Of a DNA stretch of 64,000 bases, positions 1 to 64,000 are shown in pieces; the stretch's first letter is position 1, and each line of letters opens with the position of its first letter. The notes below the pieces were generated by a model that ran no database searches, was not told where the DNA came from, and worked only from the letters and a program-made list of their open reading frames with translations. The stretch comes from Maribacter cobaltidurans (lineage in GTDB: Bacteria; Bacteroidota; Bacteroidia; Flavobacteriales; Flavobacteriaceae): the NCBI RefSeq assembly GCF_002269385.1, contig NZ_CP022957.1:4269001-4333000 (forward strand). The letters are read 5' to 3'. Both the position numbers and the translations under genes were made by a program.

Positions 1-272
1 GTTAGGGTATCTTGGCCCGTATATACGATTAACCAAGCCACATCCAGACCACCCTCTTCCATATTGGGCAGGTTTACTTGTGTTTCCAACTTTTGAGTGT
101 AGTTGATGCTATCTGTAAAATTGGCCACATTAATGTCGTCATGGGTATCCAGGGTAATGACCTTTTCATGGATTCTTAAGGCTTTTTGTTCAATGGATTC
201 CGTGACTTGTGACTCCTTTTCTTTACAGGCAACAATTGCCAAAATGCTTAAAATATAGGTGTATCGCTTCAT
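1..272 (-). CDS. Membrane dipeptidase (peptidase family M19), N-terminal part
   Basis: Only the first 90 codons lie in the window; the rest runs off the left edge. The start ATG is the complement of 270-272. Residues 1-16 form a lipoprotein signal ending at a Cys in the motif AIVACKEK, so the protein is probably anchored in the outer or periplasmic face. The segment VITLDTHDD holds the His-x-Asp metal-binding pair that opens the TIM barrel of M19 (renal dipeptidase-like) enzymes, and NLPNMEEGGLDVAW follows as usual in that family. Such enzymes cleave dipeptides, including some D-containing ones, with two zinc ions. It is divergent from the histidine kinase gene at 415. The call rests on the N-terminus only. 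Confidence 0.8.
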   Translation of the reverse strand, partial: MKRYTYILSILAIVACKEKESQVTESIEQKALRIHEKVITLDTHDDINVANFTDSINYTQKLETQVNLPNMEEGGLDVAWLIVYTGQDTL

Positions 273-414
273 TCTGTAGAAATTAATACCTACAAATAAA
301 GGCTATTCACAACAAAAAAAGAAGCCTAGGGAACATTTAATTGTGGGTAGAACTCTAATGGGGCATTTTAGTGCCTGATAATAATAACTAAGCCTAAAAA
401 ATACCAACCAGTTC

Positions 415-2190
415 ATGAACGGAGTAAAAACAGAAAATTTACAGAATCAGTTAAAGCATTTGGAATCAACATTATCCAGCTTTTCATTTGAATCCCTAAA
501 TGCAACTGAGGCAATTACGCTTAAAAGTTCATTTAAGGCATTTAAAGGCCTTATGGAGGCCAAAATATACAATCCTGAAATGCCATTGGATATGGATGCA
601 ACACATAAAGTTTCCAATGAAGTAAAAGAGGAGGGGAATGTCTTATCCAAAGAAACAAGTTTTATTGCCCACATCAGTCATGAAATACGTACACCCCTAA
701 ATGGTATTATAGGTTTCACCAATCTTTTGAGGGAGGATAATCTGAACGAGAGTCAAACCAAAAAAGTTAATGCTATCCATATAGCCTCCCAAAATTTGTT
801 GGAGATTATCAACGAAGTATTGGAATACTCCAAATTATCCTCTGGGATAGAGGATTTTATAGAGATTGACTTCAATTTATCCGGCCTGATCAATGATGTT
901 GTTTTTTTATGTCAAACATTGTTGGTAGACCGTAAAATAGACCTACAATTAAAAATTGACAAAAGAATACCCGCAACCTTAATAGGTGATCCTTCAAAAT
1001 TATCCCAAATTCTGTTGAACCTTCTTGGGAACTCGATAAAATTTGTGGAAAAAGGGTTTATTCGACTCGAAATATTTTTAAAAGATGTTAGTCAGGACCA
1101 ACATATTATTGAATTTATTGTAAAGGACTCCGGTATAGGTATTTCAGAAGAACAATTGAAGGGAATTTTTCAATGCTTTAAACAAGTTGACCCATACACA
1201 TCCTCAAAATATGGAGGAACGGGGCTTGGCCTATGCATCGTAAAGAAACTGGTTGAAAAACAAGGTGGCGAAATTTCCGCGGAAAGTGAATTGGGTTCAG
1301 GGTCTACATTTACCTTCACCATTCCCTATAAGAAAGGAGTTTCAAGGAATATTCCCAAACAAACCCTAGGTACCATAAATATTCTAAAAGGAAAGGAATT
1401 ATTGAATGGTACCAAGATTTTGGTATTTGAGGATAATCATATGAATCAGCACTTGATCAAAGAGCAATTGCAAAAATGGGGTTGTAAAATATATGTAACC
1501 TCTGATGCGGACAAAGGTATGGGCATCTTAAAAACCCAGACCGTTGATTTGATCTTAATGGACTTGAGGATGCCAGGTTTAAATGGTTTTCAAATCTCCC
1601 GATTGATTCGAGAAGACAGGCAAATTGGAGAAATACCAATAATAGCCGTGAGTGCCGATTTTACAGCACAAGATGAAGAAAATTGTATTGCCTCTGGAAT
1701 CAATGATTTTTTGTTGAAACCCTACACTTTGGATGAATTATTAAAAAAACTCCTGAAGGCCAAGAAGCAAACACCTCTTTCTATGGATAGCAAAGTTTTG
1801 TTAGGTACGGAAATAATTACAGGAAAACCGAACGCAATTTTGGATTTGGAAAGCGTGTTGGAAGATTGTTGCGGTGAAGTGGACGTTTTGGAGGAACTAA
1901 TACGATTATTCAAGCAAAATGTATACGAGTTTATTGGTTCAGTAAAAATAAATCTCAAGCAGGGCACTTTTCATGAAATAGGTTTTGCTGCACATAAGCT
2001 CAAGGCAGGTCTTAAAATGTTAAAACTGGAGAAGCTAGCAAGTTTAATGGTGAATATGCAACAATCTGGTGAAGCAGGGGAGGAACTTAAGTTGCGCTCT
2101 ATGTTTCAGGATTTTCTAACCCAATACCCGAAATATGAAAGGGAAATAGACAAGGCTTTTGCCAAGATAAAGAATGAAAAAGGAAAATAA
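415..2190 (+). CDS. Soluble hybrid histidine kinase (HisKA-HATPase-REC-Hpt)
   Basis: 591 residues without a membrane segment or recognisable sensor domain; the first ~75 residues are helical and of unknown role. The H box SHEIRTP places the phospho-acceptor at His89. The ATPase domain shows the N box (LLGNSIKF, ~205), G1 (DSGIGIS, ~237) and G2 (GGTGLGL, ~266). A receiver follows from ~330 with Asp383 in LILMDLRMPG. A C-terminal Hpt domain carries His527 in AAHKLKAGL. The protein thus holds a complete internal His-Asp-His relay and should pass phosphate to a separate receiver, most simply the next gene, which starts 3 nt after this stop. As the first gene of the polysaccharide operon it probably controls that machinery. 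The absence of a transmembrane sensor means its signal must be cytoplasmic or come through a partner protein. Confidence 0.92.
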   Translation: MNGVKTENLQNQLKHLESTLSSFSFESLNATEAITLKSSFKAFKGLMEAKIYNPEMPLDMDATHKVSNEVKEEGNVLSKETSFIAHISHEIRTPLNGIIGFTNLLREDNLNESQTKKVNAIHIASQNLLEIINEVLEYSKLSSGIEDFIEIDFNLSGLINDVVFLCQTLLVDRKIDLQLKIDKRIPATLIGDPSKLSQILLNLLGNSIKFVEKGFIRLEIFLKDVSQDQHIIEFIVKDSGIGISEEQLKGIFQCFKQVDPYTSSKYGGTGLGLCIVKKLVEKQGGEISAESELGSGSTFTFTIPYKKGVSRNIPKQTLGTINILKGKELLNGTKILVFEDNHMNQHLIKEQLQKWGCKIYVTSDADKGMGILKTQTVDLILMDLRMPGLNGFQISRLIREDRQIGEIPIIAVSADFTAQDEENCIASGINDFLLKPYTLDELLKKLLKAKKQTPLSMDSKVLLGTEIITGKPNAILDLESVLEDCCGEVDVLEELIRLFKQNVYEFIGSVKINLKQGTFHEIGFAAHKLKAGLKMLKLEKLASLMVNMQQSGEAGEELKLRSMFQDFLTQYPKYEREIDKAFAKIKNEKGK

Positions 2191-2192
2191 CT

Positions 2193-2555
2193 ATGGAGGT
2201 ACTATTGGCAGATGATGATGATTTATTGGCTTCCCTATTGAGTTTTCGGCTTAAAAAGGGAGGGTATAAGGTGCGCCATACTTGCAATGGAAAGGAAGTG
2301 ATAGAGTATCTAGAAACACATGAACCGGATTTCATCGTAAGCGATATCATGATGCCCTATTTTTCAGGAATAGAATTGATCAATTATGTTAGAAATGACC
2401 TTTCGTTAAATACACCAATTATCATTATTTCCTCCGCAGGGAACGAAGAAAACGTATTAAGCGCCTTTGAAATGGGTGCGAACGATTTTATAACGAAACC
2501 TTTCAGTCCCACGGAACTCTTGGTGCGATTGGAACGTGAACTTAAGAAAACTTAA
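2193..2555 (+). CDS. Stand-alone receiver-domain response regulator
   Basis: 120 residues, a single CheY-like receiver without an output domain. The acidic pocket is at residues 7-10 (ADDDD), the phospho-acceptor is Asp51 in IVSDIMMPY, the switch Ser is in IIISSAG (~80) and the conserved Lys is in ITKPFSP (~102). It starts 3 nt after the hybrid kinase stop and is probably its phosphate acceptor through the Hpt domain. Without a DNA-binding domain it must act by protein contact. The next two gene products, a HEAT-repeat membrane protein and a glycosyltransferase, are the obvious targets by context (inference). Confidence 0.93.
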   Translation: MEVLLADDDDLLASLLSFRLKKGGYKVRHTCNGKEVIEYLETHEPDFIVSDIMMPYFSGIELINYVRNDLSLNTPIIIISSAGNEENVLSAFEMGANDFITKPFSPTELLVRLERELKKT

Positions 2556-2560
2556 AAAAT

Positions 2561-5044
2561 TTGTCAATAGTCCCCCAGACGTATAACATAACGACGCTTA
2601 TTACAAGCCCCAAAATCCCAACGGATTTTCTATGGGGTTTGTCCGCTTTTTTTGTAGGCCTGGCTATGGTATACTTTGTATCTGTCTTTTATTTTAGAAA
2701 CAGGATTACGAAGGAGGCCCAAAAAATCAAGGAAAAGAAAAAGGAGCTATCTCCCATAGTCAGTGAATTTCTTTTCTATGATGAAAATGGGGACAAGATT
2801 GAAAAAATAAATTATATAGGGCTCAAAATTGAGGTAAGGGAATTGATAAAAAGTCCGTTCGACCGCAAGGTACTAACCGAAATTTTGATGGATTTACGAA
2901 AGGATGTTTCCGGCACTACAAGAAATGAACTTTTTCATATTTATCAGGATTTAGGGCTACACGAGGATGCCTTCAAAAAACTAAAAAGTTGGCGTTGGGA
3001 AGTTATTTCCAAAGGAATATTCGAGCTTACGCAGATGCACGTAGAAGAAGCCTACAAGCCTATTACTCGTTTTATAAACGATAAACGCCCAACGGTTCGA
3101 AAACAAGCTGAAATTGCCGTGGTCACCCTTAATAGGGAAGGGATAATCTACTTTTTGGACCATACCACTTACAGAATCTCCGAGTGGCAACAATTGAAAC
3201 TTTTAGATGTAGTAAGAAACAAGGAGGATTATTTGGCACCGCCTTTTAGGTTATGGTTGACCTCCAAGAATAACTATGTGGTCCTTTTTGCCCTTAGGCT
3301 CATAAAACATTACAATCAAAATGACGCCAATATTTCCCTCATTACCTTGATTAAACATAAGAGTAATCAGATAAAGCGTGAAGCCATACATTGTATTAAG
3401 GAATTTTATGTTACGGAAGCCCTACCTGTTTTAAAACAGACTTTTGGGAGCAATAACACGGACATTAAAATGCATATTCTGGATACGATAGCGGAAATTG
3501 GAAGTGATGAGGATATTCCTTTTTTGCAATCCATTTCTGAAAGCAACGATACCTTTATGGTCAAAAATAAAGCGGTTAGGGCCATAAATACCATTAGTCC
3601 AGAATCCATACTTCCCACTAAAGATATTGAACCCTTGTCTGGGTTAAATAATTCTGAAAACCTAGAAAATGGATTTGTTGCGAAAGATGTCGAAAGTAAC
3701 AATCAGGGGGAATTGACCCATGATAGTCATATCAAGGAATTAAGCTCGGTAGAAAGGAATTCTTCGGATGAAAATTTTGAAGACATATCAGATGACTATC
3801 ATAGTCCTTTGGAAACTGAATCTGTAAAAGACCTTGAAATAGATGAAGTAGAAGGCATTGAAAAGGATAGCTCTGTAGTGTTGACTGAGACTGAAATTGC
3901 ATTTTTACCATACATAGTCGACTCTGAAACAGAAAGGCTTGATGATTCAGGGGTTATAGAAAAATCGCTTAATGAAATTATTGTTGATTTTGAGGTGGTA
4001 AAAGCCGAAAAAATTACCCCTTTATTGGATTTTAACTTTCTTCCATTGGTCATTGAAGGTCAAAACGAAAGAAAAAAAGATGTACTGGAATTTCCTGTAA
4101 TCTATGAAGAGGTCATTGCCATCCAAAAGGAAGACTCATTGAATATAGGGGATCTAGAGGTATTCTATGAAGAGATAATACCTGTCCAATCAACGGATCT
4201 AAATAAAGATATCGATTTTGATTTGCTTGATTTTTCAGAAATCAATCCTTCGGAAGTAATAGGGAAGGGGGATACAAATATGCAAGCTGATGAAGGCGAC
4301 TACATGCAGTGGCCAATCGATTTTGAGGTTAAATTTTCAGATGATGAAAATCATCAAGAAAAGAACTTTGAAGAGCAGCTTTCCCATCCGGACATATCCT
4401 CGGACCTCATAATTCCTAAGCCAAAATTTCATGAAGATTTGGATACTATGGCTTTGTTAGAAAATATTGAAGAATTGGGGGATGAAAGGGAGATTCCTTT
4501 TCTGCGCTCCATGATGGAGACCGAAACCTCGCCCGATATTTTGGAAAAAATTAAAGATATTCTTGATCATTTTATTTCAAAATATAGTTCCAAGGAGGCT
4601 CCGAAAAAGGGTGAAACAGAAAAGGGATACAGTGTTTTCGAGGAATTGATCATTAAGGGGGATTTGGAGTCCAAACTATTTTTGTTGAACCAAATCGCGG
4701 AACTAGGTGATACCAAGGAACTTTATTTGTTGAATGTATTGGTTTCCGACGAGAATAAGACTATTAGTGAAACTGCAGCGCAAGTCCTTAAGGTGTTGAA
4801 AAAACGATTGGAGGATGATGCCATGGAATTAGTGGACCAAAATATTGACTCCTCCGTTTCCATTGAAGAATTGATAAAAAAGGATTATCCGGATTTCTTT
4901 ACGTTGAATTTTGAACCCAGTGGAAATTCTGAGTTTCCAGAAAAAAAAGAAGTTCCTGCTCGTATGAATTCTTCGGAAAAAGGAACCTTGTTTGACCACC
5001 TGTGCAATATGTCCACCAAATTTTACAACAAGAAGAATGGCTAA
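2561..5044 (+). CDS. Membrane-anchored HEAT-repeat scaffold protein
   Basis: 827 residues starting at TTG 2561, 5 nt after the receiver stop. No in-frame ATG lies before the membrane segment, which supports the TTG; the first internal Met is inside that segment. A short outer tail is followed by one transmembrane helix (~24-47, FLWGLSAFFVGLAMVYFV). The cytoplasmic part has HEAT-like alpha repeats (~130-350, with phrases such as ALPVLKQTF and IGSDEDIPFL), a long acidic linker (~360-640) and a second HEAT pair (~640-760; ELGDEREIPFLRSM resembles the first block). HEAT arrays are docking surfaces, so it may connect the receiver to the glycosyltransferase. The last 8 nt overlap the start of the GT2 gene. 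Exact function unknown. Confidence 0.75.
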   Translation: MSIVPQTYNITTLITSPKIPTDFLWGLSAFFVGLAMVYFVSVFYFRNRITKEAQKIKEKKKELSPIVSEFLFYDENGDKIEKINYIGLKIEVRELIKSPFDRKVLTEILMDLRKDVSGTTRNELFHIYQDLGLHEDAFKKLKSWRWEVISKGIFELTQMHVEEAYKPITRFINDKRPTVRKQAEIAVVTLNREGIIYFLDHTTYRISEWQQLKLLDVVRNKEDYLAPPFRLWLTSKNNYVVLFALRLIKHYNQNDANISLITLIKHKSNQIKREAIHCIKEFYVTEALPVLKQTFGSNNTDIKMHILDTIAEIGSDEDIPFLQSISESNDTFMVKNKAVRAINTISPESILPTKDIEPLSGLNNSENLENGFVAKDVESNNQGELTHDSHIKELSSVERNSSDENFEDISDDYHSPLETESVKDLEIDEVEGIEKDSSVVLTETEIAFLPYIVDSETERLDDSGVIEKSLNEIIVDFEVVKAEKITPLLDFNFLPLVIEGQNERKKDVLEFPVIYEEVIAIQKEDSLNIGDLEVFYEEIIPVQSTDLNKDIDFDLLDFSEINPSEVIGKGDTNMQADEGDYMQWPIDFEVKFSDDENHQEKNFEEQLSHPDISSDLIIPKPKFHEDLDTMALLENIEELGDEREIPFLRSMMETETSPDILEKIKDILDHFISKYSSKEAPKKGETEKGYSVFEELIIKGDLESKLFLLNQIAELGDTKELYLLNVLVSDENKTISETAAQVLKVLKKRLEDDAMELVDQNIDSSVSIEELIKKDYPDFFTLNFEPSGNSEFPEKKEVPARMNSSEKGTLFDHLCNMSTKFYNKKNG

Positions 5045-6467
5045 CGGTTTCCTGGACATACTAATGGAGTATATAAACATCGTCTTCTTTGTATTTACGG
5101 TGGTGCTATTTACTATGTTTACCTTAATGGGATACTTGTCCACAAGGAACTCCATTCACTATCGGAATAAAAATAGTTTTGGGGATATGTCCAAGCTCAT
5201 GGCCTCCCCATTGGCTCCTAGTATTACTATTATCGCTCCAGCATATAATGAAGGGCTTACCATTGTTGAAAATATACGATCGCTCATGTCGCTACGATAT
5301 GTGAATTATGAGGTCATGGTGGTCAACGATGGAAGTAAGGATGATACCTTACAGAAAATGATCGATGCCTACGACCTAGTGAAAATAGATCAGGAAATAG
5401 ATCCGGATTGGAGGAACAAGCCCATCCGTGGTATCTATAAGTCTCCTCATAAAGCATTTTCCAAATTAACGGTAATTGATAAGGAAAATGGTGGAAAATC
5501 CGATGCATTGAATACGGGTATGGCCCTGTCAACCAATCAGTATGTTGGGTGCATAGATGTGGATTGTCTTTTGCTTCCGGACGCTTTGTTGCATGTTGTA
5601 AAATCATTTTTTCAACGCTCTGAAAAAAAGGTTATCGCCGTAGGAGGGGTAATTCGGGTGGCTAATTCCTGTATTATTCAGGGTGGCCAATTGGAGGAAA
5701 TTCGCCTTCCGACCAATTGGTTGGCCCGTTTCCAATTATTGGAATACACCCGATCGTTTATTTTGGGAAGAATGGCCTGGGGAAGGATCGATAGCCTGTT
5801 GATTATCTCCGGTGCCTTTGGTTTCTTCGATCGTGAAATCGCTCTGGAAGTAGGGGGATATGATACCAATACGGTTGGAGAGGATATGGAAATAGTGTTT
5901 AAGATGAGGCGCTATATGCATGAACGTAAACTACCATATACCGTTGAATATATCCCCGATCCCTTATGCTGGACCGAAGTCCCCGAAGATCGAAAGATTC
6001 TGGTGAATCAAAGAGATCGTTGGGCCAGGGGTAATCTGGAAACATTGTTTAAACATAAGGATATGTTCTTTAACCCCAAGTTTGGTAGGTTGGGGATGTT
6101 AAGTTATCCCTATTGGTTCTTTTACGAATGGTTGGCTCCCCTGTTGGAGTTTTTCGGCTTTTTTACAATTATTCTATTTTATTGGTTGGGAATTTTGAAT
6201 TGGGATTTCTTTTTGGCCATTACAGCAACGGTTTATGTGTTTTCGATCATGTTTTCCTTTTACGCCATTCTTTGGGATGTTTATTCTTATAACGAATACA
6301 AAAAAACCAAGGACATACTCATTTTGATGCTGTGTGCCATTATAGAGCCCATTACCTTCCATCCATTGGTGGTATGGTCCGCGGTCCGCGGAAACTATAA
6401 AAAATTGTTCAAAATTAAATCAGGGTGGGGCTCACAGGTCCGTAAAGGATTCGCAAAAGCTAGTTAA
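5037..6467 (+). CDS. Processive family 2 glycosyltransferase (PgaC/cellulose-synthase-like)
   Basis: 476 residues from ATG 5037, which lies inside the upstream stop region (8-nt overlap ATGGCTAA), a classic sign of coupled translation; a TTG 45 nt upstream is the longer alternative. An N-terminal membrane helix (~10-35) is followed by the GT-A domain: IIAPAYNEG and VVNDGSKDDT bind nucleotide-sugar, DVD at 174-176 binds metal, GED (281-283) holds the catalytic base region, and QRDRW (325-329) is the Q-x-x-R-W motif of processive synthases. Three or four C-terminal helices should form the translocation channel. The layout resembles poly-N-acetylglucosamine synthase PgaC and hyaluronan synthases. 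No PilZ domain is present, so control is probably not by cyclic di-GMP. The sugar polymerised cannot be read from the sequence. Confidence 0.88.
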   Translation: MANGFLDILMEYINIVFFVFTVVLFTMFTLMGYLSTRNSIHYRNKNSFGDMSKLMASPLAPSITIIAPAYNEGLTIVENIRSLMSLRYVNYEVMVVNDGSKDDTLQKMIDAYDLVKIDQEIDPDWRNKPIRGIYKSPHKAFSKLTVIDKENGGKSDALNTGMALSTNQYVGCIDVDCLLLPDALLHVVKSFFQRSEKKVIAVGGVIRVANSCIIQGGQLEEIRLPTNWLARFQLLEYTRSFILGRMAWGRIDSLLIISGAFGFFDREIALEVGGYDTNTVGEDMEIVFKMRRYMHERKLPYTVEYIPDPLCWTEVPEDRKILVNQRDRWARGNLETLFKHKDMFFNPKFGRLGMLSYPYWFFYEWLAPLLEFFGFFTIILFYWLGILNWDFFLAITATVYVFSIMFSFYAILWDVYSYNEYKKTKDILILMLCAIIEPITFHPLVVWSAVRGNYKKLFKIKSGWGSQVRKGFAKAS

Positions 6468-6469
6468 CC

Positions 6470-8848
6470 ATGTTGGAATACAAGGAAGACCATATAGAAA
6501 CAAAAGAGAAGACACTGCGGGATTTTATCCCCATGGTGCTTACCTTCTTTGTGGGACTGACCTTTCTTTCCATATATCAAAATACCATTTTGTATTCCAA
6601 GGGTGTGTTGGACAGCGTTTTCAATAGCAGTTTTTTGCTGTACTTATTGCATCATTTAGGGTATACGGCCGTGATTTCACTTTTTTTAGCCTTTATTTTC
6701 AATATTTTGGAAAACAAAAGGTACGGGCTCGGACTCAGGGTATCTAAGATTATTTTAATTCTTTTGTTGATAATCGAGGCCAGCCTTATTACCTATTATG
6801 TTCAGAATTTTGAACCTTTGGGTTCGGATTTCCTGGGGTTATTCGGAAATAAGGAAATTCACTTTTCCATATCCCAAGTATTGGTAGCATCGTTATTGAC
6901 GTTAACCATTTGCTTTTTTAGCTATAAGTATATTGCTCCTGTATATACGATTATCAGTAGGATGTACCCTCTAACAATCGTATTCTTTAGCATCTTTCTG
7001 GCTACCTTATATTCCGATAAAAAACCGGTAAATGAAAACAAGACCCAACACTTGGCACAGCATGTGACCCGGAGCTTATTTCAATCACATAGTTATGAAG
7101 GTAAGGAAGAATACCCATTATTGTCTCCATTTCAAAGCACCACAGGGCTTTCCAAATATTTTCAAGGAATGGATTCATTACCAAATATTAAGATCATAGT
7201 AATCGATGGCTTGGGAAATGACTTTGTGAACGGTCAATTCAATGATTTTATGCCCTACCTCCAAAAACTCAAAAAACAATCTTTGAACTGGAAGAATTTC
7301 TTGAGCAATACAGGGGAAAGCCATGCCTCCTTTCCTAGTATCATTGGATCTCTACCTTTTGGAGAGGCAGGATTTACCAACCTTCCAAATTTCACTTATA
7401 GAAATACGCTATATAGTATTTTAAATAAGAATGGGTATACTACAAGCTTTAACTACGGTGGAAATACCGCACTTTACAATTTAGACAGGTTTTTGGAGGA
7501 AGAAAAAGTGGACCTAATTTTTGATCGAAACAATTTTGGAAGGGAGTTTAATTTACAAGAGGAAGATGCAGCCGGCATTAGTTTGGGATATCCCGATAAG
7601 TCACTCTTCAGTAATTTCCATAAAAATAACATGACGACCAATGGTCCAAAATTCGATGTATTCCTAACCTTAAGCACCAAAGCTCCGTTTCAAATCCCTA
7701 ATCCGGACGATTACTCGAATAAGGTGGAACGAATAGCGGAGAAATCCAATTTGGATGGATCCACTAAAAGATTTGTAAAGCGAAACGACGAATTATTTGC
7801 CAGTTTCACCTATACTGATGATGCCTTGGCAGAATTCATGGAAAACGAGAGAAATCGGCCAAACTTTTCCAATACCATTTATCTGATTACGGGAAGTCAT
7901 CAACTTTCAGAAATTTCGCAGAACAATGCCCTTTCCAAATATCGGGTGCCCCTTTTAATTTTTAGTCCTTTATTAAAGAAGCCTGATGAAATTGAAAAAA
8001 TGGCCTCACATTTTGATATAGTTCCGAGTTTATTGGCGTTGTTATCCGAAAATCAAACATTTCAAGTACCGGAACAATTGGGATTCTTGGGAGGAGATTT
8101 AATACAGGCCCCCAACTTGAATGAATTTAGGGAAATACCACTGCTAAGAAGTTCTTATAATATTCAGGATTATATCCTAAACGATATCTATTATTCCGAT
8201 GGTAAAATGTATCGGCTAGACCAAAATCTAAACCTTACCGAAATGGAGGATGAGGAAAAAGAGAATACCATTGAACGTAGGTTTGACCTATTCAAATCTT
8301 TCAATAGCTATGTGACATTAAAAAATAGAATCATTCCGTCTTCCATATCCTTGATTGAGGATAAAAAGCCTAAATTTTCCAAGGAGGAATTGATTTGGAT
8401 CGAAAGTGTCTTTAATGGAAAGGATATTGATAATGCCTATACAACGGCCAAGAACATGGCCTTCGACAAGGACTATGGCAGGGCTCAACTACTTTGTAAA
8501 TATATTTTGAGCATTATTCCGCGTCATGCTGATACGGAAATTCTTATGGGAAGAATCCATTCTTGGCAGGGGGAATATGACGAGGCCATTGAAATATTAA
8601 TGGATGTCATCCATAAGTACCCCAAGTATGAGGATGGATATTGTGCTTTAATGGATGCTTTTTATTGGTCCGGGCAAAACGAAAAGACCTATGATATTCA
8701 AGGATTGGCCAGAAAGAATGGCGTTACCGATAAAATATTGACGGAAAAATTCGAAAGGTCCATTGACTTGATTTTACCTGAAGATAAAATGGATGGAGGA
8801 CAGGCAATTGAACAAAAAACCGCGGGAATAAGTACCAAACTAAAATGA
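6470..8848 (+). CDS. Membrane sulfatase/LtaS-fold protein with C-terminal TPR
   Basis: 792 residues, starting 3 nt after the GT2 stop. Five hydrophobic helices fill ~20-185. A periplasmic alkaline-phosphatase-superfamily domain spans ~240-510: Asp246 in VIDGLG is the first metal ligand, Thr281 in SNTGESHASF is the likely nucleophile, and ITGSHQ (~480) replaces the TGDH metal motif. The fold family includes lipoteichoic acid synthase, phosphoethanolamine transferases (EptA type) and sulfatases. The C-terminus (~630-780) has tetratricopeptide repeats resembling those at the start of the next gene product. In this operon the simplest reading is a phospho-group transferase decorating the nascent polysaccharide, with the TPR region holding the chain or the outer-membrane partner (inference). 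Its stop overlaps the next start by 4 nt. Confidence 0.8.
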   Translation: MLEYKEDHIETKEKTLRDFIPMVLTFFVGLTFLSIYQNTILYSKGVLDSVFNSSFLLYLLHHLGYTAVISLFLAFIFNILENKRYGLGLRVSKIILILLLIIEASLITYYVQNFEPLGSDFLGLFGNKEIHFSISQVLVASLLTLTICFFSYKYIAPVYTIISRMYPLTIVFFSIFLATLYSDKKPVNENKTQHLAQHVTRSLFQSHSYEGKEEYPLLSPFQSTTGLSKYFQGMDSLPNIKIIVIDGLGNDFVNGQFNDFMPYLQKLKKQSLNWKNFLSNTGESHASFPSIIGSLPFGEAGFTNLPNFTYRNTLYSILNKNGYTTSFNYGGNTALYNLDRFLEEEKVDLIFDRNNFGREFNLQEEDAAGISLGYPDKSLFSNFHKNNMTTNGPKFDVFLTLSTKAPFQIPNPDDYSNKVERIAEKSNLDGSTKRFVKRNDELFASFTYTDDALAEFMENERNRPNFSNTIYLITGSHQLSEISQNNALSKYRVPLLIFSPLLKKPDEIEKMASHFDIVPSLLALLSENQTFQVPEQLGFLGGDLIQAPNLNEFREIPLLRSSYNIQDYILNDIYYSDGKMYRLDQNLNLTEMEDEEKENTIERRFDLFKSFNSYVTLKNRIIPSSISLIEDKKPKFSKEELIWIESVFNGKDIDNAYTTAKNMAFDKDYGRAQLLCKYILSIIPRHADTEILMGRIHSWQGEYDEAIEILMDVIHKYPKYEDGYCALMDAFYWSGQNEKTYDIQGLARKNGVTDKILTEKFERSIDLILPEDKMDGGQAIEQKTAGISTKLK

Positions 8849-10062
8849 TTCAAAAAATAGTCTTCGCTTTTCTCCTATTGGTTTCTGTACGGATGGTTGG
8901 TCAGGATACCGCTTATTCGGGTGATCCGGATGCTTCTTATTTTGCGGCTAGGGAACTGGCATTTGCAGGAAAGAGGAAAACCGCAAGAGATACCTTAAAA
9001 AAAATACTTATTGAATATCCAGAGTATACGGATGTTAGAAGTCTTTTGGCAAAAACCTATAGCTGGGACCAGGAATACGATACGGCCAGATTGGAATTTA
9101 ATAGAATTACAAGTAAGGAACGAGAAAATCTAGAGGCTTGGATAGGATCTATTAAGAATGAACAATATGCCAAAAATTACCTCATCGCCTTGGGACTTAC
9201 CAACAAGGCCCTAAGCTATCTACCGGAAAACGAGTCATTATCCAACCTTAAGGAAGAGATTCTTCAACAGATTGCCGACCAACAACTTTTACAGAATGTT
9301 CTAAAGAAAACTAAAATTGAGGAAGAACGGAATCAATCCATGACCGTTTATACCCAAGCTGAGGTCTTTGACAAGGAATTGGATGCCATGTATTACGGTG
9401 CGATGGAATACCAAAAGAAGACTAAATGGGGGGGGCTCCTATCCAGATTAAACTATCAGCGTCGTTTTAATATCAATGGTATACAAGGAGAAGTGGATGC
9501 TTATCCAAGATTTTCCAAAACCCTAAGCGGTTATTTTAATTATGGTTATTCCGGAGCCCCAATTTTCCCAAAACACAGAATAGGAGGGGAGCTGGTAAAG
9601 GAACTGCCAAAGGCTATGGAAGCCTCATTGGGTTTTAGACATTTGATATTTGATCAGGACGATGCCACGATCCTTACAGGGACTTTTGGGTTATACCGCG
9701 GAAATTATTATGCCGTTCTTAGGCCCTATGTGATACCCTCGGCAAAAAAAGGGCTAGGTCTTTCCGGAAATATGTTGCTACGAAAGTATTTAAGGGACGG
9801 AAACAATTTCTGGGGCGTTAATCTAGTGTATGGCTTTGATACCGAATTGAATCAATTCATCATAAACGGACAACTATTGGCAGAAACGCTCCTGTACCTA
9901 GAATCACAAAGACTTCGATTGGAATATCAGTTTACTAATAAAAAGGGGAATAATCAATATAAGGTCAATATAGGTGCAAACCGTCAGGAATTGGCTTTCA
10001 GTACTGGTAATTTCTTTTTTTCGGTTACGGCGGGACTTGCATACCAAGTGAAATTCCGTTGA
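8845..10062 (+). CDS. YaiO-family outer-membrane beta-barrel protein with TPR
   Basis: 405 residues, coupled to the preceding gene by an ATGA overlap. A signal peptide (1-~19, cleaved near VRMVGQ) shows export. A TPR region (~28-110, with KILIEYPEYTDVRSLLAKTYSW) precedes a beta-rich C-terminal half (~165-405) of alternating aromatic strands ending in a strand with terminal LAYQVKFR, as in outer-membrane barrels. This arrangement matches the YaiO family, which in enterobacteria also sits beside a family 2 glycosyltransferase (YaiP). It probably provides the outer-membrane exit for the polysaccharide made by the GT2 protein. It is the last gene of the operon; no strong terminator follows directly. 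Confidence 0.85.
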   Translation: MIQKIVFAFLLLVSVRMVGQDTAYSGDPDASYFAARELAFAGKRKTARDTLKKILIEYPEYTDVRSLLAKTYSWDQEYDTARLEFNRITSKERENLEAWIGSIKNEQYAKNYLIALGLTNKALSYLPENESLSNLKEEILQQIADQQLLQNVLKKTKIEEERNQSMTVYTQAEVFDKELDAMYYGAMEYQKKTKWGGLLSRLNYQRRFNINGIQGEVDAYPRFSKTLSGYFNYGYSGAPIFPKHRIGGELVKELPKAMEASLGFRHLIFDQDDATILTGTFGLYRGNYYAVLRPYVIPSAKKGLGLSGNMLLRKYLRDGNNFWGVNLVYGFDTELNQFIINGQLLAETLLYLESQRLRLEYQFTNKKGNNQYKVNIGANRQELAFSTGNFFFSVTAGLAYQVKFR

Positions 10063-10189
10063 AAGATTATAAATAATCGATGAAAGGTATAAACCTAATC
10101 GTTTATAAAACAAAGGAATACCTCAACCTGGAATTCAATACCTATAATAACTGTATTTTTTACAACATAAATGAACGAGTTTACCACAA

Positions 10190-10224
10190 TTTGTTGTCAA
10201 AAGCATAATGAGAATATACTTTTA
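10190..10224 (+). promoter_or_regulatory. Candidate flavobacterial promoter ahead of micro-ORF pair
   Basis: TTTG at 10190-10193 and TACTTTTA at 10217-10224 are 23 nt apart, fitting the Bacteroidota pattern TTTG-N17-23-TAnnTTTG with one mismatch. Transcription would begin near 10231, about 47 nt before the first micro-ORF. The region is very AT-rich, so a chance match is possible. Confidence 0.35.
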
Positions 10225-10277
10225 GGGCATACTTTATAAGTAACCAAATCGAATTATAAACCTAAAACCCCTAATAC

Positions 10278-10376
10278 ATGCTTTACGATACCTACGGTGA
10301 AGAATACTTGGTTTTTCTTCAAGAACTAAATGAAATTCTTAGCCTTAACGAATTAGCGGAATTGGACTATATGTAA
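10278..10376 (+). CDS. Micro-ORF 1 (32 residues), hypothetical
   Basis: ATG 10278 to TAA 10376 encodes a 32-residue acidic peptide beginning MLYDTYGEEY. Its core EYLVFLQELNEILSL aligns without gaps with SYHNFIEDLNNILVD of the next micro-ORF (shared Y, F, L, N, I, L at the same spacing). That similarity is the main evidence that it is translated. It has no signal peptide and no double-Gly leader. It lies between the polysaccharide operon and the rpoD terminator. Function unknown; it could be a small regulator, toxin-like or signalling peptide, or a chance frame. Confidence 0.4.
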   Translation: MLYDTYGEEYLVFLQELNEILSLNELAELDYM

Positions 10377-10407
10377 TTGAAATCATCTTAACCTAAAATA
10401 AAGTAGT

Positions 10408-10509
10408 ATGGCAAATCAAAGTAATGACAATGCGTCCTATCATAATTTTATTGAGGACTTGAACAACATACTTGTTGACATTAATATCAACAAACTAACC
10501 TATTCTTAG
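10408..10509 (+). CDS. Micro-ORF 2 (33 residues), paralogue of micro-ORF 1
   Basis: ATG 10408 to TAG 10509 encodes a 33-residue peptide beginning MANQSNDNAS. The amphipathic helix-like core YHNFIEDLNNIL matches YLVFLQELNEIL of micro-ORF 1. The frame ends just before the bidirectional terminator at 10528, as expected for the last gene of a short transcript. A/G-rich sequence (AAATAAAGTAGT) precedes the ATG but there is no clear Shine-Dalgarno site, as usual in this phylum. No known family recognised. Confidence 0.42.
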   Translation: MANQSNDNASYHNFIEDLNNILVDININKLTYS

Positions 10510-10527
10510 TGTCTAGTGTGTACTACC

Positions 10528-10564
10528 AAAAAAGCGCCTTTAGAATCTAAAGGCGCTTTTTTAT
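10528..10564. terminator. Bidirectional rho-independent terminator
   Basis: Stem AAAAAAGCGCCTTTA (10529-10543) pairs with TAAAGGCGCTTTTTT across a 5-nt loop. A-rich and T-rich flanks make it work in both directions: it ends the micro-ORF transcript on the plus strand and rpoD on the minus strand. Confidence 0.9.
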
Positions 10565-10581
10565 TTGAGGCTGTTCAATCT

Positions 10582-11445
10582 TTATCCCAAGTATGTCTTT
10601 AACAACTTACTTCTGGAATTATGGCGTAGCTTTCTAATTGCTTTTTCCCTTATTTGCCTTACGCGTTCCCTTGTCAAATCAAAGGTATGACCTATTTCGG
10701 CCAAGGTCATGGACTGTTGGTCTCCTATACCATAATATAATTTCACTACGTCGGCTTCCCTAGGGGAAAGGGTTTCCAAAGCGCGATTGATTTCCGTATT
10801 CAAGGATTGTTGTAATAAATGGTTGTCCGGTTTTGGGGACTCTCCCGATCTTAGTACATCGTAAAGATTGGAGTCCTCGCCTTCCCTTAAGGGAGCATCC
10901 ATGGAAACATGCCTGCCGGAATTCTTTAAGGATTGCTTTACCTCCGTAACCGTCATTTCCAATTCCTTGGCAATTTCTTCTGCGGATGGCGGACGTTCAT
11001 GAGTCTGCTCCAAATAGGAAAAGGTTTTTTTGATTTTATTGATAGAACCTATTTTGTTCAATGGCAATCTTACTACCCTGGATTGTTCTGCCAAGGCCTG
11101 TAAAATAGATTGTCTGATCCACCAAACGGCGTAGGAAATAAATTTAAATCCTCTGGTCTCGTCAAACCGTTTCGCAGCTTTTACCAAACCTAAATTACCT
11201 TCGTTGATTAAATCGGGTAATTTCAAACCTTGATTTTGGTACTGTTTTGCTACGGATACCACGAACCTAAGATTGGCCGTGGTCAATTTTTCAAGGGCCA
11301 CTTGATCGCCCTCTCTTATCCTTTGCGCCAGTTCTACTTCCTCGTTTGCTGTGATTAAATCTATTTTACTGATATCTTGCAGATATTTGTCCAATGATTT
11401 TGATTCACGATTGGTTACCTGCTTGATAATCTTTAGTTGCCTCAT
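10582..11445 (-). CDS. rpoD: Primary RNA polymerase sigma factor RpoD/SigA
   Basis: 287 residues, the short Bacteroidota form without region 1.1. Region 1.2 covers ~12-50 ([14 protein letters not shown]). Region 2 holds the polymerase-binding segment [12 protein letters not shown] and the -10-melting stretch [16 protein letters not shown]. Region 3 spans ~130-200, and region 4 ends with a helix-turn-helix ([20 protein letters not shown]) that contacts the -33 element. This factor gives the phylum its unusual TTTG/TAnnTTTG promoters. It is transcribed alone and stops 18 nt from the shared terminator. Confidence 0.97.
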
Positions 11446-11565
11446 ATATATTTTTTTATGTTAAGTTACTACAAGTTCTCATTATACATTTTTATTACGT
11501 CTTTTCCAAAGGGAAACCTATAATGTTTTCCAAAATTTATAAGCTATTTCATAAATTATTAAGGA

Positions 11566-11598
11566 TTTAGGTGATTGCCCCACCAAAGCTTATTTTTG
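11566..11598 (+). promoter_or_regulatory. Promoter for the DUF6155-like gene
   Basis: A perfect -7 box TATTTTTG sits at 11591-11598, with a weak -33 match (TTTA, 11566-11569) 21 nt upstream. The predicted start near 11605 leaves a leader of about 10 nt before ATG 11615, typical for this phylum. Confidence 0.55.
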
Positions 11599-11614
11599 TG
11601 CCAAGCATATCTCC

Positions 11615-12124
11615 ATGAGCAAAAGAGCCCTAAAAACATACTTGGCAGAATTAAATAAAAAAGCCCTGGAAGCACAGGTGATGGAACTATATGAAAAGTT
11701 CCCGGATGTAAAGACCTATTACAACTTTGCCTTTAATCCCAAAGAGGACAAATTAGTGCAAGAGGCAAAGAGCAAAATATCAAATGAATACTTTCCTTTA
11801 AAAAGAAAACGGCCCAAGGCGAGAAGGTCCGTAGCCCAAAAATATATCAAGCACTTTATAAAGCTCGGTGTGGAAAGCACCATGGTAGCCGATGTCATGT
11901 GTTTTAATTTGGAAATTGCCCAGACCTTTGCACTGGAACGCAATGTGCCCGATGCTTTTTACAAGAGTATGTTGAATTCCTTCACAGAAATGACGACTTT
12001 TATTTCTCAACATGGTATTTTGGAAGAATTTAAGTACCGTATCGTAAAGATTTACGAACACGTTCAAAATGAGGATTGGCTTTATAAGGAAGAATTCTCA
12101 AGATCATTGGATATTTTAGAATAA
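11615..12124 (+). CDS. DUF6155-like conserved hypothetical protein
   Basis: 169 residues, soluble, helical and basic. It opens MSKRALKTYLAELNKK, has a Lys/Arg-rich middle (LKRKRPKARRSVAQKY, ~60-78) and ends in a helical domain (YKSMLNSFTEM, YEHVQNEDW). It resembles the small flavobacterial family I know as DUF6155, whose function is not established. It starts about 10 nt after the predicted transcription start and is followed 10 nt later by the dehydrogenase gene, so the two are probably cotranscribed. Confidence 0.75.
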   Translation: MSKRALKTYLAELNKKALEAQVMELYEKFPDVKTYYNFAFNPKEDKLVQEAKSKISNEYFPLKRKRPKARRSVAQKYIKHFIKLGVESTMVADVMCFNLEIAQTFALERNVPDAFYKSMLNSFTEMTTFISQHGILEEFKYRIVKIYEHVQNEDWLYKEEFSRSLDILE

Positions 12125-12134
12125 AAAAGGGAAA

Positions 12135-13064
12135 ATGGCTATAGTAATTATAAGACAGGATGGTAAAATCGATGCATGGAAAAAGGCTTTAAAGGAAAGG
12201 AACCCTTCCATTGAAGTGTATAGTTATTTAGAGGAGCATCCCAAAGAGTCGATTACCATGGCTTTGATATGGAAGCATCCAAAGGGTACCTTGGCCCAAT
12301 ATCCCAATTTAAAGTGCATAGCCTCGGCCGGCGCGGGTGTGGATTATATTTTTGATGATTCCACCGCACCTACAAATACACCCATTACCCGGGTCGTTGA
12401 CCCGTATTTGGCCAGTGATATGTCAGAACATGTTCTGGCTGTTATTTTAGCTGAATTAAAAAATTTCAATACGTATAAACTTCAGCAGGTGGACCATAAT
12501 TGGAATCCCAAAGAGTATCGGCGTATCCAGGATGTAACAATCGGTATAATGGGCCTGGGTGAGTTAGGAGCACTAACTGCTAAGAATCTTGTCAAATACG
12601 GTTTTCAAGTCCAAGGTTGGTCCCGAAGTAAGAAGGAAATTGAAGGTGTACAGGCATTCGCCGGCCAGGAACAGCTGGACCCATTTCTCAATTCCACTGA
12701 ATTTTTGGTATGCCTTTTACCCTTAACACCGCAGACCGAAGGTATTCTGAATAGGTCCTTGTTTTTAAAGCTTCCAAAGAATGCCTATATCATTAATGTG
12801 GCCCGAGGAGGCCATATGGTGGACGAAGATTTGTTACACGCTTTGGACAGTGGTCATTTGTCCGGTGCCAGTTTGGATGTGTACCATGAGGAACCATTGC
12901 CCGGGGACCATCCCTTTTGGCAACACCCCAAAATATTTATGACCCCGCACTACGCAAGTGTATCGGATACCCATTCCGTGGTGCCCCAAATTTTAGAAAA
13001 TTACGAAAGACTGGGAAATAACAGAGAACTCCTTAATAAGGTAAACCGAACCAAGGGCTATTAA
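12135..13064 (+). CDS. D-2-hydroxyacid dehydrogenase (GhrA-like glyoxylate/hydroxypyruvate reductase)
   Basis: 309 residues, NAD(P)-dependent. The Rossmann motif GIMGLGELGALTA is at ~136, INVARGG (~220) carries the substrate-binding Arg, EEP (~254) the catalytic Glu and TPHYASVS (~272) the catalytic His. The 309-residue length and low similarity in the N-terminal catalytic segment match glyoxylate/hydroxypyruvate reductase A rather than phosphoglycerate dehydrogenase. It should reduce glyoxylate or hydroxypyruvate in the cytoplasm. It follows the DUF6155-like gene by 10 nt. Exact substrate is not determined by the sequence. Confidence 0.85.
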   Translation: MAIVIIRQDGKIDAWKKALKERNPSIEVYSYLEEHPKESITMALIWKHPKGTLAQYPNLKCIASAGAGVDYIFDDSTAPTNTPITRVVDPYLASDMSEHVLAVILAELKNFNTYKLQQVDHNWNPKEYRRIQDVTIGIMGLGELGALTAKNLVKYGFQVQGWSRSKKEIEGVQAFAGQEQLDPFLNSTEFLVCLLPLTPQTEGILNRSLFLKLPKNAYIINVARGGHMVDEDLLHALDSGHLSGASLDVYHEEPLPGDHPFWQHPKIFMTPHYASVSDTHSVVPQILENYERLGNNRELLNKVNRTKGY

Positions 13065-13085
13065 CAATGTCGGTTCATAACTATT

Positions 13086-13102
13086 CCCCTTAAATTAAGG
13101 GG
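13086..13102. repeat. Perfect 17-nt inverted repeat after the dehydrogenase gene
   Basis: CCCCTTAA-A-TTAAGGGG forms an 8-bp stem with one central base. It is 22 nt downstream of the dehydrogenase stop and about 90 nt before the helicase start. The sequence after it (TGGTGGTGTTTATATTTT) has only a late T-rich run, so it may be a weak terminator or a dimeric protein-binding site. Confidence 0.45.
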
Positions 13103-13189
13103 TGGTGGTGTTTATATTTTAATTACCGATAAAAATCCGCTAATTTTAAGGTTTCAAAATTTTTACCTAACTAAAATTTTCTTGCCTTT

Positions 13190-14701
13190 TTGGAATCCAC
13201 AAAAGACACTACGGAAAAAACATTGTACGGTTATCAGGAAGAAGACCTTAAGAAGATTTTTGAATATCTCGAGGACAATAAGGACAATTCCAATCTTCTG
13301 TACCAGTTGCCAACAGGTGGGGGGAAGACCGTTGTTTTTTCAGAAATAGCAAGAAGGTATATAGAAAAAACCGGGAAAAAGGTAGTAGTACTTACCCATC
13401 GTATTGAACTTAGTGTACAGACCTCCAAAATGCTGGACGGTTTTGGGGTAAACAATAAAATTATAAATAGTGATGTCAAGGAACTGAGGGACCAGAACGA
13501 GTTCAAATGTTTCGTGGCCATGGTGGAAACCCTTAACAATCGACTTCAGGAGGACAAGGTAGAAATCAATAATATTGGCCTGGTCATTATAGATGAGGCC
13601 CATTACAATTCCTTTAGAAAACTCTTTAAGTATTTTGAAAAGGCTGTAATTCTTGGGGTCACCGCAACTCCTTTAAGTTCTAACATTAAGCTTCCCATGA
13701 AGGACAACTATAAAAAGTTGATCATAGGGGAATCCATTGGGTCCTTAATCGAGAAGAAGTTTTTGGCAAGAGCCAATATGTACAACTACGATGTAAGTCT
13801 ACAAAGTCTAAAGCTTGGAATCAACGGGGATTACACCGTAAAATCCTCGGACGAACTTTATGGCAACCACAGCATGTTGGGCAAGTTGATGAATGCATAT
13901 AACGAGATTGCAAAAGGGACAAAAACGCTCATTTTCAATAATGGGATAAACACCTCCCGTTATGTCTACGACATTTTTAAAAAGGCCGGCTACAACATTC
14001 GCCATTTGGATAATAAAAACAACGCTTCGGAAAGAAGGGAAATCCTAAAGTGGTTCAAAGAGACCCCTGATGCTATATTGACCTCGGTAAGTATTCTTAC
14101 GACCGGTTTTGATGAGCCTTCGGTAGAAACCATAATTTTGAATAGGGCCACACGTTCGTTGACGCTTTATTTCCAAATGATAGGCCGTGGATCAAGATAC
14201 TTGCCGCATAAGGAGGAATTCAACGTCATCGATATGGGTAATAATATCGCGCGTTTTGGGATGTGGGATGCCAAGGTAGACTGGCAGGAAATATTTCATT
14301 TTCCAGATTTCTTTTTGGAAAACATCAAGAACGATGAAGATATTGAAAGGGAGTTCGTATATGAAATGCCTCAAGAATTGAGGGACGAGTTCTCAAAATC
14401 CGATAATATAGAGTTTGATATCAAGGCTGAATACAAGAAAAGTTTTGCCAATGGTGAAAAGTCCAAACTGGTGTTGGAAAAAAGTATTGAACAACATGCC
14501 AAAATCTGTGTGGAAAATGCCGAGGATGTTTTTGATGCCAGAATTTTGGCCAAAAAATTAAAGGAGGAAATACAGTATCGGGTCCGACAGTATTCCTATT
14601 GTATTATGAACAATACAAAAAATTACAAGGAATGGCTGGAAGAGGATTATGAGCGAAAGCTTCGTTCCAAGATATCCAAAATGTTCGCCGCTAAAATGTA
14701 A
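13190..14701 (+). CDS. RadD-like superfamily 2 DEAH helicase, copy A
   Basis: 503 residues from TTG 13190; no in-frame ATG precedes motif I, so the TTG is favoured. Walker A is LPTGGGKT (40-47), the Walker B/DEAH box is IIDEAHYN (~135), motif III is GVTATPLSS, and motif VI is QMIGRGSR in the second RecA domain after SILTTGFDEP. The C-terminal ~130 residues are a family-specific extension. The wording of motifs V-VI closely follows RadD (YejH) of E. coli, an SF2 ATPase of DNA repair and recombination. A close paralogue lies at 37132. Role in DNA processing is inferred from the family. Confidence 0.85.
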   Translation: MESTKDTTEKTLYGYQEEDLKKIFEYLEDNKDNSNLLYQLPTGGGKTVVFSEIARRYIEKTGKKVVVLTHRIELSVQTSKMLDGFGVNNKIINSDVKELRDQNEFKCFVAMVETLNNRLQEDKVEINNIGLVIIDEAHYNSFRKLFKYFEKAVILGVTATPLSSNIKLPMKDNYKKLIIGESIGSLIEKKFLARANMYNYDVSLQSLKLGINGDYTVKSSDELYGNHSMLGKLMNAYNEIAKGTKTLIFNNGINTSRYVYDIFKKAGYNIRHLDNKNNASERREILKWFKETPDAILTSVSILTTGFDEPSVETIILNRATRSLTLYFQMIGRGSRYLPHKEEFNVIDMGNNIARFGMWDAKVDWQEIFHFPDFFLENIKNDEDIEREFVYEMPQELRDEFSKSDNIEFDIKAEYKKSFANGEKSKLVLEKSIEQHAKICVENAEDVFDARILAKKLKEEIQYRVRQYSYCIMNNTKNYKEWLEEDYERKLRSKISKMFAAKM

Positions 14702-14877
14702 ATATATCACGGAATTGGTTCCTGCTATTGCAAATCCCACTTTTTTACGATTCTTTACTTACCATTTTAAGCTTTAGCACTCCGAATTTTATGGTATTCC
14801 GAAAAATAAGGACAATCCTGTAAAAATTGGTCAGAGATGGTTAATTTAAGGGCTGTAATAACTCCAACTTGCTGAAA

Positions 14878-17088
14878 ATGAAAAACCGCTCACTGGCCCT
14901 AACCTATATACCCACACTACTACTCACAGGGATTTATGGCTATCATTTTTTAACGGGACTTTCTCCCATACTCATGATGCTTTTGGCCATGGTCATAGGT
15001 GTAGTGGTCCAAACCTTGTTCTTATTGCTTTTTAAATTGATTCAGTTCCTTTTTAAGGGGATTGATTCCATATATATTTTGGCCGCAGTAAGCGGTGTTT
15101 CTACCTTGGTTTCATTAAAATTATTTGGTTTTGGATGGCCGGTAAACGTCTACTATCCAATTGCTTTGGGTGCGCTTTGCTGTATTTTGTTCCTTATTTG
15201 GTTTTTTAAGACAAGGTCTTTGCTTTCATTTTTGGTCCTGGTATTTGGGTTCATCGGCCTGGGATACGGTATTTATATTTTGTTTGATCCGGGTTCGGAT
15301 CCATATAAGGCGGATGTTCCTAGATTTACTTTAGGCACCGGACAGGTCCCATTGAACGAATTGGGTATGGATAACCCTTCGCAATTAGGGAAATATCAGG
15401 TCCTGACATTTACTTATGGAAGTGGGACGGATAAAAATAGAAAGGAATATAGAGAGGACATACGCTTTAAAACGGCAACGGTAGATGCTAGCCTCTTGTT
15501 ACCGGAGTGGAAGGGTAAAAAGAAAAAATGGAGAGAAAAATTCTGGGGGTTCGGAGTTTCTGAATTTCCGCTCAACGGACGTGTGTATATGCCCGAAGGC
15601 GATGGACCTTTTCCTTTGGCACTTATCGTACATGGCAATCATAGTATGATAGATTATTCGGATGATGGCTATGGCTATCTTGGTAATCTTCTGGCGAGCA
15701 GGGGCATCATTACGGTTTCGGTCGATGAAAATTTTGTCAACGCCCATTGGTCAGGCGATTTTAGGGGTAAGGAAATGCCCGTTAGGGCTTGGCTACTTTT
15801 GAAACATCTTGAGCTTTGGCAGGATTGGAACAAGAATCCAGAACATGAGCTTTCAGGAAAGATAGATATGGAAAATATTATGCTCATGGGTCATTCCCGT
15901 GGGGGAGAGGCGGTAACCATTGCAGGGGGGTATAATAGATTGCCCTATTTCCCGGATAATGCCAAAGTGCCCTTCGATTTCAATTTCAATATTAAGGGGA
16001 TTGTGTCCATAGCACCTACAGATTACAGGTATGATAGGAAAATCGTTTTAAGAAATTTGGATTATCTCAGTATTCAGGGCTCCTATGATTCCGATGAAGT
16101 GAGTTTCTGGGGATTAAGACCTTACCGCAGATTGCAATTTACGGACTCCCTTAGCCACTTTAAGGCCGGTGTTTATGTGCACCATGCCAACCATGGTCAG
16201 TTCAACACCACTTGGGGCAATTCTGATTTTGGAGCTCCTATGAAATGGTTATTGAACCTAAAGCCGCTTCTAGCAGAAGAGGAACAACAAGAAATTGCCA
16301 AGGTTTTTATTAGCGCTTTTGCCGAAGCCTCGCTCAAAGGGAATACGGATTATCTCCCACTATTTAAAAATGTGGCTCTGGGAGAGGAATGGTTGCCGGA
16401 TGAATACCTATTGACCCACTTTGAAACCTCGAACTTTAGTGGCTTGGTCGATTTTGAAGAGGATATCGATATAACCACGGCTGGCGACAGTCTTCAGGTC
16501 AAGGGAAAAAACCTCTCGCTTTGGAAGGAAATTGTATTGAAGACCCGGGATAACGGCAAGCAGGATAATAATGCCGTGGTATTGGGATGGAACAATGGTG
16601 ATAGTACTACGGTGGACCAAGACCCTACGTACGAAATCAATGCTTACTCCACTTTATGGGCACAAGGAGCCAGTAGTGTTCAAATGTCCATTGCCAGTGG
16701 GGATATGAAATGGCTTGAAAGTGGGGGAGAGGATAAAACCGAAACGGAAAAGACAAATAAAACAGAAAGTGAGGATGAATTTTTTGCCGATTTCAGAATC
16801 GAATTGATAGATAGTGTGGGACATGTAGCCGATTTAAAGGTATCCGATGCCAAACGCATCATGAAGCCCTTAAAGACCAGGTTCACCAAGTTAAAGTCCC
16901 TTGACAAGGAAATGATAGGGGACGAGTGGGAAGTACAGCTGCAGACCTTCCATTTTCCCATATCCTTGTTCAAACAGAAGCAAACTGAATTTGACCCAAA
17001 ATCGGTTTCTAAAATACGCTTTGTGTTTGACCAAACCCCAAAAGGAGTAGTGGTTATGGATGATATTGGATATGTTCCAACAGAATGA
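14878..17088 (+). CDS. Membrane protein with periplasmic or cytoplasmic alpha/beta-hydrolase domain
   Basis: 736 residues from ATG 14878; a TTG 9 nt upstream is the longer alternative. About five transmembrane helices fill ~5-145. The hydrolase domain follows: LIVHGNHSM (oxyanion region), LMGHSRGGEA (~340) with the nucleophile Ser in the G-x-S-x-G elbow, and HHANHGQFN (~440) with the likely catalytic His. A C-terminal beta-rich domain (~530-736) contains acidic insertions. The hydrolase resembles chlorophyllase and dienelactone-hydrolase types; the substrate is unknown. A 30-nt gap separates it from the glycosyltransferase downstream, so they probably share a transcript. Confidence 0.75.
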   Translation: MKNRSLALTYIPTLLLTGIYGYHFLTGLSPILMMLLAMVIGVVVQTLFLLLFKLIQFLFKGIDSIYILAAVSGVSTLVSLKLFGFGWPVNVYYPIALGALCCILFLIWFFKTRSLLSFLVLVFGFIGLGYGIYILFDPGSDPYKADVPRFTLGTGQVPLNELGMDNPSQLGKYQVLTFTYGSGTDKNRKEYREDIRFKTATVDASLLLPEWKGKKKKWREKFWGFGVSEFPLNGRVYMPEGDGPFPLALIVHGNHSMIDYSDDGYGYLGNLLASRGIITVSVDENFVNAHWSGDFRGKEMPVRAWLLLKHLELWQDWNKNPEHELSGKIDMENIMLMGHSRGGEAVTIAGGYNRLPYFPDNAKVPFDFNFNIKGIVSIAPTDYRYDRKIVLRNLDYLSIQGSYDSDEVSFWGLRPYRRLQFTDSLSHFKAGVYVHHANHGQFNTTWGNSDFGAPMKWLLNLKPLLAEEEQQEIAKVFISAFAEASLKGNTDYLPLFKNVALGEEWLPDEYLLTHFETSNFSGLVDFEEDIDITTAGDSLQVKGKNLSLWKEIVLKTRDNGKQDNNAVVLGWNNGDSTTVDQDPTYEINAYSTLWAQGASSVQMSIASGDMKWLESGGEDKTETEKTNKTESEDEFFADFRIELIDSVGHVADLKVSDAKRIMKPLKTRFTKLKSLDKEMIGDEWEVQLQTFHFPISLFKQKQTEFDPKSVSKIRFVFDQTPKGVVVMDDIGYVPTE

Positions 17089-17118
17089 ATCTTTGTCTTC
17101 CCTTAAATTGAAGTAAAC

Positions 17119-18363
17119 ATGCAATCCAAAAAACTTTTGGTTATTGGACTTACGTGGCCGGAACCCACCGCCACGGCTGCGGGGGTACGCATGATGCAAT
17201 TACTTGAAATGTTTCAAGAGTATGATTTTGAGACTATTTTCGTTTCCTCGGCATCAAAAACAGATGCTTCGGAAGATTTGGAAGCGTTGGGAATTACATG
17301 TCAACATGTTTCATTGAACAGTTCGTCATTTGATGAATTCATAAAAGATTTGGACCCGAATGTAGTGCTGTTCGACCGTTTTTTGACGGAAGAACAATTC
17401 GGTTGGCGGGTAGCGGAACACTGTCCCAAGGCTTTAAGGATTCTGGATACCGAAGACTTGCACTCCCTGCGAGACATGCGAGAACAGTGCCAGAAGAATA
17501 AAGTCTTATTTTCCAATGAACTATGGATGCAAAGCGATAAAACGAAGAGGGAGGTCGCCAGTATTCTTCGATCAGATGTATCCCTGATTATTTCAACTCA
17601 TGAGATGGAGTTGTTACAGCAAGTACTAAAAATAGATTCCTCATTACTGTGGTACCTTCCCTTTATGTTCGATGAAATTCCCAAGGATGTTGATTGGCCG
17701 GACTTTGACACAAGAAGCGATTTTATTTTCATAGGCGGAGGGAAACACCATCCCAATGTGGATGCCATAAAGTACCTAAAACGGGATATTTGGCCAAAGA
17801 TTCATGAACGCTTATCTAATGCAAAATGCTACATCTATGGAGCCTATCTTCCAGAATCCATATTACAACTGCACCAGCCAAAAAATGGTTTCTATGTGCG
17901 AGGTAAGGCCAGAAAAGTGTCCGAGGTTCTTAGTATTGCCCGGGTATGTTTGGCTCCATTGAGGTTTGGAGCAGGAATAAAAGGTAAACTTGTGGATGCC
18001 ATGCGATACGGAACTCCCAGTGTCACTACACAAATAGGTGCGGAAGGAATGCACGGGACTATGGAATGGAATGGTTTTGTTACCGATGATGAGCATGTTT
18101 TTGTAGAAAAGGCCATACAACTCTATACCGATAAAACGGTATGGCAAAAGGCCCAAAACAACGGCTTGAATATTGTCAATAAGCTGTACCACAAACCTCA
18201 ATTGGAAAAGCTTCTAATGGCTCGAATAATAGAACTTATAGAGGATTTGGAACCACATCGCACCCAAAATTTTATGGGGCGACTTTTGGAACACCACACC
18301 CTACAAAGTACCAAGTTTATGTCCAAATGGATTGAAGAGAAGAACAAAAAACCGAGTAACTAG
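17119..18363 (+). CDS. Family 4 (GT-B) glycosyltransferase
   Basis: 414 residues, cytoplasmic. The N-terminal domain has the opening GLTWPEPTATAAGVRM, and the C-terminal donor-binding domain has the stretch RSDFIFIGGGKHHPNVDAI and the E-x7-E-type region GAGIKGKLVDAMRYGTPSV followed by GAEGM. This pattern is typical of GT4 enzymes that act on capsule, O-antigen or glycoprotein sugars. The gene stands 30 nt after the membrane hydrolase and its last 4 nt overlap the convergent peptidase gene. Acceptor and donor are unknown. Confidence 0.85.
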   Translation: MQSKKLLVIGLTWPEPTATAAGVRMMQLLEMFQEYDFETIFVSSASKTDASEDLEALGITCQHVSLNSSSFDEFIKDLDPNVVLFDRFLTEEQFGWRVAEHCPKALRILDTEDLHSLRDMREQCQKNKVLFSNELWMQSDKTKREVASILRSDVSLIISTHEMELLQQVLKIDSSLLWYLPFMFDEIPKDVDWPDFDTRSDFIFIGGGKHHPNVDAIKYLKRDIWPKIHERLSNAKCYIYGAYLPESILQLHQPKNGFYVRGKARKVSEVLSIARVCLAPLRFGAGIKGKLVDAMRYGTPSVTTQIGAEGMHGTMEWNGFVTDDEHVFVEKAIQLYTDKTVWQKAQNNGLNIVNKLYHKPQLEKLLMARIIELIEDLEPHRTQNFMGRLLEHHTLQSTKFMSKWIEEKNKKPSN

Positions 18364-19499
18364 TTTGAAGAATTTAGTGTCTCAGCAATAATCGCCTTGA
18401 ACATATCCATTCCGGTGGTTAAAAGCTCATCCGGGAAATCATAATCTGAATGATGCAAAGCGGGTGTATGCATTCCCGCCCCTAAACCAAACATGGCAAC
18501 TTTATAGGATCGGGAATACCATCCAAAGTCCTCACCAAATCTAAAGGGATATGTTCGTGCTATGGCCTTTAGTTTATTATTTTTAATGGCACTTTGAACA
18601 AGAGTATTGCAGTGATCATTATTAATAGAAGCAGGGAAATATTCAAACCAATCAATTTTATATTCTAGGGAATTGGAATGGCATATCTGCTTACAAACAT
18701 TCTCTATTTCCAATTTTAATTTCTGCATCCGTTCCGGACTCCATGTTCTAATCGTATAATGTATTTCCCCATTGGCTGGTGAAATCCCATAGGATTTTTG
18801 TCCCATAAGAATATGAATCGGTGTGAGAATAGCAAAATTATCTTCGTTGGGGTCGTCCAAGCCTAATTCTTTCAACTTGGTAGTGATTTCTGCAATTGCG
18901 GTGGAAGGATTTATACCATTTTCAGGTTCCGAAGCATGTGACTCCTTCCCTTTTAAATATACGGCTAGGCTTTGCACTTCGGCAGAAAACCCCTGTTTTG
19001 TGTAGATTATGGTATGCAATGGAACACCTGGAATATTGTGCAAGGCGAATATATAGTCAATTTTTAATTCACTGAATCTACTATCTGCAAGTACTTTTGC
19101 AGCTCCCTTGCCCGTTTCTTCCGCGGGTTGAAACAGTAACACAATTTTTCCGGATATGAAATTCTGTTCTTTGATCCAAAATATAAGACCCGCAACAATG
19201 GCCATATGTCCGTCATGTCCACATTTGTGGGACACTCCATTATTTCTAGATCGATGTGCAAACCGATTCTTCTCTACAATGGGCAACGCGTCCAATTCAC
19301 AACGAATTGCAATGGTAGGTCCTTGATCGGAATACTCATAAATAGCAGCCAGTCCATTACCTCCAAGGTTGTCCAAAATTTTGGTAGGGTGATATTTGGA
19401 AATAAAGGATTTTATGCGACTTGCAGTTTCAATTTCCGCACCGGAACATTCTGGGTGTTGATGAAGTTCCTTTCTCAATTCCTTGACCTTTGCAATCAT
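18360..19499 (-). CDS. M20 family amidohydrolase (hippurate/N-acyl amino acid hydrolase type)
   Basis: 379 residues from ATG 19499; a TTG at 19544 would add 15 residues, but the family normally begins close to KELRKELHQHPE, which favours the ATG. Metal ligands and catalytic Glu are visible in HKCGHDGHM (~90) and FQPAEETGKGA (~130); the dimerisation domain lies between ~175 and 290; the final ligand is in ALHHSDYDFPDE. Enzymes of this group remove acyl groups from amino acids or indole-3-acetyl conjugates. No signal peptide, so it is cytoplasmic. It is convergent with the glycosyltransferase (4-nt overlap at an ACTAGT palindrome) and 52 nt downstream of the PAP2 gene. Confidence 0.88.
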   Translation of the reverse strand: MIAKVKELRKELHQHPECSGAEIETASRIKSFISKYHPTKILDNLGGNGLAAIYEYSDQGPTIAIRCELDALPIVEKNRFAHRSRNNGVSHKCGHDGHMAIVAGLIFWIKEQNFISGKIVLLFQPAEETGKGAAKVLADSRFSELKIDYIFALHNIPGVPLHTIIYTKQGFSAEVQSLAVYLKGKESHASEPENGINPSTAIAEITTKLKELGLDDPNEDNFAILTPIHILMGQKSYGISPANGEIHYTIRTWSPERMQKLKLEIENVCKQICHSNSLEYKIDWFEYFPASINNDHCNTLVQSAIKNNKLKAIARTYPFRFGEDFGWYSRSYKVAMFGLGAGMHTPALHHSDYDFPDELLTTGMDMFKAIIAETLNSSN

Positions 19500-19551
19500 G
19501 AGTTGATAATGTTTAACTTTATTAAAGGTTGAATTATAATTCAAGAAAGCC

Positions 19552-20283
19552 TTAGCTCACATTAGGATCCTTCCTAAACAATTCGATCAAATCAAAAACG
19601 AGTACGCAAAATACCACCCAGATAAAACCTGCTATAAATCCACCGGCAATATCGGAAGGAAAGTGTACGCCTAAATAAATTCTACTAATTCCAATACTTA
19701 GAATTAAAAGGCCGAAAATTAAAATCAAAAAGTATTTTAATGCCCTGTGAATATCGAGTTTGGAAATCAAATAAATTAAAAAGCCAAAGAACGCCATGGC
19801 ACTCATAGCATGCCCGCTCGGGTAGCTTAAGGTCTTTACCGAAACCAAGTGTTCTATACCCGGTCTCGCACGGTCTATAAATCGCTTTAAGGCCATATTG
19901 GAAACGGTAGCCAAGGCTAAAACAATAGTGGCTTGCAGGACATATTTCCATCGTTTTAAAACAAACCAAGAAATAATGGCAAAAAGTGTCAAAACTATAA
20001 GATAGCCATTGACATCACCAATATCGGTGACAAAAACAAAGTACTTGGTGAGCATAGGATTTCGAAAAGATAGTACGTAATCGGTAATTGCCGTATCATA
20101 ACTGGCCAGCATCTCGGTTTTCAAGGTTTCCGTTAATTCAATAAATAGATTGATACCCCCAACAACAATTATCAAAGAAACTATAACGGTAATAAAATAA
20201 GGCAACCTCGAATCTTCCTGATGAAACTTTTCAGATAAAAAGGTTCGAATTGATTTTATTATTTCGTAGAGTGTTTTCTTCAT
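19552..20283 (-). CDS. PAP2-family membrane phosphatase
   Basis: 243 residues with about six transmembrane helices. The three signature motifs of acid phosphatase/lipid phosphatases are present: KRFIDRARPG (K-x6-R-P, ~122), PSGHAMSA (~150) and SRIYLGVHFPSD (~198). The catalytic site faces the periplasm. Likely substrates are phosphatidic acid, undecaprenyl pyrophosphate or phosphatidylglycerophosphate. It begins at ATG 20283 and the M20 gene follows on the same strand, so both may be cotranscribed. Confidence 0.92.
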   Translation of the reverse strand: MKKTLYEIIKSIRTFLSEKFHQEDSRLPYFITVIVSLIIVVGGINLFIELTETLKTEMLASYDTAITDYVLSFRNPMLTKYFVFVTDIGDVNGYLIVLTLFAIISWFVLKRWKYVLQATIVLALATVSNMALKRFIDRARPGIEHLVSVKTLSYPSGHAMSAMAFFGFLIYLISKLDIHRALKYFLILIFGLLILSIGISRIYLGVHFPSDIAGGFIAGFIWVVFCVLVFDLIELFRKDPNVS

Positions 20284-20373
20284 ACTTATGAAATACAGGC
20301 GGTATAAACTTAAAACAAAAAATGAATATTTATAGACTAATAACCTGTAGAAGCTAACTCATTTGCCCAGTTC

Positions 20374-20405
20374 TTGGTAGACTTGAAAAGGAACATTTAT
20401 CTTTA
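20374..20405 (+). promoter_or_regulatory. Candidate promoter for menB
   Basis: TTG at 20374-20376 and TATCTTTA at 20398-20405 are 21 nt apart. The -7 box misses only the final G. The predicted start near 20412 gives a leader of about 20 nt before ATG 20431, and this spacing argues against the upstream TTG as translation start. Confidence 0.45.
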
Positions 20406-20430
20406 TAGCTCAAAATTTAAAGATTACAAG

Positions 20431-21273
20431 ATGAAATCACCCAACTGGCGTACTGCCCTGGAATTTGAAGATATAACCTATAAAAAGAGTGATGGCGTAG
20501 CTAGAATTGCTTTTAACCGACCTGATGTTAGAAATGCCTTTAGGCCAAACACGACGAGTGAACTGATTAAAGCCTTTTATGATGCGCAGGAAGATACATC
20601 CATTGGAGTAGTGCTACTTTCCGCTGAAGGGCCTTCGACCAAAGATGGTATTTGGTCATTTTGCAGTGGAGGAGACCAAAAGGCGCGGGGGCATAAGGGA
20701 TATGTAGGTCAAGATGGACAACATCGGCTGAACATTCTTGAGGTTCAACGTATGATTCGTTTTATGCCCAAGGTCGTTATCGCCGTGGTTCCGGGTTGGG
20801 CCGTTGGTGGCGGTCACAGCCTTCATGTGGTATGTGATATGACCCTTGCCAGTAAGGAACACGCCATTTTTAAACAGACGGATGCGGACGTGACGAGTTT
20901 TGACGGAGGCTATGGATCTGCCTATTTGGCCAAAATGGTAGGACAGAAAAAGGCGCGTGAAATTTTCTTTTTAGGCCGAAACTATTCCGCCCAGGAAGCT
21001 TTTGAGATGGGTATGGTTAATGCCGTGGTAACCCATTCCGAGTTGGAGGATACCGCCTATGAATGGGCACAGGAAGTTCTTCAAAAATCCCCTACGTCTA
21101 TTAAAATGCTAAAATTTGCCATGAACCTGACCGATGACGGTATGGTTGGACAACAGGTATTTGCCGGGGAGGCTACCCGTTTGGCTTATATGACGGATGA
21201 AGCCAAAGAAGGAAGGAACGCCTTTTTGGAAAAGCGAAAACCTAATTTTGGTAAGGACAATTGGCTTCCTTGA
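20431..21273 (+). CDS. menB: 1,4-dihydroxy-2-naphthoyl-CoA synthase
   Basis: 280 residues from ATG 20431; a TTG 57 nt upstream is the longer frame but would lie within the promoter. Crotonase fold: the oxyanion hole is formed by FCSGGDQ (~85) and GWAVGGGHSLH (~130), and the MenB-specific segment TDADVTSFDGGYGSAYLA (~160) carries the catalytic Asp and Tyr region. It closes the second ring of menaquinone from O-succinylbenzoyl-CoA in the cytoplasm. No other men gene is adjacent. Menaquinone is the expected quinone of this phylum. Confidence 0.95.
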   Translation: MKSPNWRTALEFEDITYKKSDGVARIAFNRPDVRNAFRPNTTSELIKAFYDAQEDTSIGVVLLSAEGPSTKDGIWSFCSGGDQKARGHKGYVGQDGQHRLNILEVQRMIRFMPKVVIAVVPGWAVGGGHSLHVVCDMTLASKEHAIFKQTDADVTSFDGGYGSAYLAKMVGQKKAREIFFLGRNYSAQEAFEMGMVNAVVTHSELEDTAYEWAQEVLQKSPTSIKMLKFAMNLTDDGMVGQQVFAGEATRLAYMTDEAKEGRNAFLEKRKPNFGKDNWLP

Positions 21274-21340
21274 TTCAGAACTTATTTCCAAAAATCGGAT
21301 TTTCTTTGAAGTTATGGACGAACGGATTATTGGTTACAAA

Positions 21341-21376
21341 CTAAAAAGAGCCCGATCAACCAAGACCAGACTCTTT
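21341..21376 (+). terminator. Possible terminator after menB
   Basis: AAAAAGAG and CTCTTTT flank a 20-nt loop about 70 nt after the menB stop. The stem is short and the loop long, so termination is uncertain. Confidence 0.3.
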
Positions 21377-21551
21377 TACGAGAACACTATATGAAAATGA
21401 AAAAAATTAATTCGTTTTTGTAACACTGTAAAAGTAGGTAGGATGTGCATTTTGACGAAACTATTGTTGTCTCCCAAGGCAGAATTGTGGTCAACTTGGA
21501 AAAAATTGTAGGCTAGAGGAAAAAACCTACATTATTTTTGGAAAAATAGGC

Positions 21552-22889
21552 TTATTTAAGGGTTTCCAGGATATCCCGTATCAAGGTGTTGAATTGCTCA
21601 TCGGATTGTTCTTCAAGGCCCGTTCTTACGATAACTACTTCCTTTGAAGGAATGATGAACACACGTTGTCCCTGAAATCCATTGGCAGAATAAAGGTCCC
21701 TCGGCACATCTGCATACTTTCCTTTTTCGTTTAACCAAAAATGTGCACCGTAGGTACCATTTGAGTTTACTGTGGGTTTTGAAATGTAGCCTACCCAATC
21801 CTCTGAGAAAACCTGATCACCGTTCCAATTGCCCTTATGTAGGTAGAGAAGGCCAAATTTTGCCCAATCCCGTGTAGTGGCCCATCCATAAGAAGAACCC
21901 ACATAATTTCCCTCCAAATCGGTTTCCAGGAGCATGGAATTCATACCGATTCTATCAATTAATTTGGCATAGGGAAAGTCCAGATATTCCTGATGTGTAT
22001 CGAACTGTTTTCTTAAAATCCCGGAGAGTAGGTTGCTTGTCCCTGAGGAATAGTTCCAAATTTCAGTAGGTTTGGCAATAATGTCATTGAGGGCTTGGGC
22101 CTTCGACATATCGGAATCCAGAAAAAGCATTTTGGTCACATCTGATATCTTAAAATAATCCTCGTCCCATGCCAGACCGCTTTGCATCCGAAGCAAATGG
22201 TTCAGCGTTATATCCTTTTTGGGTCCCTCGGTGATATTCAAAACCTCGGGAAAAGGCTTATACTCCATATTTATTTTGCCCTCATACTGTAAAATGCCAT
22301 ACAACGTGGCCAGAATACTCTTTGTCATTGACCAGCCCAAGATTCGGGTATCCTTTGTAAAGCCTTTGCTGTACTTTTCCCCAATGATTTGATCCTTGTA
22401 AACGACCAATAAACTTCTTGTCTTTTGCAAGGAATCGTTCATGGCCGTGGTGAGAACATACCCCAGTTTATCATAGTCCACATCGGGCAAAAGGGTATCC
22501 ACAATTCCTTGATTACCAAATGGAAACTGCAACGTATCTATTTTTTGGATTCTATGGGGTATGAGGGAAAAATTATGGGCAGCGTAAGTTTCATTGGTCA
22601 GTACGGCACCCAAACCCTCCTTATATACCGCTTTTCGCTCCATGAGTCCAAATACGGAGGCAGTAGCCGATTTACTTTCGGTTTGTACTTCCCCTTTGGC
22701 CAATTTTATCAAAGGCATATCGTGGTCAATGGTATTCACCAAATAAGCATCCCGATGTGCCAAGAATACATTGGAAGCCAAGTTTTTACTGGCGTAACCA
22801 GAAATCAGATTAAGTTTGGGATAATTGAAATAACCTGCAAGGAGCAGACCGACCAATAAGACGGCCAAGGTCCATTTTATTTTTTTCAT
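21552..22889 (-). CDS. Serine hydrolase of the beta-lactamase class C family
   Basis: 445 residues from ATG 22889; a longer frame to 22934 would put 15 residues before the signal anchor and is less likely. Residues 3-21 form a membrane anchor (KIKWTLAVLLVGLLLAGYF). The active site is S-x-x-K in GWSMTKSILA (~195), with Y-x-N-like YSSGTSN (~285). The family comprises class C beta-lactamases, DD-peptidases and esterases such as EstB; sequence alone does not separate them, and 6-aminohexanoate-dimer hydrolase is also close in style. Acts in the periplasm. Divergent from the cell-wall trio at 23010. Confidence 0.85.
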   Translation of the reverse strand: MKKIKWTLAVLLVGLLLAGYFNYPKLNLISGYASKNLASNVFLAHRDAYLVNTIDHDMPLIKLAKGEVQTESKSATASVFGLMERKAVYKEGLGAVLTNETYAAHNFSLIPHRIQKIDTLQFPFGNQGIVDTLLPDVDYDKLGYVLTTAMNDSLQKTRSLLVVYKDQIIGEKYSKGFTKDTRILGWSMTKSILATLYGILQYEGKINMEYKPFPEVLNITEGPKKDITLNHLLRMQSGLAWDEDYFKISDVTKMLFLDSDMSKAQALNDIIAKPTEIWNYSSGTSNLLSGILRKQFDTHQEYLDFPYAKLIDRIGMNSMLLETDLEGNYVGSSYGWATTRDWAKFGLLYLHKGNWNGDQVFSEDWVGYISKPTVNSNGTYGAHFWLNEKGKYADVPRDLYSANGFQGQRVFIIPSKEVVIVRTGLEEQSDEQFNTLIRDILETLK

Positions 22890-23009
22890 AGAAGAATTAT
22901 TACCTCTAAAATAGGCAAAAGGAAGATAATTCATAGACTAAAACACCTTCAATTGAAGAGGCCCAAAAAATATTCGGATTATTACTATATTGAATCTCAT
23001 TTAGCAGTG

Positions 23010-23444
23010 ATGTATCGATTTATATGTTTTCTGTTGTTTATTATAATAAGTCATGGGTGCAGCGAACCTAAAAAGCTGGATCCTATGTATGAATGGGTAC
23101 CCCTTACGGTCACCGCAACGGCCTACAATTCCTTTCCGGGTCAAACATCCTATGAGCATCCGGAGATAACGGCCTGGGGAGATTCTATAAAGCCTGGGGT
23201 CAAATGGATTGCCGTATCACGCGATTTAATTAGAAAAGGGCTCAGGCATAATACCTTGGTTAAAATTGATACTTTTGAGGGTATTTATATCGTGAAGGAT
23301 AAAATGCATCCAAGATGGAGAAACCGAATTGACATCTATATGGGAGAGGATAGGAGTAAGGCCAAGGAATGGGGCAGACGGAAGATTGAAATAAAATATG
23401 CGGTAAAAAAAGAAATGGACTCTCTAAGCGACAGCAAAAAATGA
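23010..23444 (+). CDS. 3D (Asp-Asp-Asp) domain lipoprotein
   Basis: 144 residues from ATG 23010, chosen because it directly opens a lipoprotein signal (MYRFICFLLFIIISHGC); the longer TTG frame would bury it. The mature part has TATAYNS, TAWGD, IAVSRDLIRKGL, and NRIDIYMG, the double-psi barrel fold with the Asp residues of the 3D domain found in lytic transglycosylase MltA and in Rpf/YocH-type proteins. It probably binds or cleaves peptidoglycan. Its end overlaps the amidase start by 4 nt (ATGA). Confidence 0.8.
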   Translation: MYRFICFLLFIIISHGCSEPKKLDPMYEWVPLTVTATAYNSFPGQTSYEHPEITAWGDSIKPGVKWIAVSRDLIRKGLRHNTLVKIDTFEGIYIVKDKMHPRWRNRIDIYMGEDRSKAKEWGRRKIEIKYAVKKEMDSLSDSKK

Positions 23445-24094
23445 AAAGAATATTGGTGCTTGTTCTATTGATAGCTCTAAGCTCTTGCGGTGCTGTCAAT
23501 TCCATTGTTGACCAACCCATTACCTTTGATGAAGAACGGAAGATATTGACGTTGGAATATCTATCGGAAAGATATGGTCTGATAAAAGATTCTCCGGAAA
23601 TCGAACCTAAAATGATTGTTTTGCATTGGACGGTAATATCCACTTTTGAAGAATCCTTTGAAGCATTCGACCCTCCCACCTTACCTAATTCCAGGCCCGA
23701 TATTAATTCGGCCGGAGCGTTGAACGTATCTTCCCAATTTATGGTAGATCGCGATGGCACGATTTACAGATTATTACCGGAAACGACTATGGCCAGACAT
23801 GTCATCGGATTAAACCATTGTGCCATTGGGGTGGAAAATGTAGGAGGGGACAAGAACCAACCATTGACCAAGGCACAGGTAAAGGCGAATATTTGGTTGG
23901 TGCGCTATTTAGCGGAAAAATATGATATCGATTATTTAATCGGACATTATGAATATACAAAATTTGAAGACCATCCTCTGTGGTTGGAGCAGGACGAAGG
24001 ATATAGGACCCAAAAGACCGATCCAGGAACCGATTTTATGAAAAAAGTTAGAAACGCCGTAAAGGACCTAAATTTTAAACCATTACCGGAATGA
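23441..24094 (+). CDS. N-acetylmuramoyl-L-alanine amidase (amidase_2/PGRP fold), lipoprotein
   Basis: 217 residues with a lipoprotein signal (LVLLIALSSCGA). The zinc site of the T7-lysozyme/AmpD fold is visible: His in IVLHWTVIS (~64), the domain core FMVDRDGTIYRLLPE and GLNHCAIGVENVGG, His in LIGHYEY (~164) and the late ligand region KTDPGTDF. It cuts the bond between muramic acid and L-alanine of peptidoglycan. Coupled by ATGA overlaps to both neighbours, so the three proteins should be made in fixed ratio. Confidence 0.9.
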   Translation: MKRILVLVLLIALSSCGAVNSIVDQPITFDEERKILTLEYLSERYGLIKDSPEIEPKMIVLHWTVISTFEESFEAFDPPTLPNSRPDINSAGALNVSSQFMVDRDGTIYRLLPETTMARHVIGLNHCAIGVENVGGDKNQPLTKAQVKANIWLVRYLAEKYDIDYLIGHYEYTKFEDHPLWLEQDEGYRTQKTDPGTDFMKKVRNAVKDLNFKPLPE

Positions 24095-25557
24095 TAAATA
24101 AGAAAACGATAGCCATTATATTTTTTGTACTTCCTTTTTGTCTAGTAAACGCACAGGATATTACCACACAATTGTATGAAACCTACGAGACTTTTAAGGA
24201 ACCCACATTGGGAGAAAGGAGAATTAAGCACAAGGATATTCAACCCTTATTGGAGAAATATAGGAACAATCCTAAGTTCAACGTAGATAGGGTAGGCACT
24301 TCCATTGGCGGTAAATCCCTTTCCCTGTTGAGTATTGGTTCCGGCGAAACCGATGTTTTTCTATGGTCCCAAATGCACGGGGACGAACCGACCGCCACAC
24401 AAGCCATTTTTGATATCCTTAATTTTTTGGACAGTCCCCAATTTAAGGAGGAAAAAGAGGCCATTCTTTCCAACCTGACCATTCATTTTTTACCCATGTT
24501 AAATCCGGATGGGGCTGAACTGTTTCAACGCCGTAATCTTTTGGGAATCGATATCAATAGGGATGCGCTGCGCTTACAATCCCCAGAGGGCAAGACTTTG
24601 AAACGGGTACGGGATAGTTTGGAGGCCGACTTTGGGTTTAATTTACATGACCAAAGTACCTATTACAATGCGGAACGTACCGAAAAACCGGCAACTATCT
24701 CTTATTTGGCTCCAGCGTATAATTATGAAAAGGATATAAACGAGGTACGTGGCAATGCCATGAAAATTATTGTTTTCATGAACGATATCCTTCAGAAATA
24801 TGCTCCAGGTCAAGTAGGGCGCTATAATGACGATTTTGAACCCCGTGCGTTTGGCGACAATATTCAAAAATGGGGCACCAGTACCATTTTGATAGAATCC
24901 GGGGGATATCCCAATGATCCGGAAAAACAAGAGATACGAAAATTGAACTATGTCTCCATACTATCGGCCATTTATACGATTGCCAAGGAAAATTATAAGC
25001 AAATCGATATTGCGGAGTATGAGAAAATACCGGAAAATAACCGAATGCTTTTCGATTTAAAGATTGTTGGAGCCACCTATAACCTATTGGGAAAGGATTA
25101 TATACTGGATTTGGGCATTAATCAGGTTGAAGTTGATTATGAGGGTCACGATGATTTTTGGTACAGCAGTAGGATTTGGGACCAAGGGGATTTATCTACC
25201 TATTATGGCTATGAAACCTTTGATGCAAAAGGTTTTCAAATCGTACAAGGCAAAGTTTATCCGCAAACGGTTTCCGACATAGAGAAAGTGAAGACCTTGA
25301 ATTTTAAAGAGCTTTTGTCACAAGGTTTTGGGTTTATAAAAGTGGCCAATATTCCCGAAAAATTGTTGAATTCGCCCGTTCCCTTGCATTTGGTAGGGGA
25401 GAATTACAAGAGACCGGATTTTAGGCTACAACCAGGTATTAACCCTACCTTTTTCCTAAAAAAAGATGGGAAATTTACACATGCCGTCATAAACGGTTTT
25501 TTTATCGATTTGGAATCGGAAAACGTGAACATACCTAATGCCATGATTTTTAGATAA
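24091..25557 (+). CDS. M14-family zinc carboxypeptidase, secreted
   Basis: 488 residues with a signal peptide (1-~21, ending VNAQ). The H-x-x-E zinc motif is in SQMHGDEPT (~93), the substrate-binding Arg/Asn region in INRDALRLQSPE (~155), the third zinc His in FNLHDQ (~182) and the catalytic Glu in ILIESGG (~270). A C-terminal beta domain (~330-488) follows. M14 enzymes of this type remove C-terminal amino acids, and some act on peptidoglycan peptides. Its coupling to an amidase and a 3D protein suggests cell-wall turnover. Confidence 0.88.
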   Translation: MINKKTIAIIFFVLPFCLVNAQDITTQLYETYETFKEPTLGERRIKHKDIQPLLEKYRNNPKFNVDRVGTSIGGKSLSLLSIGSGETDVFLWSQMHGDEPTATQAIFDILNFLDSPQFKEEKEAILSNLTIHFLPMLNPDGAELFQRRNLLGIDINRDALRLQSPEGKTLKRVRDSLEADFGFNLHDQSTYYNAERTEKPATISYLAPAYNYEKDINEVRGNAMKIIVFMNDILQKYAPGQVGRYNDDFEPRAFGDNIQKWGTSTILIESGGYPNDPEKQEIRKLNYVSILSAIYTIAKENYKQIDIAEYEKIPENNRMLFDLKIVGATYNLLGKDYILDLGINQVEVDYEGHDDFWYSSRIWDQGDLSTYYGYETFDAKGFQIVQGKVYPQTVSDIEKVKTLNFKELLSQGFGFIKVANIPEKLLNSPVPLHLVGENYKRPDFRLQPGINPTFFLKKDGKFTHAVINGFFIDLESENVNIPNAMIFR

Positions 25558-25563
25558 GGAATG

Positions 25564-25731
25564 TTAGTAACCAAATTGTATATTTAAATAAAGACCATGC
25601 TTGAGTAATACATATAACATTGTAGCTAATAGGATTACAATGGCTGAAAATATGAAAAGAATAAAACTTTTTATAGGTTCAGGTAAAATGCCCAAGGCAC
25701 TTTTTTGATAAATTTCGTTGAGTACATCCAT
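25564..25731 (-). CDS. 55-residue single-span membrane peptide
   Basis: A short frame from ATG (complement of 25729-25731) to TAA at 25564 encodes 55 residues. It opens MDVLNEIYQKSALG and has one hydrophobic helix (~22-44, SFILFIFSAIVILLATMLYV) with a short polar tail. The purine-rich AAAAAGAAGAAG lies just before the ATG. Clean topology, length and placement in an otherwise empty gap support a real gene. It ends 7 nt from the convergent M14 stop. No family recognised. Confidence 0.55.
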   Translation of the reverse strand: MDVLNEIYQKSALGILPEPIKSFILFIFSAIVILLATMLYVLLKHGLYLNIQFGY

Positions 25732-25856
25732 GACTTCTTCTTTTTAAGTTAAACACATTCATAGCCTTTAGGATGTTTCGGTTCTGTATTCTTTGGGGTT
25801 GTTATAATATATAAACAATTATCAGACCACAAAACCCTACTACGATTTCTTGAAAT

Positions 25857-25888
25857 AAAAAAAGGGTGGCTACTGCCACCCTTTAAAT
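25857..25888 (-). terminator. Terminator of the OmpA-like gene
   Basis: AAAGGGTGGC (25861-25870) and GCCACCCTTT (25875-25884) form a 10-bp stem with a TACT loop; on the minus strand it is followed by a run of seven T. It lies 20 nt after the stop of the OmpA-family gene. Confidence 0.9.
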
Positions 25889-25903
25889 CAAAATAGATAC
25901 ATT

Positions 25904-26743
25904 TTAGTCGATACTGGCTGTATCATCAGCATCCATCAAGGCAAAGAATTTGTCCAAATTGGGAAGGATAACAATTTTTGTCCTTCTGTTTTTAGCCATA
26001 TTCTCCTTGCTATCGTTTTCAACCAATGGAAGATAACTACTTCTACCGGCAGCAATCAACTGCTTTGGATTTACACTATACTCGTTCTGTAGTTCACGAA
26101 CAATGGAAGTAGCTCTTTTTACACTTAAGTCCCAGTTGTCCTCAAATAAAGCTGTGTTAATGGTTCTGGAATCCGTATGTCCTTCTACCATAACCTCCAT
26201 GCTTGGTTCGGAATTAATGACATCGGCCAATTTTTTCAACACATTGTCTGCCTTGTTACTAACCCTGTATCCTGCAGTGTTGAACAACAATTCGTCCGAA
26301 ATGTTGATCATGACCACTGTCTTGTCGATGCTTACGTCTACATCCTCTCCTTCATCTGCAATGGATTGCTTCAACTTATAGGACACCGCCAGATTCATTG
26401 AATCTTGTAATGTTTTGGCTTCGGCAAGTTTGGCAGGATCAACCTTTTGCAAGGTCTTTCTCATATTTTCCTTGGTGTTGTTGCTCATGACCGCTACATC
26501 ATCTACTGAAGTGTACTGACTGTCATTGATTTCTTTAAGGGAATTTATTTTGGAATTGTACTCTTCTACACGAGCCTCAATTTTGGCCATTTTAGTTTCT
26601 AATTCTTCTTTCTCAACTTGAGTTTTGGTCAGTCTACTTTGAGTTTGGGCCAAATTGTCTTCCAAAGCCACATATTTCTTTTTGGAAACACAAGAAGATA
26701 AAAGTACTATGGACGCTACTCCAATAATTGATAATTTTTTCAT
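25904..26743 (-). CDS. OmpA-family peptidoglycan-binding lipoprotein
   Basis: 279 residues. The signal peptide ends at the lipobox LLSSC (Cys 17). A coiled coil spans ~22-75 (QSRLTKTQVEKEELETK). The C-terminal OmpA/MotB domain (~160-265) has MVEGHTDSRT, DNWDLSVKRATS and NRRTKIVI, which includes the Asp and Arg that bind diaminopimelate. It should link the outer membrane to the wall. Transcribed alone with its own terminator. Confidence 0.92.
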   Translation of the reverse strand: MKKLSIIGVASIVLLSSCVSKKKYVALEDNLAQTQSRLTKTQVEKEELETKMAKIEARVEEYNSKINSLKEINDSQYTSVDDVAVMSNNTKENMRKTLQKVDPAKLAEAKTLQDSMNLAVSYKLKQSIADEGEDVDVSIDKTVVMINISDELLFNTAGYRVSNKADNVLKKLADVINSEPSMEVMVEGHTDSRTINTALFEDNWDLSVKRATSIVRELQNEYSVNPKQLIAAGRSSYLPLVENDSKENMAKNRRTKIVILPNLDKFFALMDADDTASID

Positions 26744-26894
26744 TTCAAAAGTGTATTTAGTTAATAATCTTTCACTTTTATGTACGGAAAGATTCGGAAA
26801 CTGGATGTTTTACCCTTTGGACATCACTCCTTGAAAATGATTTTTTTCTGTGTAAAAAATTGATAACAAATACGTTATAATTCAAAGTTGAGAA

Positions 26895-26927
26895 CAAAAA
26901 AAAGAGGCGTTGAACGCCTCTTTTTTA
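26895..26927. terminator. Terminator after the VWA lipoprotein gene
   Basis: AAAAAAAGAGGCG pairs with CGCCTCTTTTTT across a TTGAA loop. It lies 18 nt after the stop of the VWA gene on the minus strand and is T-rich on both sides. Confidence 0.9.
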
Positions 26928-26944
26928 ATGAAACCTAATAAATA

Positions 26945-28057
26945 TTATTCACATCCTCCTGTAAATCCGGTAGCGTTGAACTTGGTTTGTACCGCTCCTT
27001 GTCTTGTTCCCGTATTTACTTCTATGGCCAAATTATTTTCCCCGCTGCCATCCCTTTTTGGGCTGCAATATTCGAATAAATAAAAGCTATTGGCACGCTC
27101 TGAAACCTTTTCAGAAATTTCATTAAAGGTATCTTCCAAATCATCTTTGTTACTTGCAAATACGCTGGACGTCTTTCCTATATCCATAAGCACCTGAGTG
27201 TCTATTTCACTTCCCAAACCAATACTAAAGAAAGAGATATTTGAATTGGCTTCATTTACTTTCTTTAAAGCGGCATCTTCCGTATATCTAGAAGCCTGAT
27301 CTGTACCATCCGTAAAAATAACCACGGAAGCTGCCCCGATTTTATCTCCGGAAGTTGTCTTGTTGATTAAATCTGTAGCAATGTCCGTTGACTTAATCAC
27401 CGCACCATATAAATCAGTGGAGGGGTCCGAGCTAATATTGTCCGTAATGCCATTGATTGAGGTTATTAATTCCTCCTTGGAAGGTGTAAGCTCGTTCAAT
27501 AAATGAAGTTCGTTTTCCCCATCAAACCAATAAATGGCCATTTGAAAGGATTCCTGCGATGTTGAGGGCATTACATTTTCCACGAAACTTGAACTTGCCA
27601 TTTTTAACTCTTGCAAACTGCTTTCCAATACACTGTTACTTAAATCCAGTACTAAAAGCGTATTGTTCGTAAAAATCTGCGAGTTTGGAGAAATACGTGC
27701 AAAGGATTCAGAAGACGAAATGGTATTGAAACAATCATCGTTCCTTCCTTGCTCATAAATGGTAAATTGATTTGCTTGTAGACCAGGAACTGGATTTCCA
27801 TTGGTATCGGACACTCGAAAGAAAATAGAAACCTTGCCTGGTAGGGTAGTATACTGATCTTGGATGGAAAGCACCAGCTCTCCCTCATCCAATCCCAAAC
27901 AATCATCAACGGGAGTCCCTTTACCTAGACCATCACCAAAATTGAGATTTAGATCAACATCATCATCGGCATTACCACACGAAACGAAAAGGGAAATTGC
28001 AAATAAAAAACCAAAGGTTTTTAGGATTAAATTCATGTTCATACATTTTGAGTTCAT
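26945..28057 (-). CDS. von Willebrand factor A domain lipoprotein
   Basis: 370 residues from ATG 28057; in-frame ATGs at 28042 and 28036 are alternatives and the last is closest to the lipoprotein signal (ILKTFGFLFAISLFVSC). The VWA domain (~125-330) has the metal-ion site LVLDLSNSV (D-x-S-x-S) and IFTDGTDQ. VWA domains mediate metal-dependent protein contacts. A short beta domain with VSIFFRVSDTNGNPVPG precedes it. Function unknown; it sits alone between two terminated units. Confidence 0.85.
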   Translation of the reverse strand: MNSKCMNMNLILKTFGFLFAISLFVSCGNADDDVDLNLNFGDGLGKGTPVDDCLGLDEGELVLSIQDQYTTLPGKVSIFFRVSDTNGNPVPGLQANQFTIYEQGRNDDCFNTISSSESFARISPNSQIFTNNTLLVLDLSNSVLESSLQELKMASSSFVENVMPSTSQESFQMAIYWFDGENELHLLNELTPSKEELITSINGITDNISSDPSTDLYGAVIKSTDIATDLINKTTSGDKIGAASVVIFTDGTDQASRYTEDAALKKVNEANSNISFFSIGLGSEIDTQVLMDIGKTSSVFASNKDDLEDTFNEISEKVSERANSFYLFEYCSPKRDGSGENNLAIEVNTGTRQGAVQTKFNATGFTGGCE

Positions 28058-28209
28058 CAAGCAGAACGCTGTTTCCGCTTAGAAATTATCGGGAAATAAA
28101 AATTTTATGTTAAAGAATGTTAAAGAAGTGCCCTTCCCTTTAAAAAACAGGTGGGAATAGGTAATTTCCTTATTTTCGAGGACAAAATTACATTATCCCT
28201 TGGTTTAAG

Positions 28210-29217
28210 ATGACCCACGAACTAAAAAAAATTTTCAGGGAATATAAGGAGTTCCATACTGGAGGTCTAAAAACAGTATTGGCCACGGTCGTTGCCTTGG
28301 ATGGTTCTTCGTATAGGAGGCCTGGTGTACGCATGTTAATTTGCGAAAATGGAGAAATGGTTGGCGCGGTAAGTGGTGGATGCGTGGAGAAGGAAGTCCT
28401 ATTTCAATCTGCCAGTGTCTTTAAAACGGGACGTCCAAAAGTAATGACCTATGACGGTAGGTTCCGTTTGGGATGCGAAGGAATCCTTTATATCTTAATT
28501 GAGCCTTTTGAACCCAGTAGGGAGTTGGTTGAAGAATTCAACAAGACAATTCAGAATAGAACATCTTTTTCTATCTGCTCCTATTATGAGAAGGAATATG
28601 GCGAGCATCCGGATACGGGTTCCGTTTTTGTTTTTGGAAAAGACCGAATATCCTTGAATACCATATCAGAAGAAAATAATTATCCTTCCTACGTACAGAT
28701 ACTAAATCCTTGTTATAAGCTCGCTATTATTGGAGGGGAGCATGATGCGGTGAAACTATCTAAAATAGCATTGGAAATGGGCTGGGAAGTTTCTGTTAGT
28801 GTTGTGCCTGCCGAAGGAAAGACGATAGCGGACTTCCCTGGAGTCGATGAACTATGGGACGTAGAACCCTTGGAAGTACCCGTTGAAAAAATCGATGACC
28901 AAACCGCATTGGTTTTAATGACGCACAGCTACGTAAAGGACCTAAAATATCTCCATAGGGTAAAGGAATGTAATCCCATGTATTTTGGATTACTTGGACC
29001 TTCAAAACGAAGGGAAAAATTGTTCAATGAATACATTGAATTATATCCCGATGATGATTTTGATTTTTTTGATAAAATCCATGGACCAGCAGGTTTAAAT
29101 TTAGGTGCTGAGGCTCCAGAGGAAATTGCCATAGCCATTATGGCGGAAATACTGGCCGTGATACGAAATCAGGAACCTATGATGTTAAAAAATAAGAAAC
29201 AAGGGATTCATAATTGA
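28210..29217 (+). CDS. XdhC/CoxI-family molybdenum-hydroxylase maturation factor
   Basis: 335 residues, cytoplasmic. The N-terminal domain has ATVVALDGSSYRRPG and VSGGCVEKEV with the conserved Cys, typical of XdhC. The C-terminal Rossmann domain starts at LAIIGGEHDAVKL (~178), and ends in GPAGLNLGAEAPEEIA. XdhC proteins bind molybdenum cofactor and insert its sulfurated form into xanthine-dehydrogenase-like enzymes. The next gene is a MocA-like nucleotidyltransferase whose TTG start overlaps this stop (TTGA). No hydroxylase subunit is encoded nearby in the window. Confidence 0.88.
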   Translation: MTHELKKIFREYKEFHTGGLKTVLATVVALDGSSYRRPGVRMLICENGEMVGAVSGGCVEKEVLFQSASVFKTGRPKVMTYDGRFRLGCEGILYILIEPFEPSRELVEEFNKTIQNRTSFSICSYYEKEYGEHPDTGSVFVFGKDRISLNTISEENNYPSYVQILNPCYKLAIIGGEHDAVKLSKIALEMGWEVSVSVVPAEGKTIADFPGVDELWDVEPLEVPVEKIDDQTALVLMTHSYVKDLKYLHRVKECNPMYFGLLGPSKRREKLFNEYIELYPDDDFDFFDKIHGPAGLNLGAEAPEEIAIAIMAEILAVIRNQEPMMLKNKKQGIHN

Positions 29218-29831
29218 GCCACTCTTTGAACATAGCGGTTGTTGTTTTGGCGGCGGGACAATCTTCCAGAATGGGTAAAATAAAGCAATTATTACCTTGG
29301 AAAGACAGCTTTTTATTGCAACATGCCTTGCGGACCGTTAAAGAAGTTGACCCGGATCAGTTGGTTCTGGTATTGGGCGCGAATTCGGACAAAATAAGAC
29401 CGATGCTGCATTTTGATGATGAAACGTACGATGTGATTGAAAACCCTACTTGGGAAAAAGGTTTGGGGAACAGTATTTCAATAGGCGTAGGCCATGTATT
29501 AAGTACCAATCATGCAGTTGATGGGATTCTAATTTGCTTGGGGGACCAGCCCCTGATTACCTCAGTATATCTCCAAAGGCTTATTGATCAATTTAAAACT
29601 AAAAAATACAGTATAATTGCAAGTAGCTATACCAATAGAGTAGGGGTCCCTGCAATTTTTAACAGATCTATTTGTCACGAACTAGTTCAGTTGAATTCTG
29701 ATACGGGAGCGAAGGACATCCTTCTAGCCTATAAGGATGATATTCTCAGATTGGATGCACAGGAACTATTAGAGGATATTGATACTCCTGAAGAATATGA
29801 AAAATTGTACCAAAGATTTCACAACACATAA
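29214..29831 (+). CDS. MocA-like molybdenum cofactor nucleotidyltransferase
   Basis: 205 residues from TTG 29214, which overlaps the XdhC stop as TTGA; no nearby ATG fits. The GT-A nucleotidyltransferase signature is VLAAGQSSRMGKIKQLLPW (~11-29), then LGDQPLITS (~103) with the metal Asp, and GVPAIFNRS. This matches MocA/MobA-like enzymes that add CMP (or GMP) to molybdopterin. Coupled to XdhC, it probably finishes the cytidylylated cofactor for a molybdenum hydroxylase encoded elsewhere. Confidence 0.88.
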   Translation: MSHSLNIAVVVLAAGQSSRMGKIKQLLPWKDSFLLQHALRTVKEVDPDQLVLVLGANSDKIRPMLHFDDETYDVIENPTWEKGLGNSISIGVGHVLSTNHAVDGILICLGDQPLITSVYLQRLIDQFKTKKYSIIASSYTNRVGVPAIFNRSICHELVQLNSDTGAKDILLAYKDDILRLDAQELLEDIDTPEEYEKLYQRFHNT

Positions 29832-29840
29832 ATAAAATGC

Positions 29841-30932
29841 ATGAAGAACTTTTGTAAAACACTTTTGATAATTATCGTATTTTTTCAATCCGCAACCGAG
29901 TTAACGGCCCAAGAGATGGGATTTGAAGAATATAACCCTACCTCTACATTGGTGGTTCCGGGCAAGGAAATTAATGAAGCAAAATTTCCCTTTATCGATG
30001 TGCATAGCCACCAAAGGGATATGTCCGTTAAAAAACTGGGTAGCTTATTGGCGGATATGGAATCCTTGAACGAGGCCATTATGGTAAATTTAAGTGGTGG
30101 TTCCGGAGAAAGCCTAAAGGAAAAAGTGGACAATATCAATAAAAGTTATCCCAATAGATTTGTGGTGTTTGCCAATGTAGATTTTGAAGGCGTAGATGGC
30201 CCTGATTGGGGTAAAAAAGCAGCTGCCCAATTGGAAAAAGATATTAAAAACGGTGCCAAGGGCTTAAAGATTTTTAAAAGCTTGGGGCTTCGCTATAAGG
30301 ATGCATCGGGTAAAAGATTGGCCATAGATGATTCTCGACTAGACCCTATTTGGGCCAAATGTGGAGAAATGGGGGTTCCCGTTCTTATTCATGCGGCTGA
30401 CCCAAAATCTTTTTGGGACGATATGGATAGTAAAAATGAGCGATGGTTGGAGTTAAAAACACATCCACGAAGAAAAAGGTCCGCTACAGATCCTGCCCCT
30501 TGGGAACAAATTATACAGGAACAACACAATGTCTTTAAAAAACATCCCAACACAAAATTCATTAATGCACATATGGGGTGGCATGCCAATAATTTAGGAA
30601 AACTGGGGGAATTACTTGATGAGATCCCCAACATGAATGTTGGTATTTCGGCGGTTATCGCGGAATTGGGACGGCAACCACAAAATGCAAGGGCCTTCTT
30701 TATTAAATATCAGGATAGAATTTTATTTGGTAAGGATAGCTGGAAACCAGAGGAGTTTCCTACCTATTTTAGGGTGTTGGAAAGTAACGACGAATATTTT
30801 CCCTACTATAAAAAGTATCACGCTTTTTGGGCTATGTACGGTCTTGACCTACCGGACGAAGTGCTTAAAAAGGTGTATTATGAAAATGCCCTTAACCTAA
30901 TTCCAGGTTTGGACCGTTCCTTGTTTGATTAA
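29841..30932 (+). CDS. Secreted amidohydrolase-superfamily protein
   Basis: 363 residues with a signal peptide (1-~23, ending LTAQ). A metal-dependent TIM barrel: FIDVHSHQ (~52) has the first metal pair though with Ser between the His residues, VLIHAADP (~180) and FINAHMGWH (~239) carry further His ligands, and LFGKDSW (~298) the late ligand region. It resembles the Amidohydro_2 group. It begins 9 nt after the nucleotidyltransferase stop, so it is likely cotranscribed although a metabolic link to molybdenum maturation is not obvious. Substrate unknown. Confidence 0.82.
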   Translation: MKNFCKTLLIIIVFFQSATELTAQEMGFEEYNPTSTLVVPGKEINEAKFPFIDVHSHQRDMSVKKLGSLLADMESLNEAIMVNLSGGSGESLKEKVDNINKSYPNRFVVFANVDFEGVDGPDWGKKAAAQLEKDIKNGAKGLKIFKSLGLRYKDASGKRLAIDDSRLDPIWAKCGEMGVPVLIHAADPKSFWDDMDSKNERWLELKTHPRRKRSATDPAPWEQIIQEQHNVFKKHPNTKFINAHMGWHANNLGKLGELLDEIPNMNVGISAVIAELGRQPQNARAFFIKYQDRILFGKDSWKPEEFPTYFRVLESNDEYFPYYKKYHAFWAMYGLDLPDEVLKKVYYENALNLIPGLDRSLFD

Positions 30933-30937
30933 CACCG

Positions 30938-31126
30938 TTACGAATTGGTTTCCTCTTCTTTCTTTGGAAGTTTTTCAACATCCTGGAAGATTCCACAGGA
31001 AATTTCATTTTTTACCAAGGAATTGGACTTTTTTCGTTTTGTAAGTGCCTCGATCTCTTTGTTTAAATATTGCATTGATTGGATTTTTAAAAAAAACGTC
31101 AGGGGCCTTATTTTGTTGTATATCAT
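30938..31126 (-). CDS. Possible small basic protein, hypothetical
   Basis: A frame of 62 residues (ATG 31126) or 45 residues (ATG 31075) occupies the gap between the amidohydrolase and the sigma factor on the opposite strand. The C-terminal part (YLNKEIEALTKRKKS, EISCGIFQDVEKLPK) has a protein-like, charged, helical composition. There is no clear ribosome site. It could be a chance frame in AT-rich DNA; conservation in relatives would decide. Confidence 0.3.
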   Translation of the reverse strand: MIYNKIRPLTFFLKIQSMQYLNKEIEALTKRKKSNSLVKNEISCGIFQDVEKLPKKEEETNS

Positions 31127-31216
31127 CAAAATAAAACCAATTCCTAAAATTTTATACGCTCTTTATGTGATTTTTTGGACACATTAGATACCTATAGAAA
31201 AAGAATACGAGCTTAC

Positions 31217-31705
31217 ATGAGTAAGGAAACGCATTTTGCGGATGTCATACGGGAACATCAAGGTCTATTGTATAAGGTGACCAGTATTTACACCAATAAT
31301 GAACAAGACCGGGAAGATCTTTTTCAGGAAGTGGTATATCAGCTTTGGAAGTATTTCGACACGTTTAGAAACGAATCTAAAATTAGTACATGGATGTACC
31401 GGGTGGCGATGAACACGGCGATTACCCAACTGAAAAAATACAAAAGAAGCCCCAATTCTGTTCCCATACCGGAGTATGTATTGAGGGTCTCCGAAACGAA
31501 AGATGAAGTTTATGAGGAGCGTTTAAAATTGCTATATCAACATGTAAAGCAACTAAATACGCTGGAAAGGGGTTTGATGCTCTTGTTGCTCGAAGGTAAA
31601 AGCTATAATGAAATAGCCAGCATTACGGGTTTAAATCCTTCTAATGTGGGAACAAGAATTTCCCGCATAAAACAAAAATTAAAACAAAACATGACCAAAT
31701 CTTAA
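31217..31705 (+). CDS. ECF-type RNA polymerase sigma factor
   Basis: 162 residues from ATG 31217; TTG 31175 would add 14 residues not typical of the family. Region 2 spans ~8-75 (YKVTSIYTNNEQDREDLFQEV, STWMYRVAMNTAI) and region 4 ~105-160 with a helix-turn-helix (LLEGKSYNEIASITGL, VGTRISRIKQKL). Four nucleotides after its stop begins a 200-residue membrane protein on the same strand, the usual place of an anti-sigma factor. Target promoters and signal are unknown. Confidence 0.92.
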   Translation: MSKETHFADVIREHQGLLYKVTSIYTNNEQDREDLFQEVVYQLWKYFDTFRNESKISTWMYRVAMNTAITQLKKYKRSPNSVPIPEYVLRVSETKDEVYEERLKLLYQHVKQLNTLERGLMLLLLEGKSYNEIASITGLNPSNVGTRISRIKQKLKQNMTKS

Positions 31706-31709
31706 TATC

Positions 31710-32312
31710 ATGGAATTAGAAGAACTACAAGCAACTTGGTCAAAAATGAGCCAGGAATTAGAAAAGCAAAAAAAATTAACGAACGAAATTATAATGAAAA
31801 TGACACAGGATAGATATCAAAAGAAATTTAGCAAGCTTAGGAATTTTGAAACGATTGGGGCGATTATTGGCTATTTTTTGGTAGGTCTTATTCTTTTTAA
31901 TTTCGGGAAATTGGACACATGGTATCTTCGCTTGAGCGGAGTTGTAACCATTGTTTTTTTTACACTGCTTCCCACCATTGTATTAAGGACTTTGGCAAGA
32001 ATTCAAAACCTGAGTTTAATAAAGGGAACATATCGGGACATTTTAGCAAAATATACTCGTGAAAAAAATCGATTATTACGGCTACAACAGGTAGGAATTG
32101 GGCTTAGCCTTATCTTAATGCCAATTATATTTCTAGGTACGGCAAAGATCATAGCAGGCAAGAATGTATTTTTGATTGAAATTGAAACCAAAGTATGGAT
32201 CGGCTTGTCCGTAGTAGCATTATTATCGATTCTTGTCTCCTTATGGGGCTATAGAAGCTATAAGCGAGTAACAAATTCGGCCGAATTACTATTAAAGGAT
32301 TTAGAAGATTGA
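31710..32312 (+). CDS. Four-helix membrane protein, possible anti-sigma partner
   Basis: 200 residues. A cytoplasmic helical head (1-45, MELEELQATWSKMSQELEKQ) precedes four membrane helices (~50-68, 77-95, 130-150, 160-182). No zinc-binding HxxxCxxC motif of typical anti-sigma factors is present. It starts 4 nt after the ECF sigma stop. In flavobacteria this kind of protein often follows ECF sigma genes, but I know of no demonstrated anti-sigma activity; that role is an inference from position. The stop is 1 nt from the convergent GntR gene. Confidence 0.7.
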   Translation: MELEELQATWSKMSQELEKQKKLTNEIIMKMTQDRYQKKFSKLRNFETIGAIIGYFLVGLILFNFGKLDTWYLRLSGVVTIVFFTLLPTIVLRTLARIQNLSLIKGTYRDILAKYTREKNRLLRLQQVGIGLSLILMPIIFLGTAKIIAGKNVFLIEIETKVWIGLSVVALLSILVSLWGYRSYKRVTNSAELLLKDLED

Positions 32313-32313
32313 T

Positions 32314-32943
32314 TTACTCCGTCAACTTCTTTTGAATATAATTTACAATTAACATCCAGTTCATCTTCAATAGGAGGGAGGCGGTGGGTACGTTATCTTC
32401 TGCAATGGCAGAAATAATGGCTTCATGTTGGTTGTCCGATTTGTTGTAAAACGAATCATCTGCAGTAAAGGCCTGTTCGTAAAAGAAAATCCGGGTTTTT
32501 AGGTCCTTCAGGATTTGTAAGGCCAGTTCGTTGTCATATCCTTTAGTCAATAGGTGGTGAAACTCAAGATCGGCCTGAATTCTAGAAAGGGCATCATGGG
32601 CATTCTCAAACACCTCTTGTTGTCGTTTGAGGGCATCGATCTGTTCTTGGTCAAATTCAGAATTTTCAATGGCCATGACTTCCAAGCTTGCAACAAGCCC
32701 ATATAGGTCCTCTGCTTCCTTTACATCGAGTTCTGCTATGATAAACCCCCTATTGGGCACCGCTTTTATAATATGAGATTGTTGTAATTGTGTCAATGCT
32801 TCCCTAATTGGGGTTACACTAACACCCAATTCCCTGGATAGGGCCGCTAAATTAATGGTCTTGCCTATTTTCAACTTTCCTTTTTTCATTTCGGAAAGTA
32901 GATAATCCCGTACCTGATCGCGAAGGTTGACTTTTACTATCAT
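32314..32943 (-). CDS. GntR-family regulator (FadR/FCD subfamily)
   Basis: 209 residues. The winged helix-turn-helix is at ~5-72 (LAALSRELGVSVTPIREALTQL), and the all-helical FCD effector domain at ~80-205 with metal-ligand-type residues in LEFHHLLTKGYD (~128) and NQHEAIISAI (~175). FCD regulators bind small organic acids with a metal ion and usually repress nearby metabolic genes and themselves. Two inverted repeats just upstream are candidate operators. No obvious catabolic target is adjacent, except possibly the lipoprotein at 33108. Confidence 0.9.
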   Translation of the reverse strand: MIVKVNLRDQVRDYLLSEMKKGKLKIGKTINLAALSRELGVSVTPIREALTQLQQSHIIKAVPNRGFIIAELDVKEAEDLYGLVASLEVMAIENSEFDQEQIDALKRQQEVFENAHDALSRIQADLEFHHLLTKGYDNELALQILKDLKTRIFFYEQAFTADDSFYNKSDNQHEAIISAIAEDNVPTASLLLKMNWMLIVNYIQKKLTE

Positions 32944-32955
32944 AATTCAAATATA

Positions 32956-33008
32956 ATATATCGTATATGATTTTATCGTTAATCATAGATATGATATTGT
33001 ATGCTATG
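32956..33008. promoter_or_regulatory. Candidate GntR operators
   Basis: ATATA-TCG-TATAT (32956-32968) is a 13-nt inverted repeat 13 nt upstream of the GntR start. A second one, CATAG (32984-32988) and CTATG (33004-33008), encloses TATGATATTGTAT. The element TATGAT occurs at both places. AT-rich short palindromes are typical for FCD-type GntR proteins, but in AT-rich DNA they also arise by chance. Confidence 0.4.
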
Positions 33009-33107
33009 TGAAGATATTCGATGAACTACAACCTAAGGAGTCGTGTAAGTCATACTAAATAAGGGTGTTTCCCGTTATTAATGGTTCAAACCCACAATTT
33101 TAAATAG

Positions 33108-33899
33108 ATGGAAATAGTTAGAAACACCTTGAAAAAAATGAGTCTATTGGCATCGGCACTGATCCTGGCCTATAGTTGTAGTGATGATGCCGAGACGGAC
33201 GACAACATAGTACTGTCCCAAGCGGACCTGAAAACCATTTTGGAAATCGACGATATAACTGGAGGTATAGATGTGGCTCTTTTTGAGCTTTACAATAATG
33301 GTAGCTCAACGGCCAAAACCCTTAGTAATGAATGCTATAGTGCCCAATATTCGGATACAGGATATATTGCAACGTTCAACAATTGTGTACTAAACGGAAC
33401 AGAAAATATTAATGGTGTCTTGACCGTAACGTACAATATGAATTCGGAACAAACTTCGTTTTCGGCTAGTTATGAGGATTTTTATGTCGGCGATATCAAA
33501 ATAAATGGAACAAGGTCTTACGTTCTAAATACCAATACGGATGCTAGTTCAGTTTCCTTTGAGGTTACCAGTGACCTAAGTGTGGAAATGGCGGATGGTT
33601 CAATTATTTCTGATGAGGGAAATAGATCTTTTACGCTCACTTTTGGTGATTCTGCCGAATCAACTACGTACAGTATAGCGGGTACCTGGACAGTAGTTTA
33701 TGAGGGTAACACTTATAATGTTACCGTGAATTCCCCATTGACCAGTAGTGTAACCTGTGGTTATATTGCAGATGGGGATATGACAGTTTCCAAAAATGGA
33801 CTTACCGTAAATGTGGATTTTGGTGATAGTACCTGCGATAATGTAGCGACCGTAACTTATCCTAACGGTATTGAAGAAGAAATTACCCTTAAGGATTAA
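33108..33899 (+). CDS. Hypothetical lipoprotein, beta-rich
   Basis: 263 residues with a lipoprotein signal (LLASALILAYSCSDD). The mature part is rich in Ser, Thr, Asn and Asp and predicted all-beta; paired Cys occur at ECYSAQY and NNCVLNG, and later at VTCGYIAD and DSTCDNV, suggesting periplasmic disulfides. The two Cys pairs and similar phrases (GTRSYVLN, GNRSFTLT) hint at an internal duplication. No catalytic motif. It ends at the shared terminator at 33929. Function unknown. Confidence 0.75.
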   Translation: MEIVRNTLKKMSLLASALILAYSCSDDAETDDNIVLSQADLKTILEIDDITGGIDVALFELYNNGSSTAKTLSNECYSAQYSDTGYIATFNNCVLNGTENINGVLTVTYNMNSEQTSFSASYEDFYVGDIKINGTRSYVLNTNTDASSVSFEVTSDLSVEMADGSIISDEGNRSFTLTFGDSAESTTYSIAGTWTVVYEGNTYNVTVNSPLTSSVTCGYIADGDMTVSKNGLTVNVDFGDSTCDNVATVTYPNGIEEEITLKD

Positions 33900-33928
33900 G
33901 ATTTAGATAAGCTTTTAAGGCAAAAAAT

Positions 33929-33963
33929 AAAAGGATAAGATTGATGAAGTCTTATCCTTTTTT
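33929..33963. terminator. Bidirectional terminator between lipoprotein and small-protein array
   Basis: AAAAGGATAAGA (33929-33940) pairs with TCTTATCCTTTT (33950-33961) across a 9-nt loop. T-rich downstream on both strands, so it ends the plus-strand lipoprotein transcript and the minus-strand array transcript. Confidence 0.85.
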
Positions 33964-33974
33964 ATTTCTTTTTC

Positions 33975-34094
33975 CTATACCAGAGAGATTTTCTCTTTGG
34001 CAGCTACCCAACGTACTTTCTGATTTACCGGTAAATCGGTAAAAAAAGCGAATTTTCTAGAAGTGGTTGGGGATAGTCTTCTGTAATGTTTCAT
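33975..34094 (-). CDS. Small basic protein array, member 4 (39 residues, divergent)
   Basis: ATG is the complement of 34092-34094 and TAG ends at 33975. The product opens MKHYRRLSPTTSRKF and is strongly basic. It aligns without gaps to members 1-3 and shares P9, T10, S12, R13, F17, F18, V27 and W29 in the same register although the DNA is largely different. Keeping these positions after so much divergence is strong evidence for protein-level selection. It is the last member before the terminator. A CCCGT/ACGGG hairpin lies 16 nt upstream of its start. Family not recognised. Confidence 0.72.
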   Translation of the reverse strand: MKHYRRLSPTTSRKFAFFTDLPVNQKVRWVAAKEKISLV

Positions 34095-34110
34095 AACCCC
34101 TGTATTTTGT

Positions 34111-34126
34111 CCCGTTGGTATACGGG
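34111..34126 (-). repeat. Hairpin upstream of array member 4
   Basis: CCCGT and ACGGG flank a 6-nt loop (16 nt in total), 16 nt before the start of member 4. It matches in position and flanking sequence (CGGGTGAT, then TTAAT) the longer palindrome before member 1, so it may be a leader structure or part of a duplicated unit. Confidence 0.5.
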
Positions 34127-34154
34127 TGATTAATATTGATTGATGTGTAATTAT

Positions 34155-34268
34155 TTAATGGGTAAAGTGTCTTGCTTCTGCCCATTGTACCCTTTTGCTA
34201 TTCCTAAAATTGCTGAAAAAAGAGTGTCTTCTTGATTCTGTTGGTGTTTGTTTAATGAAAGTTCTCAT
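34155..34268 (-). CDS. Small basic protein array, member 3 (37 residues)
   Basis: ATG is the complement of 34266-34268 and TAA ends at 34155. The product opens MRTFIKQT, contains PTESRRHSFF and KRVQWAE, and ends ARHFTH. Residues 9-31 are identical in members 1-3. Differences from member 2 in that core are synonymous (CAA/CAG Gln, GTA/GTG Val, AGA/AGG Arg, ACA/ACG Thr), which indicates translation and purifying selection. Eight Arg/Lys among 37 residues, two aromatic pairs, no signal peptide: a nucleic-acid-binding or ribosome-associated role is conceivable but unproven. Confidence 0.7.
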   Translation of the reverse strand: MRTFIKQTPTESRRHSFFSNFRNSKRVQWAEARHFTH

Positions 34269-34282
34269 GATGTTCGTTTTTT

Positions 34283-34324
34283 AATTGATGAATGATTGAT
34301 GAATAATTGATTGATGATTGATTT
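34283..34324. repeat. TGAT/GAAT-type simple repeat between array members 2 and 3
   Basis: Irregular repeats of TTGATGAATGA-type units fill the spacer upstream of member 3. Slippage or recombination over such units may change spacing or copy number of the array. Confidence 0.7.
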
Positions 34325-34331
34325 TAATTTT

Positions 34332-34445
34332 TTAGTGGGTATGATTTCTTACTTCTGCCCACTGCACCCTTTTGCTATTCCTAAAATTGCTGAAAAAAGA
34401 GTGTCTCCTTGATTCCGTTGGTGTTTGTTTAATGAAAGTTCTCAT
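34332..34445 (-). CDS. Small basic protein array, member 2 (37 residues)
   Basis: ATG is the complement of 34443-34445 and TAA ends at 34332. The product opens MRTFIKQT like member 3 and ends VRNHTH like member 1, so it is a mosaic of its neighbours or their intermediate. The core with PTESRRHSFF and KRVQWAE is unchanged. The 14 nt before the ATG (AAAAAACGAACATC) are identical upstream of member 3, which points to a duplicated unit that includes its translation signal. Confidence 0.7.
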   Translation of the reverse strand: MRTFIKQTPTESRRHSFFSNFRNSKRVQWAEVRNHTH

Positions 34446-34460
34446 GATGTTCGTTTTTTT

Positions 34461-34506
34461 AATTGATGATTGATGATTGATGATTGATGAATGATGAATG
34501 ATTTTA
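34461..34506. repeat. TGATTGA simple repeat between array members 1 and 2
   Basis: Four TGATTGA-type units followed by two TGAATGA-type units lie in the spacer upstream of member 2, equivalent to the repeat at 34283-34324. Confidence 0.7.
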
Positions 34507-34617
34507 ATGGGTATGATTTCTTACTTCTGCCCATTGTACCCTTTTGCTATTCCTAAAATTGCTAAAAAAAGAGTGTCTTCTTGATTCCGTTGGTGATTGA
34601 TTGATAAATCTTTTCAT
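34504..34617 (-). CDS. Small basic protein array, member 1 (37 residues)
   Basis: ATG is the complement of 34615-34617 and TAA ends at 34504. The product opens MKRFINQS, then has the invariant core with PTESRRHSFF and KRVQWAE and the ending VRNHTH. It is first in the direction of transcription. Its N-terminal eight residues differ from members 2 and 3 while the core is identical, so selection appears focused on residues 9-31. A perfect 16-nt palindrome lies 14 nt upstream of its ATG. No homologue recognised from memory. Confidence 0.72.
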   Translation of the reverse strand: MKRFINQSPTESRRHSFFSNFRNSKRVQWAEVRNHTH

Positions 34618-34631
34618 GTTGTTGTTTTTAT

Positions 34632-34647
34632 CCCGATAATTATCGGG
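34632..34647. promoter_or_regulatory. Perfect 16-nt palindrome ahead of the small-protein array
   Basis: CCCGATAATTATCGGG is self-complementary and lies 14 nt before the start of member 1. It could be a leader hairpin controlling translation or an operator for a dimeric regulator. A shorter equivalent precedes member 4. Confidence 0.55.
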
Positions 34648-34705
34648 TGATGATTAATTGTTTTGTTTTTATATAAAGAAGACGAGGGATATATATTTTT
34701 GTTAC

Positions 34706-34773
34706 AGTACTATGTTATAAAAGGTACTATGTTTTTATTTTTAATGATATAAATATCAGATTATCAGTACTAT
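34706..34773. repeat. Three GTACTAT direct repeats in the array upstream region
   Basis: GTACTAT occurs at 34707, 34724 and 34767, each followed by T/A-rich sequence of similar kind (ATGTTATAA, ATGTTTTTA, ATATGATAA). They lie upstream of the array on one strand and of the cold-shock gene on the other. They could be binding sites for a shared regulator. The rest of 34648-34870 is AT-rich and shows no gene. Confidence 0.45.
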
Positions 34774-34872
34774 ATGATAAATGTTAAAAATTACTTAAAT
34801 ACATAATTGGGTATTTAATACCTGATTTCAAGACATTACCACATAACTACTTCATTATTACAAAACATACGC

Positions 34873-34880
34873 TATCTTTG
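34873..34880 (+). promoter_or_regulatory. -7 promoter box of the cold-shock-domain gene
   Basis: TATCTTTG is a perfect TAnnTTTG box. No good TTTG lies at the expected -33 distance. A start near 34887 gives a leader of about 143 nt, unusually long for this phylum but common for cold-shock genes. Confidence 0.5.
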
Positions 34881-34919
34881 ACCTAGTTTAAGGAAAGATG
34901 GGGAATCTTGCTCCGACCG

Positions 34920-34937
34920 ACAAACGAATCTGTTTGT
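34920..34937 (+). promoter_or_regulatory. Leader hairpin of the cold-shock-domain gene
   Basis: ACAAAC-GAATCT-GTTTGT forms a 6-bp stem with a 6-nt loop in the predicted 5-prime leader, about 95 nt before the start codon. Long folded leaders of cold-shock genes can act as temperature-responsive elements; that is suggested here only by analogy. Confidence 0.35.
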
Positions 34938-35029
34938 AGTACCCGTTGCAAAGGTCATTTCACAATTGCCAAACTGGGACTTCTATTCTTTCTTAACGCA
35001 CAAATTGTATTACCACATTAAAATTACGA

Positions 35030-35488
35030 ATGGCAAAATCACAACAAACATTTAACAAAACTGAAAAAGTAAAAAAACGATTAAAGAAGAGAGAAGAGAA
35101 GCAGAAGAAGAAAGAAGCCCGTAAGCAGGCTGCAAAGGATAATGGCACTTCTGGCATTCCAATGGCTTATGTTGATTACAATGGTAACTTGGTGGATACT
35201 CCGCCAGATCCATCGATGAAAGTGGAAATTGAGGCAGAGGACATTGTATTGGGAATTCCTAAAAAAGAAGAAGGTGATGTAGAGGAATTTGATCCCGTGA
35301 GAAATGGTAAGGTTTCTTTCTTTGATTCTTCAAAAGGCTTTGGATTCATCATTGATTCCGAAAATAATGAGAAGTACTTTGTACATGTAAGTGGTCTCAT
35401 TGATGAAATCTTTGAAAACGACAAAGTTTCCTTTGAACTTGAAAAGGGAATGAAGGGTATGAACGCTGTGAGGGTCAAAAAAATCTAA
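35030..35488 (+). CDS. Cold-shock-domain protein with basic N-terminal helix
   Basis: 152 residues. Residues 1-45 are a very basic helix (KKRLKKREEKQKKKEARK), a linker follows, and the cold-shock domain (~92-152) has the RNA-binding motifs GKVSFFDSSKGFGFI (RNP1) and KYFVHVSGL (RNP2). The domain binds single-stranded nucleic acid; the basic arm probably raises affinity or contacts the ribosome. Longer than classic ~70-residue cold-shock proteins, but this two-part form is common in flavobacteria. The leader is long and may regulate translation. Confidence 0.9.
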   Translation: MAKSQQTFNKTEKVKKRLKKREEKQKKKEARKQAAKDNGTSGIPMAYVDYNGNLVDTPPDPSMKVEIEAEDIVLGIPKKEEGDVEEFDPVRNGKVSFFDSSKGFGFIIDSENNEKYFVHVSGLIDEIFENDKVSFELEKGMKGMNAVRVKKI

Positions 35489-35506
35489 AAGGTTTTATCG
35501 TTTCGA

Positions 35507-36442
35507 ATGACCTTGGCAAAACGTAATCCTGCCCTAATCATATTGGCTTTTTTTGCCATCTACGTTATTTGGGGCAGTACCTATCTTCTTAATAAAATTG
35601 CAGTAACTGAGCTGCCGGCCTTCATGTTGGCAGGGATTCGTTTCATTACTGCCGGAAGCCTTATTTTTATCATTGCTCAGTTCTTGAAAATTCCACTTAG
35701 GGTTACCAAAAAACAGTTGGGCAACAGTATCATTGCAGGATTTCTCTTTCTCACTTTTGGAAATGGGGTAGTGGTATGGGCCTTAAAATATGTGGATAGT
35801 GGATTTGCCGCTCTTGAAATTTCTGCACAACCCCTTGTGGTCTTAATTCTTATGAGGATTCTTCAAGGCAAGAAAATTCAACCTATGTCCTTGGTTGGGG
35901 TAGGGCTAGGTATGATCGGAATTTATCTTTTAGTTAGTCAGAAACAAATCATATCCCAAGAAGGAGCATTTCTTGGAATGATACTTATTTTCTTTTGTAT
36001 GCTCAGTTGGGCCTATGGAAGTCTTTTTGTGGGCAAGGCGGATTTGCCGCCCAATTACTTTGTAAATACAGGATATCAAATGGTGACCGGAGGTATTTTA
36101 CTTTTCATTATCAGTGCGGTCATTGGAGAGGAGTGGATTTCTCCCGTAAATTGGACAGTGCCCGTTCTATGGTCCATGATTCTCTTGGTCTTATTTGGAA
36201 GTATCGTGGCATTTACGGCGTTCAACTATTTGCTAAAAGTGGTATCTCCGGAAAAAGTGGCTACTTCTTCTTATGTAAACCCGGTCATTGCCATGGTTTT
36301 AGGATGGTATTTTTTAAATGAGGAAATTACCTTACAATCGGCCATAGCAGCGTTTATACTGCTGACTGGCGTATATTTCATCAATACAAAAAAGAGATTA
36401 ACTCTTTTCTCCAGATTTACTTCCAAAAAATTGGAAGGGTAG
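35507..36442 (+). CDS. EamA-family (DMT superfamily) transporter
   Basis: 311 residues with ten predicted membrane helices in two five-helix EamA repeats (AIYVIWGSTYLLNKIAV near the start and the repeat beginning ~155 with GMILIFFCMLSWAYGSLF). Such proteins export or exchange amino acids, purines or drugs; the substrate cannot be read. Begins 18 nt after the cold-shock gene, so cotranscription is possible. Its last 45 nt overlap the convergent pseudouridine synthase gene. Confidence 0.9.
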   Translation: MTLAKRNPALIILAFFAIYVIWGSTYLLNKIAVTELPAFMLAGIRFITAGSLIFIIAQFLKIPLRVTKKQLGNSIIAGFLFLTFGNGVVVWALKYVDSGFAALEISAQPLVVLILMRILQGKKIQPMSLVGVGLGMIGIYLLVSQKQIISQEGAFLGMILIFFCMLSWAYGSLFVGKADLPPNYFVNTGYQMVTGGILLFIISAVIGEEWISPVNWTVPVLWSMILLVLFGSIVAFTAFNYLLKVVSPEKVATSSYVNPVIAMVLGWYFLNEEITLQSAIAAFILLTGVYFINTKKRLTLFSRFTSKKLEG

Positions 36443-37018
36443 GTCCAAAACCGGGTTAACATCACCAGTCATCATCGTACCTAAACCTATTTGCCCTATT
36501 CTTACTCTAATCAGTCTAACCGTTGGGTAACCAACTGCTGCCGTCATCTTACGGATCTGTCTAAATTTCCCTTCGGTCAAAATCACACGGATCCAAGAAG
36601 TGGGTCGGTGCACCCCAATTCTTAACCTGGAATCTGGAGGGGGCAATATTGGATGGGTTTCCATTAGGTTCACTTGGCAATATTTGGTCGTATATTTTTC
36701 TCCGAATAACCCAATGGAAACACCCTTTTCCATTTGGGAAATTGGCTTCGCAGTAATGAACCCATCCAATTGAACCCAATATTCCTTTTCAATACCGGTA
36801 GTATTGATGTAATCGGCTAACTTTCCATCGGTAGTCATCAACAGCAATCCTTCCGATTTCTCATCCAATCTTCCAATGGGCATGGTACCATTGGGAAAAG
36901 TATGGAGTTCTCCAAGAAATCTCTTTTTTCGTAATTGCCTTGGTTCTCCGGAAGTAAGCTGACTTAACATTCCGAAGGGTTTATATATCTTAAAATGATG
37001 ATGGATTATTTTATTCAA
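36398..37018 (-). CDS. RsuA/RluE-family pseudouridine synthase
   Basis: 206 residues, without an N-terminal S4 domain, as in RluE. The catalytic Asp is in IGRLDEKSEGLLL (~52), followed by KEYWVQLDG, and VILTEGKFRQIRKM (~147), the family motif with RNA contacts. RluE makes one pseudouridine in 23S rRNA. The 3-prime end overlaps the EamA gene by 45 nt on the opposite strand; the overlapping tail (residues ~192-206, FQFFGSKSGEKS) lies beyond the domain and may be dispensable. Confidence 0.9.
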   Translation of the reverse strand: MNKIIHHHFKIYKPFGMLSQLTSGEPRQLRKKRFLGELHTFPNGTMPIGRLDEKSEGLLLMTTDGKLADYINTTGIEKEYWVQLDGFITAKPISQMEKGVSIGLFGEKYTTKYCQVNLMETHPILPPPDSRLRIGVHRPTSWIRVILTEGKFRQIRKMTAAVGYPTVRLIRVRIGQIGLGTMMTGDVNPVLDLPFQFFGSKSGEKS

Positions 37019-37099
37019 TGCACTATTTGAAATATCGTTTCATTGGTCGGAAAGATACCCTTTTTATCCCATGAATTAGTATTAGGCCATTGAAGGTGT

Positions 37100-37107
37100 T
37101 ACCTTTG
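37100..37107 (+). promoter_or_regulatory. -7 promoter box of helicase copy B
   Basis: TACCTTTG, followed by CAC, is the commonest -7 form in this phylum. Transcription would begin near 37114. That excludes TTG 37090 as start and leaves ATG 37117 nearly leaderless, favouring ATG 37132. Confidence 0.6.
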
Positions 37108-37131
37108 CACTCTTCAATGAAAAAGGATTAC

Positions 37132-38685
37132 ATGCAAGAGACCGTATACGAACTGCAAGAAAAAAAGACAGACAAAGAGCTTTATAGTTATCAGCAGGGT
37201 GCCATCCAACAGATTTTTGAAAAGTTCGACAACGAACGTGATGATTATCACTTATTATATCAATTACCTACAGGAGGCGGTAAAACCGTCATTTTCTCCG
37301 AAATTGTTCGCCAATACTTAAAGAACCACAATAAAAAGGTTTTAGTCATGACCCATAGGGTGGAACTTTGCAACCAAACTTCGGACATGCTTACCAGTTT
37401 TGGGGTGGTGAACAAGGTAGTGAACAGCAAGGCCAATCTGGACGATCAGGAAAAGTATAGCTGCTATGTGGCCATGGTGGAAACCTTGAACAATAGGCTT
37501 AATGACGATAAATTGGATATTTCCGATGTGGGGTTGGTCATTATCGATGAGGCCCATTATAATTCTTTTACCAAACTGTTCAAGTTTTTTGAAAGTTCCT
37601 TTATTCTTGGAGTAACCGCGACCCCCTTGAGTTCCAACAAAGAAACTCCCATGAATGGAAATTATGATGAACTCATCCCGGGGGAATCCATTGAGAACCT
37701 TATTGAAAACGACTTTTTGGCCAGGGCCGAAACCTATCAATACGATATGGGTCTAACCTCTTTGGAAGTCGGCTCCAATGGGGATTATACGGTAAAATCC
37801 TCAGCGGACCTCTATACGAGTCCGGCAATGCTGAACAAACTTTTGGAAGCCTATACCAAGCATTCGAAAGATAAAAAAACACTGATTTTCAATAATGGTA
37901 TTGAAACTTCCATTCAGGTGTATTATACCTTCAGAAATGCCGGGTTGCCCATTATGCATTTGGATAATACGGCTACAAAAAAACAGCGGAAACAGATCTT
38001 AAAATGGTTCAAGGAAACACCCAACGCCATATTGACATCTGTAAGTATTCTAACCACCGGTTTTGATGAACCCACCATAGACAGTATAATACTGAACCGG
38101 GCCACCAAATCGTTGACCCTTTACTATCAAATGATCGGTAGGGGTTCCAGGGTTTTGAACAACAAATCGAAATTTACGGTCATTGATTTAGGTAACAATA
38201 TATACCGATTTGGACCTTGGGGTGCCGACTTGGATTGGGAGGCGATTTTTAAATCTCCCAATTACTACATGGACCGGATCCGTGATGATGAGGACATCGA
38301 GGCGGATTTTAAGCATGATTTGTCCGATGAAATCAAGGAAGAGTTCAAAAACTCGAAAGAAACCTATTTTGATATTCGGGAAACCTATGAACAGGCAACG
38401 TTTGCGGGTGAATCTTCAAAGGTCGTTTTGGAAAGGTCGATTGAGCAGCATGCTTATATCTGTATTGAAAATAGCGAAGATGTATATGATGCCCTTGCTT
38501 TGGCCAAGTTGTTAAAGGAGGATATAGACAACCGCATTCATGTGTATGCCAAGTGTATCAGTAAAAGCACCCACAATTTTCTAAGTTGGTTAAAGGACGA
38601 TTATCAAAAGAAATTGAACGCGTATCTACGGGAAAATTTCGATTCGGTCTACGAGGATATTCATGGCCATCCTCCAGAGGAGTAA
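37132..38685 (+). CDS. RadD-like superfamily 2 DEAH helicase, copy B
   Basis: 517 residues from ATG 37132, chosen because AGGA stands 4 nt before it and the promoter box lies about 25 nt upstream; ATG 37117 and TTG 37090 are alternatives. Motifs match copy A nearly word for word: LPTGGGKT, IIDEAHYN, GVTATPLSS, SILTTGFDEP and QMIGRGSR, and the C-terminal extension (VVLERSIEQHAYIC) is also shared. It differs in a longer N-terminus and a C-terminal tail ending GHPPEE. RadD-type SF2 ATPases act in DNA repair or recombination. Two copies 24 kb apart imply duplication and possibly divided roles. Confidence 0.87.
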   Translation: MQETVYELQEKKTDKELYSYQQGAIQQIFEKFDNERDDYHLLYQLPTGGGKTVIFSEIVRQYLKNHNKKVLVMTHRVELCNQTSDMLTSFGVVNKVVNSKANLDDQEKYSCYVAMVETLNNRLNDDKLDISDVGLVIIDEAHYNSFTKLFKFFESSFILGVTATPLSSNKETPMNGNYDELIPGESIENLIENDFLARAETYQYDMGLTSLEVGSNGDYTVKSSADLYTSPAMLNKLLEAYTKHSKDKKTLIFNNGIETSIQVYYTFRNAGLPIMHLDNTATKKQRKQILKWFKETPNAILTSVSILTTGFDEPTIDSIILNRATKSLTLYYQMIGRGSRVLNNKSKFTVIDLGNNIYRFGPWGADLDWEAIFKSPNYYMDRIRDDEDIEADFKHDLSDEIKEEFKNSKETYFDIRETYEQATFAGESSKVVLERSIEQHAYICIENSEDVYDALALAKLLKEDIDNRIHVYAKCISKSTHNFLSWLKDDYQKKLNAYLRENFDSVYEDIHGHPPEE

Positions 38686-38690
38686 AATGC

Positions 38691-38730
38691 TATCCTTTCA
38701 ATTTTTTTACAATTCCGAAGGATTTTTATT
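38691..38730 (+). terminator. Possible terminator after helicase copy B
   Basis: ATCCTT (38692-38697) and AAGGAT (38718-38723) pair across a 20-nt loop and are followed by TTTTATT. The stem is short; weak support. Confidence 0.35.
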
Positions 38731-38808
38731 ACAAGTTATCGAATAAGGGTAGGGTGGATTGGATTAAAATATTAGATTTATCCACTTAACCAACTTAGGC
38801 GACTTTTC

Positions 38809-41800
38809 ATGAAATCCCTTTTTACCTTCTTGGCCTTGTTATGGCTTTCTATTACCTACTCACAAGATGCATTTATAACTACTTGGAAAACGGATAATCC
38901 CGGTGTTTCTGAGGACAATCAGATAACCATCCCTACGTTCCCTGGAGAAACCTATAATTATTCAGTCGATTGGGGAGATGGAACTACTGATACAAATATA
39001 ATTGGGAATATCACACATACTTATACAATTCCCGGGACTTTTCAAGTGGAAATTTCAGGAGTATTTCCTAGGGTTTATTTTCATAATGAAGGAGATAAAG
39101 AAAAAATATTGAGTGTTGATCAATGGGGTATTATCAATTGGTCATCTATGGAAAACGCCTTTTCAGGTTGTGCGAACCTAGATGTAAACACAATGGATAC
39201 GCCAATGTTGTCTAATGTCAGTGATATAAGGTATATGTTTTACGGATGCACTTCATTGGTCGGCACAAATTCTTTCAACAATTGGGATACTTCTAATGTA
39301 ACAAGAATGGATAGCCTATTCGCAGCATGTTCGCTTTTTAATCAACCCATTGGAAATTGGAACTTGGAAAACGTAACAACAATTGCTGGATTGTTTAATG
39401 GTGCTACTTCTTTCAATCAAGATATTGGAAATTGGAACGTTAGCAATGTTGAAGATATGACATTTACGTTTGCCCAAGCATCATCCTTTGACCAGTATAT
39501 AGGTGATTGGGATGTGTCAAAAGTATTTGCTATGGGTTTTATGTTTAACGGCGCTAGTGCATTTAATCAAAACATTGGTAATTGGAACGTCGGCAATGTA
39601 GTACATATGTATAGTATGTTTAGTGGCGCAACACTTTTCAATCAACCAATTGGCAATTGGGACACATCCAACGTTACAAGTACTTCAGGAATGTTTGGTG
39701 CAGCTCAGGCATTTAATCAACCAATAGGTAATTGGAATATGTTTAATGTAACCAATATGTCCAGTATGTTTAGTGGAGCAACTAATTTCAATCAAGACAT
39801 TTCTAATTGGGATGTAAGCTCGGTTACAAAAATGCCTGGGATGTTTAGATATGCTCAAGTGTTTAATCAACCAATCGGAAATTGGAATATATCTAGTATT
39901 ACTGATATGTCAAGAATGTTTGAAGGGGCCCTAAATTTTAATCAAAATTTAGGGCTTTGGAACATAACCAGTGTAGGGACCATGGAAGACATGTTTCTAT
40001 TTGCGGGCATTTCACAATCAAATTATGATTCCACTCTGACCGGATGGAGTTCAAAATCCTCATTACAAAACAATATAAAATTCAATGGTGGTAGTAGTAC
40101 TTTCTGCGCTGGAGAGGGTGCTAGATTAAAACTGATTAATCAATATGGTTGGGAAATTATAGATGGCGGCAAAGCCAATTGCCCCTTTATTACCACTTGG
40201 AAAACGGACAATCCTGGTTTATCTGATGATAACCAAATAACTATCCCTACATTTCCGGGGGAGACTTATAATTATTATGTGGATTGGGGGGATGGAACTT
40301 CAGATACCAATATAAATGGGGATATTACACATACTTACGAAGTTCCGGGAACCTACCAGGTTTCCATAGACGGAACTTTTCCTAGAATTTACTTTTATGG
40401 GAATCATAATCCTGGTTCAAATGATGTTTTGAAAATTCTTTCTGTTAATCAATGGGGGACAATTACTTGGACATCTTTTGAAAGTGCTTTTGAAGGTTGT
40501 TCGAATTTGGATGTATTGGCACAAGATATTCCTAATCTATCATTAGTTTCAAGTCTTAAATTGATGTTTGACAGTTGTGCGAATTTAGTTGGAAATTCAT
40601 CTATCAATAATTGGGATGTATCCAATGTGAGCAATATGCATGGTGTATTTGCAAATGCTTTAATTTTTAATCAAAGTATCAATGGATGGGATACATCTAG
40701 CGTCACTACAACCTCAGGAATGTTTTTTAAGGCTCGTTCTTTTAATCAACCATTGAATTCTTGGGATGTATCTAATGTCGAAGATATGTCAGTTATGTAT
40801 GGTAGTGCAGATAAGTTCAATCAACCTTTAGTCTTATGGAATACCACCAGTACTAAGAATATGAATGGCATGTTCGAATATGCAATAGAATTCAACCAAC
40901 CTTTGGATTCTTGGAATGTATCAAATGTGGAAAATATGCAGTCTATGTTCTTGGGCGCCCGCAGTTTTAATCAACCCTTGAATTCCTGGAATGTTTCAAA
41001 AGTATCCAACATGTACGGTATGTTTCAAGAAGCCGATAAGTTTAATCAACCACTTAATTCTTGGAATGTTTCAAATGTAGAGAATATGTCAAGTATGTTT
41101 TGGAATGCAACATCCTTTAATCAGAACATTACTGATTGGAATGTTTCAAATGTAACATCCATGAATAGTACGTTTAAAAATGCGATTTCGTTTAATCAAG
41201 ATTTGAGTAATTGGAATATTGTAAATGTCAGTAGCATGTATGAAATGTTTTCCGCGACTAGTGTTACCACAGAAATTTATGACAAAACCCTCATTGGTTG
41301 GTCCAATCTATCTACATTAAAAAATAATGTACTTTTTGATGGAGGGAATAGCCAATATTGCGAATCTGAAGAGGCCCGACAATATCTTATAGATACATAT
41401 GGCTGGACTATTACCGATGGGGGTAAAAGCCTTTTATGCAATGAAGACAATGATTTCGATGGTGTCTTGGACCACAAAGATAATTGCTTAAACACAGTTC
41501 CAAATGCTACGGTAGACGAAACCGGCTGTGAAATTATTCCTGGAAATGCCATTTTGGTATATGGTTTAACGCCAACCTGTCCTGGAACAACGAATGGAAG
41601 CATTCAGGTATCAAGTTCTTTGACGGACCCCTCCTATAACATCAGCTTAGATGGTCCAACGACGATTACCGAAAATAACGTTTCTCTCAACCAGCCTTAT
41701 ATAATAAATAATTTATCTACCGGCCTATATACGGTTGAAATTTCTATTCCTGAGGCATCTTATACCCAATCTTTTGGAATTCAAATTAACGAAGTAGGTA

Positions 41801-42261
41801 GTATCAGTGGAAAACGGGAGAATCTTGACCTCAAATCAAAAAGCGTATCTTATTCCGTCCAGGGGAGCCATTCTTATAAAGTCAATATCAACAATAAGGA
41901 AACCCTATTCAACTTTGATTCTGCCGGACCCAATCAGATTCAGCTGAACGACCTAAATGGTTTCAATACGATTTCCATCAGCGGAGAGAGTGATTGCCAA
42001 GGCCTGATAGAAGACTCTTTCAATTTTTCCGATTCCGTGGTGATGTACCCAGTTAATACGACGGACAAGACTTTTATCGAGGGGTATGACGAAGAAAGCG
42101 AAGTACAAATCTTCGATATTTCGGGCCGACTGCTGTTTCAAAAAAAGCTTCAAAAAGACAAATTGGAATCAATTGATTTAGAATCGTATGATTCAGGAAT
42201 TTACCCGGTTAAGATTATCTCAAACAAGAACACCCAAACTTTTAAAATAATAAAACAATGA
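38809..42261 (+). CDS. Large T9SS-secreted surface protein with two DUF285 repeat modules
   Basis: 1150 residues. A signal peptide (1-19) is followed by two copies of one module (~20-455 and ~456-885). Each has a PKD-like beta domain (VDWGDGT, THTY), then DUF285 repeats of exactly 25 residues (pattern NWdvSnVtnM-sMF-gA-sFNQpIg), ten in the first and nine in the second, closed by a Cys-containing cap (FCAGEGARLKLI; YCESEEARQYLI). A calcium-binding TSP3-like stretch (DNDFDGVLDHKDNC) comes next, then a beta domain, and a type A T9SS sorting domain at the end (VQIFDISGRLLF, SGIYPVKII). DUF285/BspA-like repeats form solenoids used in adhesion. The next gene overlaps by 4 nt. Confidence 0.9.
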   Translation: MKSLFTFLALLWLSITYSQDAFITTWKTDNPGVSEDNQITIPTFPGETYNYSVDWGDGTTDTNIIGNITHTYTIPGTFQVEISGVFPRVYFHNEGDKEKILSVDQWGIINWSSMENAFSGCANLDVNTMDTPMLSNVSDIRYMFYGCTSLVGTNSFNNWDTSNVTRMDSLFAACSLFNQPIGNWNLENVTTIAGLFNGATSFNQDIGNWNVSNVEDMTFTFAQASSFDQYIGDWDVSKVFAMGFMFNGASAFNQNIGNWNVGNVVHMYSMFSGATLFNQPIGNWDTSNVTSTSGMFGAAQAFNQPIGNWNMFNVTNMSSMFSGATNFNQDISNWDVSSVTKMPGMFRYAQVFNQPIGNWNISSITDMSRMFEGALNFNQNLGLWNITSVGTMEDMFLFAGISQSNYDSTLTGWSSKSSLQNNIKFNGGSSTFCAGEGARLKLINQYGWEIIDGGKANCPFITTWKTDNPGLSDDNQITIPTFPGETYNYYVDWGDGTSDTNINGDITHTYEVPGTYQVSIDGTFPRIYFYGNHNPGSNDVLKILSVNQWGTITWTSFESAFEGCSNLDVLAQDIPNLSLVSSLKLMFDSCANLVGNSSINNWDVSNVSNMHGVFANALIFNQSINGWDTSSVTTTSGMFFKARSFNQPLNSWDVSNVEDMSVMYGSADKFNQPLVLWNTTSTKNMNGMFEYAIEFNQPLDSWNVSNVENMQSMFLGARSFNQPLNSWNVSKVSNMYGMFQEADKFNQPLNSWNVSNVENMSSMFWNATSFNQNITDWNVSNVTSMNSTFKNAISFNQDLSNWNIVNVSSMYEMFSATSVTTEIYDKTLIGWSNLSTLKNNVLFDGGNSQYCESEEARQYLIDTYGWTITDGGKSLLCNEDNDFDGVLDHKDNCLNTVPNATVDETGCEIIPGNAILVYGLTPTCPGTTNGSIQVSSSLTDPSYNISLDGPTTITENNVSLNQPYIINNLSTGLYTVEISIPEASYTQSFGIQINEVGSISGKRENLDLKSKSVSYSVQGSHSYKVNINNKETLFNFDSAGPNQIQLNDLNGFNTISISGESDCQGLIEDSFNFSDSVVMYPVNTTDKTFIEGYDEESEVQIFDISGRLLFQKKLQKDKLESIDLESYDSGIYPVKIISNKNTQTFKIIKQ
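39280..40050 (+). repeat. 75-bp tandem repeats, DUF285 module 1
   Basis: Ten imperfect 75-bp units code for 25-residue repeats with the phrases TTTAATCAA and ATTGGAATT recurring in register. Confidence 0.85.
40609..41310 (+). repeat. 75-bp tandem repeats, DUF285 module 2
   Basis: Nine imperfect 75-bp units of the same type. Several units here share PLNSW-(D/N)-VSNVE, so they are closer to each other than to module 1, suggesting local expansion after the module duplication. Confidence 0.85.
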
Positions 42262-42959
42262 TTCATCAAAAAGTAAAATATTTAGCCTCTATCCTTCTTA
42301 TAACAAGCACTTTTGTCTCATGTGATAAAGGTTCGGATTCCGATACAGAAAAACAAGCGGAAAAGCCCCTACCCACCAAAGTACAGGGCACTCTGCCCGC
42401 CAACGGTGAACCCTGTTCGGATTTTGAACTAGTACCTAACGATGATTCAAAAGTTTCTATCCTTTTTAAATGGAATGCCTCACAAAACGCCGTAAACTAT
42501 GATTTGGTGGTTATGGAGGGGGCACAGGAAGCGGCCAAATCAACTGTCGAGGCTTTAGAAGCTTATTTGACCTTGGATAAAGGGAAGACCTATTCCTGGA
42601 TGGTTACGGCCAAAAACGAAACGGGAAATACCATAAGCGATACCTATTCCTTTACCACACCAGGACAGGCCATAGGGAACTATGCACCTTATGCCGCCGA
42701 AATCACTCTGAATTTCAACACTACAAACCAGACCTTAAATGTTGTTTGGGTTGCGGAAGATGAAGATGGGGATGCCCTTAACTACGATATTGTAGTACAA
42801 GAGAACGGATCGGTTTTGATGGAGGAAACAGACCTGAGCAATACAACCATTGAAGATATAACCTATGTATCCGGTACTACATATCTTGTTAGTGTAAAAG
42901 CAAAGGATACATCGGGTAATTTTTCCATTTCGGAAAAAAGTGAAATTTCCCCGGATTGA
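42258..42959 (+). CDS. Lipoprotein with two fibronectin type III-like domains
   Basis: 233 residues, start coupled to the surface protein by ATGA. Lipoprotein signal (ILLITSTFVSCDKG), acidic linker, then two beta-sandwich domains: the first with LFKWNASQNAVNYDLVV and YSWMVTAKNETG, the second with VVWVAEDEDGDALNYDIVV and YLVSVKAKDTSG, both FN3-like. It probably sits at the cell surface as an anchor or partner of the DUF285 protein (inference from the overlap). The stop is directly adjacent to the convergent DUF5916 gene. Confidence 0.8.
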   Translation: MIHQKVKYLASILLITSTFVSCDKGSDSDTEKQAEKPLPTKVQGTLPANGEPCSDFELVPNDDSKVSILFKWNASQNAVNYDLVVMEGAQEAAKSTVEALEAYLTLDKGKTYSWMVTAKNETGNTISDTYSFTTPGQAIGNYAPYAAEITLNFNTTNQTLNVVWVAEDEDGDALNYDIVVQENGSVLMEETDLSNTTIEDITYVSGTTYLVSVKAKDTSGNFSISEKSEISPD

Positions 42960-45137
42960 TCAATTATTCAACCAGTATGTAAACTTTAGCGTCAATCCCC
43001 AGTTTCTTGTTTCAAAAGGGGTTACAAAATAGTTATTGGTATATACCAAGAATAAATCCGAAGCCGGACTGTAGCGCCATTGAAACCTGGAATTTAGGTT
43101 CATATTCCCGGTTTGTTCATTGTACTGGACCAAATTCGCAAAAAAGAGTTTATTGGTAAAGGTAATATCCGCCTCTGCACCGATCAACCAGAATTCGTTG
43201 GTGTTCCATGGAGCAGGTAGGTCAATGTGGTTATAGTTTAGATTCGCGCTTAAACTTACGTAAGGTTGAAAGCGATACCCCAATTCTGTGGTCAAACTTG
43301 TGCGGTTCCCATCCTGATAATACCCTCCCAAACGTCCTGCGAAAGAATAGGTAAACAAGCTTTGGGGCTTGGACTGGTATTCCCAACCAAATGCGTTCCA
43401 TTGATGCTTGGTCCCTGTGGCCAAATCCGCGATTCCCAATCGGGTAGGGTCAAAGGGAGAAAGGAGTTCCACATAATCATCGGAAACAAAAAACATCAAA
43501 CTGCTTCGCTTTCTAAAATCGAAATTATATACCAAATAGGCCAAATGGTCTGTTTGTCTAAGTGCTTCATTAAAGAAATAGTTGATATTGAGCTCTGGCC
43601 CGTGACTCACCAAGGGACCTCCTTTTGGAAAAAATAGGTGCCCCAATTTTCCGCTAAACTTTATGTAATTTCTTCTGGGCACGTAGCCTACTTCTGCGGT
43701 GTAATCGTTGCTTACCCATTCTTCCTGTAGTCGCCAGCTCCATTTTCTACTACTATACTGTAGATGGGCCCCTTGGGCTATACCCTTACCATTTTCATCT
43801 GGGGCCAAGGATTTTAAAAGAAAGGCTTTCCCGTTCCAAAGATTATTGGAGGACGCCAAGTTGTACTCCAAGCCCAAATTCCGATTGTATTTTGCATATT
43901 GACTGTTGATGGAGTCGTTTTCAGAAGGATAGTTTATGGATTGTTTATTTACGACCATCAGTCCAATATTACTGCGCCCGAAGACCTTTCTTTGTAGGGA
44001 AAGCACACCAAAATTCTGACTGGGCAAACCGGTTTCATCCACAGATGCAGTCTGCATATCCATAAGACCCATACGCCATTTCTCATTCAAGTTGCCACTG
44101 ACGCGGGCACCTGCCTGTATCGGGACACCTAAACCAATACGTCTGGAAAAAAAAGGTCGTATCGTCTCATATCCAAAATTAGCAAACAGGTCTCCGTTCT
44201 CTAGAAAGAATTGACGCCGCTCCGGAAAGAAAAGTTCAAATCGGTCCAAATTGGTTACTTGTCGGTCTACCTCAACTTGAGAAAAATCCGGATTCACGGT
44301 AAGGTCCAAATTCAAGGAAGACGTTAGACTGAATTTTACATCCCCTCCAATTTTACCATTGGTCTTTGTATCTTCATTAGCTTCTAAATCTCTATTCACT
44401 TCCCCTAAAACATACGGAATGATTGAAAAGTTGGTGCCTAGGGCAGGTGGTGGGTTATCCCAAACCAAAGTACCTGTATAGGCCAAGGCAGCCGTTGGGA
44501 ATTGTCTTGGAATTGGGGTCCAACTCGACTTTTCGCTGGATTTTAAATCTAATCGGCTAAAATTTATTCCCCATTCGGTAACCCCTTCCTCATAGCGAAT
44601 GGACTTGAAGGGAACGGCCATTTCAAACACCCATTTGTCATCATCACGGGTGACCTCGGATATCCATTTGCTATCCCAATTCAAATCGATTCTGGAACCA
44701 TCGTACATGGTGCCATCCCATTGTGCGCCAAAGGCATTGGAACCAAATGAAAAACCTGTAGTCTGATTATTGAAAGGGTCTAAAAAGAGTAAAAAGTTAT
44801 CGTTCTTACCAAAGGAAAAATCCCGGCGAAGGGATTCTACAAAATAATTGGCTTCCGTGGCATTATAAAAGGTGGCCAATAAATAAAGATTTTTATCGTC
44901 ATAGGTCATTTTTATGGCAGATTGTTCATTGGCCAAACCATCGTCCATAGGCAGTACCCTAAAAAAATCCTTTGCTTCATCCGCATCCTCCCAAGCCTTG
45001 TCATTACCTATTCCATCTATGACAACGGGATAATTGGTTTTTTTAATGTGTAGCCGATAATCGGCATTCTTCTTTTGTGACGTTAGCGTATTGACACACA
45101 AAATAAGGCACAAAAGTACATATATGTTGAATTTCAT
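42960..45137 (-). CDS. DUF5916 outer-membrane protein with CBM9-like domain
   Basis: 725 residues with a signal peptide (1-20, ending TLTSQ). The N-terminal ~200 residues are a carbohydrate-binding family 9-like beta sandwich (YPVVIDGIGNDKAWEDAD, MTYDDKNLYLLATFY, WVFEMAVPFKSIRY). The rest matches DUF5916, with PDFSQVEVDRQVTNLDRFELFF... and many alternating aromatic strands to the C-terminus (LTLKFTYWLNN), which looks like a beta barrel. Function is not established; the fold suggests binding or uptake of a glycan or related ligand at the outer membrane. Transcribed alone. Confidence 0.85.
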   Translation of the reverse strand: MKFNIYVLLCLILCVNTLTSQKKNADYRLHIKKTNYPVVIDGIGNDKAWEDADEAKDFFRVLPMDDGLANEQSAIKMTYDDKNLYLLATFYNATEANYFVESLRRDFSFGKNDNFLLFLDPFNNQTTGFSFGSNAFGAQWDGTMYDGSRIDLNWDSKWISEVTRDDDKWVFEMAVPFKSIRYEEGVTEWGINFSRLDLKSSEKSSWTPIPRQFPTAALAYTGTLVWDNPPPALGTNFSIIPYVLGEVNRDLEANEDTKTNGKIGGDVKFSLTSSLNLDLTVNPDFSQVEVDRQVTNLDRFELFFPERRQFFLENGDLFANFGYETIRPFFSRRIGLGVPIQAGARVSGNLNEKWRMGLMDMQTASVDETGLPSQNFGVLSLQRKVFGRSNIGLMVVNKQSINYPSENDSINSQYAKYNRNLGLEYNLASSNNLWNGKAFLLKSLAPDENGKGIAQGAHLQYSSRKWSWRLQEEWVSNDYTAEVGYVPRRNYIKFSGKLGHLFFPKGGPLVSHGPELNINYFFNEALRQTDHLAYLVYNFDFRKRSSLMFFVSDDYVELLSPFDPTRLGIADLATGTKHQWNAFGWEYQSKPQSLFTYSFAGRLGGYYQDGNRTSLTTELGYRFQPYVSLSANLNYNHIDLPAPWNTNEFWLIGAEADITFTNKLFFANLVQYNEQTGNMNLNSRFQWRYSPASDLFLVYTNNYFVTPFETRNWGLTLKFTYWLNN

Positions 45138-45412
45138 TGAGTATTAAGTTGGCACCGCAACTTACTCAAATTTTTGAAGGATACTTTTCCAATGGACAAA
45201 AAAGAAGCTAAAATTCATGTAAACCATCTCCCATATGATTTCAAGTAGCTTTGAAACAAGAATAGAAGATTTGGATAGGTGATGGCTACAATGCTTTGAA
45301 AATGTCTTTCCGAAAAATTCCCTAAAACCGATTTTGTTACAGATACTATTTTGGCCATAAGAGCTAAGGATATTCCGCTATTCCATGGAACTTTGTTAAA
45401 ACAAAAAAATGT

Positions 45413-46528
45413 ATGAAAGAACAAGCGCTATTAGAGCCCTATAAAGAAAGAAACCTATCCATGAGAAACAGGGTAGTAATGGCACCAATGACCCGTAGCC
45501 GGGCAGCCAATAAGCATAAAAAACCAGAAAAAGGTTTACACGATATTTATTATAAACAAAGAGCTTCTGCTGGACTCATAATTACCGAGGGGTCACAAGT
45601 GTCCGAAGAAGCGGTAGGCTACATAAATACACCTGGAATACACACTGAAGCTCAGGTAGAAGGTTGGAAACAGGTAACCCAGGACGTTCATGAAAAAAAT
45701 GGTACTATCTTCATTCAGTTATGGCATGTGGGTAGAATGTCCCACCCTGATTTTCATGATGGAGATTTACCTTTAGCTCCTTCGGCCATCAATCCAGAAG
45801 CACAATCCTATACTCCTGAAGGTTTTAAGGATACGGTCACACCAAAGGCAATGACCAAAGAAGATATTGCCAGAACAATCGAGGATTTTAAAAATGCCGC
45901 CCAAAATGCGGTAAAGGCGGGATTCGATGGAGTTGAGATTCACTCGTCAAACGGGTATCTTTTTCATCAATTTTTTAACGCAACCTCCAACACAAGAACG
46001 GATGAATATGGCGGCAGTATCCAGAATAGGGCGCGATTCTTTTTTGAAGTATTGGATGAAGTCAAAAAGGTTATTCCTGAATCAAAAATTGGAGCGCGCT
46101 TTAATCCGTCTTTAAATGGAATGTTTGGAATGCGTATGGATGAGGAAACCATTCCAACTTTTGAGTATATCATTAAAAAATTGGATGATGAATATGACCT
46201 TGCTTATATACATCTCTCCGAACCCTTTACCGATGTCTCAGAAATTCCATATGCAGTTAAGAGCATAGCGGAACATTTTAGACCCATGTATAATGGCACT
46301 TTAATGATTAACGGTGGTTTTGACCAAGAATCCGGAAATAAAGTCATCGAAAGTGGAAATGCCGACTTGGTTTCTTTTGGGAAATTATATGTATCCAACC
46401 CCGATTTAGTGGAACGGTTTAAAAATGATTGGGATTTGGCCGACTGGGACGAAGACACTTTTTATACTCCTGGGAAGGAGGGCTACATAGACTATGAAAC
46501 CCACAAGCAAGAAGAATCGGTTCAGTAA
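45413..46528 (+). CDS. Old yellow enzyme-family alkene reductase (NemA-like)
   Basis: 371 residues, FMN-binding TIM barrel. Visible motifs are RVVMAPMTRSRA (FMN phosphate side), IQLWHVGRMSHP (Gln and His region), FDGVEIHSSNGYLFHQF (with H-x-x-N-type active-site pair, His and Asn, that binds the substrate carbonyl) and RTDEYGGSIQNRARF. These enzymes use NADPH to reduce activated C=C bonds of electrophiles such as enones, maleimides or nitro compounds. First in a run of redox and stress genes; the OsmC gene follows after 37 nt. Confidence 0.93.
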   Translation: MKEQALLEPYKERNLSMRNRVVMAPMTRSRAANKHKKPEKGLHDIYYKQRASAGLIITEGSQVSEEAVGYINTPGIHTEAQVEGWKQVTQDVHEKNGTIFIQLWHVGRMSHPDFHDGDLPLAPSAINPEAQSYTPEGFKDTVTPKAMTKEDIARTIEDFKNAAQNAVKAGFDGVEIHSSNGYLFHQFFNATSNTRTDEYGGSIQNRARFFFEVLDEVKKVIPESKIGARFNPSLNGMFGMRMDEETIPTFEYIIKKLDDEYDLAYIHLSEPFTDVSEIPYAVKSIAEHFRPMYNGTLMINGGFDQESGNKVIESGNADLVSFGKLYVSNPDLVERFKNDWDLADWDEDTFYTPGKEGYIDYETHKQEESVQ

Positions 46529-46565
46529 AAATTGAATTAATTATTAACAATAAAAAAAAGATAAA

Positions 46566-46982
46566 ATGAATTTTACACGAAATGCGAAAGCACAATGGAA
46601 AGGAAGTGGAAAAGAAGGACACGGAACATTAACAACGGATAGTACCGTATTAGAAAATACCCAGTATTCCTTCAATACAAGATTTGAGGATGGAAAAGGC
46701 ACAAATCCCGAAGAGCTCATTGGAGCTGCACACGCAGGATGCTTTGCCATGCAATTGAGTTTTTTGCTGGGGGAAGCGGATTATACGCCAAATACACTTG
46801 ATGTTAGTGCCAAAGTATCCTTTAAGGATGGCGAGATTGTGAAAGTGACCTTAGACTTAATAGGTGATGTTCCAGAAATTGAAGCTTCGGAATTTAAAGA
46901 GATTGCTACCAAGGCAAAGAATGTATGTCCCATTTCCAAACTATTGGATACTGAAATTGTACTAAATGCCAGTTTAGCATAA
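46566..46982 (+). CDS. OsmC/Ohr-family hydroperoxide reductase
   Basis: 138 residues. The two redox Cys are in AAHAGCFAM (~60) and KNVCPISK (~124), and the conserved Glu in NPEELIGAAH. OsmC proteins reduce organic hydroperoxides through a dithiol mechanism. The GTNPEEL and ISKLLDTEIV phrases fit the OsmC branch (SACOL1771/OsmC style) rather than Ohr. A terminator follows, so the transcript is probably alkene reductase plus osmC. Confidence 0.93.
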   Translation: MNFTRNAKAQWKGSGKEGHGTLTTDSTVLENTQYSFNTRFEDGKGTNPEELIGAAHAGCFAMQLSFLLGEADYTPNTLDVSAKVSFKDGEIVKVTLDLIGDVPEIEASEFKEIATKAKNVCPISKLLDTEIVLNASLA

Positions 46983-47001
46983 AAACAAAAGACACGATAT
47001 G

Positions 47002-47036
47002 AAAAAAAGCAGCCATCTAGGCTGCTTTTTTATTTT
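47002..47036. terminator. Terminator after the OsmC gene
   Basis: AAAAAAGCAGCC and GGCTGCTTTTTT form a 12-bp stem with a 5-nt loop. T-rich on both sides, so it also serves the minus-strand gene at 47051. Confidence 0.9.
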
Positions 47037-47050
47037 ATAAATTCAAAGGT

Positions 47051-47335
47051 CTATTTAATATAATCCCTGTTCCGTTCTAAATCCTCATTTCCTGAACCTC
47101 CTTGGCTATATAATTGATTTTCTTCGTCCTTAACCGTTTTCTTGGTTTTGTCTTTTGGTAGATTCCGTCCCGGAACATCCAAATCTGAACCTGCAAAATC
47201 CACATCTTTTTCTCTTTCCTGTAATTGTTGGTCATCACCTTGATCGGTTCTCGAATTTTTTGTTTTTTCTCCCAAAGCGTTTAAATCCTCTTTTGTAATA
47301 TCTGAATTATAGGTTTTCTCTTTCTGATTACTCAT
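47051..47335 (-). CDS. Small hydrophilic, probably disordered protein
   Basis: 94 residues, very rich in Lys, Asp, Glu, Gln and Asn, with almost no hydrophobic core. It opens MSNQKEKTYNSDI, contains DVPGRNLPKDKTKK and ends with DEENQLYSQGG and NEDLERNRDYIK. The DEENQLYSxGG ending is a theme I have seen in short flavobacterial stress-type proteins. Composition resembles hydrophilins, which protect in drying or freezing; this is inference. Located among stress genes on the opposite strand. Confidence 0.65.
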   Translation of the reverse strand: MSNQKEKTYNSDITKEDLNALGEKTKNSRTDQGDDQQLQEREKDVDFAGSDLDVPGRNLPKDKTKKTVKDEENQLYSQGGSGNEDLERNRDYIK

Positions 47336-47539
47336 AGTCTAAATTTTAGATTAATAATGCTCCTATAAGTTAGCGGTTTTATAATCCTAGGATTGACCTA
47401 AATCCAACATAAATATGCTGTATTCAAAAAACTGGCATGCACTTCATGGTGTTGGTATTAGAGCTAATAATTACTCTATATAGGGTAAGGTTCGTCCTTC
47501 TTTCCAACTATCTTACTATAAACGAAAAAGATATACACT

Positions 47540-48169
47540 ATGGGAAATATATTAGTAGCAGGAGCCAATGGTACCACGGGAAAAAAGGTGGTTCACTTAT
47601 TAAAAGCATCCCAATATTTTAATCCTGTTGCAATGGTTCGTAAGAAAGAACAAATGGCGCAATTTGAAAATGATGGAATAGATACCGTTTTAGGCGATTT
47701 GGAGGAAGATCTTTCGCATACAGTCAAGAACATTGATAAGGTGATTTTTGCCGCTGGATCGGGAGGAAAAAAAGTGGTAGCTGTGGATCAGGAGGGCGCT
47801 AAAAGCTTAATGGACGTTTCCAAAAAAGCGAACGTGAAGAGATTTGTGATGTTAAGTTCAATGGGAGCTGATAATCCGGAAGCTGCCGAGGATCTAAAAG
47901 AGTATTTACAAGCAAAACATAATGCGGATGAATACCTTAAAAAGAGCGATTTAAAGTATATGATCGTTCGCCCCGGGTCATTGACCAACGAAAATGGGAC
48001 TGGTACGATAAGCTTAAAAAAGCATTTTGAAGAACAGGGTTCCATAAGCCGTGATGACGTTGCGCAAACCTTGGTTCATGCCTTACATGAAGATGCCGGT
48101 ACCAACGAAACGTTTGAAATTTTGGAAGGTGAGACCTTGATTGGAAAAGCTTTGGATTCAGTTTCCTAG
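47540..48169 (+). CDS. Atypical SDR-family NAD(P)-binding protein
   Basis: 209 residues. The N-terminal nucleotide motif is ILVAGANGTTGKKV (G-x-x-G-x-x-G), with GDLEEDL, VIFAAGSGG and RFVMLSSMGAD (Ser region) and IVRPGSLTNE. It lacks the classical Y-x-x-x-K pair, as in atypical SDR group 5 (NAD(P)H quinone-oxidoreductase or YwnB-like). Role unknown; its neighbours suggest oxidative or electrophile stress. Confidence 0.87.
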   Translation: MGNILVAGANGTTGKKVVHLLKASQYFNPVAMVRKKEQMAQFENDGIDTVLGDLEEDLSHTVKNIDKVIFAAGSGGKKVVAVDQEGAKSLMDVSKKANVKRFVMLSSMGADNPEAAEDLKEYLQAKHNADEYLKKSDLKYMIVRPGSLTNENGTGTISLKKHFEEQGSISRDDVAQTLVHALHEDAGTNETFEILEGETLIGKALDSVS

Positions 48170-48225
48170 ATGATTTCCATACGTTTAAAATTAGGTCAAT
48201 AGATTGATTCTTAAACATTTCCTTT

Positions 48226-48268
48226 GGTAAAGGTATTTAATTTACCACAACAAGTCCCTCGATGAGGG
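48226..48268 (+). promoter_or_regulatory. Inverted repeats between the SDR and reductase genes
   Basis: GGTAAA (48226-48231) and TTTACC (48241-48246) form an inverted repeat with 9-nt spacing, and CCCTC-GAT-GAGGG (48256-48268) is a short hairpin followed by TTTCATTT. The first may be an operator for the reductase gene, the second a weak terminator of the SDR gene. Confidence 0.35.
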
Positions 48269-48316
48269 TTTCATTTATAGAACTAAAAAAAAGCAAACAG
48301 AAAAAGACAAAATTAA

Positions 48317-48988
48317 ATGGCACATAAAATAAATATCCAAGAAATAGGATTCATAAGACATAATGTACTTCAAATACAAACGGACAGACCTTCGGGTTAT
48401 GATTTTACACCGGGTCAGGCTTGTGAAATGTCCATAGACCAACCCAAATGGAAGGAAGAGAAACGACCCTTTACCTTTACCAGTTTACCGGATGATGGTT
48501 TCTTACAATTTACTATCAAAGTGTATCCAAATCACTATGGGGTGACCGATCAATTACAGACATTGGAACAGGGAGATTCGTTGTTGATAAGTGATTCGTG
48601 GGGAGCAATTTCCTATCAAGGACCTGGAGTATTCTTGGCCGGTGGGGCAGGAGTTACGCCATTTATTGCGATTATTAAGAATTTGGCCCGAAAAGGAAAT
48701 CTAGAGGGTAATACATTGATTTTTGGTAATCAACGTGAACGGGATATTATTCTTCAATCAGATTTTGAAAGGTGGCTCGGAAAAGATTTTATCAATATCC
48801 TTTCTGATGAACATAGCAGTAAGTTTCCCCATGGTACAATAGACAAGGAATTTATAAAAAACCATACTGCGAATCTAGATAAAAAGTTTTATCTCTGCGG
48901 ACCACCACCCATGATGGATAGTGTATATAATGCCTTGTTGGAATTGGATGTTCCAAAAAAGAACATTATTACAGAAGATTTAGATTAA
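48317..48988 (+). CDS. FNR-like FAD/NAD(P)H flavodoxin reductase
   Basis: 223 residues. The FAD domain shows the RPFTFTS motif (R-x-Y/F-S/T region) at ~54; the nucleotide domain starts at FLAGGAGVTPFIAI (~108) and ends with YLCGPPPMMDSV (~195). There is no [2Fe-2S] domain, so it should pass electrons from NAD(P)H to a separate flavodoxin, ferredoxin or oxygenase. Possibly supplies the redox enzymes around it. Confidence 0.9.
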   Translation: MAHKINIQEIGFIRHNVLQIQTDRPSGYDFTPGQACEMSIDQPKWKEEKRPFTFTSLPDDGFLQFTIKVYPNHYGVTDQLQTLEQGDSLLISDSWGAISYQGPGVFLAGGAGVTPFIAIIKNLARKGNLEGNTLIFGNQRERDIILQSDFERWLGKDFINILSDEHSSKFPHGTIDKEFIKNHTANLDKKFYLCGPPPMMDSVYNALLELDVPKKNIITEDLD

Positions 48989-49040
48989 TTCCCGATGAAC
49001 CATCAGTAGAAAATTAATTTACTAATAAAAAATAATAAAC

Positions 49041-49541
49041 ATGGCAACTAAGAATCTTTCGAATACGGATGCAGTATCAAAATTAAAGGAACTTGCAACT
49101 TCCATAGATTTTGCTTTAATGGCTACACAATTGGATAAATTTCCTTTACATGCTATACCCATGAGTACCAAAAAAGTGGATAGTAAAGGTAATATCTGGT
49201 TCTTAAGCGGTAAGGACAGTACCCACAACAAGAACATCAACAAGGATTCAAACGTTCAACTCTTTTATTCCAAAGCAATGGCTATGGAGTTCTTAACGGT
49301 ATATGGAAAAGCAGAAATCGTAGATGACCAAATTATCATAGATGATTTATATCAAAGTAGTGATGACAATTGGTTCGACGGTAAGACCGACCCAAATATT
49401 TCAGCAATAAAAGTTATTCCTGAAGATGCCCATTATTGGGATACTAAGGACAATATGCTGATTAGTCTAATAAAAATGGGTGTGGGAACCGTGACGGGTG
49501 AAAAAAAGGATTTAAGTGAACAAGGCAATTTGAAGGTCTAG
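49041..49541 (+). CDS. Pyridoxamine 5-prime-phosphate oxidase-like protein (general stress 26 type)
   Basis: 166 residues with a split-barrel flavin-binding fold. Phrases are TSIDFALMATQLD, IPMSTKKVDSKGNIWFLSGKDS, VQLFYSKAMAMEFLTVYGKAEIV and FDGKTDPNISAIKV. This is the pattern of general stress protein 26 and related FMN- or heme-binding proteins rather than true PdxH. It follows the reductase after 52 nt and may receive electrons from it (inference). A hairpin terminator follows. Confidence 0.88.
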   Translation: MATKNLSNTDAVSKLKELATSIDFALMATQLDKFPLHAIPMSTKKVDSKGNIWFLSGKDSTHNKNINKDSNVQLFYSKAMAMEFLTVYGKAEIVDDQIIIDDLYQSSDDNWFDGKTDPNISAIKVIPEDAHYWDTKDNMLISLIKMGVGTVTGEKKDLSEQGNLKV

Positions 49542-49560
49542 TCCTTTCGTAAAAAAGATA

Positions 49561-49602
49561 CTAAAAGCTAAAATCCATACAGGTTTTTAGCTTTTGGTTT
49601 TT
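49561..49602 (+). terminator. Terminator after the PNPOx-like gene
   Basis: AAAAGCTAAAA and TTTTTAGCTTTT pair across a ~10-nt loop and are followed by GGTTTTT. It closes the redox gene run. Confidence 0.7.
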
Positions 49603-49707
49603 AAACCCTTACCGGAAAGTTAATTCCTTTTCCAGTTCAATGGGAATGGATGAAAATTTTTCAATTTGTAAGGATGCTTCAGTATCTTAGCTGCAAACTG
49701 AAAAACA

Positions 49708-50895
49708 ATGAAAAACAAAATACCCTTTATAAAAATAACCTTTGCTACTGCATTGGCACTTAGCATATTTTCCTGTAAGGAAACCAAGAAGGAGGAAAGC
49801 GTTGATGTCAAAGAGGAAGTACCCATGGATAGTACGGACTTGGCATTATTGGATCTCAATTTACCCGATGGTTTTGACATTAAGGTATATGCTAGGGGGG
49901 TCGATGGTGCACGTTCCATGGCCATGGGCGATAATGGAACACTTTTCGTCGGTACAAGAAACGAGAATACCGTGTATGCCATACAAGACAAGGATGGCGA
50001 CTATAACGCGGAAACGGTCATGGTACTCGATACTATGGAAGTTCCAAACGGAATCGCCATGAGGAACGGTGACCTGTATGTTGCCCAAGTAGGAAGTCTT
50101 TGGAAATATCCAAATATTGAGAATCAATTAGGGGATTCACTCAACAAGGAATTGGTTTACGATGATTATCCAACGGAATTTCATCACGGATGGAAATATA
50201 TTGCTTTTGGACCCGATGATAAATTATATGTACCTGTAGGAGCACCATGTAACATTTGTAATCCTACGCAAGATGAACGTTTTGCAACGATTACCAGAAT
50301 GGACCCTGATGGCACAAATCGCGAAATCTATGCTAAAGGAGTACGTAATTCCGTAGGCTTTACTTGGGACGATAACGGCGAAATGTGGTTTACGGACAAT
50401 GGTAGGGATATGTTGGGCGATGATATCCCTCCTTGTGAATTAAATCATATTACCGAGGCCGGTCAGCATTTTGGATATCCTTTTTGTCATGGAGGTACCG
50501 TAAAGGACCCGGAATTCGGAGATCAACGTCCTTGTTCTGATTTTGTACCACCTGCAAAAGCTTTAGGAGCACATGTAGCACCGCTGGCCGTTAAATTTAA
50601 ATCAGGAAATATGTTTCCCTCTACTTATAACGGAAAAGCATTTATCGCTGAGCACGGTTCATGGAACCGAAGTAAAAAAATAGGTTATAGAATTATGCTG
50701 GCCGATATAGAAAATGGTGAAGTAAAGAGTACGGAGCCTTTTATTGATGGGTGGCTGAATGATGAAACTCAAGAGGTTACTGGAAGACCGGTAGACCTAC
50801 TTTGGATGGAAGATGGGTCTTTATTGATTTCGGATGACTATGGCGATGCCATTTACAGGGTTACTTATTCCGATACACAAGTAGCCTCAAACTAA
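49708..50895 (+). CDS. PQQ-dependent sugar dehydrogenase-like (sorbosone dehydrogenase family) lipoprotein
   Basis: 395 residues. Lipoprotein signal (ALALSIFSCKE), then a six-bladed propeller with repeated WFTDNGRD, LYVAQVGS, and LYVPVGAPCNICN. The motifs RMDPDGTNREIYAKGVRN and DNGRDMLGDD match soluble glucose/sorbosone dehydrogenases that oxidise aldoses with PQQ and calcium. A Cys-rich loop (APCNICN; PPCELN; YPFCHGG) is typical of the subgroup. Periplasmic or surface-bound. The aminotransferase follows after 4 nt. Confidence 0.87.
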   Translation: MKNKIPFIKITFATALALSIFSCKETKKEESVDVKEEVPMDSTDLALLDLNLPDGFDIKVYARGVDGARSMAMGDNGTLFVGTRNENTVYAIQDKDGDYNAETVMVLDTMEVPNGIAMRNGDLYVAQVGSLWKYPNIENQLGDSLNKELVYDDYPTEFHHGWKYIAFGPDDKLYVPVGAPCNICNPTQDERFATITRMDPDGTNREIYAKGVRNSVGFTWDDNGEMWFTDNGRDMLGDDIPPCELNHITEAGQHFGYPFCHGGTVKDPEFGDQRPCSDFVPPAKALGAHVAPLAVKFKSGNMFPSTYNGKAFIAEHGSWNRSKKIGYRIMLADIENGEVKSTEPFIDGWLNDETQEVTGRPVDLLWMEDGSLLISDDYGDAIYRVTYSDTQVASN

Positions 50896-50899
50896 AAAA

Positions 50900-51748
50900 A
50901 TGTCGAATTATCCCGATAAAGTTTATTTGAACGGAGAAATTCTACCCTCTGCAAAAGCCCAAGTTTCGGTCTTTGACAGAGGGTTTATTTTTGGCGATGG
51001 CATCTATGAGGCCATGGCCCAAATAAATGGTGTCTTTTTCTATGAAGAGGCGCATTTGAGTCGGCTCGCGGAGGGACTTGCTAAAATTGGAATTCGGTAT
51101 GACGTCAGTCGGATTCCAAAGGAAATCAATCACCTTTTAAAGGCTTCCGACTTAATGGGTAAGGATTGTTTCCTATATATCCAAATTACGCGCGGGGTAG
51201 CTCCCCGACAACATTCCTTCCCAAAGGACATTCAACCTACGGTTTTCATGTATGCCTTGCCTAAGGTACTACCGGATATTAATACCACACATGCCAAGGT
51301 AATTACCCGTGAGGATTTCAGGTGGTCTCGATGCGATATTAAAATGACCTCCCTTTTGGGCAACGTTATGCTCAATGAAGAAGCAATGCAGCATGAGTGT
51401 TATGAAACGGTGCTATTTCGGAACGGCGTGGTTACGGAAGCGTCGCATTGTAACGTTTTTTTTGTGAAGGATAATGTGGTCTATACACATCCCGCGAACG
51501 AGTTCATTCTAAACGGCATTACGAGATTGGTGGCAATTCAACTTTGTGGGGAACTGGGCTTGGAACTAAAGGAAGAGGCGATATCGGAGCATGAAATTTA
51601 CAATATGGACGAGGCCTTTCTCACAGGTACCAGCACCCAAATTGCCTCCATAAAGCAGATCAATGATCATTTTTATTATTCCGATTATACTGTGGGTCCC
51701 GTTACCAAAAAGTTACAGGAAGCTTTTCATCACTTAAAAGGGAATTGA
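50900..51748 (+). CDS. D-amino acid aminotransferase (class IV)
   Basis: 282 residues, fold type IV PLP enzyme. The opening VSVFDRGFIFGDGIYEA, RGVAPRQHSFP (~98, characteristic of D-alanine aminotransferase), the Lys-bearing DIKMTSLLGNVM (~148) and TEASHCNVFFV (~178) are all present. It interconverts D-amino acids and 2-oxo acids, giving D-Glu or D-Ala for peptidoglycan. The RGVAPR motif favours Dat over IlvE or aminodeoxychorismate lyase. Starts 4 nt after the dehydrogenase stop. Confidence 0.88.
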   Translation: MSNYPDKVYLNGEILPSAKAQVSVFDRGFIFGDGIYEAMAQINGVFFYEEAHLSRLAEGLAKIGIRYDVSRIPKEINHLLKASDLMGKDCFLYIQITRGVAPRQHSFPKDIQPTVFMYALPKVLPDINTTHAKVITREDFRWSRCDIKMTSLLGNVMLNEEAMQHECYETVLFRNGVVTEASHCNVFFVKDNVVYTHPANEFILNGITRLVAIQLCGELGLELKEEAISEHEIYNMDEAFLTGTSTQIASIKQINDHFYYSDYTVGPVTKKLQEAFHHLKGN

Positions 51749-51782
51749 ATAAAATCCTTCAACAAACGTCCTCCTAAATGGT

Positions 51783-51813
51783 TTTGTAAATTGGCGGGAA
51801 TCCACTACTTTAA
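51783..51813 (+). promoter_or_regulatory. Promoter candidate for the secreted esterase gene
   Basis: TTTG at 51783-51786 and TACTTTAA at 51806-51813 are separated by exactly 19 nt, the preferred distance; the -7 box has two mismatches at its end. The predicted start leaves a leader of about 15 nt. Confidence 0.5.
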
Positions 51814-51833
51814 AGGATTAAACCAGCTTAATT

Positions 51834-53117
51834 ATGAAACGACTTTACTTTATTCTCTTTGCCCTGCTAACTATTCCCTTTTTATCCATTTCTGCACAAA
51901 GCACTATGGATGGCACCTATACCGTGGTTATAGACGCCTATGATTGGGGCCCTGGTGTCAATAAGGTTATTGTACCAAAACCGAACACTGAAGATAGGCT
52001 GAGCCATAACGATTTTGAGGTGAAGGTCGTACGAAGTAAGGAAAATGTAGAAATGCGGCCTGGAGAGGCCGAAGGTGAAAGAAAGGTACTCTATGCCTAT
52101 GCATCAAATGCAGATGGTGACCGCGATGAAAATGGATCATTTACTACCCTAGTGTTATTGGTGGCGCCCAATGATGCACTAAGTTCACCTATTAAATACT
52201 ATCGCAGTAGCAATGGTAGGGCCAGCAACCAATGGATAGACTATGAATTAACCGTTACCTATGTGCCTTCGGGAACTACATGGAACAAGGAAGGGCGAAG
52301 AATCGTCCCCGATTTGGATATTTTTGATTTAAACGGAAGCTTCAGCCATAACAACATAGATTTAACCTATGGAAGCTTTACGCCGGAAGGAGATGGAAGG
52401 GTTCCATTGATCATTTGGCTACATGGTGGTGGCGAGGGAGGTACCGACCCCAGTATTCCACTAATTGCAAATAAAGCGACCAACTATGCCTCTGAAGAAA
52501 TTCAGGAGATTTTCAAGGGAGCATACGTATTGGCCCCACAGGCCCCAACCTTTTGGATGCAAAGTGCATCCGGGGAATATACGCGGGGAGACACTAATGA
52601 CATCTATAATGAAGCCTTGATGGCACTAATCAAGGATTTTGTAAAAAACAATCCGAAAATAGATTCTGATAGAATCTATATTGGAGGGTGTTCCAATGGA
52701 GGATACATGAGCCTAAAACTTCTATTGAACCATCCTGATTATTTTGCCGCCGGATATATTAGTGCTCTGGCCTATCACAATGAATATATATCCGATGAAC
52801 AGTTGAACAGCATCAAAAATATTCCGATATGGTTTGTACATTCTAAGGATGACACTACCACGATTCCCGAAGAAACGGTAATTCCGTTATACGAAAGACT
52901 GATTGCAGTAGGAGCCCCCAACGTGCATCTTTCTCTTTACGACCATGTCATTGACTTGAATGGGATGTATGGAGGAGAGGATTATCATTTCCCGGGACAT
53001 TGGTCATGGATTTATTCCCATGATAATGATGCCGATTTTAATTTTGATGGAAGCTCAGTCCTAATTGACGAGAGACCGGTCACCATTATGGAGTGGTTGT
53101 CCCAACAAACCAAATAG
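51834..53117 (+). CDS. Secreted alpha/beta-hydrolase (PHB-depolymerase/esterase type)
   Basis: 427 residues with a signal peptide (1-21, ending SISAQ). An N-terminal beta domain (~22-165) with TYTVVIDAYDWGPG precedes the hydrolase: LIIWLHGGGEGG (oxyanion hole), IYIGGCSNGGYMSL (~285, nucleophile Ser in G-x-S-x-G), WFVHSKDDTTT (Asp) and FPGHWSW (His). The layout resembles feruloyl/acetyl esterases and peptidase-like EstA enzymes. Substrate is probably an extracellular ester or acylated polysaccharide (inference). Confidence 0.85.
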   Translation: MKRLYFILFALLTIPFLSISAQSTMDGTYTVVIDAYDWGPGVNKVIVPKPNTEDRLSHNDFEVKVVRSKENVEMRPGEAEGERKVLYAYASNADGDRDENGSFTTLVLLVAPNDALSSPIKYYRSSNGRASNQWIDYELTVTYVPSGTTWNKEGRRIVPDLDIFDLNGSFSHNNIDLTYGSFTPEGDGRVPLIIWLHGGGEGGTDPSIPLIANKATNYASEEIQEIFKGAYVLAPQAPTFWMQSASGEYTRGDTNDIYNEALMALIKDFVKNNPKIDSDRIYIGGCSNGGYMSLKLLLNHPDYFAAGYISALAYHNEYISDEQLNSIKNIPIWFVHSKDDTTTIPEETVIPLYERLIAVGAPNVHLSLYDHVIDLNGMYGGEDYHFPGHWSWIYSHDNDADFNFDGSSVLIDERPVTIMEWLSQQTK

Positions 53118-53266
53118 GAAAATCCTCAAAAATGGAAGGGTTTGCCCTTTCCTTTTCACAACATTTGGCTTTGATTTGCGATTTTGGGAAAAATACCATG
53201 TAGAGAATGCTCAAACAGTTCGTATTCCTTAACTTTAGGGAAAACCGACTAACTTATTTTTAATTT

Positions 53267-56260
53267 ATGAAAGGGCATTCACTTTTTACCATTTTTCTAT
53301 TTTTTGGATTTTCAATTTTCGCGCAGGAGTTCGACGCATTTCAGTACCGTACCATAGGTCCCAATAGGGGAGGAAGGGTAACCACTGTCACTGGGACGCC
53401 CATGCTTCCGGGTACTTTTTATCTAGGTGCTTCCGGGGCTGGGGTCTGGAAAACAGATGATTACGGCACTACTTGGAACAATGTATCGGATGGATACTTT
53501 AAAACACCCTCGATTGGTGCCATAGAGGTGGCCTCGAATGACCCCAACATTGTGTATGTCGGAACAGGTTCCGATGGTTTACGAAGCAATATCATCAGTG
53601 GAAAAGGTGTCTACAAATCTGTTGACGCAGGAAAAACTTGGACCCATATTGGGTTGGAAAATGCAGGACAAATCGGGGCGGTTGAAATAGACCCCACCAA
53701 CAGCAACATTGTATGGGTAGCAGCTATCGGTAATGCCTTTAAGCCCAACGAAGAACGTGGCATCTTTAAAACTACGGATGGTGGAAACACTTGGAAAAAA
53801 GTACTTTTTATTTCCAACGAAACAGGTTTTACCGATTTAGAGCTTTTACCCGGAAACCCCAATGTGGTATATGCAGCCGCATGGAAGGCGCAAAGAACAC
53901 CTTGGACAATTATTTCAGGTGGAGAAAATAAAGAAGGGGGTATCTACAAATCCGTCAACGGTGGTAAGGATTGGGTCAGATTGGAAGACGGGTTGCCAAA
54001 AGGCCTCATCGGAAAAATAGACTTGGCCGTTTCCCCTACGGACTCCAGTATTCTCTATGCGGTTATTGAAGCACCGGGAAAGGAAGGTGGCGTCTATAAA
54101 TCGGTAGACCAGGGAAAAACCTTCACCCAAACTTCTAGCAATGAAGGCTTGGTTAATAGGCCCTTTTACTATACCAATATAGAATTGGATCCCACCAACC
54201 CGGATATTGTTTATTCCAACGCAAACCCCTTGTTGAAATCAACGGATGGTGGTAAGACATGGAAACGTATGAGTGTTCCCCATGGGGACAATCATGATAT
54301 TTGGTTAAATCCCAATAATCCTGATCTATTGATTCAATGTAATGACGGAGGGGCTAACGTTTCCCACAATGGGGGCAAAACATGGTCAACACAGTTTAAT
54401 CAACCTACGGCAGAAATCTATCAAGTGGCCGTAGACGACCAATATCCCTATTGGGTCTATGGGGCGCAGCAGGATAACACTACCATAGCTATTCCAAGTT
54501 CGGCACCGACAGCCAGTGGTCCACAGGGTACTCAAATCATGATGGATGTGGGCGGCTGTGAAACCGGTCCTGCCATCCCAAAACCTGGTGACCCTAATGT
54601 GGTGTATAACAACTGTAAAGGTCGGTTTAGCGTATTTAACAAGATTACGGGAACGGATAGGGAGTATTCCATTGGGGCCTCCAATATTTACGGACATAAT
54701 CCGAAAGACTTAAAATACAGGTTTCAACGGGTAGCGCCCATTCACGTCTCTCCCCATGACCCGGACGTAGTCTATATGGGTTCCCAGTACCTACATAAAA
54801 CAAGGAATAACGGTCAAATTTGGCAAACCATTTCCCCAGACTTAACGGCCAACGAAGATGATAAGCAAGTGATTTCGGGAAGTCCCATTACCCGTGATAT
54901 TACGGGGGAAGAGTATTATAGCACACTCTATTCCATAAGGGAATCAAAAATCAAACCCGGCCTTATTTGGACGGGATCCAATGACGGTGTTATTTCTGTT
55001 ACCCAAGATGGCGGACAGACATGGGCGAATGTCACCCCGAAAAAATTACCTAAAGGAGGTAGAGTGGAATCCGTAGAGCCTTCACAATTTGACCCGGCCA
55101 AAGCGTATATTACGGTAGACCGACATCTATTGGGTGATACTACGCCATACATATATAAAACCGATGATTACGGTAAAAATTGGACCTTGATCAGTACGGA
55201 AAGTAATGGAATACCATCGGACTATACCGCAAGGGTTCTCAGGGAGGATCCAAAAACGGAAGGATTACTGTATGCTGGAACCGAATTTGGCATGTTCATT
55301 TCCTTCAACGACGGCGAAACTTGGAAGAAGTTTCAGCAAAACTTACCCGTGACCCCAATAACGGATATTATCCTTAATCGGGGCGATTTGGTTTTAAGTA
55401 CAATGGGACGTGGATTCTGGATTTTGGACGATATAAGTGCCCTAAGGGATTCAAAAATAACCGCTTTAGCCGATGAGCCAGTACTATTCAAACCCGAAGA
55501 CACCTATAGGTATAGAACGCCTTGGCGCTCTGGGGATTTTCCAAATTATCCTTCAACCAGCGCGAGCATCGATTATTATTTGCCCAAGGAATTAAAAAGT
55601 GGTGTTTCATTGGAGATATTGAATGCCGATGGGAAATCGGTTGCCAAGATAGTTAGCGATTCCACACAATTAAAATCGACCAAAGAACAGGTGGAAGACA
55701 TGGGGCTCAGTATGGTATTTGAGTATTTGGATACCAAGTTGGAAACGAAAAAGGGCATCAACCGTTTTGAGTGGGACTTGCGGGAAAAAGGCGCTTGGAG
55801 CAGCAACAAGAGCCGTAGCTACAAAAACGGTCCTATGGTTCCCCCAGGATCTTATACGGCTAAATTGACCGTTGATGGGAAAACCTTGGAACAGCCTTTT
55901 CAAATTCTGATGGACCCAAGGTTAGAACAGGAGGGCGTTTCTCTAGAAACCATCAAAGAACAATTGGCACTTCAAAATAAGGTCAATCAGCTTTTATCCG
56001 AGGCGAGAAAATTTCAGTCGGACTTGGAGAAGAAAATAAAGGAAACCAAGAACAAGGAAGAAAAAGAAAAGCTTGAAAGTGTGCTGAAGACAATCAAAAA
56101 TGAAGAAGGGGCCTATCCGCAGCAAATGATGGTTGCGCAAATTTCCTACCTCTCCAATATCATCGGCGGTTCCGATAAGAAACCCGGTAACGAAGAAATC
56201 GAGCGATTTAAGGAATTACAGGAGCAATTCAATCAGACCAAACGCCAAGTCGATCTGTAA
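53267..56260 (+). CDS. Secreted BNR/Asp-box (VPS10-like) propeller protein
   Basis: 997 residues, signal peptide 1-19 (ending IFAQ). At least eight Asp-box motifs (S/T-x-D-x-G-x-T-W/F: SVDAGKTW, TTDGGNTW, SVNGGKDW, SVDQGKTF, STDGGKTW, TQDGGQTW, TDDYGKNW, FNDGETW) make one or two beta propellers over ~25-700. The C-terminus has a beta domain (FEWDLREKGAW) and a charged coiled coil (~895-950). Often annotated as glycosyl hydrolase, but sialidase Arg and Tyr residues were not identified, so catalysis is uncertain. No T9SS sorting domain. The class V aminotransferase follows 31 nt later. Confidence 0.85.
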   Translation: MKGHSLFTIFLFFGFSIFAQEFDAFQYRTIGPNRGGRVTTVTGTPMLPGTFYLGASGAGVWKTDDYGTTWNNVSDGYFKTPSIGAIEVASNDPNIVYVGTGSDGLRSNIISGKGVYKSVDAGKTWTHIGLENAGQIGAVEIDPTNSNIVWVAAIGNAFKPNEERGIFKTTDGGNTWKKVLFISNETGFTDLELLPGNPNVVYAAAWKAQRTPWTIISGGENKEGGIYKSVNGGKDWVRLEDGLPKGLIGKIDLAVSPTDSSILYAVIEAPGKEGGVYKSVDQGKTFTQTSSNEGLVNRPFYYTNIELDPTNPDIVYSNANPLLKSTDGGKTWKRMSVPHGDNHDIWLNPNNPDLLIQCNDGGANVSHNGGKTWSTQFNQPTAEIYQVAVDDQYPYWVYGAQQDNTTIAIPSSAPTASGPQGTQIMMDVGGCETGPAIPKPGDPNVVYNNCKGRFSVFNKITGTDREYSIGASNIYGHNPKDLKYRFQRVAPIHVSPHDPDVVYMGSQYLHKTRNNGQIWQTISPDLTANEDDKQVISGSPITRDITGEEYYSTLYSIRESKIKPGLIWTGSNDGVISVTQDGGQTWANVTPKKLPKGGRVESVEPSQFDPAKAYITVDRHLLGDTTPYIYKTDDYGKNWTLISTESNGIPSDYTARVLREDPKTEGLLYAGTEFGMFISFNDGETWKKFQQNLPVTPITDIILNRGDLVLSTMGRGFWILDDISALRDSKITALADEPVLFKPEDTYRYRTPWRSGDFPNYPSTSASIDYYLPKELKSGVSLEILNADGKSVAKIVSDSTQLKSTKEQVEDMGLSMVFEYLDTKLETKKGINRFEWDLREKGAWSSNKSRSYKNGPMVPPGSYTAKLTVDGKTLEQPFQILMDPRLEQEGVSLETIKEQLALQNKVNQLLSEARKFQSDLEKKIKETKNKEEKEKLESVLKTIKNEEGAYPQQMMVAQISYLSNIIGGSDKKPGNEEIERFKELQEQFNQTKRQVDL

Positions 56261-56291
56261 TTAAATACCAAAACTAACCAACCAAAGTACT

Positions 56292-57566
56292 ATGTCGCAT
56301 CGAAGAAAATTTCTCAAGCAAGGGGCTATGGCCGTACTATCGGCTCCTTTATTATCCTTTGATTCACAAAAAGAATGGTCTCTTGAACCCCTTAGAACGG
56401 ACATTTATGATGAGGCATATTGGAAATCCATTCGAAAACAATTTCCACTAAAAGAAGGGCAAACCTATTTCAACAATGGTACCATGGGGCCAACGCCAGG
56501 ATACGTTTTGGATAAAATGATGCATCACATGCTTCATTATAACGTTGAGGCCGCCACGATAGATTACAAGAACAATACCGGACCAGAGCTTCTAACCGGT
56601 TATTTTCCCTATGAGGAATTAAGAACAAAACTGTCCAAGATTATCCATTGTGATTTCAAGGAAATATCCCTGACACAAAATGCAACCTTTGGCATGAACT
56701 ACGTGGGTATGGGGTTAGACCTTAAAAAAGGGGATGAACTTTTAAATACCAATCAGGAACACGGAGGCGGTTTCGGAGCGTGGCAATTATTGGCAAAGCG
56801 TAAGGGATGTGTCTACAAACAAGCCACCTTGCCCGAACCTGCTAACGACGCGCAAGAAGTGGTGGAAGCTATTTTTAAGGAGGTCACCCCTAAAACCAAG
56901 GTGATTGCCATTCCCCATATCGTTTCGGGTTATGGAACCGTACTTCCAGTTAAGGAAATTTGTCAGGAGGCTAAAAAAAGAGGGATTTTTACGGTCTTGG
57001 ATGGGGCCCAATGTGTTGGCCATATTCCTGTGGATGTAAAGGACATTGGCTGCGACGCCTATTATTCCAGTTTGCATAAATGGCTTCTGGCACCTGCAGG
57101 GAGTGGGCTGTTATACATAAACAAGGAGGTGGCAGGAGATATTTGGTCCACCATTGCCAGTTATAATTGGGACAATCAAGAGGACCATGGTTTCCGATTG
57201 ATGCAAAACGGAACGGGTAATGCCGGACTTTTGGCCGGTTATGATGCTGCGGTCGATTTCTTCAATACCATAGGTGCCGAAAATTGGTTGGGGCGTATCA
57301 AGGAATTGGGCATGTACTTGCGTGACGGATTAAAACAAATGTCCCATGTAACCATATATTCTTCGACAAACGAAGAAATGGCTGCAGGTATCACTACCTA
57401 CGGAATTGCGGGCATTTCAGGGCCGGATTTACAAAAGACCATGTGGGAACGGGAACGGTTACAACCTAGGTCGGTCGGTGAAAAAATGATTCGCCATTCC
57501 GTCCATATCTATAATTCAAAAGAAGAAATTGATAGAGCACTCCAAGTAGTGGAAAGTTTAGGGTAG
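56292..57566 (+). CDS. Tat-exported class V aminotransferase (isopenicillin-N epimerase-like)
   Basis: 424 residues. The N-terminus HRRKFLKQGAMAVLSAPLLS is a twin-arginine signal, so the PLP enzyme should fold in the cytoplasm and act in the periplasm. Class V motifs: FNNGTMGPTP, TQNATFGMNYV, TNQEHGGGFGAW, VLDGAQCVGHIPVD (Asp binding the PLP nitrogen) and YYSSLHKWLLAPAGSG (Lys in SLHKW as the PLP lysine, ~262). Related proteins include cysteine desulfurases and isopenicillin N epimerase; the reaction is unknown. Likely cotranscribed with the BNR protein. Confidence 0.87.
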   Translation: MSHRRKFLKQGAMAVLSAPLLSFDSQKEWSLEPLRTDIYDEAYWKSIRKQFPLKEGQTYFNNGTMGPTPGYVLDKMMHHMLHYNVEAATIDYKNNTGPELLTGYFPYEELRTKLSKIIHCDFKEISLTQNATFGMNYVGMGLDLKKGDELLNTNQEHGGGFGAWQLLAKRKGCVYKQATLPEPANDAQEVVEAIFKEVTPKTKVIAIPHIVSGYGTVLPVKEICQEAKKRGIFTVLDGAQCVGHIPVDVKDIGCDAYYSSLHKWLLAPAGSGLLYINKEVAGDIWSTIASYNWDNQEDHGFRLMQNGTGNAGLLAGYDAAVDFFNTIGAENWLGRIKELGMYLRDGLKQMSHVTIYSSTNEEMAAGITTYGIAGISGPDLQKTMWERERLQPRSVGEKMIRHSVHIYNSKEEIDRALQVVESLG

Positions 57567-57594
57567 TGGATTAGGAGTTATGGTATCAAACAGA

Positions 57595-58455
57595 TTAAAA
57601 TAGCTTCTGTATTCCTTTCACTACCAGAAAAACAACAAACCCAACAACTAGGCCGATAGTAAATTCCACAAGTATTGAAGGAATCCCAGGAAGTATATCG
57701 TGAAGAAAAGGAACGTTATGCACAAAAATTCCACCGGAAACCAATAAAAGGGCAATCGTTCCAATAACCGCAAGGGACTTGATGACTACAGGTAGGGCGT
57801 TTACAAAAAACCGACCTACTTTATCGGAAAAACTATTGTCCTGCTCGTTCAAATTGATAAGACGTACTCCAAACTCATCCATACGTACGATCAAGGCTAC
57901 GATTCCGTAAACCCCCACAGTAGCTAAAAGAGCAACAACGGAAACTACAATGATTTGTGTAGTTAAAGGCTCATTGATGACCGTTCCCAAGGCGATGATC
58001 ACAATCTCTACGGACAAAATAAAATCAGTTAGAATGGCGGATTTTATCTTTTCTTTTTCCAGTTCCAGTACATCCTTTTTACTTGGTGCTTCCTCTTTTA
58101 GGGTGGGAGCATCATGTTTATGGGGGAAAAAGAATTCATATATTTTTTCAGCACCTTCATAGGCCAAATAAAGTCCCCCAAGAATCAGGATTATTGTAAC
58201 GGCTATCGGTAAAAAGGCACTTAATAAAAAGGCGACAGGTAAAATGATAAGCTTATTCAAAAGGGACCCTTTGGTAATGGCCCAAAGCACGGGTATCTCC
58301 CGTTTTGAAACAAAACCGGAAGCCTTTTTCGCATTTACGGCCAAATCGTCCCCCAAAATCCCTGCAGTTTTCTTGGTCGCTATTTTACTCATAGATGCTA
58401 CGTCATCCAATAAGGTAGCTACGTCATCCAATACTGCAAAAAATCCTGAAGCCAT
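57595..58455 (-). CDS. DUF808 (YedI-like) membrane protein
   Basis: 286 residues with about six or seven membrane helices. The diagnostic N-terminus MASGFFAVLDDVATLLDDVA and GILGDDLAVNA matches DUF808, and the loop FFPHKHDAPT is His-rich. Function unknown for the family, though a transport role is often assumed. Convergent with the aminotransferase (28-nt gap) and transcribed alone. Confidence 0.92.
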   Translation of the reverse strand: MASGFFAVLDDVATLLDDVASMSKIATKKTAGILGDDLAVNAKKASGFVSKREIPVLWAITKGSLLNKLIILPVAFLLSAFLPIAVTIILILGGLYLAYEGAEKIYEFFFPHKHDAPTLKEEAPSKKDVLELEKEKIKSAILTDFILSVEIVIIALGTVINEPLTTQIIVVSVVALLATVGVYGIVALIVRMDEFGVRLINLNEQDNSFSDKVGRFFVNALPVVIKSLAVIGTIALLLVSGGIFVHNVPFLHDILPGIPSILVEFTIGLVVGFVVFLVVKGIQKLF

Positions 58456-58583
58456 ACATTAATTTTTGGGCAAAAATAGACGATGGATGTGAATTAAAGG
58501 AACGCAATAGACCAAAAAATGTACGTTAGTCCTTTTTTATAGAAAAGTTGCAGGATAATTAGTAAGTATGCCTGTTCAATTGA

Positions 58584-60458
58584 TTAATTTTTTTGTACCC
58601 TATAGGTAATACGCCTATTGGTAACTATAGTGTTTACCCGAATTTGTAGGCTGGCTGTGGCACTTGTGGTTTGTGCGCATGAATAGGCGATATTGGTCAA
58701 GACAACTCGGTACTGTTCCCCATTTTCCGAAGGAGTGGGATTATTGATGTTGAGAGTTGCGGTATTGGCTCCGCTGAACATGGCATTATCGGTAATATTT
58801 GCCCAAGAACCTCCTACGAACCTTTGCCATTGATAAAGGTTGGCATTTGTGGCCGTAACCGATAAACTACCGTTACAACCGGGGCATATAATGGTATTTA
58901 CAGGTTGTGTATTTATGCTGGGTGGTGCTCCGGCCTGTCTATAATCAAAGACGGAATCCAAATCGCCCTCGGCTGGAATGGTATAACCGTCCGTTCCAGA
59001 AGTTACCACGCCATTGCCATCCGTAGCAACAGGATTAGGACCTAAAAACCCATCCGCATTGTTATCCGTAAATCCGGCTTCCAAAACATCGTTACAACCA
59101 TCATTATCGGAATCCAATTCTATGCTGTCCAATATGCCATCACCATCACTATCGGTATAGGCATAATTGATGCTTCCTCCGTTGGGGTCGGTCTGAACCA
59201 AATTGGGAACCCCGTCAGTACCAACGGCCCCATTAATCGCTCCGTTTGTGATTGCCTGTCCGTGCCCTGCTTCGACGGCGTCGTAGATACCGTCATTATC
59301 ACTATCCAAATCAAATCGGTTAAAAATACCGTCGCCATCCGTATCGCATTCTCCACTAAACCTGATCTGACCGTTCATATTGGTAGGTCCTGTCACAAAC
59401 TGGCCAATTGTAATCGTATTCGTTCCAGAAGGATTCCAAGGAACTGTTTCAGGAGGTGTGTCCAATATTAAGGGCTCTAAGGTACCACCAGAGGATTGTG
59501 CCCCAAATAGTTTTAAATGACCATCGGCATCCACGATGACCCGTAGCACGGGATTGGCCAGAGTTCCTGTTAAAGACCAAAGCTGAGGAAGGCCTCCTTC
59601 ACCATAGGTGAATCCCGTATTGAACCGGGCAAAATTACCGGGTGCCCCGGGTTGGAATTGAAACTCGGCAGCAATATTAGTTCCGTTGACGGTTAGATTA
59701 AATGAATTGTCAATCGAGATAAAATCAATATACATAACTCCCCGTCCGGAGGTTGAGGTATTCGTAACCGAAGTTCCGCCATTGGCATTGAAGTTTTGTG
59801 TTGTAGTGGCCACAAATGTGCATTCATCCCAATCCAAAATTCCGTCGTTGTCATTATCCAGATCTGCCACATCCTCAATGCCGTCACCGTCCGTATCTAC
59901 TGGTGTCACAGCGCTAATAAGAACATTGTCTATACTGGCATTGTGATTGGAATCCCAATTAGCATTTGATTTTGCAAAACGTATAACGGTATTGGCCGAA
60001 ATATAGGCCGATATATCCTGGGTAAATGTACCATTGCCCGAAAGCGTTCCAATCTGGGTGTACGGGGCACCTCCCGTACTCGAAATATAAACACCGAGTC
60101 GTCTAGTTCCTCCCAAATTATTGGTAGTGTAATCAAAGCTCAGTGTTGCCGAAGTAGCTCCTGTAAGATTGGCCGTTCTCCGAATATCTTCGGTCCATAA
60201 ATAATACATATAGAGTTGTTGGCTTTGTATACGTATATATTGTGAAGTAGGGCCTAGGTTACTGTCGTCTGATTCAATCCAATCGGTTGCCCAATAGGTA
60301 TTACCATCTTGCCTATCATAATCTGAAGTGTCGAAATTATCTGCAAAGGTCATCTGGGCCATTAGATGACTTATAAACAATAGGAAGCATCCAAAGGACA
60401 AAGTAAGTCTTCGGACAATTTGGTTGCTATGTTTGTTTTTAAAAATGACTTTCCGCAC
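58584..60458 (-). CDS. Secreted protein with TSP3 calcium-binding repeats and Ig-like domain
   Basis: 624 residues from a GTG start (complement of 60456-60458); no ATG lies before the signal peptide (RLTLSFGCFLLFISHLMAQ). A jelly-roll beta domain (~35-190) is followed by several thrombospondin type 3 stretches (DTDGDGIEDVADLDNDNDG, and DTDGDGIFNRFDLDSDNDG, DSDGDGILDSIELDSDNDG) that bind calcium, a second beta domain between them, and a C-terminal Ig-like domain (YQWQRFVGGSWANITDN). Proteins of this type usually end in a T9SS sorting domain; here the protein stops at NRRITYRVQKN without one. It may be shortened or exported differently. Confidence 0.82.
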   Translation of the reverse strand: MRKVIFKNKHSNQIVRRLTLSFGCFLLFISHLMAQMTFADNFDTSDYDRQDGNTYWATDWIESDDSNLGPTSQYIRIQSQQLYMYYLWTEDIRRTANLTGATSATLSFDYTTNNLGGTRRLGVYISSTGGAPYTQIGTLSGNGTFTQDISAYISANTVIRFAKSNANWDSNHNASIDNVLISAVTPVDTDGDGIEDVADLDNDNDGILDWDECTFVATTTQNFNANGGTSVTNTSTSGRGVMYIDFISIDNSFNLTVNGTNIAAEFQFQPGAPGNFARFNTGFTYGEGGLPQLWSLTGTLANPVLRVIVDADGHLKLFGAQSSGGTLEPLILDTPPETVPWNPSGTNTITIGQFVTGPTNMNGQIRFSGECDTDGDGIFNRFDLDSDNDGIYDAVEAGHGQAITNGAINGAVGTDGVPNLVQTDPNGGSINYAYTDSDGDGILDSIELDSDNDGCNDVLEAGFTDNNADGFLGPNPVATDGNGVVTSGTDGYTIPAEGDLDSVFDYRQAGAPPSINTQPVNTIICPGCNGSLSVTATNANLYQWQRFVGGSWANITDNAMFSGANTATLNINNPTPSENGEQYRVVLTNIAYSCAQTTSATASLQIRVNTIVTNRRITYRVQKN

Positions 60459-60784
60459 GCATATACTTTCTACCCTGAAATTCCTAAATGTTAAAGGAAC
60501 AGCAAAAATATTGTTGGTAAGTACATCAAAAGGACAGTGAGTAGTGCCATAACTGTGGTTTACTTTTTCAAAGATTTCGTAGAGTCATTAAAATAGGAGG
60601 AATTCATGAGTGGATATGCGGTATTCAGTAGTATTGTCTACAAGTGTTCATCTCAAAATTTTTATACGGGCCCATAACATAATTTTAGTTACTTTAGAAG
60701 CCTTTTGTGTTTGGCGCACCTTTTAATCCGGTACAAAGTGTCTGAACGTAAGAGAGTAATTTTAATGACCAAATGACCGCTTAA
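60459..60784. other. Intergenic region without a convincing gene
   Basis: 326 nt between two divergent genes. It holds a strong AGGAGG site (60595-60600) 5 nt before a 23-codon frame (60606-60677) that has no other support, plus AT-rich sequence expected for the two promoters. No RNA gene or repeat seen. Confidence 0.5.
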
Positions 60785-61558
60785 ATGACACGTATTTCCT
60801 TAAGTTTTATATGCTTTTTTCTATTACTGGCATTTTCCTGTAAGCAGCAAGACAAAAAGAAATTCCAGATTGAACGCTCCAAGGAGCTCGCTATCAAAAA
60901 TAAGGTGCACAATCAATTGATGGACATCGAAAAAGAGCAGGGGTGGAGGTTACTTTTTGATGGTGAAACGCTGAACGGTTGGCATTTGTTCAACAATCCG
61001 GATTCTACACGCTATTCCGCATGGGAAGTGAAGGACGGAAGCATTTACTGCAATGCTACCGATGAAAGCATGGTCTTTGGAGATTTGGTGACGGATACCG
61101 AGTTTGAGAACTACGAATTGACGTTTGAGTGGCAAATGGGCCTTCGCGGAAATGGAGGGGTTTTTATTAACGTTCAGGAATCCCCAGAATTTAGGGCCAC
61201 CTATGAGACAGGACCAGAATACCAACTTCTGGACCCTGAACATATGGATACAGCCACGCCCCTGAAAAGACCCGGTTGCCTTTGGGGACTTTTCCCCCAA
61301 TTGAATACGGTCGAGGCCAATCCCAATGGGCAGTGGAACACGGCCAAAGTCATACAACAAGATGGCAATATAAAGTTCTACTTAAATGGTGTACTAACCG
61401 CCCAAGCGGATTTAAATTCGCCAGAATGGGCAAACACTGTTGCCGCCTCCAATTTTAAGGACCGACCCGCTTTTGGGAAGGCCACCAAAGGAAAAATAGC
61501 CCTTCAAAACTGGTATTTTGAATCGTGGTTCCGTGATATGAAAATACGAGAGCTTTAG
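60785..61558 (+). CDS. DUF1080 (3-keto-disaccharide hydrolase) lipoprotein
   Basis: 257 residues. Lipoprotein signal (CFFLLLAFSCKQQ), a charged helical linker to ~55, then the concanavalin-like DUF1080 domain: LLFDGETLNGWHLF (~58), WEVKDGSIYCN, FENYELTFEWQ, GNGGVFINVQES and the C-terminal FRDMKIREL. This domain binds or hydrolyses glycans; 3-keto-disaccharide hydrolase activity has been described for relatives. Periplasmic or surface-exposed. No sugar-oxidising partner is adjacent. Confidence 0.9.
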   Translation: MTRISLSFICFFLLLAFSCKQQDKKKFQIERSKELAIKNKVHNQLMDIEKEQGWRLLFDGETLNGWHLFNNPDSTRYSAWEVKDGSIYCNATDESMVFGDLVTDTEFENYELTFEWQMGLRGNGGVFINVQESPEFRATYETGPEYQLLDPEHMDTATPLKRPGCLWGLFPQLNTVEANPNGQWNTAKVIQQDGNIKFYLNGVLTAQADLNSPEWANTVAASNFKDRPAFGKATKGKIALQNWYFESWFRDMKIREL

Positions 61559-61687
61559 AACGAATGGGTTTTAAATCTCAAAATGTGTGTGATCCTACCA
61601 CAAACCAGGATAAAAACCGTATGAAAGTGTTTTTAAGAATTATTACATTTACAATTGAATATGGGAGCTCTTTTCAGATTTGAATGA

Positions 61688-62569
61688 ATGTCGTTAAAAA
61701 TAAGGCTAAATAGACTTTATAGTTGCTCCTTACTTTATGTAGTAACCGGACTTTGTATTTTTGGATGTACATCTACCAAGTCTACCGATTCACGAACAGG
61801 CGGTTTAAGCTCCAATCCTCTTGATTATAGAAGGGATAACCACAATCATATCCTAGAATATACCGAGGTAAAAGCTTCTTCTGTAACTAAATCTATAGAT
61901 TCGCTTACACAGCTTGAATCAAATCCGAAAGAGGACAATGTAGATTTAAAGATGGATATACAGGAAACCTTGATGGATGATAATAGTCTTGCCTCGAGTA
62001 GTCCGGTAGCCAAAAAAATTGTGGAAAATTATTTGAACAGTAAAAACAAAAATCCCGATGGTCATTGCCTAGATGTGAGTAGAGTCCGTTTTGAAAAAGC
62101 ATACAGACAAATATATGGGCATCTACCCTACCAAGATCTTCCAAAGGATATGGGGTCGAAATTTTACACACCCAAACAGGTATTTTATTTACTCTATGTT
62201 TCGGCCTCGGACGAAAATCAGGGATGGAAAAGCCTTCCAGAAATCTATAGAGGCAAGGGTGATGCTGGAGCCATTACGTATGCGGGAATGGGTACCTTGG
62301 TAGATACAAAGGGTATCTGGGGGGGCAAACTAAAACCTGGGGCTCTTGTACAAGTTTGGAGGTTCAAAGAGGATTATGAAAAGGTGGTACAGGGTACGGA
62401 TGTTAAAAAATTGGACCCCTATGGACATTCTTTTATTTTTATAAGATATGTGCGTAATGAGAAATTTGAGATTACGGGTCTGATCATTGCCGATCAAGGT
62501 TTTCAAAGCTATAGACCATTAGTACCCAGGGATTATGAAGTTTGGTGGGCTGTTAACCTAACCGTTTAA
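61688..62569 (+). CDS. Lipoprotein with possible papain-fold (CHAP/NlpC-like) amidase domain
   Basis: 293 residues. The signal (LYVVTGLCIFGCTS) places Cys 27 or so as lipid anchor. A polar linker to ~110 precedes a domain whose order is Cys (DGHCLDVSRVRF, ~126), His (YGHSFIFIRYV, ~249) and Asp (IIADQGFQ, ~270), consistent with a papain-like Cys-His-Asp triad. Whole-domain similarity to known families is weak, so peptidoglycan amidase activity is inferred. It is followed after 108 nt by another protein with an NlpC-like pattern. Confidence 0.65.
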   Translation: MSLKIRLNRLYSCSLLYVVTGLCIFGCTSTKSTDSRTGGLSSNPLDYRRDNHNHILEYTEVKASSVTKSIDSLTQLESNPKEDNVDLKMDIQETLMDDNSLASSSPVAKKIVENYLNSKNKNPDGHCLDVSRVRFEKAYRQIYGHLPYQDLPKDMGSKFYTPKQVFYLLYVSASDENQGWKSLPEIYRGKGDAGAITYAGMGTLVDTKGIWGGKLKPGALVQVWRFKEDYEKVVQGTDVKKLDPYGHSFIFIRYVRNEKFEITGLIIADQGFQSYRPLVPRDYEVWWAVNLTV

Positions 62570-62677
62570 CGAATTTTGATCTACTTAAAGCAATATTTAA
62601 GTTTTTTTATGTAATTACTGAATAAATCTTGCGTTACTCCTAATAGGGTCATTTCCCTAAAGCAAAGAATAATAGCT

Positions 62678-63445
62678 ATGTTACTTTTTTCCTTTTTGAT
62701 TTCTTTGGGTGTTAGTTTTGAGATGCCGCCTAAAATAGATTATTGGGAATCAAATCCCATGGTAACTGAAATGTCCTTGCCCAAGATAAATCATTTTGAT
62801 TTTTTTAATGGCGCAGGTTCTAATTCTGATAGTATTTCGGTTTCTTATGCTACAGCAAAAGAAGGCGCGGCAAAATTACGTAATCGTTTAAGACAGGATT
62901 TTCAAAAGGGCAACATTTCTATCGATATTATTAAAGAAGCATTTACCGATCAGTTGGTTAATGAAATCCTTCCGCACTGGTATGGCACGCCTTGGAGTTA
63001 CGGGGGTCATACAGAAGTTCCCAATCAAGGAAAAATAGCATGTGGATATTTTATATCTACCACCTTACGTGATATGGGTGTAAAGCTAAATCGATATACC
63101 TTGGCCCAAAAATCTCCCATAGATGAGGCAAAAATGATCAGTTGTGGGTCTGAAATTAAAAGTGTTGTACAAGAAACTCCGGAAAATGCCTTGGCCGAGA
63201 TCGATCGTTTGACTCACGAAGGTCTCTATTTTATAGGTTTTGATGAAGGCCACGTGGGCTATCTTTTAAAAAGGGACGGTGAATTACTTTTAATTCATTC
63301 CAACTATTTTTCACCTGTCTCTGTCTGTATGGAAAAACTTAATGAATCACGGGTGTTTACAAAATTCAAAAAATTTCATCTTGTGGCCATTTCCCATAAT
63401 GAAAGCCTTTTGCAACGTTGGTTGGAAAATGGAACGGTTTTGTAA
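62678..63445 (+). CDS. NlpC/P60-like cysteine peptidase, putative
   Basis: 255 residues with an N-terminal hydrophobic segment (MLLFSFLISLGVSF). The core HWYGTPWSYGGHTE, then KIACGYFISTTL (Cys ~125 as nucleophile) and GHVGYLLKRDG (His ~193) follow the NlpC/P60 order, where W-x-G-TPY-x-GG normally precedes D-C-S-x-F; here the Asp-Cys-Ser is Ala-Cys-Gly. HSNYF may supply the third polar residue. The family cuts peptidoglycan peptides. The altered active-site neighbourhood leaves specificity open. Confidence 0.65.
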   Translation: MLLFSFLISLGVSFEMPPKIDYWESNPMVTEMSLPKINHFDFFNGAGSNSDSISVSYATAKEGAAKLRNRLRQDFQKGNISIDIIKEAFTDQLVNEILPHWYGTPWSYGGHTEVPNQGKIACGYFISTTLRDMGVKLNRYTLAQKSPIDEAKMISCGSEIKSVVQETPENALAEIDRLTHEGLYFIGFDEGHVGYLLKRDGELLLIHSNYFSPVSVCMEKLNESRVFTKFKKFHLVAISHNESLLQRWLENGTVL

Positions 63446-63566
63446 TCATAGTACCAAAGGTTCAAAATTCATTAATTCGGCACTTCTGTTCATTTCAAGT
63501 CAAACTGATAGGCCAATTGTATTTTCCCAATAGTTGGCCAGAAAAAGCCTAAAAAACCCAATAGAT

Positions 63567-64000
63567 TTAAATCGTAAATGTCAGTCCGAAACTGAGGTTG
63601 GAAGACCGGTCACTTTCTCGAATGGGAGAAAAGCTACTGTAGAAGTAGTTATAGAGTGCAGAAAGGCTAATGACCTTAGTGATAGGTAACTCCGCTTTCA
63701 ACTGACATAAAATTCGGTGATTACTGATGGCATCGTACAGAGGCTGAAAATATACCGTTCCGGTTATATCCAACTTGGTATTTTTAAACGCTTGGTTTAC
63801 GGATAAATAACTGCTGTTTCTGTGATTGAAAAACCGCTGGTCGGTTTCAGCCACTTCTTCAATTTCATACATGTAGGCATTCCCAAAATAGGCCTTTGTT
63901 CTTTCGGTGGATAAAAACTTTAACCGAATACCGGCACCGACCAAATTCCGACTCGTAATGGTCAATAAAGTGTTGTTCTGGTTTTGGACAAAAGCCTCTA
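63567..64000 (-). CDS. DUF481-like outer-membrane beta-barrel protein, C-terminal part
   Basis: The frame is open to the right edge, so the N-terminus is outside the window. Seen are 143 residues starting EAFVQNQNNTLLTITSRN and LVGAGIRLKF, then alternating hydrophobic strands ending SNLSFGLTFTI with a C-terminal aromatic-rich strand. EAF-Q and LLGAG-R themes match DUF481 proteins (salt-stress-induced outer-membrane family). TTG 63965 is not a start, because the frame continues upstream. Confidence 0.7.
   Translation of the reverse strand, partial: EAFVQNQNNTLLTITSRNLVGAGIRLKFLSTERTKAYFGNAYMYEIEEVAETDQRFFNHRNSSYLSVNQAFKNTKLDITGTVYFQPLYDAISNHRILCQLKAELPITKVISLSALYNYFYSSFSPIRESDRSSNLSFGLTFTI

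Follow-up and report, generated by a model that had tools for sequence, protein, structure and literature searches.

Amongst described systems, the closest to the array of tiny proteins analysed here are the DUF1127 proteins, comprising the A. tumefaciens SDPs, R. sphaeroides CcaF1 and E. coli YjiS, which are likewise tiny. DUF1127 proteins are Arg-rich, a feature that the array proteins share with their 37 aa and an R/K ratio of 1.7; several are found per genome, and ccaF1 is RpoH-driven. With respect to function, several small DUF1127 proteins were reported to have phenotypes on loss (PMC12501420; PMC10253847), and those of A. tumefaciens to bind PhoR directly (PMC12501420). In contrast to these proteins, the Maribacter array members have no match to the DUF1127 profile, which is absent from the Pfam matches of the four array proteins and of 97 family members, and the ORF itself is the repeated unit; in addition, the array family was found only in Flavobacteriaceae among the samples searched and has an ECF-type promoter. 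Judged by its sequence, the array protein is therefore not a DUF1127 protein.

A second point of comparison is the GFO_1088/PG0214 family of ECF sigma factors. In P. gingivalis the operon has the order PG_0214 (sigma), PG_0215 and PG_0216 (DUF4252), and the levels of PG_0214-0216 in a PG_0686 mutant were reported to exceed those of the wild type 8-11-fold under H2O2 and 2.4-3.0-fold without H2O2 (PMC10101095). As far as the accessible part of that report goes, these figures reveal a regulated operon and not which stress induces it, and because they compare mutant with wild type, oxidative stress has been left out of the explanation proposed below. The Maribacter genome has the same gene order of ECF gene, anti-sigma position and DUF4252 gene; however, the known entry is a sigma factor, and tiny-protein arrays as its targets are not mentioned in the accessible part of the source (PMC10101095). 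Also comparable, by description, to the array promoter is SM6 of F. psychrophilum, a class of ECF-type promoters characterised by CGT as the -10 box and by low-nutrient induction, for which the part of the source at hand mentions no tandem small proteins (PMC9723704). A description of the arrays or of their motif was not found in the literature, as far as open-licence PMC papers are concerned.

Layout, coding capacity and distribution of the array

The array resides in a window of 64 kb, by which the whole stretch of DNA analysed is meant, and which stems from a single 4.64-Mb contig. The ORF scan agrees with the coordinates of the four minus-strand frames of 37, 37, 37 and 39 residues listed in the original prediction, and these are real: member 1 (34504-34617), the first in the transcript, member 2 (34332-34445), which served as query for the family searches and the structure model, member 3 (34155-34268) and the 39-residue member 4 (33975-34094). 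Members 1 and 3 came up as family matches in the own genome, and the identity of members 1-3 over residues 9-31 was seen again in the translated ORFs. The minus-strand spacers between members 1 and 2 (34446-34503, G-poor and with an A-rich start context at its end), 2 and 3 (34269-34331), and 3 and 4 (34095-34154) measure 58-63 nt; the resulting tandem repeats of 172-177 nt from start to start, together with the multi-copy loci in relatives, bear out the proposed expansion by duplication.

Two of the earlier statements hold in part. Member 4 does keep P9, T10, S12, R13, F17, F18, V27 and W29 in register as had been described, but it is more than a decayed copy: a divergent last-position type like it is also present in the relatives L005, L006 and L010, and its E-value is 0.18 with a single-sequence search and 9e-15 with the family profile. 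Likewise, the hairpin with a T run at which the array was said to end is present at 33929-33961 (14 pairs), between the array and a convergent plus-strand gene (33108-33899, 263 aa), but the terminator scan calls it for the plus strand only; with its T-rich minus-strand tail, as seen by eye, it is presumed to terminate the array as well and to be a two-way terminator. On the other side, a divergent gene, which from its sequence we take to be cold-shock-domain-like, lies 412 nt upstream of the array.

The claim that selection acts on the protein is confirmed by substitution patterns. Pairwise pN/pS values amongst members 1-3 are 0.13, 0.35 and 0.15; for distinct copies, with pairs limited to a pS of 0.05-0.55, the value in the true frame is 0.26 in 79 same-locus pairs and 0.50 in 2,343 cross-locus pairs, as compared with 1.25 and 0.91 in the two shifted frames (all 2,422 pairs), so that pN/pS is well below 1 in the coding frame alone and the excess of synonymous changes extends to the relatives. 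At the start sites of 247 distinct copies, the region from -13 to -11 is A-rich, with A at -12 and -13 in 94% and 89%, respectively, A at -6 in 66%, and A or G at -3 in 98% (A in 77%). In F. johnsoniae, adenines at -3, -6, -12 and -13 were described as favouring translation (PMC6847099), and because they are A-rich at -12/-13, -6 and -3, the start sites of the arrays fit this pattern. By these sequence comparisons the tiny ORFs form a conserved family with marks of translation, and a chance origin of the four ORFs is excluded.

The 37-residue protein can be found in 35 of 36 genus genomes (E <= 1), the weakest best match having an E-value of 3.4e-5, and of 397 Flavobacteriaceae genomes 104 match the window protein at E <= 0.5, including 50 at E <= 1e-4, in line with the expected conservation outside the strain. 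A profile search of a 296-genome sample of the phylum, with the best 25 candidates per genome scored, gave three convincing genomes, all of them Flavobacteriaceae, whereas three partial matches in other families (E 0.005-0.01) were weak and judged to be due to chance. Named carriers include Maribacter, Eudoraea, Robiginitalea, Muriicola, Saonia, Pricia, Kriegella, Croceitalea, Poritiphilus and a Lutibacter MAG. Altogether there are 279 copies at 110 loci, a set that includes some loci reached by two routes, for which reason distinct counts are used elsewhere. Arrays contain one to five copies, and 78 of the 102 distinct loci are tandem arrays while 24 are single copies. Contig breaks or N runs lie inside the arrays of L022, L033, L028, L029 and L031, and since assemblies are interrupted in this way, the copy numbers from draft genomes are lower bounds.

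That the family was an unrecognised one is borne out by the libraries: neither Pfam (four window proteins and 97 members) nor the PDB yielded a credible match, NCBIfam and PHROGs gave none above cut-off for the four proteins, and the 106 clusters retrieved by protein search contain no Pfam domain, their named members being hypothetical, uncharacterized or unnamed. Matches judged to be due to chance were those to the GM-CSF receptor alpha in the PDB (E 0.004 and 0.005), to Soc in the Pfam scan of the four window proteins, and the weak Pfam matches of single members (three to Rabaptin and one each to DUF755, Haemocyan_bet_s and DUF6847).

There is no fixed partner gene beside the 102 distinct arrays. 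Three genes recur most often next to the arrays, namely one of 264 aa (28 occurrences, almost always convergent on the downstream side), one of 701 aa (22, always on the opposite strand) and one of 152 aa (20, upstream and divergent), presumably coding for lipoprotein-like, EF-G-like and cold-shock-like proteins, respectively; they point to a common map position and not to an operon. No copy turned up in collections of phages, plasmids and viral contigs when these were searched with one 37-aa query at E <= 1, and none of 74 matches from a pattern search of these collections was confirmed, so that an origin from phages or plasmids was ruled out.

The array promoter and a candidate sigma factor

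The window array is preceded on the minus strand by a promoter block (34680-34728) that consists of AGTACC-N11-AGTACTGTAAC at 34701-34728, containing a -35-like TGTAAC (34701-34706), and a -10-like CGTCT at 34680-34684; its general form is AGTACY-N11-AGTACTGTAACAAA-N13-CGTCTA. In the 36 genus genomes, AGTACY-N8..14-AGTACTGTAAC occurs at 34 sites in 32 genomes, all of them just 5' of arrays as matched by eye, while the reversed pattern used as control does not occur. Amongst the loci examined there are 131 distinct sites of this form, with the consensus TTAAA.ATT...TAAAATAGTAC(C/T)TTTTTATACATAGTACTGTAACAAA-N13-CGTCTATTA. Although the bases of the pattern are conserved by construction in this set, CGTC lies outside the searched pattern, and in 123 of the 131 sites its distance downstream of GTAAC is nevertheless precisely 16 nt. 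A regular expression taking the first CGT[CT] gave a spacing of 16 at 105 sites, 13 at 20, 17 at two and none at four, but as the count at the fixed position puts CGTC at 16 in 123 sites, most cases with a spacing of 13 are due to TCGTCGTC.

An independent test is provided by the 102 arrays that were found by their proteins. Here, the AGTAC promoter is located within 500 nt of 70 arrays, namely 66 of the 78 multi-copy but four of the 24 single-copy loci; a further ten have the sigma part alone (TGTAAC-N15..17-CGTC or a close form), and 22 belong to neither class. Allowing one mismatch adds five arrays (L094, L095, L131, L151 and L185; 75 in total, reversed control zero), and because the AGTAC form is absent from 27 arrays even then, ECF control of the arrays is not universal. 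In the order sample, the array promoter was found in two of 296 genomes, both of them members of the family. Of the loci without the ECF promoter, L080, L115 and L162 (TATES-GQYF type) have, by eye, a TTTGTA element resembling the housekeeping -7 box, and L115 and L162 adjoin a gene that from its sequence we take to be class III cyclase-like. A TTCGGTA motif was seen by eye at L170, L178, L179, L180, L182 and L186, which are without the AGTAC promoter; L170, L178 and L186 are single copies lacking the ECF promoter and adjoin a presumably DUF4386-like gene.

Upstream of this block, an additional AGTACT element next to TACTGATAATCTGAT (34765-34786, minus strand), which came up as a repeat, could, albeit weakly, be taken for an activator site. 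Several loci have a palindrome resembling TACTGATTATCAGTA, whose distance from the AGTAC block (about -42, -53, -64 or -75) varies in steps of one helix turn, and with up to three mismatches it is found at 11 of 131 sites as opposed to about one in shuffles; it might represent the site of an activator upstream of the arrays. As for the two AGTAC boxes attached to the array promoter, they are probably recognised by a further factor.

With respect to the sigma part, a candidate gene of the GFO_1088/PG0214 family is located in the own genome at C1:3971673-3972182. Its product matches NCBIfam NF058625 with 246 bits (cut-off 130) and contains sigma regions 2 and 4, and the gene is followed by genes for a 144-aa protein without a Pfam match, in the position of an anti-sigma factor, and for a DUF4252 protein (Pfam). 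Of 29 genus loci (30 loci were taken from 35 matches and one was not parsed), 27 have the motif GTAAC-N16-CGTC 5' of the ECF gene, as compared to seven of 2,811 random windows; the two exceptions are L290, where a contig end interrupts the locus, and L288, which is without the motif. In other Flavobacteriaceae genomes it precedes the ECF gene at 26 of 27 loci. The -35 and -10 elements of the ECF gene's own promoter and their spacing thus equal those at 123 of 131 array-type sites. We infer from these matching elements that the NF058625 sigma factor may drive the array, but other ECF factors may read the same promoter sequence.

The sites of TGTAACAAA-N13-CGTC in the 36 genus genomes, 113 in number against seven in the reversed control, are divided between ECF genes (32), arrays (33) and other places (48). 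Thirty such loci, about one per genome, comprise nine ABC ATPase genes, eleven arrays (two of them assigned by position because of contig ends or gaps) and six ECF genes, the remainder coding for a DUF4870-like, a CAAX-protease-like, a DUF456 and one further protein. In the own genome, GTAACA-N15-CGTC shows a slight excess (seven sites versus three in the control), and six of the seven sites precede gene starts, namely those of the array, the ECF sigma gene, and genes for a DUF4870 protein, an ABC ATPase, a 111-aa exported-type and a 211-aa membrane-type protein; the subfamily that the ABC ATPase resembles most is that of lantibiotic protection, although its score stays below the cut-off (232 versus 310 bits). 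The form TGTAAC-N13..19-CGTCT is not enriched in the own genome (five sites versus ten in the reversed control). From these other genes with the sigma-type promoter, envelope-type stress might be guessed to be the signal.

Co-occurrence of the ECF gene with the promoter was also considered as proof of the link, but it was too weak. The ECF gene is present in 69 of 71 promoter-positive genomes (Fisher p 0.002, with genome size as a confounder), but since it is found in at least 343 of 397 family genomes, with the best nine candidates per genome scored, this comparison discriminates weakly. A different ECF sigma gene and its 200-aa partner are located in the window itself at 31175-32312, with 1.7 kb between the end of the pair and the array; this ECF gene is not among the TGTAAC-N-CGTC sites of the own genome. 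Elsewhere in the window, at 39605-39795, there is a coding-type repeat of 75 nt (MSSMFSGATHFNQPIGNWNTSNVT type), presumably of the kind present in BspA-like surface proteins.

Other tiny proteins behind the same promoter

In family genomes without a convincing match to the 37-residue protein, the same promoter stands before different tiny proteins, likewise in tandem and 23-44 residues long. These comprise a 28-residue type (MRTLNSNNLTESPRNSKSFNWNSKRRFR), a repeated 24-residue type (MRTTIFNNSKRVRWSAHRNYAIKS), types of 23, 31 and about 44 residues, and a GFGW type of 39. Common to the tiny proteins is the C-terminal core [ST]KRxxWxxxRx[YF]. ORFs with W-x3-[RK]-x-[YFH], between one and five in number, lie behind 121 of 125 promoter sites, these being the distinct sites out of 131 with at least 700 nt of downstream sequence, whereas no such ORF was found on the upstream divergent strand (0 of 131) or behind sites with other spacing (0 of 5). 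At L246, which has a site of the exact form, the place of the tiny ORF is taken by a gene for a 141-aa exported-type protein. Amongst 271 distinct proteins, which were selected by W at 0 and by the residues at +4 (R in 99%) and +6 (Y, F or H), the positions that played no part in the selection have S or T at -5 in 94%, K at -4 in 85% and R at -3 in 80%.

A MGFGW/GFGWNTDRLY protein of about 36-43 aa occurs in the operon near 21 of 125 promoter sites, usually between the promoter and the first copy (L085, L097, L098, L107, L145, L152, L157, L159, L167-L169 and L228). In other loci, an ORF of 43-45 aa often comes after one to three 28-aa copies, some of these ORFs ending in WNGVKRYAH-like cores and others being without W (L217, L219, L231, L239, L240, L253-L256, L260-L262, L264, L265 and L269). 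Neighbouring 24- or 28-aa copies are identical in protein in L253-L256, L258 and L259 (in the latter the first two of three), which suggests, at the level of the sequences compared, recent duplication or gene conversion.

Protein features and possible functions

Seven residues, T10, F18, S19, K25, R26, W29 and R33, are nearly fixed (94-97%) in 172 distinct 37-residue proteins. The highly basic nature noted for the four window proteins is a property of the family, with a mean net charge of +6.1 and the above R/K ratio in 247 copies; mean hydrophobicity is negative and a hydrophobic segment is missing. An AlphaFold2 model based on 97 sequences predicts, at medium confidence (mean pLDDT 72.5, pTM 0.39), helices at residues 11-14, 16-21 and 25-33. 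T10 and S24 sit directly before helices, probably as N-caps, and K25, W29 and R33 follow one another at intervals of four residues (i, i+4, i+8). Foldseek found no fold match to this model in the PDB. The most constant part of the protein is the last helix with the core [ST]KRxxWxxxRx[YF], and the shortest relatives keep only the part forming this helix.

Taken as a whole, we give about an even chance to the explanation that the array belongs to an ECF sigma regulon of the envelope-stress type, as a multicopy operon that makes cytoplasmic cationic mini-helices in high dose. The NF058625 sigma factor would recognise TGTAACAAA-N13-CGTC both at its own gene and at the array, with the AGTAC boxes adding a second input through the further factor; on induction, one mRNA would give rise to several copies of the tiny cationic protein, the array copy number setting the dose. 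The protein would then act in the cytoplasm as a small basic modulator, and by analogy with DUF1127 proteins its likeliest target would be RNA/RNP or a protein partner.

Sigma-E-type responses have an RNA-based repressive arm. As a bolder and rather speculative extension, the operons might constitute an undescribed class of stress effectors of the Flavobacteriaceae, in which one hyper-conserved promoter is combined with interchangeable, fast-changing microproteins of 23-44 residues that have the 12-residue helix as their sole constant and copy number as their dose, and which could be the protein counterpart of that arm, acting on mRNA or ribosomes. Such tiny proteins are easily missed by annotation, the family being nameless in the libraries searched and yet present in almost the entire genus, while the 27-base promoter pattern allows the operons to be located even when their proteins are no longer recognisable. 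The promoter therefore offers a probe, with a candidate sigma factor, for a putative stress response across a major marine family, and the 12-residue core a handle for a direct target search. This suggests that a minimal protein, present in many copies, serves these marine bacteria in a stress response for which no description was found.

Alternatively, the proteins might be regulators of one protein partner, such as RNA polymerase or sigma, an anti-sigma factor, a sensor kinase or a protease, onto which the W-R-Y helix docks while the copies set the titre. We regard this as a tentative possibility: the near fixation of F18, K25, R26, W29 and R33 amid variable surroundings has the look of a docking motif, the DUF1127 proteins that bind PhoR provide a precedent (PMC12501420, as far as accessible), and the link between ECF gene and array would permit feedback, but the absence of a fixed neighbour at the 102 arrays speaks against it, and a net charge of about +6 would suit polyanions as well.

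It is unlikely that the proteins are cationic Trp helices which bind the inner membrane leaflet and alter its charge or permeability in envelope stress. While the sigma-type promoter is also present at genes for membrane proteins and for the ABC ATPase resembling lantibiotic-protection proteins, the hydrophobic moments of the helices in the 172 proteins lie below those of shuffled sequences (0.35 versus 0.39 for helix 2 and 0.25 versus 0.32 for helix 1), for which reason an amphipathic membrane helix was rejected, and the negative mean hydrophobicity points in the same direction.

Quite improbable is an array of regulatory RNAs, i.e. processed sRNA repeats in which the ORFs are secondary. The tandem units and G-poor spacers (8.9% G in 140 spacers) would suit it, the RNA of the window array is more strongly folded than any of its 20 shuffles (z -2.76), and strong stop-codon hairpins are found in some short-type copies (56 copies, mean z -0.76). 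However, a pN/pS well below 1 in the coding frame alone and the fixed length (214 of 279 copies have exactly 37 aa) argue for the protein, and stop hairpins are not general (mean z -0.32 in 247 copies), so that a hairpin at each stop was rejected; a known RNA family was rejected as well, Rfam giving no match in the window at gathering scores. Since the RNA of the window array is somewhat more folded than shuffles, an added RNA role besides the protein may exist. Released antimicrobials (leaderless bacteriocins) or type I toxins, to which the cationic Trp/Arg-rich sequence and the multicopy genes would be suited, can hardly be reconciled with a hydrophilic protein that has no hydrophobic segment, that has no constant neighbour and no export or immunity gene at a constant place in 102 arrays, and for which the searches of phage, plasmid and viral collections gave no match.

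At the loci L217, L219 and L225, strong, attenuator-like hairpins of 10-12 pairs extend across the stop of some of the 28-aa copies.
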